A DNA stretch of 41,134 nucleotides from Acidobacteriota bacterium (GTDB lineage Bacteria > Acidobacteriota > Terriglobia > Bryobacterales > Bryobacteraceae). Positions 1 to 41,134 of the stretch are shown piece after piece (within the stretch, counting starts at the first letter, position 1; every line of letters begins with the position of its first letter). The notes beneath the pieces are model-generated. The model was not told the origin of the DNA. It saw only the letters and a list, made by a program, of their open reading frames with translations, and ran no database searches. The stretch spans positions 1 through 41,134 of the forward strand of contig JAPKYX010000228.1 of NCBI GenBank assembly GCA_026394075.1. The letters run 5' to 3'. A program made the position numbers and the translations under genes.

Positions 1-1
1 C

Positions 2-856
2 CGTCTGGTGGGCATGACGCTGCAGGGTGAAGGCGGTACTCGCGCCGCCATTGAGAGCGCCCGCAAGGCCATCGGCATCATGATGGAGCGCATGTCGAAA
101 GAAGAGCGCGTGGAACTGCCGGCATCGAAGATCGTGCTGGGGCTCAACTGCGGCGGTTCGGATTCTTTTTCCGGCATCACGGCCAACCCGGCGCTGGGCT
201 GGTGCAGTGACCGGTTGGCGGAGATCGGCGGCGCGGCCGTGCTGGCGGAGACGACCGAGTGTTTTGGGGCCGAGCACCTGCTGGTCGAGCGCGCCCGTAA
301 CCGCGAAGTGGCGGAGCGGTTCCTGAGCTTTATTGAGAGCTATCGCGCGTACTTGCGCCAATGGCCGGGGTCGAACTTTAACGACAATCCGTCGCCCGGC
401 AACAAAGAAGGCGGCCTGTCGAACATCCTCGAAAAGTCGCTGGGCGCCATGACGAAGGCGGGGGCCACCATGATGGCCGATGCGGTCGATTACGCCGAGC
501 GGATCAAGACCTCCGGTTTTGTCTTCATGAACACGCCGGGCTATGACCCGGTGTCGTTGACGGGCTTGGCGGCGGGCGGCTGTAATCTGATCGCCTTCAC
601 CACCGGCCGGGGCAGTGCGATTGGGTTCCCCAGCATCCCGGTGATCAAGATCGCCACCAATACGCCCATGTACAAGCGGATGAAGGACAACATGGACATC
701 AACGGCGGTTTGATCGCCGATGGTGAATCAACGGTGGCCGCGATTGGCCAAGAGATTTTTGAAATGGTGTTGCGAGTGGCGTCCGGTGAAAAGACCTGCG
801 CCGAGAGATTGGGTCATAAGGAGTTTGTACCGTGGCGCATTGGTCCCGTACTTTAG
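2..856 (+). CDS. UxaA/GarD-family dehydratase (altronate/galactarate dehydratase-like), 5'-truncated
   Basis: The reading frame is open from the first bases, so the true start lies upstream of the window and about 284 C-terminal residues are visible. They match the large domain of the UxaA/GarD family, metal-dependent dehydratases that remove water from hexarates or hexonates such as altronate or galactarate in cytoplasmic sugar-acid catabolism. Recognisable family blocks are KIVLGLNCGGSDSFSG, the AETTECFGAEHLL stretch, the NPSPGNKEGGLSNILEKSLG segment and the FTTGRGSAIGFP block near the C terminus. The exact substrate cannot be read from the sequence. The 3' end overlaps the next gene's GTG start by about 25 nt, which suggests one transcript. 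No sugar-acid genes are visible downstream, so the pathway context must lie upstream. Confidence 0.85.
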   Translation, partial: RLVGMTLQGEGGTRAAIESARKAIGIMMERMSKEERVELPASKIVLGLNCGGSDSFSGITANPALGWCSDRLAEIGGAAVLAETTECFGAEHLLVERARNREVAERFLSFIESYRAYLRQWPGSNFNDNPSPGNKEGGLSNILEKSLGAMTKAGATMMADAVDYAERIKTSGFVFMNTPGYDPVSLTGLAAGGCNLIAFTTGRGSAIGFPSIPVIKIATNTPMYKRMKDNMDINGGLIADGESTVAAIGQEIFEMVLRVASGEKTCAERLGHKEFVPWRIGPVL

Positions 857-1673
857 TTTTTCTGGCGGTTTCCGCCCTGGCGGCCGCTGCGGCGGGCAAG
901 TCAGCTCTCGATAAGCCGACGCTGGAGGCGTATCTCCGGCATTTGAATCTGTGGAATCCGCAGATCACGGTGGAGATTACGGATCCGAAGCCGTCTCAGG
1001 TGGATGGATTCATGGATGTCCATGTGAAGGCGTCACTGGGTGCGCGGTCGCTGGAGGCCGACTATCTGGTGTCCAAGGATGGCCAGAAGATTCTCCAGGC
1101 CAACATCTACGACATCTCCAAAGCCCCGTTTGCGGCCGACATGGCCCAGATCAAGACCACCGGCCACCCGGAGATGGGCAAGCCGAGGCGTTCCCGGACA
1201 AGGTCCACCTGGTGTTCAAGGATCTGCCGCTGGATAGCATTCACCCGTGGGCGCGGGGCGCGGCTGTGGCTGGCCGTTGTGTGTATCGCCAAAAGCCCGA
1301 GGCGTTCTGGACCTATCACGACTGGATGTTTGAGCATCAGGCCGAGATTACGGTGGAGAACCGGGCCCAGAAGTTCACCGAATGGGCCAAGACGGCCGGT
1401 TTGGATACGTTGCAGTTGACGCAGTGCGTGGCTGACCCCACCGCGGCGGCGGATGTAAACCGCAGCATGGTGGAAGCCCAGGCGCTGAAAGTGAATTCGA
1501 CGCCCACCATGTTTATCAATGGCCGGAAGGTGCCGGGCAATGTTCCGTGGCCGGACCTGAAGTCGATCATCGAAGTAGAGCTGAAGCACGCGGAGAGTTG
1601 CTGTTCAGTTGAACTGCCGTCCGCGCCCACCCGGCCCAAGCCTTCGCTGGCCAATCCAAAGGGGAAACCGTGA
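832..1673 (+). pseudogene. DsbA-like thioredoxin-fold protein, frameshifted and lacking its CXXC segment
   Basis: Two frames together give one secreted DsbA/thioredoxin_4-type protein. Frame A, from a GTG at 832, encodes a signal peptide (SRTLVFLAVSALAAAAAG) and an N-terminal domain ending in HPEMGKP near 1185. The frame then shifts and continues as EAFPDKVHLVFKDLPLD, then IHPWARGAAVAG, and later the cis-proline loop NSTPTMFINGRKVPG, stopping at 1671-1673. In relatives the piece between these blocks carries the first beta strand and the CXXC redox motif. Here it is absent, so the lesion looks like a deletion of roughly 60-70 nt whose length is not a multiple of three. Without the two cysteines no disulfide exchange is expected. 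The start overlaps the dehydratase gene and the stop overlaps the next gene's GTG by 4 nt. A deletion in the assembly is the alternative explanation. Confidence 0.75.
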
Positions 1674-3478
1674 AGCATCGCGCGGCCGTCGCGGCCATTA
1701 TTGTTTGTTCGCTTTCATCATCTGGTGCCAGCAAGGCCGGCCTTGATCCCAGCCGCTACATCGAAGACGTGAAGTACCTGGCCTCGGAGCAGTTGCGCGG
1801 CCGCGGAAATGGCATGCCGGAACTGGAGCTGGCGGCCAAGTACATCGCCGATCAATACAAGGCGGCGGGACTGGCACCGGCATTTGGTAAGAGCTACTTT
1901 CAGCCCTTCATGTTGACCACCAACGCCAAGGTGGGTGATCACAACAAGTTCAGCGATACGTTGAGCAAACAGAAGTGGCAGATGGAGAAGGACTTTGTTC
2001 CGTTCAACTTTTCCTCCAGCGCCAAGGTAACGGCTCCGGTGGTGTTTGCCGGATATGGCATCACCGCCAAGGAGTACAACTATGACGACTACGAGGGCCT
2101 GGACGTCAAAGGCAAGATCGTCCTCGTCCTGCGTTATGAGCCGCAGGAGTTTGACGAAAACAGCGTCTTCGCGGGCAAGGTGATGACGCGGCACGCGCAG
2201 TTTGACGCCAAGGCGATCAATGCCAAGATGCATGGCGCGGCGGGCGTGCTGCTGATCAACAATGTGGTGGCGCACCCCAACGATACGGGCAAGCTGGAGA
2301 AGTTTGGCCGTGCGGCGGGACCGTCGGAAGCCGGTGTGCCGTTTGTCCAGTTGCGCCCGGAGGTGGTGGATAGCTGGTTCGCGGCCTCGGGGAAGAACCT
2401 GAAAGAGATCGCCGAAGGCATCGACAAGGATTTGAAGCCGCGGTCGTTCGCCTTTGATGCCAAGCTGAAGGCCACGCTGGAAGTGGACGTGGTCCGCGAA
2501 GTGAAGAAGGTCCACAACGTCGGCGCCTACTTGAAGGGCGAGACGGACGAATTCATCATCGTGGGCGGCCACTATGACCACCTGGGATTGGGTGAGCAGT
2601 TCTCCTTGGCCCCCTCTCAAGCCGGGAAAGCGCACGTTGGCGCTGACGATAATGCCTCCGGCACGGCTGGAGTACTGGAATTGGCCCGGCACTTTGCCGC
2701 TGGTCCCAAGCCCAAACGCGGCCTGCTGTTCCTGAATTTCGCCGGAGAGGAACTAGGGCTTCTCGGGTCCGCATACCTGACGGAGAATTCGCCGCTGCCG
2801 CTCGACAAGGCCGTCGCCATGATCAACATGGACATGATCGGCCGGATGCGCGAAGGGTCGGTGATCGTGGGTGGCGTGGGCACCGGGTCTACGTTTAAGC
2901 CGATGATGGATACGCTGTCGGCGAAGCATCCGTCGCTGAAACTGGAGATGTCGGAACAGGGTGGGGTGGGTTCCTCTGATCACACTTCGTTCACGGCCAA
3001 GCGCATTCCGGTGCTGTTCTTCTTCACCGGGTTGCACATGGACTACCACCGCCCCACCGACACCTGGGACAAGATCAACGCGGAGGGAGCGGTAGAGCTC
3101 CTGGGGCTGGTGAGTGAAGCCGCCACGGAGCTGTCAGCCGGCAATCGGCCTCAGTTCCAGAAGGTGGCGGAGCCGCCGCCGATGGCCGGTGGCACCTCCT
3201 CCGGCTCAGGCTATGGCCCTAGTTTTGGCAGCATCCCCGACATGGCTTTCTCAGGGAAAGGCGTAAAGTTCTCAGACTTACGCGAAGGCTCTCCTGCGCA
3301 AAAAGCCGGGCTGAAACCAGGGGATATCATGGTGGCGTTCGACGGCAAAAAGATCGACAATTTATATGACTTCACGTATGCGCTGCGGGGAAAAGTGGTG
3401 GGGGATGAAATTCCCGTCACTGTGATCCGCGGCGGTGAGCAAATGACCGTCCGCGTGAAGTTGGAAGCGCGCCGGTAG
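1670..3478 (+). CDS. Secreted M28-family zinc aminopeptidase with PA and PDZ domains
   Basis: This is a 602-residue exported metallopeptidase. A short N-terminal signal (about 1-22) is followed by a protease-associated (PA) domain around 115-245 and the M28 catalytic domain around 280-490. The two-zinc site is complete: His301 (GGHYDHLG), Asp326 (GADDNASG), catalytic Glu360 and Glu361 (NFAGEELG), Asp388 (NMDMIGR) and His460 (DYHRPTD). A C-terminal PDZ domain (about 525-600, with REGSPAQKAGLKPGDIM) probably positions substrates or partners. The family removes N-terminal amino acids from peptides outside the cytoplasm. The GTG start at 1670 overlaps the upstream stop by 4 nt, implying translational coupling to the damaged DsbA-like gene. 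The substrate is unknown. Confidence 0.9.
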   Translation: MKHRAAVAAIIVCSLSSSGASKAGLDPSRYIEDVKYLASEQLRGRGNGMPELELAAKYIADQYKAAGLAPAFGKSYFQPFMLTTNAKVGDHNKFSDTLSKQKWQMEKDFVPFNFSSSAKVTAPVVFAGYGITAKEYNYDDYEGLDVKGKIVLVLRYEPQEFDENSVFAGKVMTRHAQFDAKAINAKMHGAAGVLLINNVVAHPNDTGKLEKFGRAAGPSEAGVPFVQLRPEVVDSWFAASGKNLKEIAEGIDKDLKPRSFAFDAKLKATLEVDVVREVKKVHNVGAYLKGETDEFIIVGGHYDHLGLGEQFSLAPSQAGKAHVGADDNASGTAGVLELARHFAAGPKPKRGLLFLNFAGEELGLLGSAYLTENSPLPLDKAVAMINMDMIGRMREGSVIVGGVGTGSTFKPMMDTLSAKHPSLKLEMSEQGGVGSSDHTSFTAKRIPVLFFFTGLHMDYHRPTDTWDKINAEGAVELLGLVSEAATELSAGNRPQFQKVAEPPPMAGGTSSGSGYGPSFGSIPDMAFSGKGVKFSDLREGSPAQKAGLKPGDIMVAFDGKKIDNLYDFTYALRGKVVGDEIPVTVIRGGEQMTVRVKLEARR

Positions 3479-3509
3479 AGCTAAAGCTCAACCCCTCGGA
3501 GGACGATAC

Positions 3510-4157
3510 ATGTCTGTGATGCCTGTCGCCTCGGCTCCGCCTACCAAAGCTTGGAGATTGCCTCCACTGATCCTGCACCCCTTTGCGGAGGCCGCCGGAC
3601 CGGACAAGTTGGTGGAGAGTTCCCGGGCCAGCCTGATGCTGCAGGGGCTGCTTCCCTCCGGCTCACTTTCGCGCCAGGAACTGGACGAACGGTTACTCTC
3701 CGGCCGGTATTGCGAAGTCCGCATGCTGTTCTATGTGGGCCGCGACCTGATGCGTTGGATTGATCAGTGCCTGGACTTGGCCCAGCGCGATGATACGTTG
3801 CGCGAAGCAGGCATGTGTTATCAGGCCTTTGCGGCGATTCTGGTGGACGAGCCACCGCGCCAGGTGCGGGAGAAGCTGCAGAAGTGGGGCGTCGCGGACT
3901 ACCGGTCGATCTTCTCGCGAGCGCTCGGCTTGAACGCATTGTTTGCCGAACTCCCCAGCCGCGAAAGCTTGGCGGATGAGTTTATCCGGCACTACTACCG
4001 CTACGCCGATCAGCTCTATCTCTGCCGCCAACTATTGTGGACCTTCACCGAGATCCGCCCGGAGCATTTTGATTTCGATCTCTATGCTTCCGGCGAGTAC
4101 TCCCGCCTGTTGGAGCGGGAGTGGGGCGAAGTGTCGGAAGACGTCGAAGAGCAGTAG
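3510..4157 (+). CDS. Conserved hypothetical protein, mostly helical
   Basis: I do not recognise a family for this 215-residue protein. It has no signal peptide or membrane segment. The composition suggests an all-alpha fold with many aromatic residues in the C-terminal half (HYYRYADQLYLCRQLLW) and an acidic tail. The ATG at 3510 is preceded by a good ribosome binding site (GGAGGA, about 3497-3502), and it follows the M28 peptidase by 31 nt, so co-transcription is likely. Its stop codon lies only 2 nt from the stop of the convergent minus-strand gene, so the two transcripts must overlap or end within each other. Confidence 0.7.
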   Translation: MSVMPVASAPPTKAWRLPPLILHPFAEAAGPDKLVESSRASLMLQGLLPSGSLSRQELDERLLSGRYCEVRMLFYVGRDLMRWIDQCLDLAQRDDTLREAGMCYQAFAAILVDEPPRQVREKLQKWGVADYRSIFSRALGLNALFAELPSRESLADEFIRHYYRYADQLYLCRQLLWTFTEIRPEHFDFDLYASGEYSRLLEREWGEVSEDVEEQ

Positions 4158-4159
4158 CG

Positions 4160-5812
4160 CTACTCGAAGCGGACGCTCCGCGCCAGGGCTGAGGTGCAGT
4201 TTAGAGCCCCATAGTCCAGCCCCGCCGCTGAAAACGGGACAGGCGTGCCCGAAGCCGCCACGCTCAGCTGTCCGGCCGGTGTGCCGTCCGCCAGCATGGG
4301 TGAGGCCGGAAGAAGTTGCAGGACGATGGCCGGTACGGTGAACCTTCCGGCACTGCCCTTGGCGAGGCAGGAAAAGCTGGCACCCACCGGGGCCGACATC
4401 GGGCCGCCAATCGAATAGCCACTGATCGTGACGTAGCCATCCGTCGCGACTCCCTCCCAGCGGACCACCAGATCCTGTGATCGCGGCACACTGGACAACA
4501 TGTTCTGGTTGGTCCAGGTAAACCCGGCCGGCCAGGTGAGCGACGCTGAGAACGCCCCTAGATCGGCCCCGCCTACTCCCAAAGCACTGAATCGGCCCGG
4601 AGTGAGGAACTCCTGCGTAGTGGACGCCGTGGAGCTGTTGCTGCTGCCCATCGCCATCTCACTGCGGTAGAGGCCTTTGTGCTGGATATGACGCTCCACT
4701 GTGCGGCTACCCAGCGGTCCCGCGACAGTCAGCGCCGGGCCGGCGTCCAGGCCAACAAACAGCGGACCGGGTGTGGCCGGAGGAGATTGACCCACGAAGG
4801 TACTCACGACGCAGGAATCCACCGAGGGGCCGTTGCCCGGGTAGCTGAGCAGTTGCGAGTAATCCAAGCGTTGGAAACTGCCGGTGAGTGAATCCAGCCG
4901 TGTCCGGTCGGCGGCGGTGCCGGGGGCACTGGGTGAAGTGACGGCCTTGGCCAGAGTGATCGCTCCTACGTGAGCACCCTGGGCCGCCCGCGCGAACAGG
5001 TCTGCGGGGTACCCCAGAGGGTCACTGCAGCTGCCGCCCTTGGGCGCTACGGGAATGGTGGTGGCGTTGCTGATGGTTCCGCCAGCGCGGACCAGCAGCG
5101 CCACCTCACACCCCGGTGGCGTATCCGCCGGAATGGTGAAATTGATCTGGTCAATCGAGGGGATCTCGGGAACGCGGCCCTGGTAGTGGACTTCTGCCTT
5201 CTTGAAGCCGACCCACACTTCCACGTCAACGTTCAGATTGCCCGCGGAGGCCGGAGCGCGGTCGGGATAGGGCACTGGACCCAGGCCGGTCCCAAAAATC
5301 TGGGCCACGCTGCCCGGAACCAGCGATTCAGTGGGAGTGTTCAGCATTGAACCGGTAAAGACGACGGCAGCCCCGGAACCCATTGAGTTGATGGTGAAGA
5401 TCCCGAAAGCGCTCCGGGCAATGGTCACCGGGAAAGCGGTGCTGACTTCTCCCCCATGGGTGACGCGAATGCTACCAAGACCAGCAGGCGTAGCGGATGG
5501 AATGACGGCCGAGAGCTGTGTCCGGTTGTCGCTGGTGCCGATCACGTAATTGAGCGGCATGGCCAGGGTTGTCGCGCCCACGGTGATCTGGGCCGACGTT
5601 CCGGCCAATTCCAAAGGCAGGGGTATTCCGCCTTGGGCCAACGCACGCTGGCCAAGGTTGCGTCCCTTGATCACCACCAGGCTGCCCTGTGCCAGTGCGC
5701 TGTTGGGCAGGCCGGCCTTCATCAATCCGGCCGCGTTCTCCGCCGATTCGATCACCGGTTGGCCCTGACACACCATTGCGCAGAACAACAGACCGATGGT
5801 GATACGATTCAT
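4160..5812 (-). CDS. TIGR03437-domain secreted protein, copy 2
   Basis: About 550 residues. The start is placed at the ATG at 5812 because the next residues, MNRITIGLLFCAMVCQGQP, form a signal peptide and AGGGAG lies upstream; an in-frame codon 21 residues earlier would put a poor leader in front. The N-terminal half carries the Solibacter TIGR03437 domain, recognisable by NAAGLMKAGLPNSALAQGS, the VIKGRNLG block, the FGTGLGPVPYPDRAP block and DQINFTIPADTPPGCEV. The second half is a beta-rich, cysteine-containing region shared only with the neighbouring paralogue. The domain's function is unknown; such proteins are usually exported or surface-located. It is a tandem duplicate of the gene at 6027-7691 and lies downstream of it on the same strand. 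Confidence 0.85.
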   Translation of the reverse strand: MNRITIGLLFCAMVCQGQPVIESAENAAGLMKAGLPNSALAQGSLVVIKGRNLGQRALAQGGIPLPLELAGTSAQITVGATTLAMPLNYVIGTSDNRTQLSAVIPSATPAGLGSIRVTHGGEVSTAFPVTIARSAFGIFTINSMGSGAAVVFTGSMLNTPTESLVPGSVAQIFGTGLGPVPYPDRAPASAGNLNVDVEVWVGFKKAEVHYQGRVPEIPSIDQINFTIPADTPPGCEVALLVRAGGTISNATTIPVAPKGGSCSDPLGYPADLFARAAQGAHVGAITLAKAVTSPSAPGTAADRTRLDSLTGSFQRLDYSQLLSYPGNGPSVDSCVVSTFVGQSPPATPGPLFVGLDAGPALTVAGPLGSRTVERHIQHKGLYRSEMAMGSSNSSTASTTQEFLTPGRFSALGVGGADLGAFSASLTWPAGFTWTNQNMLSSVPRSQDLVVRWEGVATDGYVTISGYSIGGPMSAPVGASFSCLAKGSAGRFTVPAIVLQLLPASPMLADGTPAGQLSVAASGTPVPFSAAGLDYGALNCTSALARSVRFE

Positions 5813-5842
5813 TGTCGCTGAAACTCCCTGGGCGATTCCTGG

Positions 5843-5898
5843 CCCTAACTGCAAACCCAAAGCGAGGGCTCGCACTCAGACAGCGGAAACAGTTAGGG
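5843..5898 (-). promoter_or_regulatory. Nested inverted repeat in the leader of the TIGR03437 gene
   Basis: A perfect 9-bp inverted repeat (CCCTAACTG at 5843-5851 and CAGTTAGGG at 5890-5898) encloses a second short hairpin (GCGAG-GG-CTCGC, 5862-5873). It lies 31 nt or more upstream of the start codon at 5812. It could be a folded 5' leader or a regulator site. It matches no riboswitch class I can name. Confidence 0.35.
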
Positions 5899-5963
5899 AG
5901 ATCCCCTCATTGGGGGTGATAGATTTGTCGATTCGGGTAGTAGTGCCTTCCCCAAAAGCGAAT

Positions 5964-5997
5964 AGGGCCGGACTCGGGCGTATGCCCGGCCGGCCCT
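5964..5997 (-). terminator. Probable terminator after the upstream TIGR03437 gene
   Basis: An 8-bp outer stem (AGGGCCGG/CCGGCCCT) encloses an inner 5-bp stem (CGGGC-GTAT-GCCCG). On the minus strand it lies about 30 nt beyond the stop of the gene at 6027-7691 and is followed by a short T-rich stretch (CGCTTTT). The stem is very stable but the T tract is short and offset, so termination may be partial. Confidence 0.5.
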
Positions 5998-6026
5998 GAA
6001 TCACCCTTACTCGCTTGAGAAGCTGA

Positions 6027-7691
6027 CTACTGGTAATTCACCAGCTTGGCCACGACGCTGTTGAAGTTCATGTACCCGTAGTCAAGACCGGTGGCGGTGA
6101 ACTGCACGGGCAAGCCAACCGCCGCCACGCTGAGGAGGCCGGCCTGGACACCTGCGGCCAGGGTCGTTGTGGTGGGCAGAATCTGGAGCACCACCGACGG
6201 GATCGCAAAGCGGCCCGCCGTGGCCTTTTCCAGGCACGTAAATCCAGCGCCCACCGGAGCCGTGATGGATCCGCCAATCGAGAATCCTGAAATTGCCACA
6301 TAGCCGTCCGGCGGTGCCCCGCTCCAGGTGACGGTTAAGTCTTGGGCCCGCGGAACGCTCGCGATGCTGGTCTGGTTACTCCAGGAGAAGGCTGACGGCC
6401 AGGTAACCGAGGAGGAGAACGCCCCCACATCCACGCCGCCGGGCCCGGTAGCCGTGAAGCGGCCAGGCGTCAGGAACTCCGCTCCACCGGAAAAGCCCGG
6501 AATGGAGATGCCGCCCGGCAGGCCGGTGGCGATAATGCTCTTGCTATAGAACCCTTTCTGGTTCAGCACCTTGTCCAGTGTCTGACTACCGGACGGGCCC
6601 GCCACGGCAATGCTGGCGCCGGCATCCAGCCCCACCGGGGGCACCGTCACTTCAGCCGCCGCGTTCTGACCCGTGAAGGTGTAGGTGGTGCAGGAACCCA
6701 CCGACGGAGATTCGCTCGGGTTGGCCAGAAACTGGTTGTAGCTCATGCGTTGGAAGCTGGCCAGCAAGGAATCCGTCTTGTTGTCCACGGTCCCGGCGCC
6801 CGGGATGGACACCTGAATCGCGGTCTTCACCAGGCCGATGTACCCGACGTTGACGCCCGCGCCGGCCTTGGAGAGCACGTCGGCGGGGTAACCCAAGGGG
6901 TCGGAGCAGGTTTTGCCCGCCAGTGCGACGGGAACGGTGGTGGCATTGCTGACCACGCCGCCCGCCCTGACCACCAGCGACACCGCGCAACCCGGCGGCG
7001 TGTCGGCCGGCACGATGAAGTTGATCTGGTCAACGGAAGCAATCTGCGGGATGCGTCCCTTGTACGAGACCGTCGCCCGCTTGAAGCCCACCCAGACCTC
7101 GACATCGACATTGAGATCGCCGCCTTGGGCCGGCTCCCGATCGGAGTAGCTCACCGGGCCCAAGCCGGTACCGAAGATTTGCGCCACCGTGCCGGGGCGC
7201 AGCGCCTCGGTTGGCGTATTCAGATTCGGCCCCGTGTAGGCAATCGCCGATCCGGAACCGGCGGAGTTGATCGTGAAGATTCCAAACGCGGTTTTGACGA
7301 CGCTGATGGGAAAGGCTGCGCTGGTTTGGCCATTGTAGGTGACGCGGATGCTGCCTGAGCCCACCGGGGTGGCCGACGGAATCACGGCTGAAATCTGGGT
7401 TTTGTTATCCGGAATGCCGATCACGTAGTTCATCGGCATCGTCAGCGTCGTCCCCCCGACGGTGATCTGGGCGGTCGTCCCGGCCAGTTCCAACGGCAGT
7501 GGGATCGACACATTGCGGTAGTCGCGCTGGCTGAGGCCGCGGCCCTTGATCACGATCAGGCTGCCCTGGGCCAGACCACCGTTCGGCAAACCCGATTTCA
7601 TGTATCCGGCCGCATTTTCGGCAGTTTCGATGACAGGCTGCGCGGCAGCCACAAGGGCTCCGGCAATGGTCAGGAACACTATTTGTTTCAT
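6027..7691 (-). CDS. TIGR03437-domain secreted protein, copy 1
   Basis: 554 residues with an N-terminal signal peptide (MKQIVFLTIAGALVAAAQP) and a strong ribosome binding site (AGAAGGGGGA) just before the ATG. Residues from about 20 to 260 form the TIGR03437 domain, with NAAGYMKSGLPNGGLAQGS, the VIKGRGLS block and DQINFIVPADTPPGC. The C-terminal half is a beta-rich region without a recognised family that contains cysteines (CSDPLGYPAD, SVGSCTTYTF). It is collinear along its full length with the gene at 4160-5812, so the pair arose by tandem duplication. It diverges from the tricorn-like protease gene across a 154-bp gap that must hold both promoters. Confidence 0.85.
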   Translation of the reverse strand: MKQIVFLTIAGALVAAAQPVIETAENAAGYMKSGLPNGGLAQGSLIVIKGRGLSQRDYRNVSIPLPLELAGTTAQITVGGTTLTMPMNYVIGIPDNKTQISAVIPSATPVGSGSIRVTYNGQTSAAFPISVVKTAFGIFTINSAGSGSAIAYTGPNLNTPTEALRPGTVAQIFGTGLGPVSYSDREPAQGGDLNVDVEVWVGFKRATVSYKGRIPQIASVDQINFIVPADTPPGCAVSLVVRAGGVVSNATTVPVALAGKTCSDPLGYPADVLSKAGAGVNVGYIGLVKTAIQVSIPGAGTVDNKTDSLLASFQRMSYNQFLANPSESPSVGSCTTYTFTGQNAAAEVTVPPVGLDAGASIAVAGPSGSQTLDKVLNQKGFYSKSIIATGLPGGISIPGFSGGAEFLTPGRFTATGPGGVDVGAFSSSVTWPSAFSWSNQTSIASVPRAQDLTVTWSGAPPDGYVAISGFSIGGSITAPVGAGFTCLEKATAGRFAIPSVVLQILPTTTTLAAGVQAGLLSVAAVGLPVQFTATGLDYGYMNFNSVVAKLVNYQ

Positions 7692-7845
7692 GATTCCCCC
7701 TTCTCTTCGGCGGCACTTTCCAATATTTGAAGGCCTGATGGAAGACCCCGCTTGTCCTTATCCGCACGCCGTACCCCTGCGGATCGCGCAAAATGCGTTG
7801 CGCACACCGGAAGGGTAGCGATATCGTCAAATGCAGAGGTAAGTT

Positions 7846-10800
7846 ATGCGATTTGCCATCCTGGCGCTGTCTTCCGTCCTCACTCTTTTCGCCGCCGACT
7901 CTCAATATCTACTGCGGAATCCGGCCGTCTCAAAGACTCATGTGGTGTTCGAATATGCGGATGATCTTTGGATCACCAGCCGCTCCGGTGGCGAGGCTTC
8001 TCGCCTGACCAGTGGAGCGGGCGTCGAATCGGAAGCTCGATTTTCGCCCGATGGCAGCATGGTGGCCTTTACCGGGAACTACGACGGCAATACCGACGTG
8101 TTCGTCGTACCTTCGACGGGCGGCATCCCGAAGCGGTTGACCTTCCACCCCGGCTTCGACATCGCGCGCGGCTGGACGCCGGATGGAAAGCGGGTCCTGT
8201 TCGTCAACAGCGGCACCACCCACAATGGCGCTCCACGCCTGTATACGGTGGACGTGGATGGCGGCTTTCCGCAGGAACTTCCCTTGCCCACTGGTTTCCA
8301 TGGCTCTTATTCTCCGGATGGCTCACAGCTGGCGTATGTGCCCTTTAGCCGGGCTGATCAGGCTTGGAAGCGCTACCGCGGCGGGCGGGCGACGCCGGTC
8401 TGGATTGCGAAGCTCGCGGATTCCAGCATCACCAAGCTGCCCCGCACTGACTCCAACGACCATTCGCCGATGTGGATTGGCAACAAGGTCTACTTCCTGT
8501 CGGACCGCACCGGTCGCTATTCGCTTTACGCCTACGATGTCTCCTCCAAAAAGCTGACCACGGCGTTCGACAACAAAGGCCTCGATATCAAGGCCGCCTC
8601 CGCTGGGCCGGATGCGATCGCCTTTGAGCAGTTTGGCGACATCAACCTGCTCGACCTGAAGTCCGGCAAAGCGCAGAAGCTCGACATCAAGTTGAGCGGC
8701 GGTGATCTGGCTGGCGTCCGGCCGCGCCTGGAGAAGTTGGGCCGGTCGATCAGCAACTTCCACTTGTCGCCCACCGGAGCGCGAGCGGTGTTTGAATCGC
8801 GCGGCGAGATCTTCACCGTACCCGCCGACAAGGGCGACGTGCGCAACCTCACCAACAGCTCCGGCTTTGCCGAGCGGGACCCGGCCTGGTCCCCCGACGG
8901 GAAGTGGATCGCCTACTTCTCGGACGAATCCGGGGAGTACGAACTGCACCTGCGGGACCAGCTCGGCAAGGGCGAGGTGAAGAAGATCACGCTCGACGAA
9001 AAGCCGACCTTCTACTACAACATCGTCTGGTCACCCGATTCGAAGAAGATCGCCTACGTCGACAAGAAGACCAACGTCTGGTACGTGGACCTGGAAGCGA
9101 AGAAGCCGGTCCGCATCGACAACGGAACCTACCACGAGAGCTACAACACGTTGTCCCCACAGTGGGCGCCGGATTCGGCCTGGATCGTCTACAACAAGCA
9201 GTTGAAGACGCGGCTGCATCAGGTGTTTGTCTATTCGCTGAAGGAGGGCAAGACCTATCCGGTGACCGATGGCATGTCGGACGCCCGGGGTGCGGTTTTC
9301 GACAAAGGCGGCAAGTACCTCTACTTCTCTGCCTCCACCGATTCCGGTCCGTCGCTGGGCGGGTTGGATCTGTCGTCCAATTCGCGGCCCATTACGCGCA
9401 GCCTCTACCTGACCGTACTCTCCAAGGCCGATCCGTCACCATTCGCTCCAGAGAGCGACGAAGAAAAGGTGGCGGACGACAAGAAGGATGATGCTTCTAA
9501 ACCCGACGCTCCCAAGCCGGATGCGGCCAAGCCCGCCCCAGTTCGCGGAGCCGCCGCGGCAAAGCCGGTGGAAGTGAAGATCGACACCGACGGCCTCACC
9601 CAGCGCACGCTGCCGCTGCCCATGCCCACGCGCAACTACTCTGTACTGCAGGCGGGCAAAGCGGGCACGCTGTTTGTGGTGGAGTCACCCATCCTGCTCT
9701 CCGCCGCCACCTTCTCCCCTGCCTCGCGCATCCTCCACAAGTTCGACTTGTCGAAGCGCAAGGCCGACCCGTTTCTGACCGGCCTGGCCGGTTACATCGT
9801 CTCCGCCAATGGCGAGAAGATGCTCTACCGCCAAGGTGAGCGCTGGAGCGTCATCGCGACCGCCGCGCCCCCCGCGCCGCGCCCCGGTGAAGGCGGTGGA
9901 GCGCTGAAGACCGCCGACATGGAAGCCTTTATCGACCCGCGCGCCGAGTGGCAGCAGATGTACCGCGAAGTCTGGCGCATCGAACGCGACTTCTTCTATG
10001 ATCCGAATCTGCACGGCGTCAACCTGGCCGACTTCAAGACCAAGTATGAAAAGTACCTCAGCCGCCTGGGCAGCCGGACCGAACTGAACTACCTGTTCCA
10101 GGAGATGTTGGGCGAACTGTCGGTGGGCCACCTGTATGTGAATGGCGGCGACAATCCGGATCAGCCCAAGCGCGTCCGCGGCGGCTTGCTGGGAGCGGAC
10201 TACAAGCTGGAGAACGGACGGTACCGTTTCGCCAAAGTCTATTCCGGCGAAAGCTGGAACCCCCAGACCCGGGCGCCACTAACCCAACCGGGAGTGAACG
10301 TGGCGGCGGGCGAGTACCTGCTGGCGGTCAATGGCAAGGAGCTGAAGGATTCGGACAATGTCTACGCGGCCTTTGAGGCGACTGCTGGAAAGTCCGTTGT
10401 GCTCCGCGTGGGACCGAACCCCAGCGCCGATGGTTCACGTGAAGTGACCGTGCTTCCGGTCGATTCCGAGGTCCAACTGCGAACGTTGGCCTGGATGGAA
10501 GACAACCGCCGCAAGGTGGATCAACTTTCCGGCGGCAAGATCGCCTACATCCACCTGCCCGATACCGCCAACGGCGGCTACGACTACTTCAACCGCTACT
10601 ACTTTGCCCAAACCGACAAGCAGGGCGCGATCATCGATGAGCGCTGGAATCGCGGTGGCAAGGCGGCTGACTATGTGATTGACCACCTGCGCCGTCCGCT
10701 GTGGAACTACTGGTCCAGCCGCGATGGCGCGGACTACACCACTCCGGCCACGGCTATCTTTGGACCCAAGGTGATGATCGCCAACGAGCATTCCGGCTCC

Positions 10801-11187
10801 GGTGGCGACATGCTGCCCTGGCTGTTCAAGCGCGCCAAGCTGGGGCCGGTGGTCGGCACGCGCACCTGGGGCGGACTGGTGGGCATTGGGGGCTATCCCT
10901 CGCTGTTGGACGGCGGCTCCGTAACGGCTCCGCACTTTGGGTTCTGGAACCCTGATGGCAAGTGGGATGTCGAGAACCATGGCACGGACCCGGATGTCAC
11001 CGTCGAGATGGACCCCAAGCTGTGGCGCGAAGGGAAGGATCCGCAATTGGAGAAAGCGGTGGAACTGGCGCTGGACGAACTGAAGCGCAATCCGCTCCCG
11101 GTCCACAAAAAGCCGGCCTACCCGAACTACCAGAAGGCCACCCCGGGCGTGGGCTCGGGAGCGGCTGGGCAGGGTGGCGGGCGGTAG
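7846..11187 (+). CDS. Tricorn-like S41-family protease (beta-propeller, PDZ, tail-specific protease core)
   Basis: 1113 residues. An N-terminal signal (MRFAILALSSVLTLFA) suggests export, unlike the cytosolic archaeal tricorn. Residues about 25-520 are TolB/tricorn-type propeller repeats (RFSPDGSMVAFTG, WSPDGKWIAYFSD, WSPDSKKIAYVD). A Lys/Pro/Ala/Asp-rich linker follows (about 535-580), then the C1 helical domain, a PDZ domain (around 780-870) and the C2 catalytic domain. His762 (LSVGHLYV), Ser985 (EHSGSGGD) and Glu1043 (DVENHGTDPD) align with tricorn His746, Ser965 and Glu1023. The residue before His762 is Gly, where archaeal tricorn has Ser745. The expected role is trimming peptides into short products. 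The start is backed by AGAGG upstream. The Uma2 gene follows after 9 nt. Confidence 0.9.
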   Translation: MRFAILALSSVLTLFAADSQYLLRNPAVSKTHVVFEYADDLWITSRSGGEASRLTSGAGVESEARFSPDGSMVAFTGNYDGNTDVFVVPSTGGIPKRLTFHPGFDIARGWTPDGKRVLFVNSGTTHNGAPRLYTVDVDGGFPQELPLPTGFHGSYSPDGSQLAYVPFSRADQAWKRYRGGRATPVWIAKLADSSITKLPRTDSNDHSPMWIGNKVYFLSDRTGRYSLYAYDVSSKKLTTAFDNKGLDIKAASAGPDAIAFEQFGDINLLDLKSGKAQKLDIKLSGGDLAGVRPRLEKLGRSISNFHLSPTGARAVFESRGEIFTVPADKGDVRNLTNSSGFAERDPAWSPDGKWIAYFSDESGEYELHLRDQLGKGEVKKITLDEKPTFYYNIVWSPDSKKIAYVDKKTNVWYVDLEAKKPVRIDNGTYHESYNTLSPQWAPDSAWIVYNKQLKTRLHQVFVYSLKEGKTYPVTDGMSDARGAVFDKGGKYLYFSASTDSGPSLGGLDLSSNSRPITRSLYLTVLSKADPSPFAPESDEEKVADDKKDDASKPDAPKPDAAKPAPVRGAAAAKPVEVKIDTDGLTQRTLPLPMPTRNYSVLQAGKAGTLFVVESPILLSAATFSPASRILHKFDLSKRKADPFLTGLAGYIVSANGEKMLYRQGERWSVIATAAPPAPRPGEGGGALKTADMEAFIDPRAEWQQMYREVWRIERDFFYDPNLHGVNLADFKTKYEKYLSRLGSRTELNYLFQEMLGELSVGHLYVNGGDNPDQPKRVRGGLLGADYKLENGRYRFAKVYSGESWNPQTRAPLTQPGVNVAAGEYLLAVNGKELKDSDNVYAAFEATAGKSVVLRVGPNPSADGSREVTVLPVDSEVQLRTLAWMEDNRRKVDQLSGGKIAYIHLPDTANGGYDYFNRYYFAQTDKQGAIIDERWNRGGKAADYVIDHLRRPLWNYWSSRDGADYTTPATAIFGPKVMIANEHSGSGGDMLPWLFKRAKLGPVVGTRTWGGLVGIGGYPSLLDGGSVTAPHFGFWNPDGKWDVENHGTDPDVTVEMDPKLWREGKDPQLEKAVELALDELKRNPLPVHKKPAYPNYQKATPGVGSGAAGQGGGR

Positions 11188-11196
11188 AATAACGGT

Positions 11197-11727
11197 ATGG
11201 CGACCACGGTGCAGCGGATGAGTGTTGAGGAGTTTCTTGCCCTCCCGGCCCATGAGACCGAAGGCTGTGAACTTCACTACGGAGAGATCGTTTATATGGC
11301 GCCGCCCAAGCACCTTCACTGGTTGACCCGCGAGGCCCTACTTCGCGCTCTCCGTCCTGTGGCCGAGCCATTGGGACTGATTGGCGCGGAGATGGGTTTT
11401 CAGTGTGGCGACGATGACATCCGTGAAGCGGATATTGGCTTTGTCACACATGACCGTGCCCGCGGAATCTCAGTGGATGGTTATTTGGCCGGAGCTCCAG
11501 ACATGGTGGTGGAGATACTCTCCGCCTCCAATTCGCGAGCAGAAATGCTGGAGCGCGAAATGCGCTGCCTGATGTTCGGCTGCCGTGAGTTCTGGACCGT
11601 TGATCCAGCCAAACAGACCGTCCGGGCGGCGACGAGCAAAGCGATTTTAACTTACGGTACTGGAGATGACCTGGTCAGCTCACTATTCCCCGGCTGGTCC
11701 GTGCCGGTGGCACAGTTGTTCTCCTAG
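11197..11727 (+). CDS. Uma2-family (DUF820) PD-(D/E)XK nuclease-like protein
   Basis: This 176-residue cytoplasmic protein matches the Uma2/DUF820 family of restriction-endonuclease-like folds. The N terminus has the usual MSVEEFLALP opening. The core shows the metal-site strand (READIGFV) followed by APDMVVEILSASNSRAEM and then REFWTVDPAKQTV. The biological role of the family is unclear, and members often occur as scattered, multicopy genes in Acidobacteria and cyanobacteria. The lysine that usually follows the RAEML helix (EKV...Y) is replaced (EREMRC), so activity is uncertain. It starts 9 nt after the tricorn gene and may be co-transcribed with it. Confidence 0.8.
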   Translation: MATTVQRMSVEEFLALPAHETEGCELHYGEIVYMAPPKHLHWLTREALLRALRPVAEPLGLIGAEMGFQCGDDDIREADIGFVTHDRARGISVDGYLAGAPDMVVEILSASNSRAEMLEREMRCLMFGCREFWTVDPAKQTVRAATSKAILTYGTGDDLVSSLFPGWSVPVAQLFS

Positions 11728-11754
11728 ACCTTCCTACCTGCACCCCGCACCCCT

Positions 11755-11861
11755 GCCGGTGGCGGTAGCCGAACCGGGACGGCAGGTAATTCACCAGTTC
11801 ATCCTTGGTTTCCGGCTACGCGAGTGCGCCCCAGCAGTGGCTTTCGCCCACTTCCTCAGTC
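11755..11861 (-). pseudogene. Decayed 3' fragment of the sulfite-oxidase/cytochrome c gene
   Basis: Positions 11756-11855 align without gaps to 15650-15749, the 3' end of the intact molybdoenzyme-cytochrome gene, with about 82 of 100 bases identical by hand count. Read on the minus strand in the same frame, the fragment still encodes PETKDELVNYLPSRFGYRHR. It has a stop codon a few residues earlier, the original stop has become a sense codon, and the cytochrome's methionine position is lost. There is no start codon, so this is a non-coding relic of a duplicated gene. Confidence 0.75.
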
Positions 11862-12085
11862 GAGCCTTCTGAGCCGCGCGGGTCAGCAAGTGGTCTCCGG
11901 CCTTGATCCGCAGCCTGCGAGGGGCTGGAAGGCACAGAAGGCCATTTCGCTGAAGCTCAAAGGAGGATTACAATCGAAGCAACAGATCCGCACTCTTCAG
12001 CGAATCTGTGGAACATGCGCTCTGTCTCACCGATAAGGAATAAGGCGAGAGGATAGGCGAAAGCAAGGGGAGTAGCCTTCGAATC
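11862..12085. other. Non-coding leader region of the hybrid kinase gene
   Basis: No gene is supported in this stretch. It contains an imperfect hairpin near 11980-12007 (CAGATCCGC paired with GCGAATCTG, one mismatch) and a purine-rich run just before the kinase start at 12086. I see no convincing -35/-10 pair. Confidence 0.4.
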
Positions 12086-15000
12086 ATGGACGCCCGGGTA
12101 AAGATCAAGGAGTGTGGACCAGGGCTGAGGGCGGGCACACTCTACGCGCTACTGTTGTGCGTGTCGGTGCGGGACTGCTTGGCGAGCTCCGACGGCGAAT
12201 GGCGCTACTGGAGGCCGGAGCATGGACTTGCGGCAGCCTACGTGGAGTCGATCAGCGTTGCCGGCGATGGCTCAGTTTGGCTGAACCACGGGGACGTCTT
12301 TACGTTCACCCGGTTCGACGGTTACCGCTTCCAAACCATCAACAGCCCCGGAGTTTCCGCGACGTTCTCGAGCGCCAATGGCATCACCGGTTGGGTGGCG
12401 GGGGTCGGCGGACTCCACTATTTCGATGGCAAGTCATGGCTGGCCATTCGCGAAGAACAGACCGTTCCCATTGCGGCGGACCGCCCCCAACGGGTTTTTG
12501 ACCTCGGCCAGGGCCGAGCCTTGCTGCTGTATCCCGGAAGGATCATCGAGATCGACAGCCGAGGCGATCGACGGGTGTTTGCTGCGCCGCCCGCCGACTC
12601 TCGGGTTGGGGCGCTCCGCGGGTTTACCCACTCCTTGGACCGCAAACGGCTGTGGGCAATGGCCGAACGCGGGTTGGTGCAGTTCGATATAGGAGCCGGC
12701 ACGCCCTCTGGCTGGAATGAGTTCACTCTACCGGAAGGCATGACGGATCCGGTGTTGCCGATTCCTTGCCGAAGCCAGGAGTTATTCCTCACCGTCACCC
12801 AAACTCCGTCTCGACACGGAGCCGTCATTTCTTTCCGCGAAGGCAAATGGACGGTGATCACCCGGGAGAATCGTATCGACCAAGGGTTGCGCGGATGGCG
12901 GGATGCTCAGGGCGAGATCTGGCTGTATACCTCCGGGGAATTGCGGATTCAGCGCGGTGACTCATGGCTGTCGCTCGAAGCGAGGAATCCAGTGCTCTCC
13001 GGTATGTATACCGACATTGTGATGTCGCCGGACGGCGGGTTCTTCATTGCCACCACGCAAGGCCTGGCCTTTCATCCGCCTCCCAGTTGGGGTATTCCCA
13101 CCGGACCATCCGCCCACCTCCTGCGGCAACAAAGTAGCGGCACGACGCACGACCGGCAGGGGAATCACTGGTTCATGGGCCGCAACTCGCTCCTGCGGTC
13201 GCGACCGGGACTAATCAGGGAATATCCATTGCCTGCCGGTATCGTGAACGACTCACTGCGGGGAACCAATTTGGCGCTCCTGGCGGATGGGCGGCTATTG
13301 CTGCATCCTCATACAAACAAAGCGCTCATTGTGTTTGACCCGGCGAGCGGGCACTTTACTCCCGTGCCTGATTTACCGGGCTTTCGTGTGCTCCAGTTCT
13401 TTCCGCGCCGGGACGGGTCCGCGCTGGTGGCGCTGAGACAGTCCAGCACCGGAGAAGGGTTCTTTTCGGCGTTCGACGGCGATCACTTCGGAACGCTCCA
13501 GAAGGCGGGAGGCTCGCTGACCGTTGGACATCCCCGGGACTTCCTGGAGACCCGTACTGGCGAACTGTGGCTGGGCGGCACCCTGGGCATCATCCATGTC
13601 AGCCATGGCCAGCGCCAGGAATGGTCCAAGTTGGCGGCGGAGGACTTCAAGGGAGCCTACGCGTTCATCGAAGAGGACGACGGCTCCGTGTTGATCGCGG
13701 CCCGGCCGAGCCTGTACCGGTGGCGGAACGGCACCTTTTCTCGGGAACCCGGGTATCCCAAGAACATCCGGTCTTTTGCCCTTCTGCCGGACGGCCATCT
13801 GGTGGCCGCTGGCGGGGATGGCGTGTTTATGCGGCGAGAGTACGGCTGGCTGCCGCTTACCGAAGGTCTTCCATCGGTGGCCACGGGGCACATCTCTCAT
13901 GATCTCCAAGGAACCCTGTGGGCGGCCACGGCACAGGGACCGAGCTTCTTCCTCGGATTCCGCCCCTCCAGCCCGCCGTCCGTGCAGATCGCTTACCCGG
14001 CCAGCGGCCAGAAACTTCTGAGTTCTTCGCATTTCGTGTTCGAGGCCATGGGGCGGGACCGGTGGGAATCGACGCGGTCCTCCGAGTTGCGCTACTCGTG
14101 GAGGTTTGACCAGCAACCCTGGAGACCAGCGACAGAAGGGCAATCCATTTCCAGCCCCGATCTGGCGCCGGGGGATCATCGGGTGGAACTGAGGGTCTTC
14201 GACCGGGAAGGCACCAGATCGCAAGTTGCGTCGGTGGATTTTGCCATGATCCCGCCGTGGTACGCGAGCTCATTGTTTCACTCCATCGTGGCGACGCTAT
14301 TGGCGGTGTCTGCCTTCTTGCTGAAGAGCCTGGCTGGTAACTACCGTGACCAATCGCGGCTGATCGCAAGTCTCCAGACGGCGTCGATCCAGGCCAAGGC
14401 CGCCTCCGAGGCCAAAAGCGTGTTCTTGGCGAACATGAGCCACGAACTGCGGACACCGCTGAACGGGGTGATCGGGACCACCAGCCTGCTGATGAGCACG
14501 CCGCTGTCGGATGAACAGCGCACGTATACCAGCATCATCCGCAGCAGCGGTCAGTTATTGCTGGGCGTGATCAGTGACATTCTGGATGTATCTGCCATTG
14601 AGGCTCACCGCGTAGTGCTCGACCGGTCCGAGTTCAACCTCAGTGAAGCCGTGCACGAAACCCTTCAGGTGGTCGCCGCGGCTGCCGGAGCGAAGGGGCT
14701 GGAGCTAAAAGCCCGGCTGGCGGCTGACATTCCGCGGTCTGTTTACGGCGATACCCTGCGCTTCAAGCAGATTTTGCTCAATCTGCTTTCGAACGCCATC
14801 AAGTTCGCCACGCACGGGGAGGTTGTGGTGGAATGCGAGGTGGTTGGGTGCCAGGAGCGCGACGTGACGCTCCGGTTTACGGTGACCGATCAGGGACCGG
14901 GCTTCAACCCGGAGTTAACGCCCACGCTCTTTGAACCCTTCACTCAGGTCGATCCCTCAGCGCGCCGCCACTACGGGGGCACGGGGCTCGGCTTGGCCAT

Positions 15001-15622
15001 CTGCAAGAATCTGGTGGAACTGATGGGCGGCTCAATTGGGGTGGAAAGTCAACCAGGGACCGGGGCCTCGTTCTGGTTTACCCTCCATTTGGAGGCGGCG
15101 GATACCCCTGAGGATTCTTGCCCCCCTAGCTTGCCGGCACTTGCTGCTGCCATCGGGACACCGAATCTTGCAATGAGGACGGCGTCACCGATGCCGGCGG
15201 CGCGCATTCTGCTGGCCGAAGATAACCGGGTGAATCAACTGGTGGCCAAGGCGCTGTTGATCAAGTTAGGCCTTCAGGTTGACGTGGTGGAAAATGGCGA
15301 GCAGGCGCTGGCCGCCGTCAAACAATCAACGTATGACCTGGTGCTGATGGATTGCCAGATGCCCGGCATGGATGGGTTTGAGGCCACCCGCGCCATCCGT
15401 GCCTTGGAAGAGGCAGCCCCCTCCAGCCGGATTCCGATCGTCGCCCTGACCGCCCATGCCGTCTCGGGCGATCGCGAGCGTTGCCTGGAAGCAGGCATGG
15501 ATGATTACCTGACGAAACCGGTCGATATCACGCGCTTGGCGGACGTTCTTTCGCACTGGATCGAGGCCCCCGCCCGTAGCGATCAGCCGGCGGCTACACC
15601 CCCGGTCCACGATCGGCAGTAG
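12086..15622 (+). CDS. Hybrid sensor histidine kinase/response regulator with a propeller sensor domain
   Basis: 1178 residues. A signal/anchor segment near the N terminus is followed by a large extracytoplasmic region of two-component-regulator propeller repeats (about 40-640; LWLNHG- and [10 protein letters not shown]-type blades) and a Y_Y_Y-type beta domain. A single membrane segment lies at about 728-751. The cytoplasmic part has a HisKA dimerisation domain with phosphoacceptor His786 ([12 protein letters not shown]), a HATPase domain (N box [14 protein letters not shown] boxes DQGPGF and [13 protein letters not shown]) and a C-terminal receiver with Asp1089 ([13 protein letters not shown]) and the conserved Lys in YLTKPVD. 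There is no DNA-binding output domain, so phosphate probably passes to another regulator. The solo receiver at 17161 is a nearby candidate, which is inference only. Such sensors often respond to extracellular glycans or other polymers. Confidence 0.9.
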
Positions 15623-15646
15623 GCCGCGGGGCCGTCGCTTCCCCGA

Positions 15647-16939
15647 CTACCGGTGGCGGTAGCCGAACCGCGACACCAGGTAGTTCAGCAGCTCGTCCTT
15701 GGTTTCCGGCTTCACCGGAGCGCCCCAGCGCTGCATCTTGCCCACTTCCGCTTCCCATTGCGCCCGGGACAGGCGTTGCTTCCGCACTGGGCCTTCATCA
15801 TGGCAGCCGACGCAGGTGGCCTTATAGACTGCCGGTGGCTCAATCGCGGGTGCGGTGGGCACGGGGGCGGATTCCGAGGCGACCTGGTGGATCGCGTTCC
15901 ACTGATAGCCCGACGGGTTCCATTCCTGCGCCATGGGCTGCGTATGGCCCCAGGTGTCGTGGGCGCGGGCCATCACCACGTAGTAGCCTGTCGGCGGCTG
16001 CCAATCATATTCCCAGGTGACCCACCCGAACGGCGTGCGCGGGGAGGTGATCTTGGCGGCTTTCCAGGTGCGGCCCCGGTCCACGGAGACCTCCACGGTC
16101 GCCACTGCTTTCTCGCCCGCCCAGGCGGCGCCGGAGACCTTGGGTCCGATGGCGGCGATGACGGACTTTACCTGAATCGCTTCCACCGGCTTCATCTCTT
16201 CCGGCTTCACGGGCAGGCCGGGCTGCATGCCCTTGCCGGGGTGCCGGTAGCCGGTCTTCATGAAGAAGCCGTCGAACTCCTTGTCCAGCACTTCAATCCG
16301 CGTCACCCACTTCACCCAGGAATCGCCCGCCCAACCCGGAGCGATCACCCGCAGCGGGAAGCCATGCGAGGCCGGCAGCGCGGCACCGTTCATGTCAAAG
16401 GCAAGCAGAGTGTTGGGGTCCATCGCCTTGTCGATCGGGATGGTCCGCTGGAACTCCGGCTGCGCGCCCACCGGCACGTCGGCACCGTCAAACAGCACGT
16501 GTTTGGCACCCGGCTTGACGCCCACGCGCTTCAGCACATCGGCCAACCGGACGCCGCGCCACCGGGCGTTGCCCACGCTGCCATGCTCCCACTGCAGGCC
16601 CGGCATGGAAGGCTCATAGAAGCCGCGCCCATTGCCCGCGCATTCCAGCACGGCCACCATCTCCACCGGCTTCATCGCCTTCAGATCCGCCATGGAAAGT
16701 GTCAGCCCACCGTTGACGTGCCCTTTCACCTCCAGCTTCCAGGCGTCGAGCTCAATCTTGGGCGTCAAATGGTGGCTGCGCACAAAGAAGTGCTCCACCG
16801 GCGTGATGTAGTCCTTAAAGCCCGCCAGTGGCATCTCATAGCCTTCCTGGCGCGAGTTATGGATGATCATGTCGCGCTTCTGCGCTTGCAATTGAAGCGC
16901 GGCGCCGGAAAGGGTGGCCAACAGGGTTCGACGGTTCAT
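15647..16939 (-). CDS. Tat-exported sulfite oxidase-like molybdoenzyme fused to cytochrome c
   Basis: 430 residues. The N terminus (MNRRTLLATLSGAALQLQAQ) has twin arginines followed by a hydrophobic stretch, typical of Tat export of a cofactor-loaded enzyme. The oxidoreductase molybdopterin domain (about 35-215) contains the molybdenum-ligating Cys100 in VLECAGNGR, and a Mo-co dimerisation domain (about 230-345) follows. The C terminus is a small class I cytochrome c domain with a haem motif CVGCH at 376-380 and a likely axial Met402. Known sulfite-oxidising enzymes of the SorAB type use a separate cytochrome subunit; here both are on one chain. Sulfite is the best guess for the substrate but is not proven. 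It converges with the kinase gene across a 24-bp gap. Confidence 0.85.
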   Translation of the reverse strand: MNRRTLLATLSGAALQLQAQKRDMIIHNSRQEGYEMPLAGFKDYITPVEHFFVRSHHLTPKIELDAWKLEVKGHVNGGLTLSMADLKAMKPVEMVAVLECAGNGRGFYEPSMPGLQWEHGSVGNARWRGVRLADVLKRVGVKPGAKHVLFDGADVPVGAQPEFQRTIPIDKAMDPNTLLAFDMNGAALPASHGFPLRVIAPGWAGDSWVKWVTRIEVLDKEFDGFFMKTGYRHPGKGMQPGLPVKPEEMKPVEAIQVKSVIAAIGPKVSGAAWAGEKAVATVEVSVDRGRTWKAAKITSPRTPFGWVTWEYDWQPPTGYYVVMARAHDTWGHTQPMAQEWNPSGYQWNAIHQVASESAPVPTAPAIEPPAVYKATCVGCHDEGPVRKQRLSRAQWEAEVGKMQRWGAPVKPETKDELLNYLVSRFGYRHR

Positions 16940-17082
16940 CAGACAAAGCTTCCTTCGCTAGTGTAGTCCGTCCGGAGCGGCCGTGGATGGCCATGGGGGT
17001 GTTAAGACAAATACCTGAGATGTCCTAAAGATTTTTCTCAAGTCTCCCACAGTTTCACCGATAGGCCCTTCAAGCGTGGCAC

Positions 17083-17098
17083 TGGCACTTTGATTGCC
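17083..17098 (+). promoter_or_regulatory. Sigma-54 (-24/-12) promoter
   Basis: TGGCAC-N5-TTGCC matches the sigma-54 consensus (TGGCAC-N5-TTGCW) at every base except the last, with the invariant GG and GC exactly 10 nt apart. Transcription would start near 17110, about 50 nt before the response regulator start codon. Sigma-54 promoters need an enhancer-binding activator, and none is encoded in the window. Confidence 0.6.
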
Positions 17099-17160
17099 GT
17101 CCCCGTCTGCGGCATCGGCCGGTGAATGTTGACTTTTGTTGAAAATCAAAGGATCGAAAC

Positions 17161-17598
17161 ATGCAAATCAAGAGACGCATTATCCGCAGCCAACTCGCTG
17201 CCACCCCCATCAACCCAGAACCTGAGAAGCAGTTGGCCCTGGTCGCCGACGACGATTGGGTATCGCGCGAAGTTGTCTGCGCGATTCTCGAACGCCAGGG
17301 ATACGAATGCATCCGCGCCAAGTCCGGCCATGAGACTCGGGCGTTGCTCTACCGCCACCACCCCGGCCTGATGATCCTCGATCTGAACATGCCCTTGGGC
17401 GGAGGCTTGGATGTATTGTCGACACTGAAGCAAGCGCCGCCGCAGAAACCCGTCAAGACCATGATCCTGACTGGCAGTTCGGACACCGAAGACATCCAGC
17501 TGGCAGCATCGCTTGGTGCGACCAACTATATGACTAAACCGCTGGTCACCGCGGAGTTCATCACCCGTATCCACGCGATGGAAGCGGCGGCCAGCTAA
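17161..17598 (+). CDS. Single-domain response regulator (CheY-like receiver)
   Basis: 145 residues, mostly a REC domain. The acidic pocket (VADDDW, about 28-33), phosphoacceptor Asp74 (LMILDLNMPLGGG), Thr104 (MILTGS) and Lys126 (NYMTKPL) are all present. There is no output domain, so it should act by protein contact or as a relay intermediate. The ATG has AAAGGA upstream, the -24/-12 promoter at 17083-17098 lies upstream, and a strong hairpin follows the gene, so it is probably a monocistronic unit. Possible partners are the hybrid kinase at 12086 or the adjacent T6SS; both are inference from proximity. Confidence 0.88.
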   Translation: MQIKRRIIRSQLAATPINPEPEKQLALVADDDWVSREVVCAILERQGYECIRAKSGHETRALLYRHHPGLMILDLNMPLGGGLDVLSTLKQAPPQKPVKTMILTGSSDTEDIQLAASLGATNYMTKPLVTAEFITRIHAMEAAAS

Positions 17599-17629
17599 CA
17601 GCTGTCGTCAAGCTCGCAGGGTGACGGTT

Positions 17630-17663
17630 GCGGCTCAGTAGATCACGCATTCTACTGAGCCGC
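17630..17663 (+). terminator. Hairpin terminator after the response regulator
   Basis: A perfect 13-bp stem (GCGGCTCAGTAGA/TCTACTGAGCCGC) with an 8-nt loop lies 31 nt after the response regulator stop. There is no immediate T run; a TTTT occurs about 25 nt later. It may serve both the plus-strand gene and the convergent minus-strand T6SS arm. Confidence 0.55.
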
Positions 17664-17745
17664 GCACGTCAGTCTGCGGGATCTGAATTTTGGCACGGGC
17701 AGTTAGGCGGTTACGCCGCGCTGCCGCTTCAACGGCCCTGGACCA

Positions 17746-18222
17746 TCACTTGGCGGCCGGGCCGGGCCCCGGACAGGGAATTTCACGTCCGCCGCGGTAG
17801 CAGATCCGTTCGGTCACCTTACCGTCCTCGGCAAACCGGGTGAGGATTCCTTCCAGCAGGTTCGCCTCGTAGCCCTTGATTTCGCGCGGTTTGCCGCTGG
17901 GGTAGAACTCGGTGGTCCGTCCGCTCAAGTCGTCGTTCTCAAACAGCGACTGGCGGACCATACGATCCTGCGGGTCAAAATACTGTGCCTCGCCGTGGAG
18001 CTTGTCGGCCCGATAGTTCACCTGCATCAACCGGGTACCCGTTTCGCTGAAGAACGTCGCCGGGCCTTCCCGCTTGCCGTCCACATACTGAATGATGGCG
18101 TCCAACCGCCCGCGCGAATACAGGCGCACTTCGCCATTCAGGACGCCCTGCCCATCCAGCGGCAGCTGCTCCTGCGGACGGCCCTGGTCGTCGTGCCGTT
18201 CAAGCGTGGTTGGTTCAGCCAT
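17746..18222 (-). CDS. YwqK-like protein with MORN-variant repeats, last gene of the T6SS minus arm
   Basis: 158 residues made of MORN_2/YwqK-type repeats of about 22 residues. Examples are LNGEVRLYSRGRLDAIIQYVD, KREGPATFFSETGTRLMQVNY, KLHGEAQYFDPQDRMVRQS and LSGRTTEFYPSGKPREIKGY. It has no signal peptide or catalytic motif. YwqK is annotated as the antitoxin of a toxin pair in Bacillus, but related repeats occur in many unrelated roles. It starts 18 nt after the vgrG stop, in the position where T6SS clusters often keep adaptors, effectors or immunity proteins. A spike accessory or immunity role is therefore possible but unproven. Confidence 0.7.
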   Translation of the reverse strand: MAEPTTLERHDDQGRPQEQLPLDGQGVLNGEVRLYSRGRLDAIIQYVDGKREGPATFFSETGTRLMQVNYRADKLHGEAQYFDPQDRMVRQSLFENDDLSGRTTEFYPSGKPREIKGYEANLLEGILTRFAEDGKVTERICYRGGREIPCPGPGPAAK

Positions 18223-18240
18223 GGCTAGTTGCTCTTCACG

Positions 18241-20238
18241 CTAGTTGATCTTTACCAGGCCACCCTTTAACGTCAGCATGCCACCGCCATCGACGGTCTG
18301 CATGGCGCTGGCCTTGTTGTCGAGCGTAGTACCCGCTTTGTTGGTCATGCCAGTGCCGGATTGGTTGGTCAGGTCCGTGCCGGACTTGTTGGTCAGCGAT
18401 GTGCCAGCCTCATTGGTCAGCGATGTGCCGGCCTTGTTCGTCAGTGAGGTCCCGGCCTCACTGGCCAGCGTTGTACCGGCTTTGATCGAGAAGTCCTTCC
18501 CCGCCTCGATCTTCACTGACCCGTCAGCCTTAATCGAGAGATTGCCGGTGGCGATGATGGTGATGTCGCCATCGACATCCAGCGTATAGTTGCCGTGCTC
18601 CACCTGATGGCGGTAGTTTGCCGTATTGGCGTGTTCCTCATTGCCGTTGACGGTGAGGTTGCGGGTGCCTTTGACGGCATGGATCTCGTTACCCTTGTTG
18701 ACGCGGACAATGCGCGTCAAGCCGTCGACGGTGTGCATCTCGTTGCCGATTACTTTGAGCGTGAAGTCCTTCTGCGCCTGCATGAACAGCTCCTCGGCGC
18801 CCTTCTTGTCCTCAAAGCGGAGCTCATTGAAACCGGCACCGCCCTTGGAGCTATTGCTCTTGATGGTGGACTTGGTTTGCTCGGCCGGGAGAGGATAGGG
18901 GACCGTCTGTTCGGCGTTGTAGACGACGCCGGTCACTAGTGGCCGGTCCGGGTCGCCGTCCAGGAAGCTGACCACTACCTCCTGGCCAATGCGCGGCAGG
19001 AAGAAGCTGCCCCACTGCTTCCCTGCCCACCCTTGCGCCACGCGGACCCAGCAGGAGGACTTCTCGTCGTTGGTCCCTTTCTGGTCCCAGTGGAACTGCA
19101 CCACGATCCGGCCATACTTGTCGGTCCAGATCTCTTCGCCGGCCTTACCGGTAACGGTGGCGGTCTGGGCACCGTGAATCCGCGGCCGGGGCGTGGCCAC
19201 CAGCGGCCGGAAGGACGCGTCGCCCGGGAACGCCTCAAAGGAGTTGGAAAATGCGCTCGACTGATTCGCGCGTGTCGTCAGGCGCTGAAGGACGTAGTCG
19301 CCGTTCACCACCTCCGCCGGGTGGCCGGTGAGGGTGAACTTGGCACCCGCACGAAAAGCTCGGCATGCCCCGCTGCCGCGCAAGAGCTTGCCTTGTGACT
19401 GCCTGGAATCGAGGCGCTTCTTGGCGATCGCCTCGCCTTTGTCCGAACTGCTGAAGCCGCCCGGATACTCGTAGATGGCCCGCGCCGTTTCCGAACCGCT
19501 GGCCGTCGAAGTTAAATCAACGGCGGGCGTCTCAAAGTTGAAGTCATCCAGTTTGTACTGGCCAACGGTGACTTGCTGCTCCAGGCTGCACTCGTCGATG
19601 GCATCCTCACTGGGCCAACTGGCTTCAGCCGGCCGCAGTTCCACCGAGCCCGAGCCGCTGATGGCTTTATAGCTGCTGGCATCATCGGCCAGGATCATCT
19701 TATGGCTGCCATCTTCATGCTCAAAGAAGTAGAAGATCCCCTCTTCCTCCATCAGCCGGGAGACAAAGGCGAAGCTGGACTCCATATACTGGACGCAGTA
19801 CTCACGGGGATCATAGGTGCCGGTGAGAGAGTCGGTGAAGTCAGTGAAGCCGAGGTCACTAAACACCTGCTTGATGATATCCGGAGCGCTCTTGTTCTGG
19901 AAAATCTGACAGTCGGCGTTCATGGTCAGCAGCCAGAGCCAGGGGTAAATGTCGGCGACATAGCTGGTGAACTCCTTGCCATGCGTCCCCTGCCTAAACC
20001 GCCCCACAATGCCGTGACGGTAATCCGTATCCCCGCTGGCCAAAGGGAATGCAAGGGTTACGCCTTTTCCGACAATCGAATCGAAGCTGAGTGCGGGATT
20101 CGATGAGAGCAACTCCACCCGATAGTGGAAAAGTCCCGAGATCTGTTCTTCCCCCTCAAAAGTCTCCACGCGCACCTGATCGGCACTAAAGGGCGTCGTA
20201 ATCAGAATCGGACTACCGTCTTGTAAGAACTCCGGCAT
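18241..20238 (-). CDS. vgrG: Type VI secretion spike protein VgrG (TssI)
   Basis: 665 residues. The gp27-like domain runs from about 10 to 370 and the gp5-like OB fold sits around 385-450 (DKYGRIVVQFHWD, SCWVRVAQGWAGKQWGSFF, IGQEVVVSFLDGDPDRPLV). Both are diagnostic of VgrG, which trimerises to cap the Hcp tube and puncture target cells. The C-terminal needle continues as beta-helix sequence. It ends in seven 8-residue repeats of the form G-T-x-L-T-N-x-A (residues 588-643) and the final LTLKGGLVKIN. No separate effector domain follows, so cargo must bind non-covalently. Its start lies 2 nt after the tssG stop, with AAGGGAA as ribosome binding site. Confidence 0.95.
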   Translation of the reverse strand: MPEFLQDGSPILITTPFSADQVRVETFEGEEQISGLFHYRVELLSSNPALSFDSIVGKGVTLAFPLASGDTDYRHGIVGRFRQGTHGKEFTSYVADIYPWLWLLTMNADCQIFQNKSAPDIIKQVFSDLGFTDFTDSLTGTYDPREYCVQYMESSFAFVSRLMEEEGIFYFFEHEDGSHKMILADDASSYKAISGSGSVELRPAEASWPSEDAIDECSLEQQVTVGQYKLDDFNFETPAVDLTSTASGSETARAIYEYPGGFSSSDKGEAIAKKRLDSRQSQGKLLRGSGACRAFRAGAKFTLTGHPAEVVNGDYVLQRLTTRANQSSAFSNSFEAFPGDASFRPLVATPRPRIHGAQTATVTGKAGEEIWTDKYGRIVVQFHWDQKGTNDEKSSCWVRVAQGWAGKQWGSFFLPRIGQEVVVSFLDGDPDRPLVTGVVYNAEQTVPYPLPAEQTKSTIKSNSSKGGAGFNELRFEDKKGAEELFMQAQKDFTLKVIGNEMHTVDGLTRIVRVNKGNEIHAVKGTRNLTVNGNEEHANTANYRHQVEHGNYTLDVDGDITIIATGNLSIKADGSVKIEAGKDFSIKAGTTLASEAGTSLTNKAGTSLTNEAGTSLTNKSGTDLTNQSGTGMTNKAGTTLDNKASAMQTVDGGGMLTLKGGLVKIN
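18310..18477 (-). repeat. Seven tandem 24-nt repeats in the VgrG needle
   Basis: The 3' part of vgrG contains seven consecutive 24-nt units encoding octapeptides such as GTTLASEA, GTSLTNKA, GTSLTNEA and GTDLTNQS. The units differ slightly in DNA sequence. The regular glycine at each turn fits one strand-turn step per octapeptide in a trimeric beta-helix. Confidence 0.8.
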
Positions 20239-20240
20239 GC

Positions 20241-21386
20241 TTATTCCCTTGTGGGCACCCGCGGCGGGAATTGGGGCGGGCGTCCACTCAATCTGATTTC
20301 GCTATCGCGTGCCGGCCCGGACTCATCATGCAGCCACGACGTCCACCCCAGCCAGGTCCGGCCCAATCCGGGCTTACAGGAAAGCCGGCTACCCGGGACA
20401 TCCTGCCCCTTCAACCGCAGCCGGAAACTGAACTCAAACTGTTGCCCGGCAAAGAAACGCGTCAGCTCACACAACGGCCGGAACGCGGACCCGAGCGGCC
20501 GGTGCTGATCCGGCAATGGCAGAAAGTCCAAGAACTGGCCCAACCGCAACGGACCCATCGTCACCGCAAAGCGCCCTTGCTGGTCCCAGATCCGCTGCCC
20601 TAGCGAAGCGCCGCGGCCCAGTTGCTGGTTCCGGCCGGATCGTCCGATAGCGGTCCAATCCTCCGGCTCAATGGGACGCCACACGCCCTCCAGTGGCTGC
20701 ACCACCGCGTGGACCTGGAAATAGTCACTCAACAAGCGTTCCAGACCGTTACCGGAGCGCGGCCGGTGCGACAGAATGTTGGCGTAGAACAGCAGAGCAC
20801 GATCCGGTAAGCCCAGGCGGTTGCGCAAGGTGGGCAAACCAAGGCCAAAGCACGAATAAAGATACTGGGCCATCGGCCCCTGGTCCGGACGCAACGCCAG
20901 CAGCGATGGCCGGTGCGCCTTGCGGACCTTCACCAGCAGGGCCAGCAGCCGGTGGTGGAACATGTCCAGAAAGGCCAGCATCCCGTGGTCTTTCCGCCAC
21001 TCACGCTCGATTACCTTTTGGGTGTCCACCAGGGGCAACGGGCCGGACGGTCCGCCCAGGGAGAACAGGTTGGTGGTGACCGTGTGCGGCAGGTCCGGCC
21101 GTCGCGGGACCGCTATATCCTGCACCTCACTGGCCGCAAAGGCCAACTCCACGCGGGAGCGGAAGTGGATGCTTTCCTGATCCGGATCCAAGCCCTCGCC
21201 GGCGGGCATACGGCCGGGCTGCATCAGTTCCAGCAGCTTCACCGCCTGGAAGAACTCAAACTCCCATGGCTCCTCCAGCAACCAATCCTGGACCGAGCCA
21301 GGTTGGCGCCAACCATACGATTGCTTCTCGCTCTTCTTCGCGGCGTCCATCCCGTTCAACGTCATCATGACATGGCCACAGCTCAC
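20241..21386 (-). CDS. tssG: Type VI secretion baseplate protein TssG
   Basis: 381 residues of the TssG (ImpH/VasB, DUF1305) family, which forms the TssE-F-G baseplate wedge around VgrG and binds TssK. Family signatures are the N-terminal LLEEPWEFEFFQAVKLLE, the SIHFRSRVELAFAASEV block, the VTTNLFSLGGPSGPLP block and the LLFYANILSHRPRSG segment. The start is ambiguous: a GTG at 21386 and ATGs at 21368, 21365 and 21350 are in frame, and none has a strong ribosome binding site, so the protein may be up to 12 residues shorter. It follows tssF by 84 nt; that gap holds a short hairpin (21444-21457). Confidence 0.92.
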   Translation of the reverse strand: MSCGHVMMTLNGMDAAKKSEKQSYGWRQPGSVQDWLLEEPWEFEFFQAVKLLELMQPGRMPAGEGLDPDQESIHFRSRVELAFAASEVQDIAVPRRPDLPHTVTTNLFSLGGPSGPLPLVDTQKVIEREWRKDHGMLAFLDMFHHRLLALLVKVRKAHRPSLLALRPDQGPMAQYLYSCFGLGLPTLRNRLGLPDRALLFYANILSHRPRSGNGLERLLSDYFQVHAVVQPLEGVWRPIEPEDWTAIGRSGRNQQLGRGASLGQRIWDQQGRFAVTMGPLRLGQFLDFLPLPDQHRPLGSAFRPLCELTRFFAGQQFEFSFRLRLKGQDVPGSRLSCKPGLGRTWLGWTSWLHDESGPARDSEIRLSGRPPQFPPRVPTRE

Positions 21387-21470
21387 GCTGGGCCAAGCTT
21401 ACAACTCCAAAGCGGCCGTGGTGCCGGAAGGCCGGGCCAAGCCGGGCGGAACCGCCCTAATCCCGCTGCC

Positions 21471-23306
21471 TTACAGCAAAGCCTGTTCCCCGGACCGTGG
21501 CGGCCAGCGCTTCCAAATGCCCTCCCGATCAGATGCTGTGACCACCAGTTCGGTAAAGCTGTTCAGGGAAGCATAGAGCGCAAAGAAACGGTCCAGCACG
21601 GCGCCAAACAGAAACGCCCCGCTGCCGGCGAAGTTCTCTTTGTTCAACTTAATGGTGATCTCTGTTCCGTAGCAGAACCCACGCCACGGCTCCGAGCCGA
21701 CTCTCCGGGTTTTGCGGGAGCAGGATAAGGACATTAATCCCTGGATCTGCCGATGCACCGAGGGCTGCTCGGAAAAGCTGTAGAGCCGCAGCATCTCGCG
21801 CAATGCGGCAAGGCCTTCCTGCGGGTCCGTGAGAGATAGATAATTCAGCGACAGGTTGGAGATCAACTGCCACAAGCTGGCACCGCCCAGCGGCGGGTAG
21901 AACGGCGGCGTGGGCTTAGTCAAGCACCGGATGTCCCGGAGCGGGACGACGTCCTCCAGTTCCAACATGGCGCCCACGGGCAACTCGGCGGCGAAGGCCC
22001 GGTTGGTGCACCAGAGATGGGCAAAAACCACCTGCTCCGGTGGCACCGCGGGATTGAAGTCAAGATCCGCGAATGACAACAGAACGTCCGTACCCGGCAG
22101 ATCCTCTTGGCGCGTCGGAACCCGGCGGGCGTACCAGAACGCCCGCTGCTCCCCTCCATCCAAGCGATGGCGGAACGAATAGAACGGATCAATGCCCTGT
22201 GCCGGGTCCATCGGATTGGAGCTGGATGACACGGCGGTAATGGAATGGATCTCGGTGGTCCGCTCACGCCGCATGTCGGGGTCTAACACATACTCATGCC
22301 GGCGTTGATCAATCCGGATCGGCTCACTGGTTCGCCGGAAGAGATTGATGGCCGGTGTGCAACCCAAGCTGAACGTCTCGCGGTCGATGGAGAGGCGGCC
22401 TGACGGCCGCAAATCTAGCTGAATCACCACCTCCACGGTTGATCCGCGCAGCAGACGGGGCTGGTCCGGGCCCGGTCCGCGGAGGTCCAGATGGCCCAGG
22501 TCGAAGAAGAGGAATTTTTCCGGAAACAGGAAATACTCTTGCAACAGCCGGTATGCGGGCAAGGCATGCGGGGGATACGGAATGACGCCCTCATCCGCCG
22601 CAAACCCCACCGGACGGATGCAACCCGCAGGCAGGTACACCGGCTCCTTGCCGGAGCCCTCCGGAAGCAGGGCCACCTTCAGCACATGGCCAAACAGCAG
22701 CTCGTACAGCGTGTGCGGCAGCTGGCCATCACCATGCAGGTAGAACCGCAGATGCTCGATGTCAAGCTCTTCAAACTGGCAGCCCACCGCCTCCAATTTC
22801 AAACGCAGCACCGCCGTGGCCCGGGGGTCGGCGAAGTTGTACTGCGCTTCGGACTCCAGGTCTGCCTCAACGACCTTAATGGGCCAAAGCGTAACCGGAT
22901 AGCTGGACCGGAACCGGCAGGTTAGATTGGTGGAGGTCCGCGCAAACAGCTGAGAGCCCGCCGGGATGAGATGCCCCGAGGTGAGCTTGCCGCGCGCCGC
23001 GTCTACCTCAAACCGCGCGATCGTCATCGGCGGGACCGGGTCCACCAAATGCGGATACAGCACGCCCAGCAATGCGGTCGTAATCTCAGGAAACTCGCCG
23101 TCCAAGCGGCGCTGGAGGCGCGCGGTGAGCAGCGCAAATGATTCCAGCATGCGCTCCACATGCGGATCGGCCGACTCGCCGCCGTGCAACTCCAAGCGGC
23201 CGGCAATCTTCGGGTACCGCCGCGCAAAAGAGGCTGACAGGCGGCGCAGATAGCTCAGTTCGCTGGAGTAGTAACGGAGAAGCGATTCGGTCTCATTGGT
23301 CGCCAC
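21471..23306 (-). CDS. tssF: Type VI secretion baseplate protein TssF
   Basis: 611 residues of the TssF (ImpG/VasA, DUF879) family, the largest baseplate wedge subunit. The characteristic N terminus is present (LLRYYSSELSYLRRLSASFA, then SADPHVERMLESFALLTARL, then GVLYPHLVDPVPPM). It ends close to the usual family length of about 580-620. It is cytoplasmic and has no signal peptide. It follows tssE by 49 nt in the order tssE-F-G that is typical of T6SS operons. Confidence 0.93.
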   Translation of the reverse strand: MATNETESLLRYYSSELSYLRRLSASFARRYPKIAGRLELHGGESADPHVERMLESFALLTARLQRRLDGEFPEITTALLGVLYPHLVDPVPPMTIARFEVDAARGKLTSGHLIPAGSQLFARTSTNLTCRFRSSYPVTLWPIKVVEADLESEAQYNFADPRATAVLRLKLEAVGCQFEELDIEHLRFYLHGDGQLPHTLYELLFGHVLKVALLPEGSGKEPVYLPAGCIRPVGFAADEGVIPYPPHALPAYRLLQEYFLFPEKFLFFDLGHLDLRGPGPDQPRLLRGSTVEVVIQLDLRPSGRLSIDRETFSLGCTPAINLFRRTSEPIRIDQRRHEYVLDPDMRRERTTEIHSITAVSSSSNPMDPAQGIDPFYSFRHRLDGGEQRAFWYARRVPTRQEDLPGTDVLLSFADLDFNPAVPPEQVVFAHLWCTNRAFAAELPVGAMLELEDVVPLRDIRCLTKPTPPFYPPLGGASLWQLISNLSLNYLSLTDPQEGLAALREMLRLYSFSEQPSVHRQIQGLMSLSCSRKTRRVGSEPWRGFCYGTEITIKLNKENFAGSGAFLFGAVLDRFFALYASLNSFTELVVTASDREGIWKRWPPRSGEQALL

Positions 23307-23355
23307 AGTGATTCGTCTTAGTGTAGAGCTTCCGGGGTTGTGCTGGCGGGGAGGG

Positions 23356-23901
23356 TCATCTTGAACTCGAGCCAGCCGGACCCGCGTTGTCCGCGTCGCC
23401 TTCAGGGAGGACTAGAAACTCCGCATCCTGGCCTTGGATGTAGAAACGGACCGGGTCCGGAACTTTGCCCACTTGCAACACGGCCCGGATCACGCCGAAC
23501 AACGATTGCGGGTTGTCTGGATTGCCCTCCAGCGAGACCTTGACTTCGCGCAGCCGGGGCTCATGTGCCATGATGCGCTGAGCAATGGCCGCCTCCATGC
23601 GTTCGCGGTCCACACCGCTGGCGGCAATCCAGGAAGTAAAGTCCGGTAGGCCATAGTCCAGGACGGTGCCTTGGGCGGCCAACTGGTGGGCTCCGCGGAG
23701 GCCGGAGCGGGTATTCAGCAACCGGCTGATCTCCCGGCAGACGGAGGCGATCAACTGACGCTGGGTGTAGACACGCAAAGGCGCCACTTCAGAAAGTGCC
23801 GCTGGATGAAAGTCCGACAAACGGTCGAACAGGGGAGCTCGGGCTCCCCTGCGCGATCTCGGTTCGGAACCTATTCGGCCGTGTTGGTCGCCAGATTCCA
23901 T
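23356..23901 (-). CDS. tssE: Type VI secretion baseplate protein TssE (gp25-like)
   Basis: 181 residues of the TssE/gp25 lysozyme-like family, which nucleates sheath assembly at the baseplate. Recognisable parts are the N-terminal PLFDRLSDF, RLLNTRSGLRG, the TVLDYGLPDFTS block and the C-terminal FYIQGQDAEFLVL. The ATG at 23901 lies inside the last codons of hcp2, a 31-nt overlap in another frame. The same start and first 28 codons are preserved in the truncated copy at 24501-24605, which supports this start. A 9-bp hairpin falls within codons 17-24. Confidence 0.92.
   Translation of the reverse strand: MESGDQHGRIGSEPRSRRGARAPLFDRLSDFHPAALSEVAPLRVYTQRQLIASVCREISRLLNTRSGLRGAHQLAAQGTVLDYGLPDFTSWIAASGVDRERMEAAIAQRIMAHEPRLREVKVSLEGNPDNPQSLFGVIRAVLQVGKVPDPVRFYIQGQDAEFLVLPEGDADNAGPAGSSSR
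23830..23851 (-). promoter_or_regulatory. Hairpin just after hcp2, inside the tssE start region
   Basis: A perfect 9-bp stem (CAGGGGAGC/GCTCCCCTG) with a 4-nt loop lies about 20 nt beyond the hcp2 stop, within tssE codons 17-24. A related hairpin follows hcp1. It could protect the 3' end of an abundant hcp mRNA or slow translation of tssE. It has no T tract, so simple termination is unlikely. Confidence 0.4.
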
Positions 23902-24356
23902 TTTGCGGACGCGTTGCCGGCGTCACTTACGTCAGATTTCTGTAATTTGTAAGCCCAAGTGATGGCCGTGTAATTCAGCGTGATCGTCTCTATCGGCTTG
24001 CCGGCACCGCCGCCGCCAATCGTAACGGAAGACAGCAGCACATTGGTCAGTTCGTAGACCATGTACCAGACCACCTTCCCATCTTCATTCTGCCCGAGGC
24101 GGAGGGTCGCCTTGGCGATCGGCTTCGCCTGATTACAATAGGCCACCAGCGAGGTACTGGCCAAGTCCATGTACTTCGTGCAAGTAAAATCCTGATGGTT
24201 CGGCTTACCAGAAGTGCGTTTGGTGTTGCTTTGGTCACCGGTAATCTGTTGAGCGACACCGTGGCTGAACGAGAGCAGTTCGATCCCACCAATGTAACCG
24301 TCATGCAGGCTCTCGCCTTTGATGTCGTCACCCAAATCCAAAAGGATAATGTCCAT
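23871..24356 (-). CDS. hcp2: Type VI secretion tube protein Hcp, copy 2
   Basis: 161 residues of the Hcp (DUF796) family, which stacks as hexameric rings into the expelled inner tube. The start is set at the ATG at 24356 (MDIILLDLGDDIKGE) because the sequence then aligns end to end with hcp1; the 25 codons upstream have no Hcp similarity. Family blocks include IELLSFSHGVAQQITGDQSN, FTCTKYMDLASTSLV and NYTAITWAYKLQ. It differs from Hcp1 at about 42 of 161 residues by hand count, mostly near the N terminus, while the last 20 residues are almost identical. It overlaps the tssE start by 31 nt. Confidence 0.93.
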   Translation of the reverse strand: MDIILLDLGDDIKGESLHDGYIGGIELLSFSHGVAQQITGDQSNTKRTSGKPNHQDFTCTKYMDLASTSLVAYCNQAKPIAKATLRLGQNEDGKVVWYMVYELTNVLLSSVTIGGGGAGKPIETITLNYTAITWAYKLQKSDVSDAGNASAKWNLATNTAE

Positions 24357-24453
24357 GAATCTTCTCGTTGCGCTCCAATCGATGTTCGCTGTATCTCTTG
24401 TCGAGGCGGGCGGCCAGCGAAGCTGTCCCACCGGGACTAGCTATTCCGGCGGA

Positions 24454-24524
24454 CTAAGCGGCGGGAGGCCGCAACTCGGCCACCCAACGCATGGATACCG
24501 TCAATTCAACCAGCTGGAAATGAG
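24454..24524 (-). pseudogene. tssC 3'-end remnant
   Basis: A gapless match to the last ~23 codons of tssC at an exact 700-nt offset. In the tssC frame it reads HFQLVELTVSMRWVAEL followed by RPPA and a stop, against HFQLDELTVSIRLVAEL and PPPAA in the intact gene. It has no start codon and is joined to a tssE 5' fragment in a different frame, so it is a duplication scar. Confidence 0.85.
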
Positions 24525-24605
24525 TCTGTCGATCAGGGGAACTCTCGCCCCCCTGATCGATCTCGGCTCGGAACCTATTCGGCCTTGTTGGTCGCCAAAT
24601 TCCAT
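24501..24605 (-). pseudogene. Truncated tssE copy (first 28 codons)
   Basis: A short open frame of 34 codons begins inside the end of hcp1 at the position equivalent to the tssE start. It encodes MEFGDQQGRIGSEPRSIRGA then RVPLIDRL, matching the tssE N terminus, after which it runs into the tssC remnant in the wrong frame and stops. It could still be translated into a small peptide, but no function is expected. Confidence 0.8.
24529..24560 (-). promoter_or_regulatory. Hairpin after hcp1
   Basis: A perfect 11-bp stem (TCGATCAGGGG/CCCCTGATCGA) with a 10-nt loop lies 15 nt past the hcp1 stop. It is the counterpart of the hairpin after hcp2; the AGGGG/CCCCT core is common to both, while the flanking pairs differ but still pair. 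Confidence 0.4.
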
Positions 24606-25060
24606 TTGGCGGACGCGTTGCCGGCGTCGGACACGTCGGACTTTTGAACCTTATAAGTCCAAGTGATGCCCGTATAGTTAAACGTCACAGTCTCTTGCGG
24701 CTTACCGCCGCCGCCGCCACCGATCGATACGGACGAGATCAACGCATTGATCAACTCGTAGACGACGTACTTGTCGACGGTCCCGTTGTCATTCTGCCCG
24801 ATCGTGATGGTGGCCTTGGCAATCGGCTTGGCCTGATTGCAAAAATCGATCAAGGAGGTAGTGGCCAGATCAAGATACTTCGTGACCGTGAAGTCCTGAT
24901 GGTTGGGTTTGCCGGAGGTTCGCTTCGTGTTGCTCTGATCACCCGTAATCTGCTGGGCGATACCATGGCTGTAAGAGAGAAGCTCGATCTTATCCTTAAA
25001 GTCAGTCAGTTGGCATTCGCCTTTAATGGCGTCACCCAAGTCCAAAATCAATACGTCCAT
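24575..25060 (-). CDS. hcp1: Type VI secretion tube protein Hcp, copy 1
   Basis: 161 residues of the Hcp family (MDVLILDLGDAIKGE, IELLSYSHGIAQQITGDQSN, NYTGITWTYKVQ). It is the tube subunit that TssB/TssC sheath contraction propels together with VgrG. It lies 93 nt after tssC, and that gap contains an 11-bp hairpin. It is the paralogue of hcp2, created by the local tandem duplication. Having two different Hcps may broaden the set of effectors that fit inside the tube, since Hcp rings bind small cargo in their lumen; this is inference. Confidence 0.93.
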   Translation of the reverse strand: MDVLILDLGDAIKGECQLTDFKDKIELLSYSHGIAQQITGDQSNTKRTSGKPNHQDFTVTKYLDLATTSLIDFCNQAKPIAKATITIGQNDNGTVDKYVVYELINALISSVSIGGGGGGKPQETVTFNYTGITWTYKVQKSDVSDAGNASAKWNLATNKAE

Positions 25061-25108
25061 AATTCTTCCTTTTCAATGTAGGTCGTGACCGCTATCGTCT
25101 TGACGGAA

Positions 25109-25136
25109 GCGGGTGGATTATAGTAAATCCACCCGC
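25109..25136 (-). promoter_or_regulatory. Intercistronic hairpin between tssC and hcp1
   Basis: A perfect 11-bp stem (GCGGGTGGATT/AATCCACCCGC) with a 6-nt loop sits in the gap between the tssC stop and the hcp1 start. It could act as a processing or stabilising element allowing higher hcp than sheath expression, or as a leaky terminator. The equivalent gap before hcp2 has only a weaker, unrelated hairpin. Confidence 0.5.
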
Positions 25137-25153
25137 CGGACTGAGAGAGTAGC

Positions 25154-26641
25154 TTAAGCGGCCGGAGGCGGCAATTCCGCCACCAACCGGATGGACACCG
25201 TCAGCTCATCCAGTTGGAAATGAGGTTTTAGGTAGGCCACCGCCTTGTAACTGCCAGGGCGTCCCGCGACGTCGGCCACGTCCACACGGCCTTCCCGGAG
25301 CGGGAAACTGGCCTTGACGGACTGCGGCGCGTCATCGTTCAACAGGACGTAGTTGCTCAACCAGGAGTTTAGATACGACGCCACGTTGCCGCGCGTCATA
25401 AACGTCCCGATCTTGTCGCGCATCATCACCTTGATGTAGTGCGCGAAACGCGAGGAAGCCAGGATGTACGGCAGCACCGCCGAAATGCGGGCGTTGGCGT
25501 TGGCTTCGTTGGTCATGTACTGCTTCGGCTTGTTCGCGGTCTGGCTACCGAAGAAGGCCGCATAATCGGTCCCCTTGCAGTGGCACAGAGAGATGAAGCC
25601 CAAGTCGCTGAGTTCCTTTTCCCGGCGATCGGTAATTGCGATCTCGGTGGGGCACTTCAGCGCGACGTCGCCTTCGTCGGTCTTGAAGGTGTGGGCCGGC
25701 AAGCCTTCGACGATGCCGCCGCCTTCTTTGCCGCGGATGGCGGCGCACCAGCGGTACTGCGCGAAGGCATACCCGATCCGCTGGGCCAGCGCGTAGGCCG
25801 CGTTGCCCCACAGATACTTGGAATGGTCCTTGCCGTTGACGTTCTCGACAAAGTTGAAGCCTTCCACCGGCTTGGTGTCGGGTCCATAGGGCAACCGCAT
25901 CAGGATGTGCGGCAGCACCAGGGCCACATAGCGGCTGTCTTCCGATTCTCGGAAGGAGCGCCACTTGGTCAACTCAGCGGTCTCAAATCCCTTGGCCAGA
26001 TCCCGCGGGATGCCCATTTCGGTGAAGCTATCCCAGTCAAACATCTTCGGACTGGCAGCGGAGACAAAAGGAGCGTGGGCTGCGGCAGCGACATTCGACA
26101 ACTTCTCAATCGTAGCCAGATCCTGCGGATGACGGCCCCATTCGTAGTCGCCCACAAGGACGCTAAAGGGGTGCCCGCCAAAGGTGCCGTACTCGTCTTC
26201 GTAGATCCGCTTGAACAGTGTGCTTTGATCAAACTCAACGGCCTTCTCCAAGTCGTTGGTGATCTCTTGCTTGGTGACATTCAGCAACCGGATTTTGAAA
26301 TGCGTGCCGGTCTCGGAGTTCATCACCAGATAGGCCAAGCCCCGCCAAGACCCTTCCATCCGCTGGAAGTCGGCGCTGTGCATGATCTCGTTCAACTGAT
26401 TGGTCAGCAGTTGGTCGATCTGCGCAATACGGTCCTTAATGGACTGGACCGTATCGGCACTCACCTTCATCGATTTGTCGACCACCTGGCCGACGAATTC
26501 GCCGACCAGATCCTGAGCGTACTCTTTCTGGGATGTGTCGCGGGCCATCTTCCCTTCGAGCACGATCTTGTCGAGCAGCGACAGGGGCGCAGCGGTAGTG
26601 GCGGTTACGTCCGCCGCATTGTCGGGTTTTTCCTCAGGCAT
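25154..26641 (-). CDS. tssC: Type VI secretion sheath large subunit TssC
   Basis: 495 residues of the TssC (VipB/ImpC, DUF877) family, the main wall of the contractile sheath. Diagnostic blocks are MHSADFQRMEGSWRGLAYLV, the VGDYEWGRHPQDLATIEKLS segment, the ASPKMFDWDSF block, LVLPHILMRLPYGPDTKPVE, and the C-terminal HFQLDELTVSIRLV. The length matches the family. Its ATG overlaps the tssB stop by 8 nt, so the two sheath subunits are translationally coupled, as expected for proteins needed in equal amounts. Confidence 0.96.
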   Translation of the reverse strand: MPEEKPDNAADVTATTAAPLSLLDKIVLEGKMARDTSQKEYAQDLVGEFVGQVVDKSMKVSADTVQSIKDRIAQIDQLLTNQLNEIMHSADFQRMEGSWRGLAYLVMNSETGTHFKIRLLNVTKQEITNDLEKAVEFDQSTLFKRIYEDEYGTFGGHPFSVLVGDYEWGRHPQDLATIEKLSNVAAAAHAPFVSAASPKMFDWDSFTEMGIPRDLAKGFETAELTKWRSFRESEDSRYVALVLPHILMRLPYGPDTKPVEGFNFVENVNGKDHSKYLWGNAAYALAQRIGYAFAQYRWCAAIRGKEGGGIVEGLPAHTFKTDEGDVALKCPTEIAITDRREKELSDLGFISLCHCKGTDYAAFFGSQTANKPKQYMTNEANANARISAVLPYILASSRFAHYIKVMMRDKIGTFMTRGNVASYLNSWLSNYVLLNDDAPQSVKASFPLREGRVDVADVAGRPGSYKAVAYLKPHFQLDELTVSIRLVAELPPPAA

Positions 26642-27200
26642 TGGTCACTCCTTCCTTCTCAGCCTTTTCCTTGGCAGCCTTCTCTTTAGCCGCCTTTTCA
26701 GCGGCAGCCTTCTCTACGACGGTCTTGATCTCCTGCAGCGCTTCCGTGTTGGCCACGATTTCCTGCAGACGCGAATCGAGTTCGTCGTTACCATCGAGCT
26801 TCGCCAGCAGATCCGACAGGCGGCCACGGGCTTCGAACAACTTCTTCAATGCCGGAACCTGGTTGACCACGCTGACCGGCTCAAAGTCTTCCATCTTGGA
26901 AAACTTCAGTTCGACGTTCAGGAAGCCACCGTCCTTGGACAGCTTGTCGGCAGCACGCACGGCGATCCGCGGAGTGACGGAAGCCATCACTTTATCGATG
27001 TTGTCGCGGTCGATCTCCACAAACTTGCGGTCCTTCAGCTTCGGCAACGGTTTTGCCGGCTTGCCTGACAGGTCCGCCAGAACGCCGATCACCAGCGGCA
27101 GTTCCTTCTTCTCGATCGCGCCTCCGGTTTCAACGTCGTAGGTAATCTGGACACGGGGGGGACGAACCCGATCCAGCTTATGTTGTGTGCTCTCTGGCAT
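26634..27200 (-). CDS. tssB: Type VI secretion sheath small subunit TssB
   Basis: 188 residues of the TssB (VipA/ImpB, DUF770) family, which pairs with TssC to build the sheath. The N terminus shows PPRVQITYDVETGGAIEKKE followed by LPLVIGVLADLSGKP. DNIDKVMASVTPRIAVRA and FKSMEDF-type sequence (here FSKMEDFEP) follow. The C terminus carries an unusual Lys/Ala/Glu-rich tail of about 20 residues (EKAAKEKAAKEKAEKE), likely a charged helix. It is the first gene of the minus arm, diverging from tssJ. Confidence 0.95.
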   Translation of the reverse strand: MPESTQHKLDRVRPPRVQITYDVETGGAIEKKELPLVIGVLADLSGKPAKPLPKLKDRKFVEIDRDNIDKVMASVTPRIAVRAADKLSKDGGFLNVELKFSKMEDFEPVSVVNQVPALKKLFEARGRLSDLLAKLDGNDELDSRLQEIVANTEALQEIKTVVEKAAAEKAAKEKAAKEKAEKEGVTNA

Positions 27201-27575
27201 GTCTCGCTGTTCCTTTCTCTACCCCGGGAGAGTTCCCTGCCCGGTTTTTCCTATCAAATGCCCAAACACATCCCAGCCGCAGCAGAAGGCCGCCTTTCGA
27301 GCAGGCAGCAGTCCACCGAGACCGGAATTCTTGATTCTCATGGAGCGCGCGGCGAAAAACTGTTCAATTCTGCTCACCTGGCAGTCTTGCTCGAAAAGAA
27401 ACTTTAACCCGGCCTCCGTGCCCGGGGCCGGGATGGCCCCGCGGTACCAGTTGCGGGCGACAGCCGATCAAGAGCGAGGTGGACTGCGGCGCACCCGAAG
27501 GAGCTACCCGGCGGACTGCTCCGGGGGCGGGCATGGTAGATTCACTTTTGCGGGGTCCGGCCCGAAAGATGAGGG

Positions 27576-27593
27576 CTGTGCACTTTTGCACAG
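27576..27593. promoter_or_regulatory. Inverted repeat CTGTGCA-N4-TGCACAG (candidate operator)
   Basis: A perfect 7-bp dyad with a 4-nt spacer lies immediately upstream of a candidate -35 box and about 80 nt before the tssJ start. Its size and symmetry suit a homodimeric transcription factor site. No matching regulator is encoded nearby. Confidence 0.4.
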
Positions 27594-27595
27594 TA

Positions 27596-27623
27596 TTGAC
27601 CCGGCACGAAGTGCGAATCTCAT
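27596..27623 (+). promoter_or_regulatory. Possible sigma-70 promoter for tssJ
   Basis: TTGACC at 27596-27601 (5 of 6 to the -35 consensus) is followed after 16 nt by TCTCAT (4 of 6 to the -10 consensus). The distance to the tssJ start codon is about 50 nt. This is only a weak motif match in a GC-rich genome whose promoters are not well defined. Confidence 0.3.
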
Positions 27624-27673
27624 AAGTTGCAGCGCCATCGGCTGTGGGGCGACGCTTGAAAAGGATTGATTTG

Positions 27674-28192
27674 ATGTGGCGGCAGTTCCAGCAAGGGCGG
27701 CCCGGCCGGACACTGTCCCGGCGCCGCCCCGCTGTGTCTGCGGGTCTGGCGGTGCTGCTGCTGTTGCTGGCTTTTTCGGCCTGCGGCGGCCCCAAGCGCA
27801 TCATCGCCCCGGGAGGCAACCGGCAAAAGTTCAGCGTGCAGGTGAATGCCGCCGCCGATGCGAATCAGAACACTCCGACACCGGTGGACTTAGTGATGGT
27901 GTTGGATAAGAAGTTGGTAAAGGAAGTCGCCAAGCTGTCAGCCAAGGATTGGTTTGTGCGGCGACAGCAATTCACTCGGGATTTTCCCGATCAGCTGAAG
28001 GTAGTTTCCTGGGAATGGGTGCCGGGACAACAGGCGGGTCCGATTGCCATTGACATCGATAAGAAGACCCGGAGCGCGTTCCTGTTTGCCCAGTATTCAC
28101 AGGAAGGCGATCATCGGGCGGTGGTGGACCTAAAGGCTCCGCTGGTGATTACGCTCTCAAAAACAGATTTTTCGTTGCAGCCATTGCGTTGA
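27674..28192 (+). CDS. tssJ: Type VI secretion outer-membrane lipoprotein TssJ
   Basis: About 172 residues starting at the ATG at 27674 (MWRQFQQG). A hydrophobic signal segment leads to the lipobox LAFSACG with Cys37 as the lipidation site. The rest resembles the TssJ/SciN fold, with FSVQVNAAADANQNTPTPVD and a beta-rich tail ending LVITLSKTDFSLQPL. TssJ anchors the TssJLM membrane complex to the outer membrane and contacts the periplasmic end of TssM. An upstream in-frame codon at 27644 would add 10 basic residues and is less likely. It opens the plus arm, and tssK follows after 68 nt. Confidence 0.85.
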   Translation: MWRQFQQGRPGRTLSRRRPAVSAGLAVLLLLLAFSACGGPKRIIAPGGNRQKFSVQVNAAADANQNTPTPVDLVMVLDKKLVKEVAKLSAKDWFVRRQQFTRDFPDQLKVVSWEWVPGQQAGPIAIDIDKKTRSAFLFAQYSQEGDHRAVVDLKAPLVITLSKTDFSLQPLR

Positions 28193-28260
28193 GTTGAAGC
28201 CGGACCGGGCGAGCGGGCAGCGAGCGGCCGCCATCCCGGAAACGGCCAGGAGGAGAAAGC

Positions 28261-29637
28261 GTGCGAGCAGACGACATTCCGGCAGCAGTGCATTGGTATG
28301 AAGGGATGCTGCTGGCTCCACAGCATTTTCAGTTGAGCGCGGCTCGACAGGAGATGCTGGTCGACTACACGACACTGTTGGTTTCTCCCTATGGCTGGGG
28401 GCTGCGACGGCTAAAGATCAACCCGCAACTGCTCTCTAGTGGGTCGTTCCAGGTGGAAGAACTGGAAGCCGTTATGCCGGATGGGACGGTGGTGGCCGCT
28501 AAGCCCGGGGAACTGATACTGGATCTGACGGCCAGCCTGAAGTCGGTGGGGCAAGGTGCTGTCACCGTCCATCTGGCCCTTCCGGCCCGGACCGCTGCCG
28601 GGGTGAAGGGTGAACTGCCTCGGTTGGTCAACGCTGGTGGGGAAGAGGTGGCCGACGAGAATACCGCGGACAACCGCCTGCCCGTGGCGCGCTCACGGCC
28701 CAACCTCAGCCTGGTTGCCAGCCAGCCCAAAGACAGAACATCCGCCGACGGCAAAGCAACTCCGGAAAGCAATGCCCCTGACCACCGGTACGTCTCCTTT
28801 CCGCTGGCCAAAGTCCTGTTTAAGGATGAGGCCTACGTATTGGACGACTATGTGCCACCGGTTGTCGCCGTGGCTCCAGGTACCCCCGGGTCGCCGCTGA
28901 ACCAGATGTGCGGGCAGTTGGTGTCGCGCCTCCGTGAGAAGGCGATGTTTGTGTCCGAGAAGGTCAGGTCGCCGTCAGCGATTCTCGACAAACCGCTACT
29001 GGCTGAGAACCGGAGCAAGATGCACAGCCTGGTCGCGGGCCTGCCGCAGTTTGAGGCGCTACTGGCCACCGGCACTTCGCACCCTTTGCCGCTCTATCTC
29101 GCGCTGTGCACGCTGGCCGGGCACTTGGCGTCCTTGGGCACCAGTTTGCTGCCACCGGTCGCCGCGCCCTATAACCACCTGGACCTGCGGGCATCGTTCC
29201 AGGAGATGCTGGATTTCGCGCTCAAGATGACCAACGAAGGTGTTCCGGAGACACACCAGGTATTCCCCTTCCGTCTGCGCGACGGTGTTTTCGAGCTTCT
29301 GTTCGAAACGGCCTGGGCCAACCGCCGGCTGGTGCTGGGCTTGAGGCAGGCTTCGGGCGTGACGGAGCGCGAATTGATCACTTGGGGCGAGGAGTGCGTG
29401 ATCGGATCAGCGGGCGTCACGACCTCGTTGCTGAGCCGCCGCATCCTGGGCGCAAAGCGCGAGTTCGTCGAATCCGATGACACGTTGGTCCCAGCCCGGG
29501 GCGTCAAGCTGTTCACCCTGACCATGGATCCCGAGATCATCCGGCCGGGCGAACTGCTGCAAGTCTTGAACAACGAGGAGCGTGGGCGATCCTGGCGTCC
29601 TTTGGAAATGGTCCTTTACGTGAAGCATGCCAGTTGA
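28261..29637 (+). CDS. tssK: Type VI secretion baseplate/membrane connector TssK
   Basis: 458 residues of the TssK (ImpJ/VasE, DUF876) family, a trimer that links baseplate wedges to TssL/TssM. The family N terminus is clear (AAVHWYEGMLLAPQHFQLSA), as is SPYGWGLRRLKI. A GTG start is chosen because AGGAGG lies 7 nt upstream (28248-28253). A polar segment at about 125-175 is rich in Asn, Asp, Ser and Lys and is probably a surface loop insertion. Its stop overlaps the tssL start by 11 nt. Confidence 0.94.
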   Translation: MRADDIPAAVHWYEGMLLAPQHFQLSAARQEMLVDYTTLLVSPYGWGLRRLKINPQLLSSGSFQVEELEAVMPDGTVVAAKPGELILDLTASLKSVGQGAVTVHLALPARTAAGVKGELPRLVNAGGEEVADENTADNRLPVARSRPNLSLVASQPKDRTSADGKATPESNAPDHRYVSFPLAKVLFKDEAYVLDDYVPPVVAVAPGTPGSPLNQMCGQLVSRLREKAMFVSEKVRSPSAILDKPLLAENRSKMHSLVAGLPQFEALLATGTSHPLPLYLALCTLAGHLASLGTSLLPPVAAPYNHLDLRASFQEMLDFALKMTNEGVPETHQVFPFRLRDGVFELLFETAWANRRLVLGLRQASGVTERELITWGEECVIGSAGVTTSLLSRRILGAKREFVESDDTLVPARGVKLFTLTMDPEIIRPGELLQVLNNEERGRSWRPLEMVLYVKHAS

Positions 29638-30445
29638 GACTCCAATCCGGCACGACCGTACTGACCTGCCCGGGTATCAGCAATCCTTTCTGCTGATCCG
29701 GTTTCAGGAGTTCTACCGCGAACTGGTGCGGCTGCAACGAGGCATTGAGCTGAACCGCACCGCTCCGCCGGAGTTGGCGGTGCCCGACGCCCGTGTGCCC
29801 ACGACGATGGCGGCGGGTGTTTGGCAGGAGATCCTGACGCTGCTGGAACGCCAGGCGCTGGATGCGTCTCAATCCGGCGGTGCCTTTGCGGCGGAGATCT
29901 ACCGTGAGGCGCAGTACGTCATGGCCGCCCTGGCCGACGAAATCTTCCTGCACTTGAATTGGGAAGGCCGTGGGCATTGGCCGTTGCTGGAGTCCCGGTT
30001 GTTCCAATCGCACTATGCGGGCGAGGCGATCTTCACCCGCCTGGACCGGCTGATGCAGCGCCGTGATCCGTTCTATCTGGACTTGGCGCACATCTACTTT
30101 TTGGCGCTGTCGCTCGGGTTCCAGGGTAAGTACCGTGGGGAGACGGATACGACCGAGCTCGACCGCTACCGGCAACAGCTATTTGCGATGCTCTACCGCC
30201 GGCCACCGAAGTTGTTTTCGGGCGAAGGGCAACTGTTTCCGCAAAGCTACGAGAACCGGCTGGACCGCGGCCGTGGAAGGCGACTGCCGGACCAGCGGAT
30301 TTGGTGGGCACTCGTGGTGTGCGTGGTCCTGTTCTGGATCGGCAGTTCCCACTTGGCCTGGCAATCGGTCAGCAAGCAGGTGGCGTGCCTGATTTGCCAG
30401 GTCACCAGTTCACAGTGCGGGTGTGACGCGGGCGGTGGCCGATGA
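29627..30445 (+). CDS. tssL: Type VI secretion inner-membrane protein TssL (DotU family)
   Basis: 272 residues. The cytoplasmic DotU domain occupies most of the protein (FQEFYREL near the start, then REAQYVMAALADEIFLHL, LLESRLFQSHYAGEAIFTRL and IYFLALSLGFQGKYRG). It is followed by a single C-terminal membrane anchor at about 224-243 (IWWALVVCVVLFWIGSSHLA). There is no OmpA-like peptidoglycan-binding domain. The short periplasmic tail has four cysteines (ACLICQVTSSQCGCD), which is unusual. TssL recruits the baseplate to TssM. It overlaps tssM by 4 nt (ATGA), so the two membrane subunits are coupled. Confidence 0.94.
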   Translation: MPVETPIRHDRTDLPGYQQSFLLIRFQEFYRELVRLQRGIELNRTAPPELAVPDARVPTTMAAGVWQEILTLLERQALDASQSGGAFAAEIYREAQYVMAALADEIFLHLNWEGRGHWPLLESRLFQSHYAGEAIFTRLDRLMQRRDPFYLDLAHIYFLALSLGFQGKYRGETDTTELDRYRQQLFAMLYRRPPKLFSGEGQLFPQSYENRLDRGRGRRLPDQRIWWALVVCVVLFWIGSSHLAWQSVSKQVACLICQVTSSQCGCDAGGGR

Positions 30446-33400
30446 GCCCGGAGACGATGGCCTGGATCGGCTCAATGTGGCCGTATCTGCTGGCAGGCCT
30501 TTTGGTGCTGACGGCGGTGGTGTTGTTCATCGTCACGCATATTCTGCGGCGGGAGAGCCAGGCCGCGCCGCCTTCGGTAGCTCCAGCGGCCGGTGATGCG
30601 CCGGCGGAGGCTCCCGAGAGCGCGGCTGCGGCGGCGGACTACTTGCCGGCGTCGTTCGCGCAGTCATTGAACTTTCTCCGGCAGTCCACCGGAGCCCCGG
30701 ATTACCGCTACCGGGTGCCGTGGACGCTGGTGCTGGGCAGTCCGCAGAGTGGGGTTTCGACGCTGCTGGCCAGCGCCGGCCCGAATCTAGCGATCGAAGG
30801 CACGGGAGAAGTCGGAGCACCTTCCGGCGTCGAGTGGCGATTCCTGGAGCAAGGCCTTCTGCTGGGCGTGCCCGGCAACTTCTTCTTCAGCGACTCCGGC
30901 CGAGCCAAGGATGACAAGGGCTGGCAGCGGTTGATGGAATTATTGATCAGCCATCGTGCCCGCCGTCCGCTTGACGGCATGGTGTTGGCGATCCCCGCCG
31001 CAGATCTGTGGGGTCCGGCAGCGCTGGATGAACCACACTTGTCGGCCCGCGCCGCCGTCTTTTGTGAGCACCTGGCGCAGGCCCAGAAGATGTTGGGCTT
31101 TACCTTCCCGGTCTACGTCGCCGTCACCAAGTGCGATGAGATCCCGGGTTTCCAGGCCTTCTGCAGTGAGCTTCCCGCCAACACCCACGATCAGATTTTC
31201 GGCTGGTCCTCGCCTTACAATCTGGAAGCCACCTTCAACGCCGATTGGGTAGCGGAAGCCTTCAACACGATCGGGCGGGATCTCCAACGGCTGCAGAGCG
31301 AGATCCTGGTGGGACGCACCGGCCTGGCCCGCCCCGATGAGGTCTTCCTGTTCCCGCAGACCTTCGGGCGCTTGGCCGCTCCACTGCGGATCTACCTGGA
31401 ACGGCTGTTCCGCGAATCCGCCTACCGCGAGGCGTTCCGGTTTCGTGGCATCTATTTTTCCGGTGACCTGTCCGTGCCGGGCGAGGGTCCGCCGCCGCTT
31501 GTGATCCCGGAGGCCAAGGGCGCGTTGCGCGACTGGTCAAAGGACGATGACCTGCCACCTGCGGTGACCGCCGCTCCCGCTCCGCCGCGGCGCAAATCGG
31601 CATTTGTGCGGGCGCTGTTTGAGCACAAGGTATTTCCGGAAAGCGGACTCGCTCAGCCGTTGTCCAAAGTCTTCCTTTCGCGGAATCGAACGGTGCTGGC
31701 CATCCAGGCGGCTTCGCTGGTATTGGCACTGGTATTGGGCATCGGGACCACGCTGGCGTACCGGCGTCTGGCGGAAGATCGTGACCGGGTTGTGCCCATG
31801 TTGCAGCAGATGCAGCGGATGGACGAAGCGCTGCCCTCTGAGCGGCACGCACTGTTGCGGGCGATGGCGCCGGTGGGTCCGGTGCGTTTCAAATCCAGCT
31901 TCATGCCGACCTCCCTGTGGAGCGGCGTTGACGATTCCATCACTGAGGTGATGACCTATGCCTGCAACCGCTGGGTGCTGACCAATCTGCGGGCCAGTCT
32001 CGAAGCCAAGGTTGAAAAGCTGCTGACGGACCAGGAGTTGATACTGGAGAAGGCAGCCGCGCAGGAGCGGGCGCGGAACCAGCAGGGCACCAGCCGCGAT
32101 GAGATCGACGGGGCCCGCACCTCAATAGAAGCTCTGCAGGAGTATCGCGCCATCCTGGACTTTGTCGCCGCGCTAAAACTGCTCAGCGACAACCGCGACA
32201 TCTACGAGGCCTTGCGACAACCCGGGGTCGCTGACCGGGAAGGCGGTATCCGCCGGTTGGTGCAGTATCTGTATGCGCTGCCGCTGGGTGAGGTAGCACC
32301 CAATGGCCACCTGGATCTGGCGTTGAAGGCGGCTCACGGCGCACCCTTCGAGGTATCGGATCAGGCACGGGAGCAAGCCGCAACGTTATTGCGGCGGTTG
32401 ACGGTCTCCTTGTTTGATGAATGGTTCGGCCGCAGCCTCTTGCTTGATGACACTGAGGTCGTCAAGGAGAAGATGAGTCGGCTGGAACAGGCGCGCACGG
32501 CTAGTTATGATGACTTACAAGAAGCGCTCTATTCGCTCAAGCAGTTAGAAAGCGACTTGAATAACCCCGGGTTTCTGTGGGTGGGCAGCGACAGACTGGA
32601 CGTCACCGGCCCACTGCGGCGGATCCTGATTGAGCCGCGCAGTTCGGCCCGGCTGTTCATCCGGGACGACGCCGCGGAAGCGACGCGGACGCAAGGCGAA
32701 GAACAGTTGCGTCGGCTGCGGAAACGCCTGGCGGATCAGCGCACCACCATCACGGGCGCGGTGCTGGAAGTGAAGGACACCGTCCGGCTGTCGCGCGAAA
32801 CGCAACTACTGGAAGAGGCTCTGCAAAATGCGCTGATGCTCCGCTTCATGTCGATGAAGCCACAGCGCGACATCAGCACGAAGCTGGTCCCCAAGACTCG
32901 CCTGATCTGGCGGATGGAGCCACTGCAGGAAGCGCTGCGGCTGCATGACATCTACGACCGGTTCAGCCAGGAAGGCTTGCGCGATTCGCCGGATCGGCTG
33001 CGGTCACTGCTGGAGCGCGTGGCCATCAGCCGGTTGAATCTCAATGCCCGGGACCTGATCGCCCAATCGCAGGAGTTTCAGCCATCCGATGAAAGGCCCG
33101 AATCCGAAGATGAGACGCTGGCAGAGGTCACCAGTTTCCGCGAGTCCTCCGAGGCCATTAATCAGCTAGGCAACCGGTTCAAGAAACTCCGGCTCACCGA
33201 CGCGCAGAACCGGCTCAACAGTATCCGCGTGGCGCAAGCTTACAACTTACTGGCTACGCTGGAGCGCCGCCTTCAGGAAGAAGATCCTTATGAGGCACAG
33301 GGAGTAAACTTCGGGTGGTGGGACGGCAAGGGTTCGGTCTCCCTGCGGAAGTATGAGGTGCGGAACCCGATCGAGCTGAACGAGTACCTCGCGTCCCAAC

Positions 33401-34554
33401 GGGACCGTTTGAAGAACTTGGCCGAGCAAGCCGAACCAGTGGTGGAATTTCTGCGCAAAGGGCGAGCTCCCGGTGAGCCGCCCAATCCGCTGGCCGGAAA
33501 ATGGCAGCAGATTGTGGCCGACTTCAAGCAGTACGACGGCAAGAAGCCCGGAGCATCCATTTCTGCGCTGGAGGAGTTCATCCTGAACGAGATGGACAAG
33601 ATCACGCCGGAAACCTCCTGCGCCACGGCCGTGCCCATCCGGGACACGCGGGACCCGCGCATGGACTATTTCCAGCAGATCCGCAGCACCATGCGGAAAG
33701 CGGTCTACGAGCGCTGCCTCAGCCTCGGCTCAGAGAACGTGTACGCGGCCTACACCGTGATCGCGGATCAGTTCAACCGGACGCTGGCCAAGCAGTTCCC
33801 GTTCGCTCCGCTGTCCGCGGACCGCACGCAGCCCGAGGCAGCGCCGGAAGCGATCGCCGAATTCTACCGCCTGCTGGATCAGACGGGCAAAACTGCGCGG
33901 GCTACGCTTGAGAAGAGCACCCGGTTTGAAAGCTCACGCGCACCCGCTCTGCAGTTCCTGGACCAGATGGATCGGCTGCGCCCTCTCGTTGTGCCAGCCA
34001 GCCCGGAGGCCGAGAAGGAGCCGCCGCTGACCCTGGACGTCGTCCCGGCGTTCCGCGCCAATCAGGCGCTGGAAGTGGCGGGTAACCAGATTATCGAGTG
34101 GACCCTCCAGATGGGTGGCCAGATCTTCCGGCAACAGGAACCCGAGCATCCGGGCCGCTGGAGAACCGGCAACCCGATCCGGTTGTCGTTGCGGTGGGCC
34201 AATGATTCGCCCAGCTTGCCGGTGGCCGATTCCCGGCAGCCCAACCTGCGGCTGAGTGGCCGGGGGGTGATCTTTGAACACACCAACCGCTGGGCGCTCT
34301 ACTCGTTCTTGAAACGGCACGAGGCCCCGGCGTCCGATGCCGTCCGCGCCAATGATCCCAAGCCCTATCTGCTGCGGCTGAACATCCGGACCGCCCCCGA
34401 TCCGAAATGGGCGAAGCCGGAAGATGACCGCGCCGCCAGCAACGCCACGGTGTTCTTGTACTTCCGGGTGTATCTGCCCGGCACCAAGGTACCCCTGACG
34501 CTGCCCGTGTTTCCGGAACAGGCCCCCAGCCTGAAGCCGCCGTCCGCTCCGTAG
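30442..34554 (+). CDS. tssM: Type VI secretion membrane-complex protein TssM (IcmF family)
   Basis: 1370 residues. An N-terminal membrane helix (about 12-36) is followed by an Ala/Pro-rich linker, the cytoplasmic NTPase-like domain (about 90-400), another membrane helix (about 417-440), and a long periplasmic region that binds TssJ. The C-terminal beta-rich part corresponds to the IcmF C-terminal domain. The NTPase fold retains VAVTKCDEIPGF, the family's base-recognition block. The Walker A motif reads GSPQSGVST at 99-107, with Val105 in place of the catalytic lysine, so nucleotide hydrolysis is doubtful. It is the central channel-forming scaffold, and tssA follows after 21 nt. Confidence 0.95.
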   Translation: MSPETMAWIGSMWPYLLAGLLVLTAVVLFIVTHILRRESQAAPPSVAPAAGDAPAEAPESAAAAADYLPASFAQSLNFLRQSTGAPDYRYRVPWTLVLGSPQSGVSTLLASAGPNLAIEGTGEVGAPSGVEWRFLEQGLLLGVPGNFFFSDSGRAKDDKGWQRLMELLISHRARRPLDGMVLAIPAADLWGPAALDEPHLSARAAVFCEHLAQAQKMLGFTFPVYVAVTKCDEIPGFQAFCSELPANTHDQIFGWSSPYNLEATFNADWVAEAFNTIGRDLQRLQSEILVGRTGLARPDEVFLFPQTFGRLAAPLRIYLERLFRESAYREAFRFRGIYFSGDLSVPGEGPPPLVIPEAKGALRDWSKDDDLPPAVTAAPAPPRRKSAFVRALFEHKVFPESGLAQPLSKVFLSRNRTVLAIQAASLVLALVLGIGTTLAYRRLAEDRDRVVPMLQQMQRMDEALPSERHALLRAMAPVGPVRFKSSFMPTSLWSGVDDSITEVMTYACNRWVLTNLRASLEAKVEKLLTDQELILEKAAAQERARNQQGTSRDEIDGARTSIEALQEYRAILDFVAALKLLSDNRDIYEALRQPGVADREGGIRRLVQYLYALPLGEVAPNGHLDLALKAAHGAPFEVSDQAREQAATLLRRLTVSLFDEWFGRSLLLDDTEVVKEKMSRLEQARTASYDDLQEALYSLKQLESDLNNPGFLWVGSDRLDVTGPLRRILIEPRSSARLFIRDDAAEATRTQGEEQLRRLRKRLADQRTTITGAVLEVKDTVRLSRETQLLEEALQNALMLRFMSMKPQRDISTKLVPKTRLIWRMEPLQEALRLHDIYDRFSQEGLRDSPDRLRSLLERVAISRLNLNARDLIAQSQEFQPSDERPESEDETLAEVTSFRESSEAINQLGNRFKKLRLTDAQNRLNSIRVAQAYNLLATLERRLQEEDPYEAQGVNFGWWDGKGSVSLRKYEVRNPIELNEYLASQRDRLKNLAEQAEPVVEFLRKGRAPGEPPNPLAGKWQQIVADFKQYDGKKPGASISALEEFILNEMDKITPETSCATAVPIRDTRDPRMDYFQQIRSTMRKAVYERCLSLGSENVYAAYTVIADQFNRTLAKQFPFAPLSADRTQPEAAPEAIAEFYRLLDQTGKTARATLEKSTRFESSRAPALQFLDQMDRLRPLVVPASPEAEKEPPLTLDVVPAFRANQALEVAGNQIIEWTLQMGGQIFRQQEPEHPGRWRTGNPIRLSLRWANDSPSLPVADSRQPNLRLSGRGVIFEHTNRWALYSFLKRHEAPASDAVRANDPKPYLLRLNIRTAPDPKWAKPEDDRAASNATVFLYFRVYLPGTKVPLTLPVFPEQAPSLKPPSAP

Positions 34555-34575
34555 TCCGAGAACAGAAAGAATGCC

Positions 34576-35676
34576 ATGACTGACACGACCACGGGATTTC
34601 AATTCGATCTGGAGGCTCTGCTGGAGCCGGTTTCGGCCGACTCGCCCTCCGGTGAGTCCCTGCGCTATGAAGGTACCTACGACCTGATCCGCGAGGCCCG
34701 GCGCGAGGACGACGCGTCCCTGACCCAGGGTGTCTGGCAATCCACGCTGAAGCGGGCCAACTGGTCGGAAGTGGAGCGTCTTTGCCGCGCCGCCTTGGCC
34801 AGCCGCAGCAAGGACCTGCAGTTGGCGGCATGGCTGCTGGAGGCCTGGCTCCATCTGCATGGATTTGCGGGCGTGGACCAGGGTTTGCGGCTCTATACCG
34901 GGCTCTGCAACAAGTTCTGGGATACTCTTTACCCCCAGGCCGAGGATGGTGACCTGGAGTTCCGCGCGGGCCCGATCAATTGGATCAATGAGAAGTTGCC
35001 GGAGCAGATCAAGCTGCTGCCGGTGACCCAGCCCACGACGGAGGAAACTCCTGACTATGCCTGGTCGGACTGGGAAATCGCCTGCCGCCCGTTGCCGAAC
35101 ACCCCCGCCGGAAAGGCGGCGGCAGCCGAGGCGCGGGATCGCGTCACGCAAGCGAAGTTTCAGCACAGCGCGTCCATCACGCCCACCGAAGTGTTTTTGG
35201 AGCGGATGAGCCAAGTGAAGTCCGCCATGGCGGCCTGTTCGGAACTGGAAGCCGTCTTGGACACCACCTGGGGCAAGACAGCGCCCAGCCTGCGGCAGGT
35301 TTGGGGTATTTTGGATTCCATTCGAGGATTAATCGTTACCTTGCTCAACCAACGCGATCTCGAAATCTTGACGCCTTCCGGTGCGGCGGAGCCGACGGTG
35401 GCCGAATTGAACTTGATGGGTGAGGCGGCGGATGAGGCCACCCCAGCGCCCGCCGGTCCGAGGAAGATTCGCAGCCGTGCCGAAGCGTATCAGTACCTGT
35501 CGGAGGCCGCGGACTACTTGACCCGAACCGAACCCCATAGCCCTACGCCCTATCTGGTGCGCCGGGCCATCAATTGGGGCGGCATGACGTTGGAGGAATT
35601 GTTGGGCGAACTGGTCCGCGACCGCGGCCAGTTACAGGAGCTGTTCCGCCTGCTCCAGGTGGGCAAGACCGATTAA
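34576..35676 (+). CDS. tssA: Type VI secretion protein TssA (ImpA family)
   Basis: 366 residues. The N-terminal ImpA_N domain is recognisable (LLEPVSADSPSGESLRYE, ANWSEVERLCRAALASRSKD and LQLAAWLLEAWLHLHGFAG), followed by a variable middle. The C-terminal region (SRAEAYQYLSEAADYLTRTE then PHSPTPYLVRRAINWGGMTL) resembles short TssA proteins such as Pseudomonas TssA1. These sit at the baseplate or sheath cap during assembly. It is the last T6SS gene of the plus arm; the genes after it belong to a different class. Confidence 0.93.
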   Translation: MTDTTTGFQFDLEALLEPVSADSPSGESLRYEGTYDLIREARREDDASLTQGVWQSTLKRANWSEVERLCRAALASRSKDLQLAAWLLEAWLHLHGFAGVDQGLRLYTGLCNKFWDTLYPQAEDGDLEFRAGPINWINEKLPEQIKLLPVTQPTTEETPDYAWSDWEIACRPLPNTPAGKAAAAEARDRVTQAKFQHSASITPTEVFLERMSQVKSAMAACSELEAVLDTTWGKTAPSLRQVWGILDSIRGLIVTLLNQRDLEILTPSGAAEPTVAELNLMGEAADEATPAPAGPRKIRSRAEAYQYLSEAADYLTRTEPHSPTPYLVRRAINWGGMTLEELLGELVRDRGQLQELFRLLQVGKTD

Positions 35677-35714
35677 CCGGCTTGCCCGGATCAACAACGG
35701 CGGGCGGGGTGAAT

Positions 35715-35855
35715 ATGAGCAATTTTGAACAGTCGCGCCCCGCTGATTTGAGAGACCATCAAAGTTCTATGCGTCAGGGCCGACTGCGATGCGCACCCCG
35801 AATGGGGTCGAGCCGCCGGGAGGAAAGCCCGCCGCAACAGGAGGAGAGTTTATGA
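35715..35855 (+). CDS. Possible 46-codon leader ORF before the Ig-like protein gene
   Basis: A short frame starting at an ATG with GGGGTG upstream encodes a very basic and polar peptide of 46 residues (MSNFEQSRPADLRDHQ at its start). Its stop TGA overlaps the next gene's ATG (TTATGA). I see no homology, and the same stretch also contains two hairpins, so it may simply be untranslated leader. It is listed because the overlap would allow translational coupling. Confidence 0.25.
   Translation: MSNFEQSRPADLRDHQSSMRQGRLRCAPRMGSSRREESPPQQEESL
35795..35831 (+). promoter_or_regulatory. Paired hairpins in the leader of the Ig-like protein gene
   Basis: Two adjacent hairpins, ACCCC-GAAT-GGGGT (35795-35808) and CGGG-AGGAAAG-CCCG (35817-35831), end just before the ribosome binding site AGGAGG (35839-35844). 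The leader of about 175 nt after tssA may be structured. I compared it by eye with c-di-GMP-I and cobalamin riboswitch consensus elements and found no match. Confidence 0.3.
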
Positions 35856-36517
35856 GCCGGTCACACCGCAGTAGTTTTCTGGCGTCGGGCGCGCAGTTTA
35901 TGGCGGGCCTGATGCTGCTCCAATGCGCGATCCCCGTCTACGCCCAGCAAGCCGAACAGCCGCAACCGTTCCGGGTGGTCGTCCTGGAGGGTGAGGGCTC
36001 CATCAACAACATCCGTCATCAGGTGAATCGCGGCGCGATGGTGATGGTGGAAGATGAGAACAAGAATCCGCTTTCCGGCGTTGCGGTTACTTTCTTTCTG
36101 CCCTCGGAAGGGCCCAGCGGCCTATTCCCCAATGGCAGCCGCGTCCTGACGGTATTTACCGATCAAAAAGGATTGGCCGCCTCCCGGGGTGTGAAATTCA
36201 ACAATTTGGTCGGCCTGATGCGGGTGAAGGTGACGGCGTCGCTGTTTTCGCAGACTGCGGAGTCCACCATCACGCAGACCAACATCAGCTCCGGCGCGGC
36301 GATGAAGACCTCCTTCTCGCCCTCCACCGGTGTAGCAAAGGTCTCCGGTGGCGGCGGCATGAAGAGCCCCGGGTTCTTGAGCAGCAAGGCTTTCTGGATC
36401 GTGCTGGCGGCGGCGGCGGGTGGCGGCGGTGCCGCGTATTACTTCCTGAACAAGAAGCCCGGCCCGGCCGCGACCATTGGCATTGGCGGTCAACCCGTGA
36501 TTGGTGCACCACGATGA
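35852..36517 (+). CDS. Exported Ig-like domain protein with C-terminal membrane segment
   Basis: 221 residues from the ATG at 35852, which has AGGAGG 7 nt upstream. A signal peptide (about 1-31, ending AIPVYAQQ) is followed by a bacterial Ig-like (Big_1-type) domain at about 45-135, recognisable by VEDENKNPLSGVAVTFFLP and FTDQKGLAASRGV. A Gly/Ser-rich stretch then precedes a hydrophobic segment (FWIVLAAAAGGGGAAYYFL) that could anchor the C terminus. I cannot assign a function beyond a surface or periplasmic structural role. Its stop overlaps the next gene by 4 nt (ATGA), so the two are translationally coupled. Confidence 0.75.
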   Translation: MSRSHRSSFLASGAQFMAGLMLLQCAIPVYAQQAEQPQPFRVVVLEGEGSINNIRHQVNRGAMVMVEDENKNPLSGVAVTFFLPSEGPSGLFPNGSRVLTVFTDQKGLAASRGVKFNNLVGLMRVKVTASLFSQTAESTITQTNISSGAAMKTSFSPSTGVAKVSGGGGMKSPGFLSSKAFWIVLAAAAGGGGAAYYFLNKKPGPAATIGIGGQPVIGAPR

Positions 36518-37527
36518 CGTTTAGCCGGAGCGCGATCCGGCTAGCCCTGCTCGCCCCAGTCAGCTTGGTCACGCCTGCCCAACAGTTCGAAGCTCCGCTC
36601 CTCGGCTACCTGGTTGACACCGCAGAGCAACGCATCCGCGGCGTCTGGGGCGTGATGGGTGCCGCCCAGGTGGGCGCGCCGATTGAGATCGGTGCAGAGG
36701 TTCTGGCCGGTGCGGCCTCGCCGCAGGCCTCCCATGTCGTTGTCTTGACGGGTGAGCAGCGGCAAGCAGCCATCTGGCTACCCGGTGAAACGGTTGCGCG
36801 GCGTCTGGCGGGCGTACCTGCCGGGGCGGATCAGTTGACCCTCAGCCCGGAAGGAAACTCGGCGGCATTTCTCTACCGCCGGGAGAACCGCGTCCTAGTG
36901 GTCTCCGGACTTCCCTCCCCTACGCAGGAGCCAGTCGCCATCGACCCTACGCAGGAGCCAGTCGCCATCGACCTGACCGCGCTTCGGCTTCCTCTAGCCG
37001 CGCTGGCCGTCAGCGACGATGGCCAGGTGGTGGCGGTGGGCGAAATGGAACCAGCGGACGCAGGCCAGCGAGCCAGTTTGATTCTCCTGGGAGCCGCCGG
37101 TGAGTTGAACCGCGCGCCCGCCTCGGGCGGCGTCACGGCCATCAGCTTTGCTTCCCGCAGCCACCAGTTGGTCTTCGCGACGGCTTCGGAAGCGTGGCTG
37201 GTGACCGGTGAAAGCCTCAGTGACTCCCCTCGCCGATTGCGCGCCCCGGAGTTGGCGGGCGCGACTGCGGTGGCCCTGGACAGGCAAAGAGCAGTGTTCG
37301 CGCAACCCGGCGCCGGGCAGATTGCCTGGGTGGATCTGGCCGCCCTCGATCAGCCGGCCAAAGTGATGGCGTGCAACTGCCAGCCCGACACCTTGGCGCG
37401 CCTGAAGTCGGGTTTCCGGCTGACTGATTATCGTGGGACAAGCCTCCGCCTGCTGGACATGACGGCCCGGCCTCGGGTGGTCTTCGCCGCCCCGGCAGCC
37501 GCCGTTGAGCCGGAGGAGCAGCAATGA
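36514..37527 (+). CDS. Exported repeat (propeller-like) protein of unknown function
   Basis: 337 residues with an N-terminal signal segment (about 1-23). The body is made of short beta-strand repeats with the rhythm seen in propeller proteins (ADQLTLSPEGNSAAFLY, LAALAVSDDGQVVAVGE, VTAISFASRSHQLVFAT), so a beta-propeller is likely. An exact 27-bp tandem duplication makes TQEPVAIDP/TQEPVAIDL appear twice. I do not recognise the family. It overlaps both neighbours by 4 nt, which places it in one coupled operon with the Ig-like protein and the FG-GAP/IPT protein. Confidence 0.7.
   Translation: MTFSRSAIRLALLAPVSLVTPAQQFEAPLLGYLVDTAEQRIRGVWGVMGAAQVGAPIEIGAEVLAGAASPQASHVVVLTGEQRQAAIWLPGETVARRLAGVPAGADQLTLSPEGNSAAFLYRRENRVLVVSGLPSPTQEPVAIDPTQEPVAIDLTALRLPLAALAVSDDGQVVAVGEMEPADAGQRASLILLGAAGELNRAPASGGVTAISFASRSHQLVFATASEAWLVTGESLSDSPRRLRAPELAGATAVALDRQRAVFAQPGAGQIAWVDLAALDQPAKVMACNCQPDTLARLKSGFRLTDYRGTSLRLLDMTARPRVVFAAPAAAVEPEEQQ
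36919..36972 (+). repeat. Exact 27-bp tandem duplication
   Basis: Two identical consecutive copies of a 27-nt unit beginning CCTACGCAGGAGCCAG. The unit is a multiple of three, so the reading frame of the surrounding gene is kept and nine residues are duplicated. The copies have not diverged, which suggests a recent event. Confidence 0.9.
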
Positions 37528-40500
37528 GATCCCTCTTCGGCAAGCTGCTGTTGCCCGCATTGTTGGTGATGTTGGCGGCCACGCCCGCAGCGGCGGATGT
37601 CTATTTCTTCCAGGTCAGTCCAGCCACGGTGCCGGCCGGAGGCCCGTCCAACGCCACGGTGACGGTCACCTTTGACTATTTTTCTGTCTTCCTTAGTTGC
37701 GGTTTTGGGACTGCTACAGGCTCGGCTACCTTCAGATGGTCACGCGCCGGCTTTTCCGATGTGACAACTACGGTCAGCCTGCCGAACAGTTTTGGCGGCA
37801 ACCTCTTGACTGCAACGTTAACGATCCCGGCCAACCAGCTCCAGTCACCAGGTAGTGGAACGATCACCGTGACCTCGACCTATTACAATATCAGCTGCGC
37901 CCCCAGCGTCCAGCCCCCAACTGCTGTCGGTACGGTCAACGCCGTCGCGCCGACGATCAGCAAGCCCATCGTTCCCACCGCCACCTCGAGCGGCGGAGCC
38001 AGTCTGCCCATCACAGTCTACGGCGACAATTTCGTCCCCGGGCAGAGCAAGATCGCCTTTGACGGTACCTCGCTGACGTCGACCGCCGTGGCAGGCAAAG
38101 TGACGGCCACTATTCCCGGCGGCAGTTTGACCGCTGGCGTGCACAAGGTCCGCATCCGCAACAACGACGCCATCACCACCAACCCGCCAGACTCCGGTGA
38201 AGTGGACTTTCTGGTGGGAACTGCCACCACTACTACGGTGACGTCTTCGTCGTCGGCGGCGGTTCTGGGGCAATCGACCACCTTGACCGCCACCGTAACC
38301 GGCGGCTCCTCCCTTACCGGGCGCGTCACGTTTTACGACGGTGGCCAGGTGCTGGGAACATCCAGTCTCTCGGGCGGCGCGGCCACTTTGGCCACTCGAT
38401 TCCTCGCCAGTGGCGTCCGCCGCATCAGGGCGATCTATCAAGGCAACTCCAGTTCCGCGCCCAGCCAGTCCGCGGTGTTCAACCAAACCGTACAGGGTCT
38501 GGGAGCGACGGGATTCCTCTCGGCGGCGGGTTCCCCGGTCGCCGTGGGCAACCGCCCCTTTGGGCTCGCTTCCGGCGATTTCAACGAAGATGGCCGTTTG
38601 GATTTGGCCGTGCCCAATGCCAGCAGCAACTCGGTCAGCATTCTACTGGGCAATAGCAGCGGTGGCTTCACGGCGGGTACAGCGGTCACCGGAATTTTCG
38701 GCTCAGGCGGCGAACCGAGCTTCGTCGCGACGGGCGATTTCAACCAGGATGGCAACGTCGACTTCGTTGTCTCCAGCAACAGCAACCGTGGGGCCAGAGT
38801 CTATCAGGGCAACGGCGCAGGCAGCTTCTCTTCGCTGGCGACACTCGATTTACCCACTGATGCCAATCCCCTGGGGCTGGCCGTGGCCGATTTCAATGGC
38901 GACGGCAACGCCGATATCGCGGTGGTGGATCACAGTGTTACCGAGCGCCTCTATGTCTTTTTGAGTCCGGGCGACGGCACCTTCGCCTCCGTGCCTCCTC
39001 TGTTTCTGTTGAACAGTTCCGATCCCTGGGTGCCCGTGGCGGCCGATTTCGACAACGACGGCCGGATCGATCTCGCCATCCCCAATCGCGCCACCGGTAT
39101 TGATTCGATCAGCATCTATCGGGGCGTAGGCGATGGTACGTTCCTGGCCGCGGTCAACTACTCCACCGGGTCCGGATCACGGCCGGCGATGGCGGCGGTG
39201 GGGGACTTTGACCAGAACGGCCAGCCCGATATTGTCACTGCCAACGCAGGTGGTGGAAGCGTCTCGGTGTTGTTGAACAATGGCGGTGGCACCTTTGGCG
39301 CCCCCAGCGTGTTTTCCACCGGGACCGGAGCTGCCGGCGTGGCGGTGGAAGACTTCAATGGCGACGGCTTGGTGGATATTGCTTCCGTCAACTTCACGGC
39401 GGGCAATGTCACCATCCTGATCAACGATCTGTCCAACCGCGGCCAGAACTTCACCAATCAGACGCGCTACAGTTTTCCGGCCGGCTCTAGCGCCGGGTAC
39501 CTGGTCACGGGCGACTTCAACCGGGACGGCCGCCCCGACATGGCCCTGACTCTCAGCAACACCAGCGGTACGGTCAGCATCGGCCTGGGCACGGGCCCGG
39601 GCATCACGTCGCTGTCGCGAACATCGGCCGTCGCGGGTACACCCGGGCTGACGTTTAACATCAACGGCTCCAACTTCATTACCGGCAGCAAGGTGCGTTG
39701 GAACCGCGGCGGCACCATCTCCTTGATTCCGGATGATGGCGGCAGCGTCACCTTTGTCAGTGCCAGCCAATTGACAGTGGTGATCCCCACGGCTTTGTTG
39801 ACCACGCCCAACTCCACTACCTCGGTCGATGTGGCCATCTCCGTCGTGGACCCATTGGCAGCCTCTTCAGACTCGACCACGTTCACCGTTACGCCCGGAC
39901 CAGCGATCTCCTCCGTGACACCCGATCTCCCGCTGGTGGTCGGTGGCGGAAACCGGACACTGGTGGTGGGTGGTGCAAACTTCGCCACCGGAGCTATCCT
40001 GCGCTGGCGAGTGGGCGGCACGACCACCAATCTCACCACCAGCCGGCAGTCCGCGGCGCAGTTGACCGGCACGCTGCCAGGTAGCCTGATCACCACGGCT
40101 GGATCGGCATTTGTCTCCGCGCTGGACACGGGCGGGGCGTCGTCAACGGAGTTCAGTGTGACCGTCGCCGCTCCGGCAACGTTGACGGCCATCTCGCCAT
40201 CGGCGGCGGGTGGCGGCAGTTCGGCGTTGACGATCACGCTTACCGGTACCGGCTTTGCCAACACATCTCAGGTGCGGTGGTGCAATGCGTGTTCCGGTTC
40301 CCCCACCAGCCTTCCGACAACGTTCGTCAGCGCCACCCAGTTGACCGCCACCATTTCGGCACCCTTGCTGGCGGCCGTGGGAACGGCAACGGTCACGGTG
40401 TTTGACACGGCTTCGACGACGACGACGGCGGCTCAGACGTTCAGCATCAGCTCTCCGGCCATCACCACTCTGACACCCTCCAGCGCCACGGCGGGAGCCG

Positions 40501-41134
40501 CGGCGTTCACGATGACCGTCACCGGTACCGGCTTCGTGCCCGGCGCGGCCGTTCAGTGGTGTAACTCCTGTGCCGGCTCCTTTACTGACCTGACCACCAA
40601 CTTCGTTGATGCGCAGACACTGACGGCGACAGTCTCTTCCGGTCTGCTGAACGCCGCCGGGACGGTCACCGTACGGGTCGCCAATAACTCCGTCGTGGTG
40701 TCACCCACGCGGACCTTCTCGATTGTCCCGGTTTCGCTCTCCAGCGTTCAGCCGAACGTCGTGCTGGCCGGAACCAGTAATTTCGCCTTCACCCTGACCG
40801 GCCAGAACTTCCAGACCGGTGCTGTGGTGCTGTGGAACAACGGCGCAACCACCGGCCCCATCACCATTACCCACCCTGAACTCCGGCGGGACGCAGGCCA
40901 GTGCGACGCTGCCTTCAAACGTGGCCCTGACAGCTGGCGTGGTCCAGGTGTCACTGCGTAATCCTGACGGCGTCACGACGGCCCCGCTGCCCATCACCGT
41001 GGTGCCGTTGATTATCAATTCCGACGGCCTGAACCCCGCGTCTCGAACGGCGGGCAGTTCTTCCTTCGTGTTGACCGTGACCGGCGACAATTTCACCAAT
41101 GCCGCCACCGTGCGCTGGACCTTTGGTAGCGATA
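37524..41134 (+). CDS. Very large secreted FG-GAP/VCBS and IPT/TIG repeat protein, frameshifted near 40872 and running off the window
   Basis: A signal peptide (about 1-24) leads to an N-terminal beta domain and a first IPT/TIG-like domain (about 145-235). A Big_3-type Ig domain follows (about 240-330), then seven FG-GAP/VCBS repeats (about 335-690) with calcium-binding loops such as DFNEDGRLDLA, DFNQDGNVD, DFNGDGNADIA, DFDNDGRID and DFNGDGLVDIA. At least five IPT/TIG domains come next; two of them carry paired cysteines (WCNACSG, WCNSCAG). The uninterrupted frame stops at 40961. The +1 frame from 40873 continues the same IPT pattern (TLNSGGTQASATL, later SSSFVLTVTGDNFTNAATV) to the window edge. 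One extra C in CCC at 40870-40872 would explain this. Domain content suggests an adhesin-like or matrix protein. Confidence 0.8.

Follow-up and report, generated by a model that had tools for sequence, protein, structure and literature searches.

The closest described counterparts of the locus reported here are E. coli integrants that arose while homology-facilitated illegitimate recombination was being tested with a conjugated plasmid (PMC3240628). According to the accessible part of that report, 56 of 60 clones yielded the diagnostic PCR product that is expected when part of the target gene is duplicated; in 14 sequenced clones the duplications measured 109 to 950 bp, and the authors explained them by shortening, recircularisation and a single crossover. 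Our locus resembles these integrants in that foreign DNA is accompanied by a direct duplication of the end of the target gene, 103 bp here against 109 to 950 bp there. It differs from them as a natural, old event with one joint in a mobile repeat differs from a laboratory event with a marked plasmid.

Two other systems are comparable in part, as far as the available portions of the sources describe them. At type VI effector and Rhs loci, with their displaced 3' regions and orphan immunity genes (PMC5361080), an incoming module is likewise anchored by homology and the old 3' part is shifted; there, immunity genes and effector 3' ends are shifted, whereas here a sensor kinase came in and the decaying tail of an enzyme was displaced. 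Insertion sequence (IS)-derived MITEs (PMC3733652) are comparable to the mobile repeat at our locus, which is about 140 nt long and whose 21-nt ends agree at 19 and 20 of 21 positions with the ends of a full IS from a genome of the same genus. Unlike them, our repeat has in its interior a pair of inverted palindromes resembling repetitive extragenic palindromes, and the copy studied here is a right half only.

The 'window', that is, the whole stretch of 41,134 nucleotides that was analysed, comes from the draft genome of a lake acidobacterium of the family Bryobacteraceae, of 5.77 Mb (302 contigs, 96.9% complete). Candidatus Solibacter usitatus Ellin6076 is presumably related to this host more closely than at the level of the phylum. 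Short repeats and mobile elements are numerous in its genome, and repeat-mediated recombination has been proposed for them (PMC3174227). The phylum and a repeat-rich genome are thus common to both; a gene-end duplication around an inserted kinase is not described in the accessible part of that source.

The locus is organised around a sulfite-oxidase-like gene with a cytochrome part, which we call SOX. The features needed to follow the argument are these:

11197 to 11727, plus strand: Uma2-family gene (PF05685, 80.7 bits), left neighbour and ancestral neighbour of the SOX 3' end
11753 to 11855, minus strand: relic derived from the 3' end of SOX, covering its last 33 sense codons and the old stop position (84 of 103 positions identical; internal stop, lost stop)
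12086 to 15622, plus strand: hybrid sensor histidine kinase of 1178 aa (HisKA, HATPase_c, Response_reg)
15647 to 15749, minus strand: live copy of the duplicated stretch, the 3' end of SOX
15647 to 16939, minus strand: live SOX, a molybdopterin oxidoreductase with a C-terminal cytochrome c part (SorA/SorB-like fusion)

The live SOX protein matches PF00174 and PF03404, and PF13442 weakly, below its cut-off. Curated scores do not support naming it a SorA/SorB sulfite dehydrogenase, since both models stay below their cut-offs (SorA 312.3 bits against 600, SorB 29.5 bits against 93, both parts lying on one chain).

Positions 11753 to 11855 and 15647 to 15749 form a gap-free direct repeat of 103 nt with 81.6% identity; the runner-up among gap-free 103-nt stretches, searched over the whole window and both strands, reached 51 identities. 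A sequence-only reading had noticed a gapless match to the SOX 3' end at 11755 to 11861, with the kinase gene between the live gene and its relic. The match is real and the kinase does lie between the two copies. The extent had to be corrected: homology runs from 11753 to 11855, and the stretch up to 11861 belongs elsewhere. Beyond 11855, positions 11856 to 11893 are 18 to 29% identical to the continuation of the live gene (offsets -2 to +2), which is chance level. An extension of the relic to 11893, suggested by a protein search, was rejected on this ground, the stretch being mobile repeat. The SOX frame is kept in the relic, whose translation is EVGESHCWGALA*PETKDELVNYLPSRFGYRHRQ where the live gene gives EVGKMQRWGAPVKPETKDELLNYLVSRFGYRHR*. 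One internal TAG is present and the normal final TAG has become CAG, as the first reading had it. The only RNA family match in the gap was at chance level (sR39, 13.3 bits against a cut-off of 50).

When the relic and live stretches were searched in their own genome, two places were retrieved (E = 8e-22 and 4e-22), and no third place in the 5.77 Mb scored better than E = 0.23. A dispersed repeat, which the sequence-only reading had named as the finding that would speak against its match, does not explain the 103 nt, given only two genome places; yet a dispersed repeat does begin right beside the relic. What survives in the relic is degraded sequence from the 3' end of SOX.

Two other genomes of the same genus were found, G001 (locus L070) and G002 (locus L071), which makes three with the window's own genome, G000; all are drafts. 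Their SOX proteins are 96% identical to that of the window. In both, the order is protease gene, Uma2, SOX, with no kinase and a single SOX 3' end. Window positions 7813 to 11855 align to L071 14348-10312, and window positions 15647 to 16969 to L071 10414-9092. Both window copies thereby share one 103-nt stretch, L071 10312-10414, and L070 is alike to within a base. Because Uma2 abuts the single SOX in both congeners, the relic stands at the ancestral place of the SOX end; because one and the same 103-nt stretch aligns to both window copies, the segment below is extra in the window genome:

11856 to 15646, no strand: inserted segment relative to both congeners found, delimited by the congener alignments and bounded by the two 103-nt copies

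The kinase gene fills most of this insert, and the 30 nt just outside the two copies are 27% identical. From these alignments, the kinase segment is likely to be the newcomer. The sequence-only reading had taken the match to mean that a second molybdoenzyme gene once stood beside the kinase or that a paralogue had replaced it, and had pointed to synteny for a second sulfite oxidase at the relic position. No such copy stands there in either congener found, where Uma2 abuts the one SOX 3' end, and the need for a second gene is not supported. The arrangement most likely records the insertion of the kinase and does not testify to a second enzyme gene.

Neither G001 nor G002 yielded an orthologue of the insert among the best 40 of 74 and the best 40 of 143 candidates scored; the matches were to the dispersed repeat and to short kinase or receiver-domain stretches (67 to 86%, no longer than about 320 nt). 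Relatives of the kinase were sought more widely, with two or three candidates scored per genome. Among 237 family genomes, two had a relative at E <= 1e-165, including the window's own, the other being 35% identical; among 250 order genomes, seven had one at E <= 1e-150, again including the own genome, the other six being 33 to 35% identical. A full kinase or Uma2 match beside SOX was seen in none of 20 other SOX loci compared (10 of 27 non-genus loci, mostly with 1.5-kb flanks, and 10 of 12 further loci, at least one being counted twice); L048 had only a receiver-domain match beside SOX.

The left joint of the insert lies at a mobile repeat, which begins at most 10 nt from the end of the relic:

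11864 to 11921, plus strand: right half of a MITE-like dispersed element of about 140 nt (inner palindromic arm and right inverted end; the spacer may reach 11857)

This repeat recurs at 28 or more other places in the genome at E <= 0.001 (40 of 60 candidates scored), and 18 copies were aligned. Complete copies, about 140 nt long, combine CTAGCAGGCTGCGGAAAAAGG as inverted ends with a pair of palindromic arms, themselves inverted, and about 30 nt of spacer; an example with 21-nt inverted ends is G002:C13:41118-41257, of 140 nt. Both arms and the right end were recovered, with lax matching, in 23 of 38 sources, all of which had been chosen for holding the repeat. Matches to the inverted end (up to 3 mismatches, both strands) numbered 17 in G000, 4 in G001 and 65 in G002, and a reversed control gave 0. 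In the window, positions 11866 to 11921 agree with the family consensus at 49 of 56 sites and the right inverted end, 11901 to 11921, has 3 mismatches. The left arm was not found within 11601 to 12086, nor the left inverted end within 11501 to 16000. Since both are missing and SOX sequence stands in their place, the seam falls in or near the spacer of the element. A complete G002 copy folded as DNA gave z = -7.0 against shuffles, with the inverted ends forming a stem around a branched interior; the seam would thus lie in the interior and not at the tip of one simple hairpin. Window positions 11856 to 11935 folded as RNA, a result not directly comparable with the DNA fold, were unremarkable (z = -0.55).

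A likely source for the family was found in G002, where a 1317-nt element (G002:C91:1-1317; L175 1-1317) carries both inverted ends, with 2 and 1 mismatches of 21. Its transposase scores 270.9 bits with the IS5-family model NF033581 (cut-off 140), and 194.8 bits with an IS1182 model, below the cut-off of 270. Judged by these ends, this IS5-family insertion sequence probably represents the parent family of the short repeat. The family shares with MITEs that it is short and many-copy, with terminal inverted repeats in the range of 15 to 30 nt (the window copy being a right half only), and its ends are nearly those of an autonomous IS, the G002:C91 element. No title or abstract beginning retrieved from the literature describes the family, which is not proof of absence. 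As a rough guide to chance, some 40 copies, each of 140 nt, would cover 0.1% of the 5.77-Mb genome, and between genes perhaps ten times that, the intergenic share being guessed. Elsewhere in the own genome, locus L145 (G000:C100) shows a weak Y1 transposase match at 602-823 (29.1 bits, cut-off 23). It lies among three copies, counted by eye, of another palindrome, CACTCCGCTCCATGCTGTCGCGGCTC, and recalls REP-associated transposases.

At the right joint, the stop codons of the kinase gene and of SOX lie 24 nt apart. An inverted end of the mobile repeat was looked for there and not found (11501 to 16000), and no repeat within 15600 to 15760 was matched in the own genome. No clear microhomology was seen at either joint, with a few C at most near the right one, by eye; such microhomology is common at illegitimate joints without being required.

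We propose, with a probability of about 60%, that the kinase arrived on a DNA piece which used homology to integrate at the SOX 3' end; 103 nt would have been duplicated in the process, and one of the joints would have fallen inside the mobile repeat. Uma2 would have stood directly beside the SOX 3' end in the ancestor, and the incoming piece would have carried the kinase gene with the last 103 nt of SOX at its right end. By the most likely route, the piece would have circularised, joining SOX position -103 to the interior of the mobile repeat, and a single crossover within the 103 nt common to both would have integrated the circle. SOX would thereby remain complete next to the kinase, Uma2 would be left with a displaced SOX end of 103 nt at its side, and this end would later have decayed. 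A single crossover of a circle would account for all features at once, namely the whole SOX, the displaced 103-nt end and an arbitrary joint on the displaced side. The site is empty in two congeners, the 103-nt duplication is present at both edges, the relic decays without constraint, and the mobile repeat is truncated at the left joint. An insert that is absent from relatives, here two congeners, and flanked by direct repeats of the target end is what characterises homology-guided insertion. Parsimony leads us to infer a gain of the kinase here, as opposed to its loss from the congeners. We likewise infer the circle or a one-sided integration, a donor in which the kinase was next to SOX, and the break in the repeat. 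Against the proposal count the 20 other SOX loci compared, none of which shows a donor arrangement, the informative sites that do not group the relic with the live copy, the lack of clear microhomology at the joints, the seam in the interior of a branched fold, and a sample of three draft genomes for the genus.

The main rival to this integration is a two-step history, which is the strongest form of the first reading's idea; we hold it to be rather improbable. A longer or complete second SOX would have come to lie between Uma2 and the kinase, either by tandem duplication or by integration through a single crossover. Afterwards, a deletion from SOX position -103 into the mobile repeat would have taken away the remainder of that second copy together with the left half of the repeat. 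Inverted repeats are known deletion endpoints. A repeat cut through its interior at most 10 nt from the end of SOX homology would suit such a deletion, and the decay of the remaining 103 nt is compatible with it. However, the relic side holds no SOX sequence beyond the 103 nt, and no second close SOX appears among the matches listed for both congeners and the own genome, which are otherwise distant paralogues (in the own genome, 8 further SOX-fold matches with 26 to 39% identity). The two-step history also needs an extra step.

The age of the event bears on a second alternative. Over 103 sites, the relic differs from the live copy at 19, from G001 at 24 and from G002 at 21. Its 12 private changes are spread over the codon positions as 5/3/4, compared to 10/7/91 between the live gene and G001 over the whole gene (Fisher p = 0.00035). 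The relic has therefore evolved free of coding constraint, in the manner of non-coding DNA. At 0.117 per site, its private changes amount to about half the divergence at third positions between the live gene and G001 (0.211), so that the event would be roughly as old as the split between these two. Informative sites group the relic with the live copy twice, with G001 once and with G002 twice; the relic is not placed with the live copy, and this speaks against a firm claim that the event is younger than the species split. Of five relic sites shared only with the live copy, three have different bases in G001 and G002 and are uninformative, so that the apparent support from the five does not stand.

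Both the age estimate and the undecided placing of the relic would also suit a kinase ancestral to the genus, lost from both congeners by recombination between the then-identical 103-nt repeats, which would have restored a single SOX end; direct repeats would make so precise a loss easy. We nevertheless regard this as unlikely, because the kinase would have had to be inserted and then lost once or twice. By its protease gene, the window genome goes with G001 (90.8%) over G002 (84.5%), which implies two losses if the tree holds, and no close relative of the kinase turned up in the other family genomes searched.

Integrative elements regenerate a gene end on one side and leave the displaced end on the other. 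A remnant of a site-specific element that used the SOX 3' end as attachment site and carried a replacement 3' end would therefore give the same geometry as that of the SOX locus. This origin is very improbable: a single kinase gene fills the insert, with signalling domains only (it was the sole insert ORF scanned against Pfam), and the 103-nt match occurs nowhere else in the genome. An attachment-site element was rejected because no integrase was seen in the insert beside the one kinase gene. An assembly artefact, conceivable in a draft of 302 contigs with mobile repeats that can mislead assemblers, is scarcely credible, as a misjoin would not make two copies that differ at 19 of 103 sites with only one of them decayed.

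The locus seems to have recombined more than once, to judge from alignments of its neighbouring genes. The window Uma2 protein has 57% and 56% amino acid identity to its counterparts at the same place in G001 and G002. Over window positions 11239 to 11638, the DNA identity is 0.77 to 0.85 between G001 and G002 and 0.48 to 0.63 between either and the window, yet G001 and the window gene share 86% identity over their final 65 nt. The body of the Uma2 gene has likely been replaced in the window genome. In SOX, the first 620 nt go with G001 (55 of 82 sites are G002-only); after nt 620 (window 15647 to 16320) this closeness is lost (39 of 103). A permutation test, with 17 three-state sites left out, gave 1 of 300 as extreme. 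The 3' part of SOX thus appears to carry a recombination signal, acquired in the window genome or in G001. Conversion by donor DNA would be expected to cost SOX its closeness to G001 in this way, but G001 may instead be the recombinant.

Between SOX and the next shared gene (window 16968 to 17768), a response-regulator gene (17161 to 17598) is followed by a palindrome doublet at about 17617 to 17680. The pieces of G001 that match the edges of this interval are only about 46 nt apart, and the interval matches G001 and G002 via the palindrome only. On this comparison, it is probably a second insertion at the SOX locus. In G002, a complete 140-nt repeat (L071 8858-8997) lies just upstream of SOX, where gene order departs from that of the window and G001.

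Repeats accordingly stand at three seams of the SOX locus: the half element at the kinase insert (11864 to 11921), the doublet at the response-regulator insert (about 17617 to 17680) and the complete element at the G002 break upstream of SOX. It is conceivable, though doubtful, that accessory signalling genes enter the genus at seams which IS-derived inverted repeats and like palindromes both mark and help to create, an association based on this one locus. A break inside the repeat would provide a free end, and homology to the neighbouring gene would provide the anchor. The fold of the complete repeat slightly weakens this idea, since its interior is branched where a single hairpin would have placed the seam at the tip.

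The event is ordinary in kind, a gene gain of known type with a cut mobile repeat at the seam. It carries a warning, in that the neighbourhood of kinase and enzyme is recent here and offers no evidence of shared function. Its value lies in a readable scar of gene gain that still shows the empty site, the duplicated edge and the broken mobile repeat, in a lineage for which metagenome-assembled genomes are the only source here. A sensor kinase can thus come to adjoin a molybdoenzyme without duplication of a whole gene.
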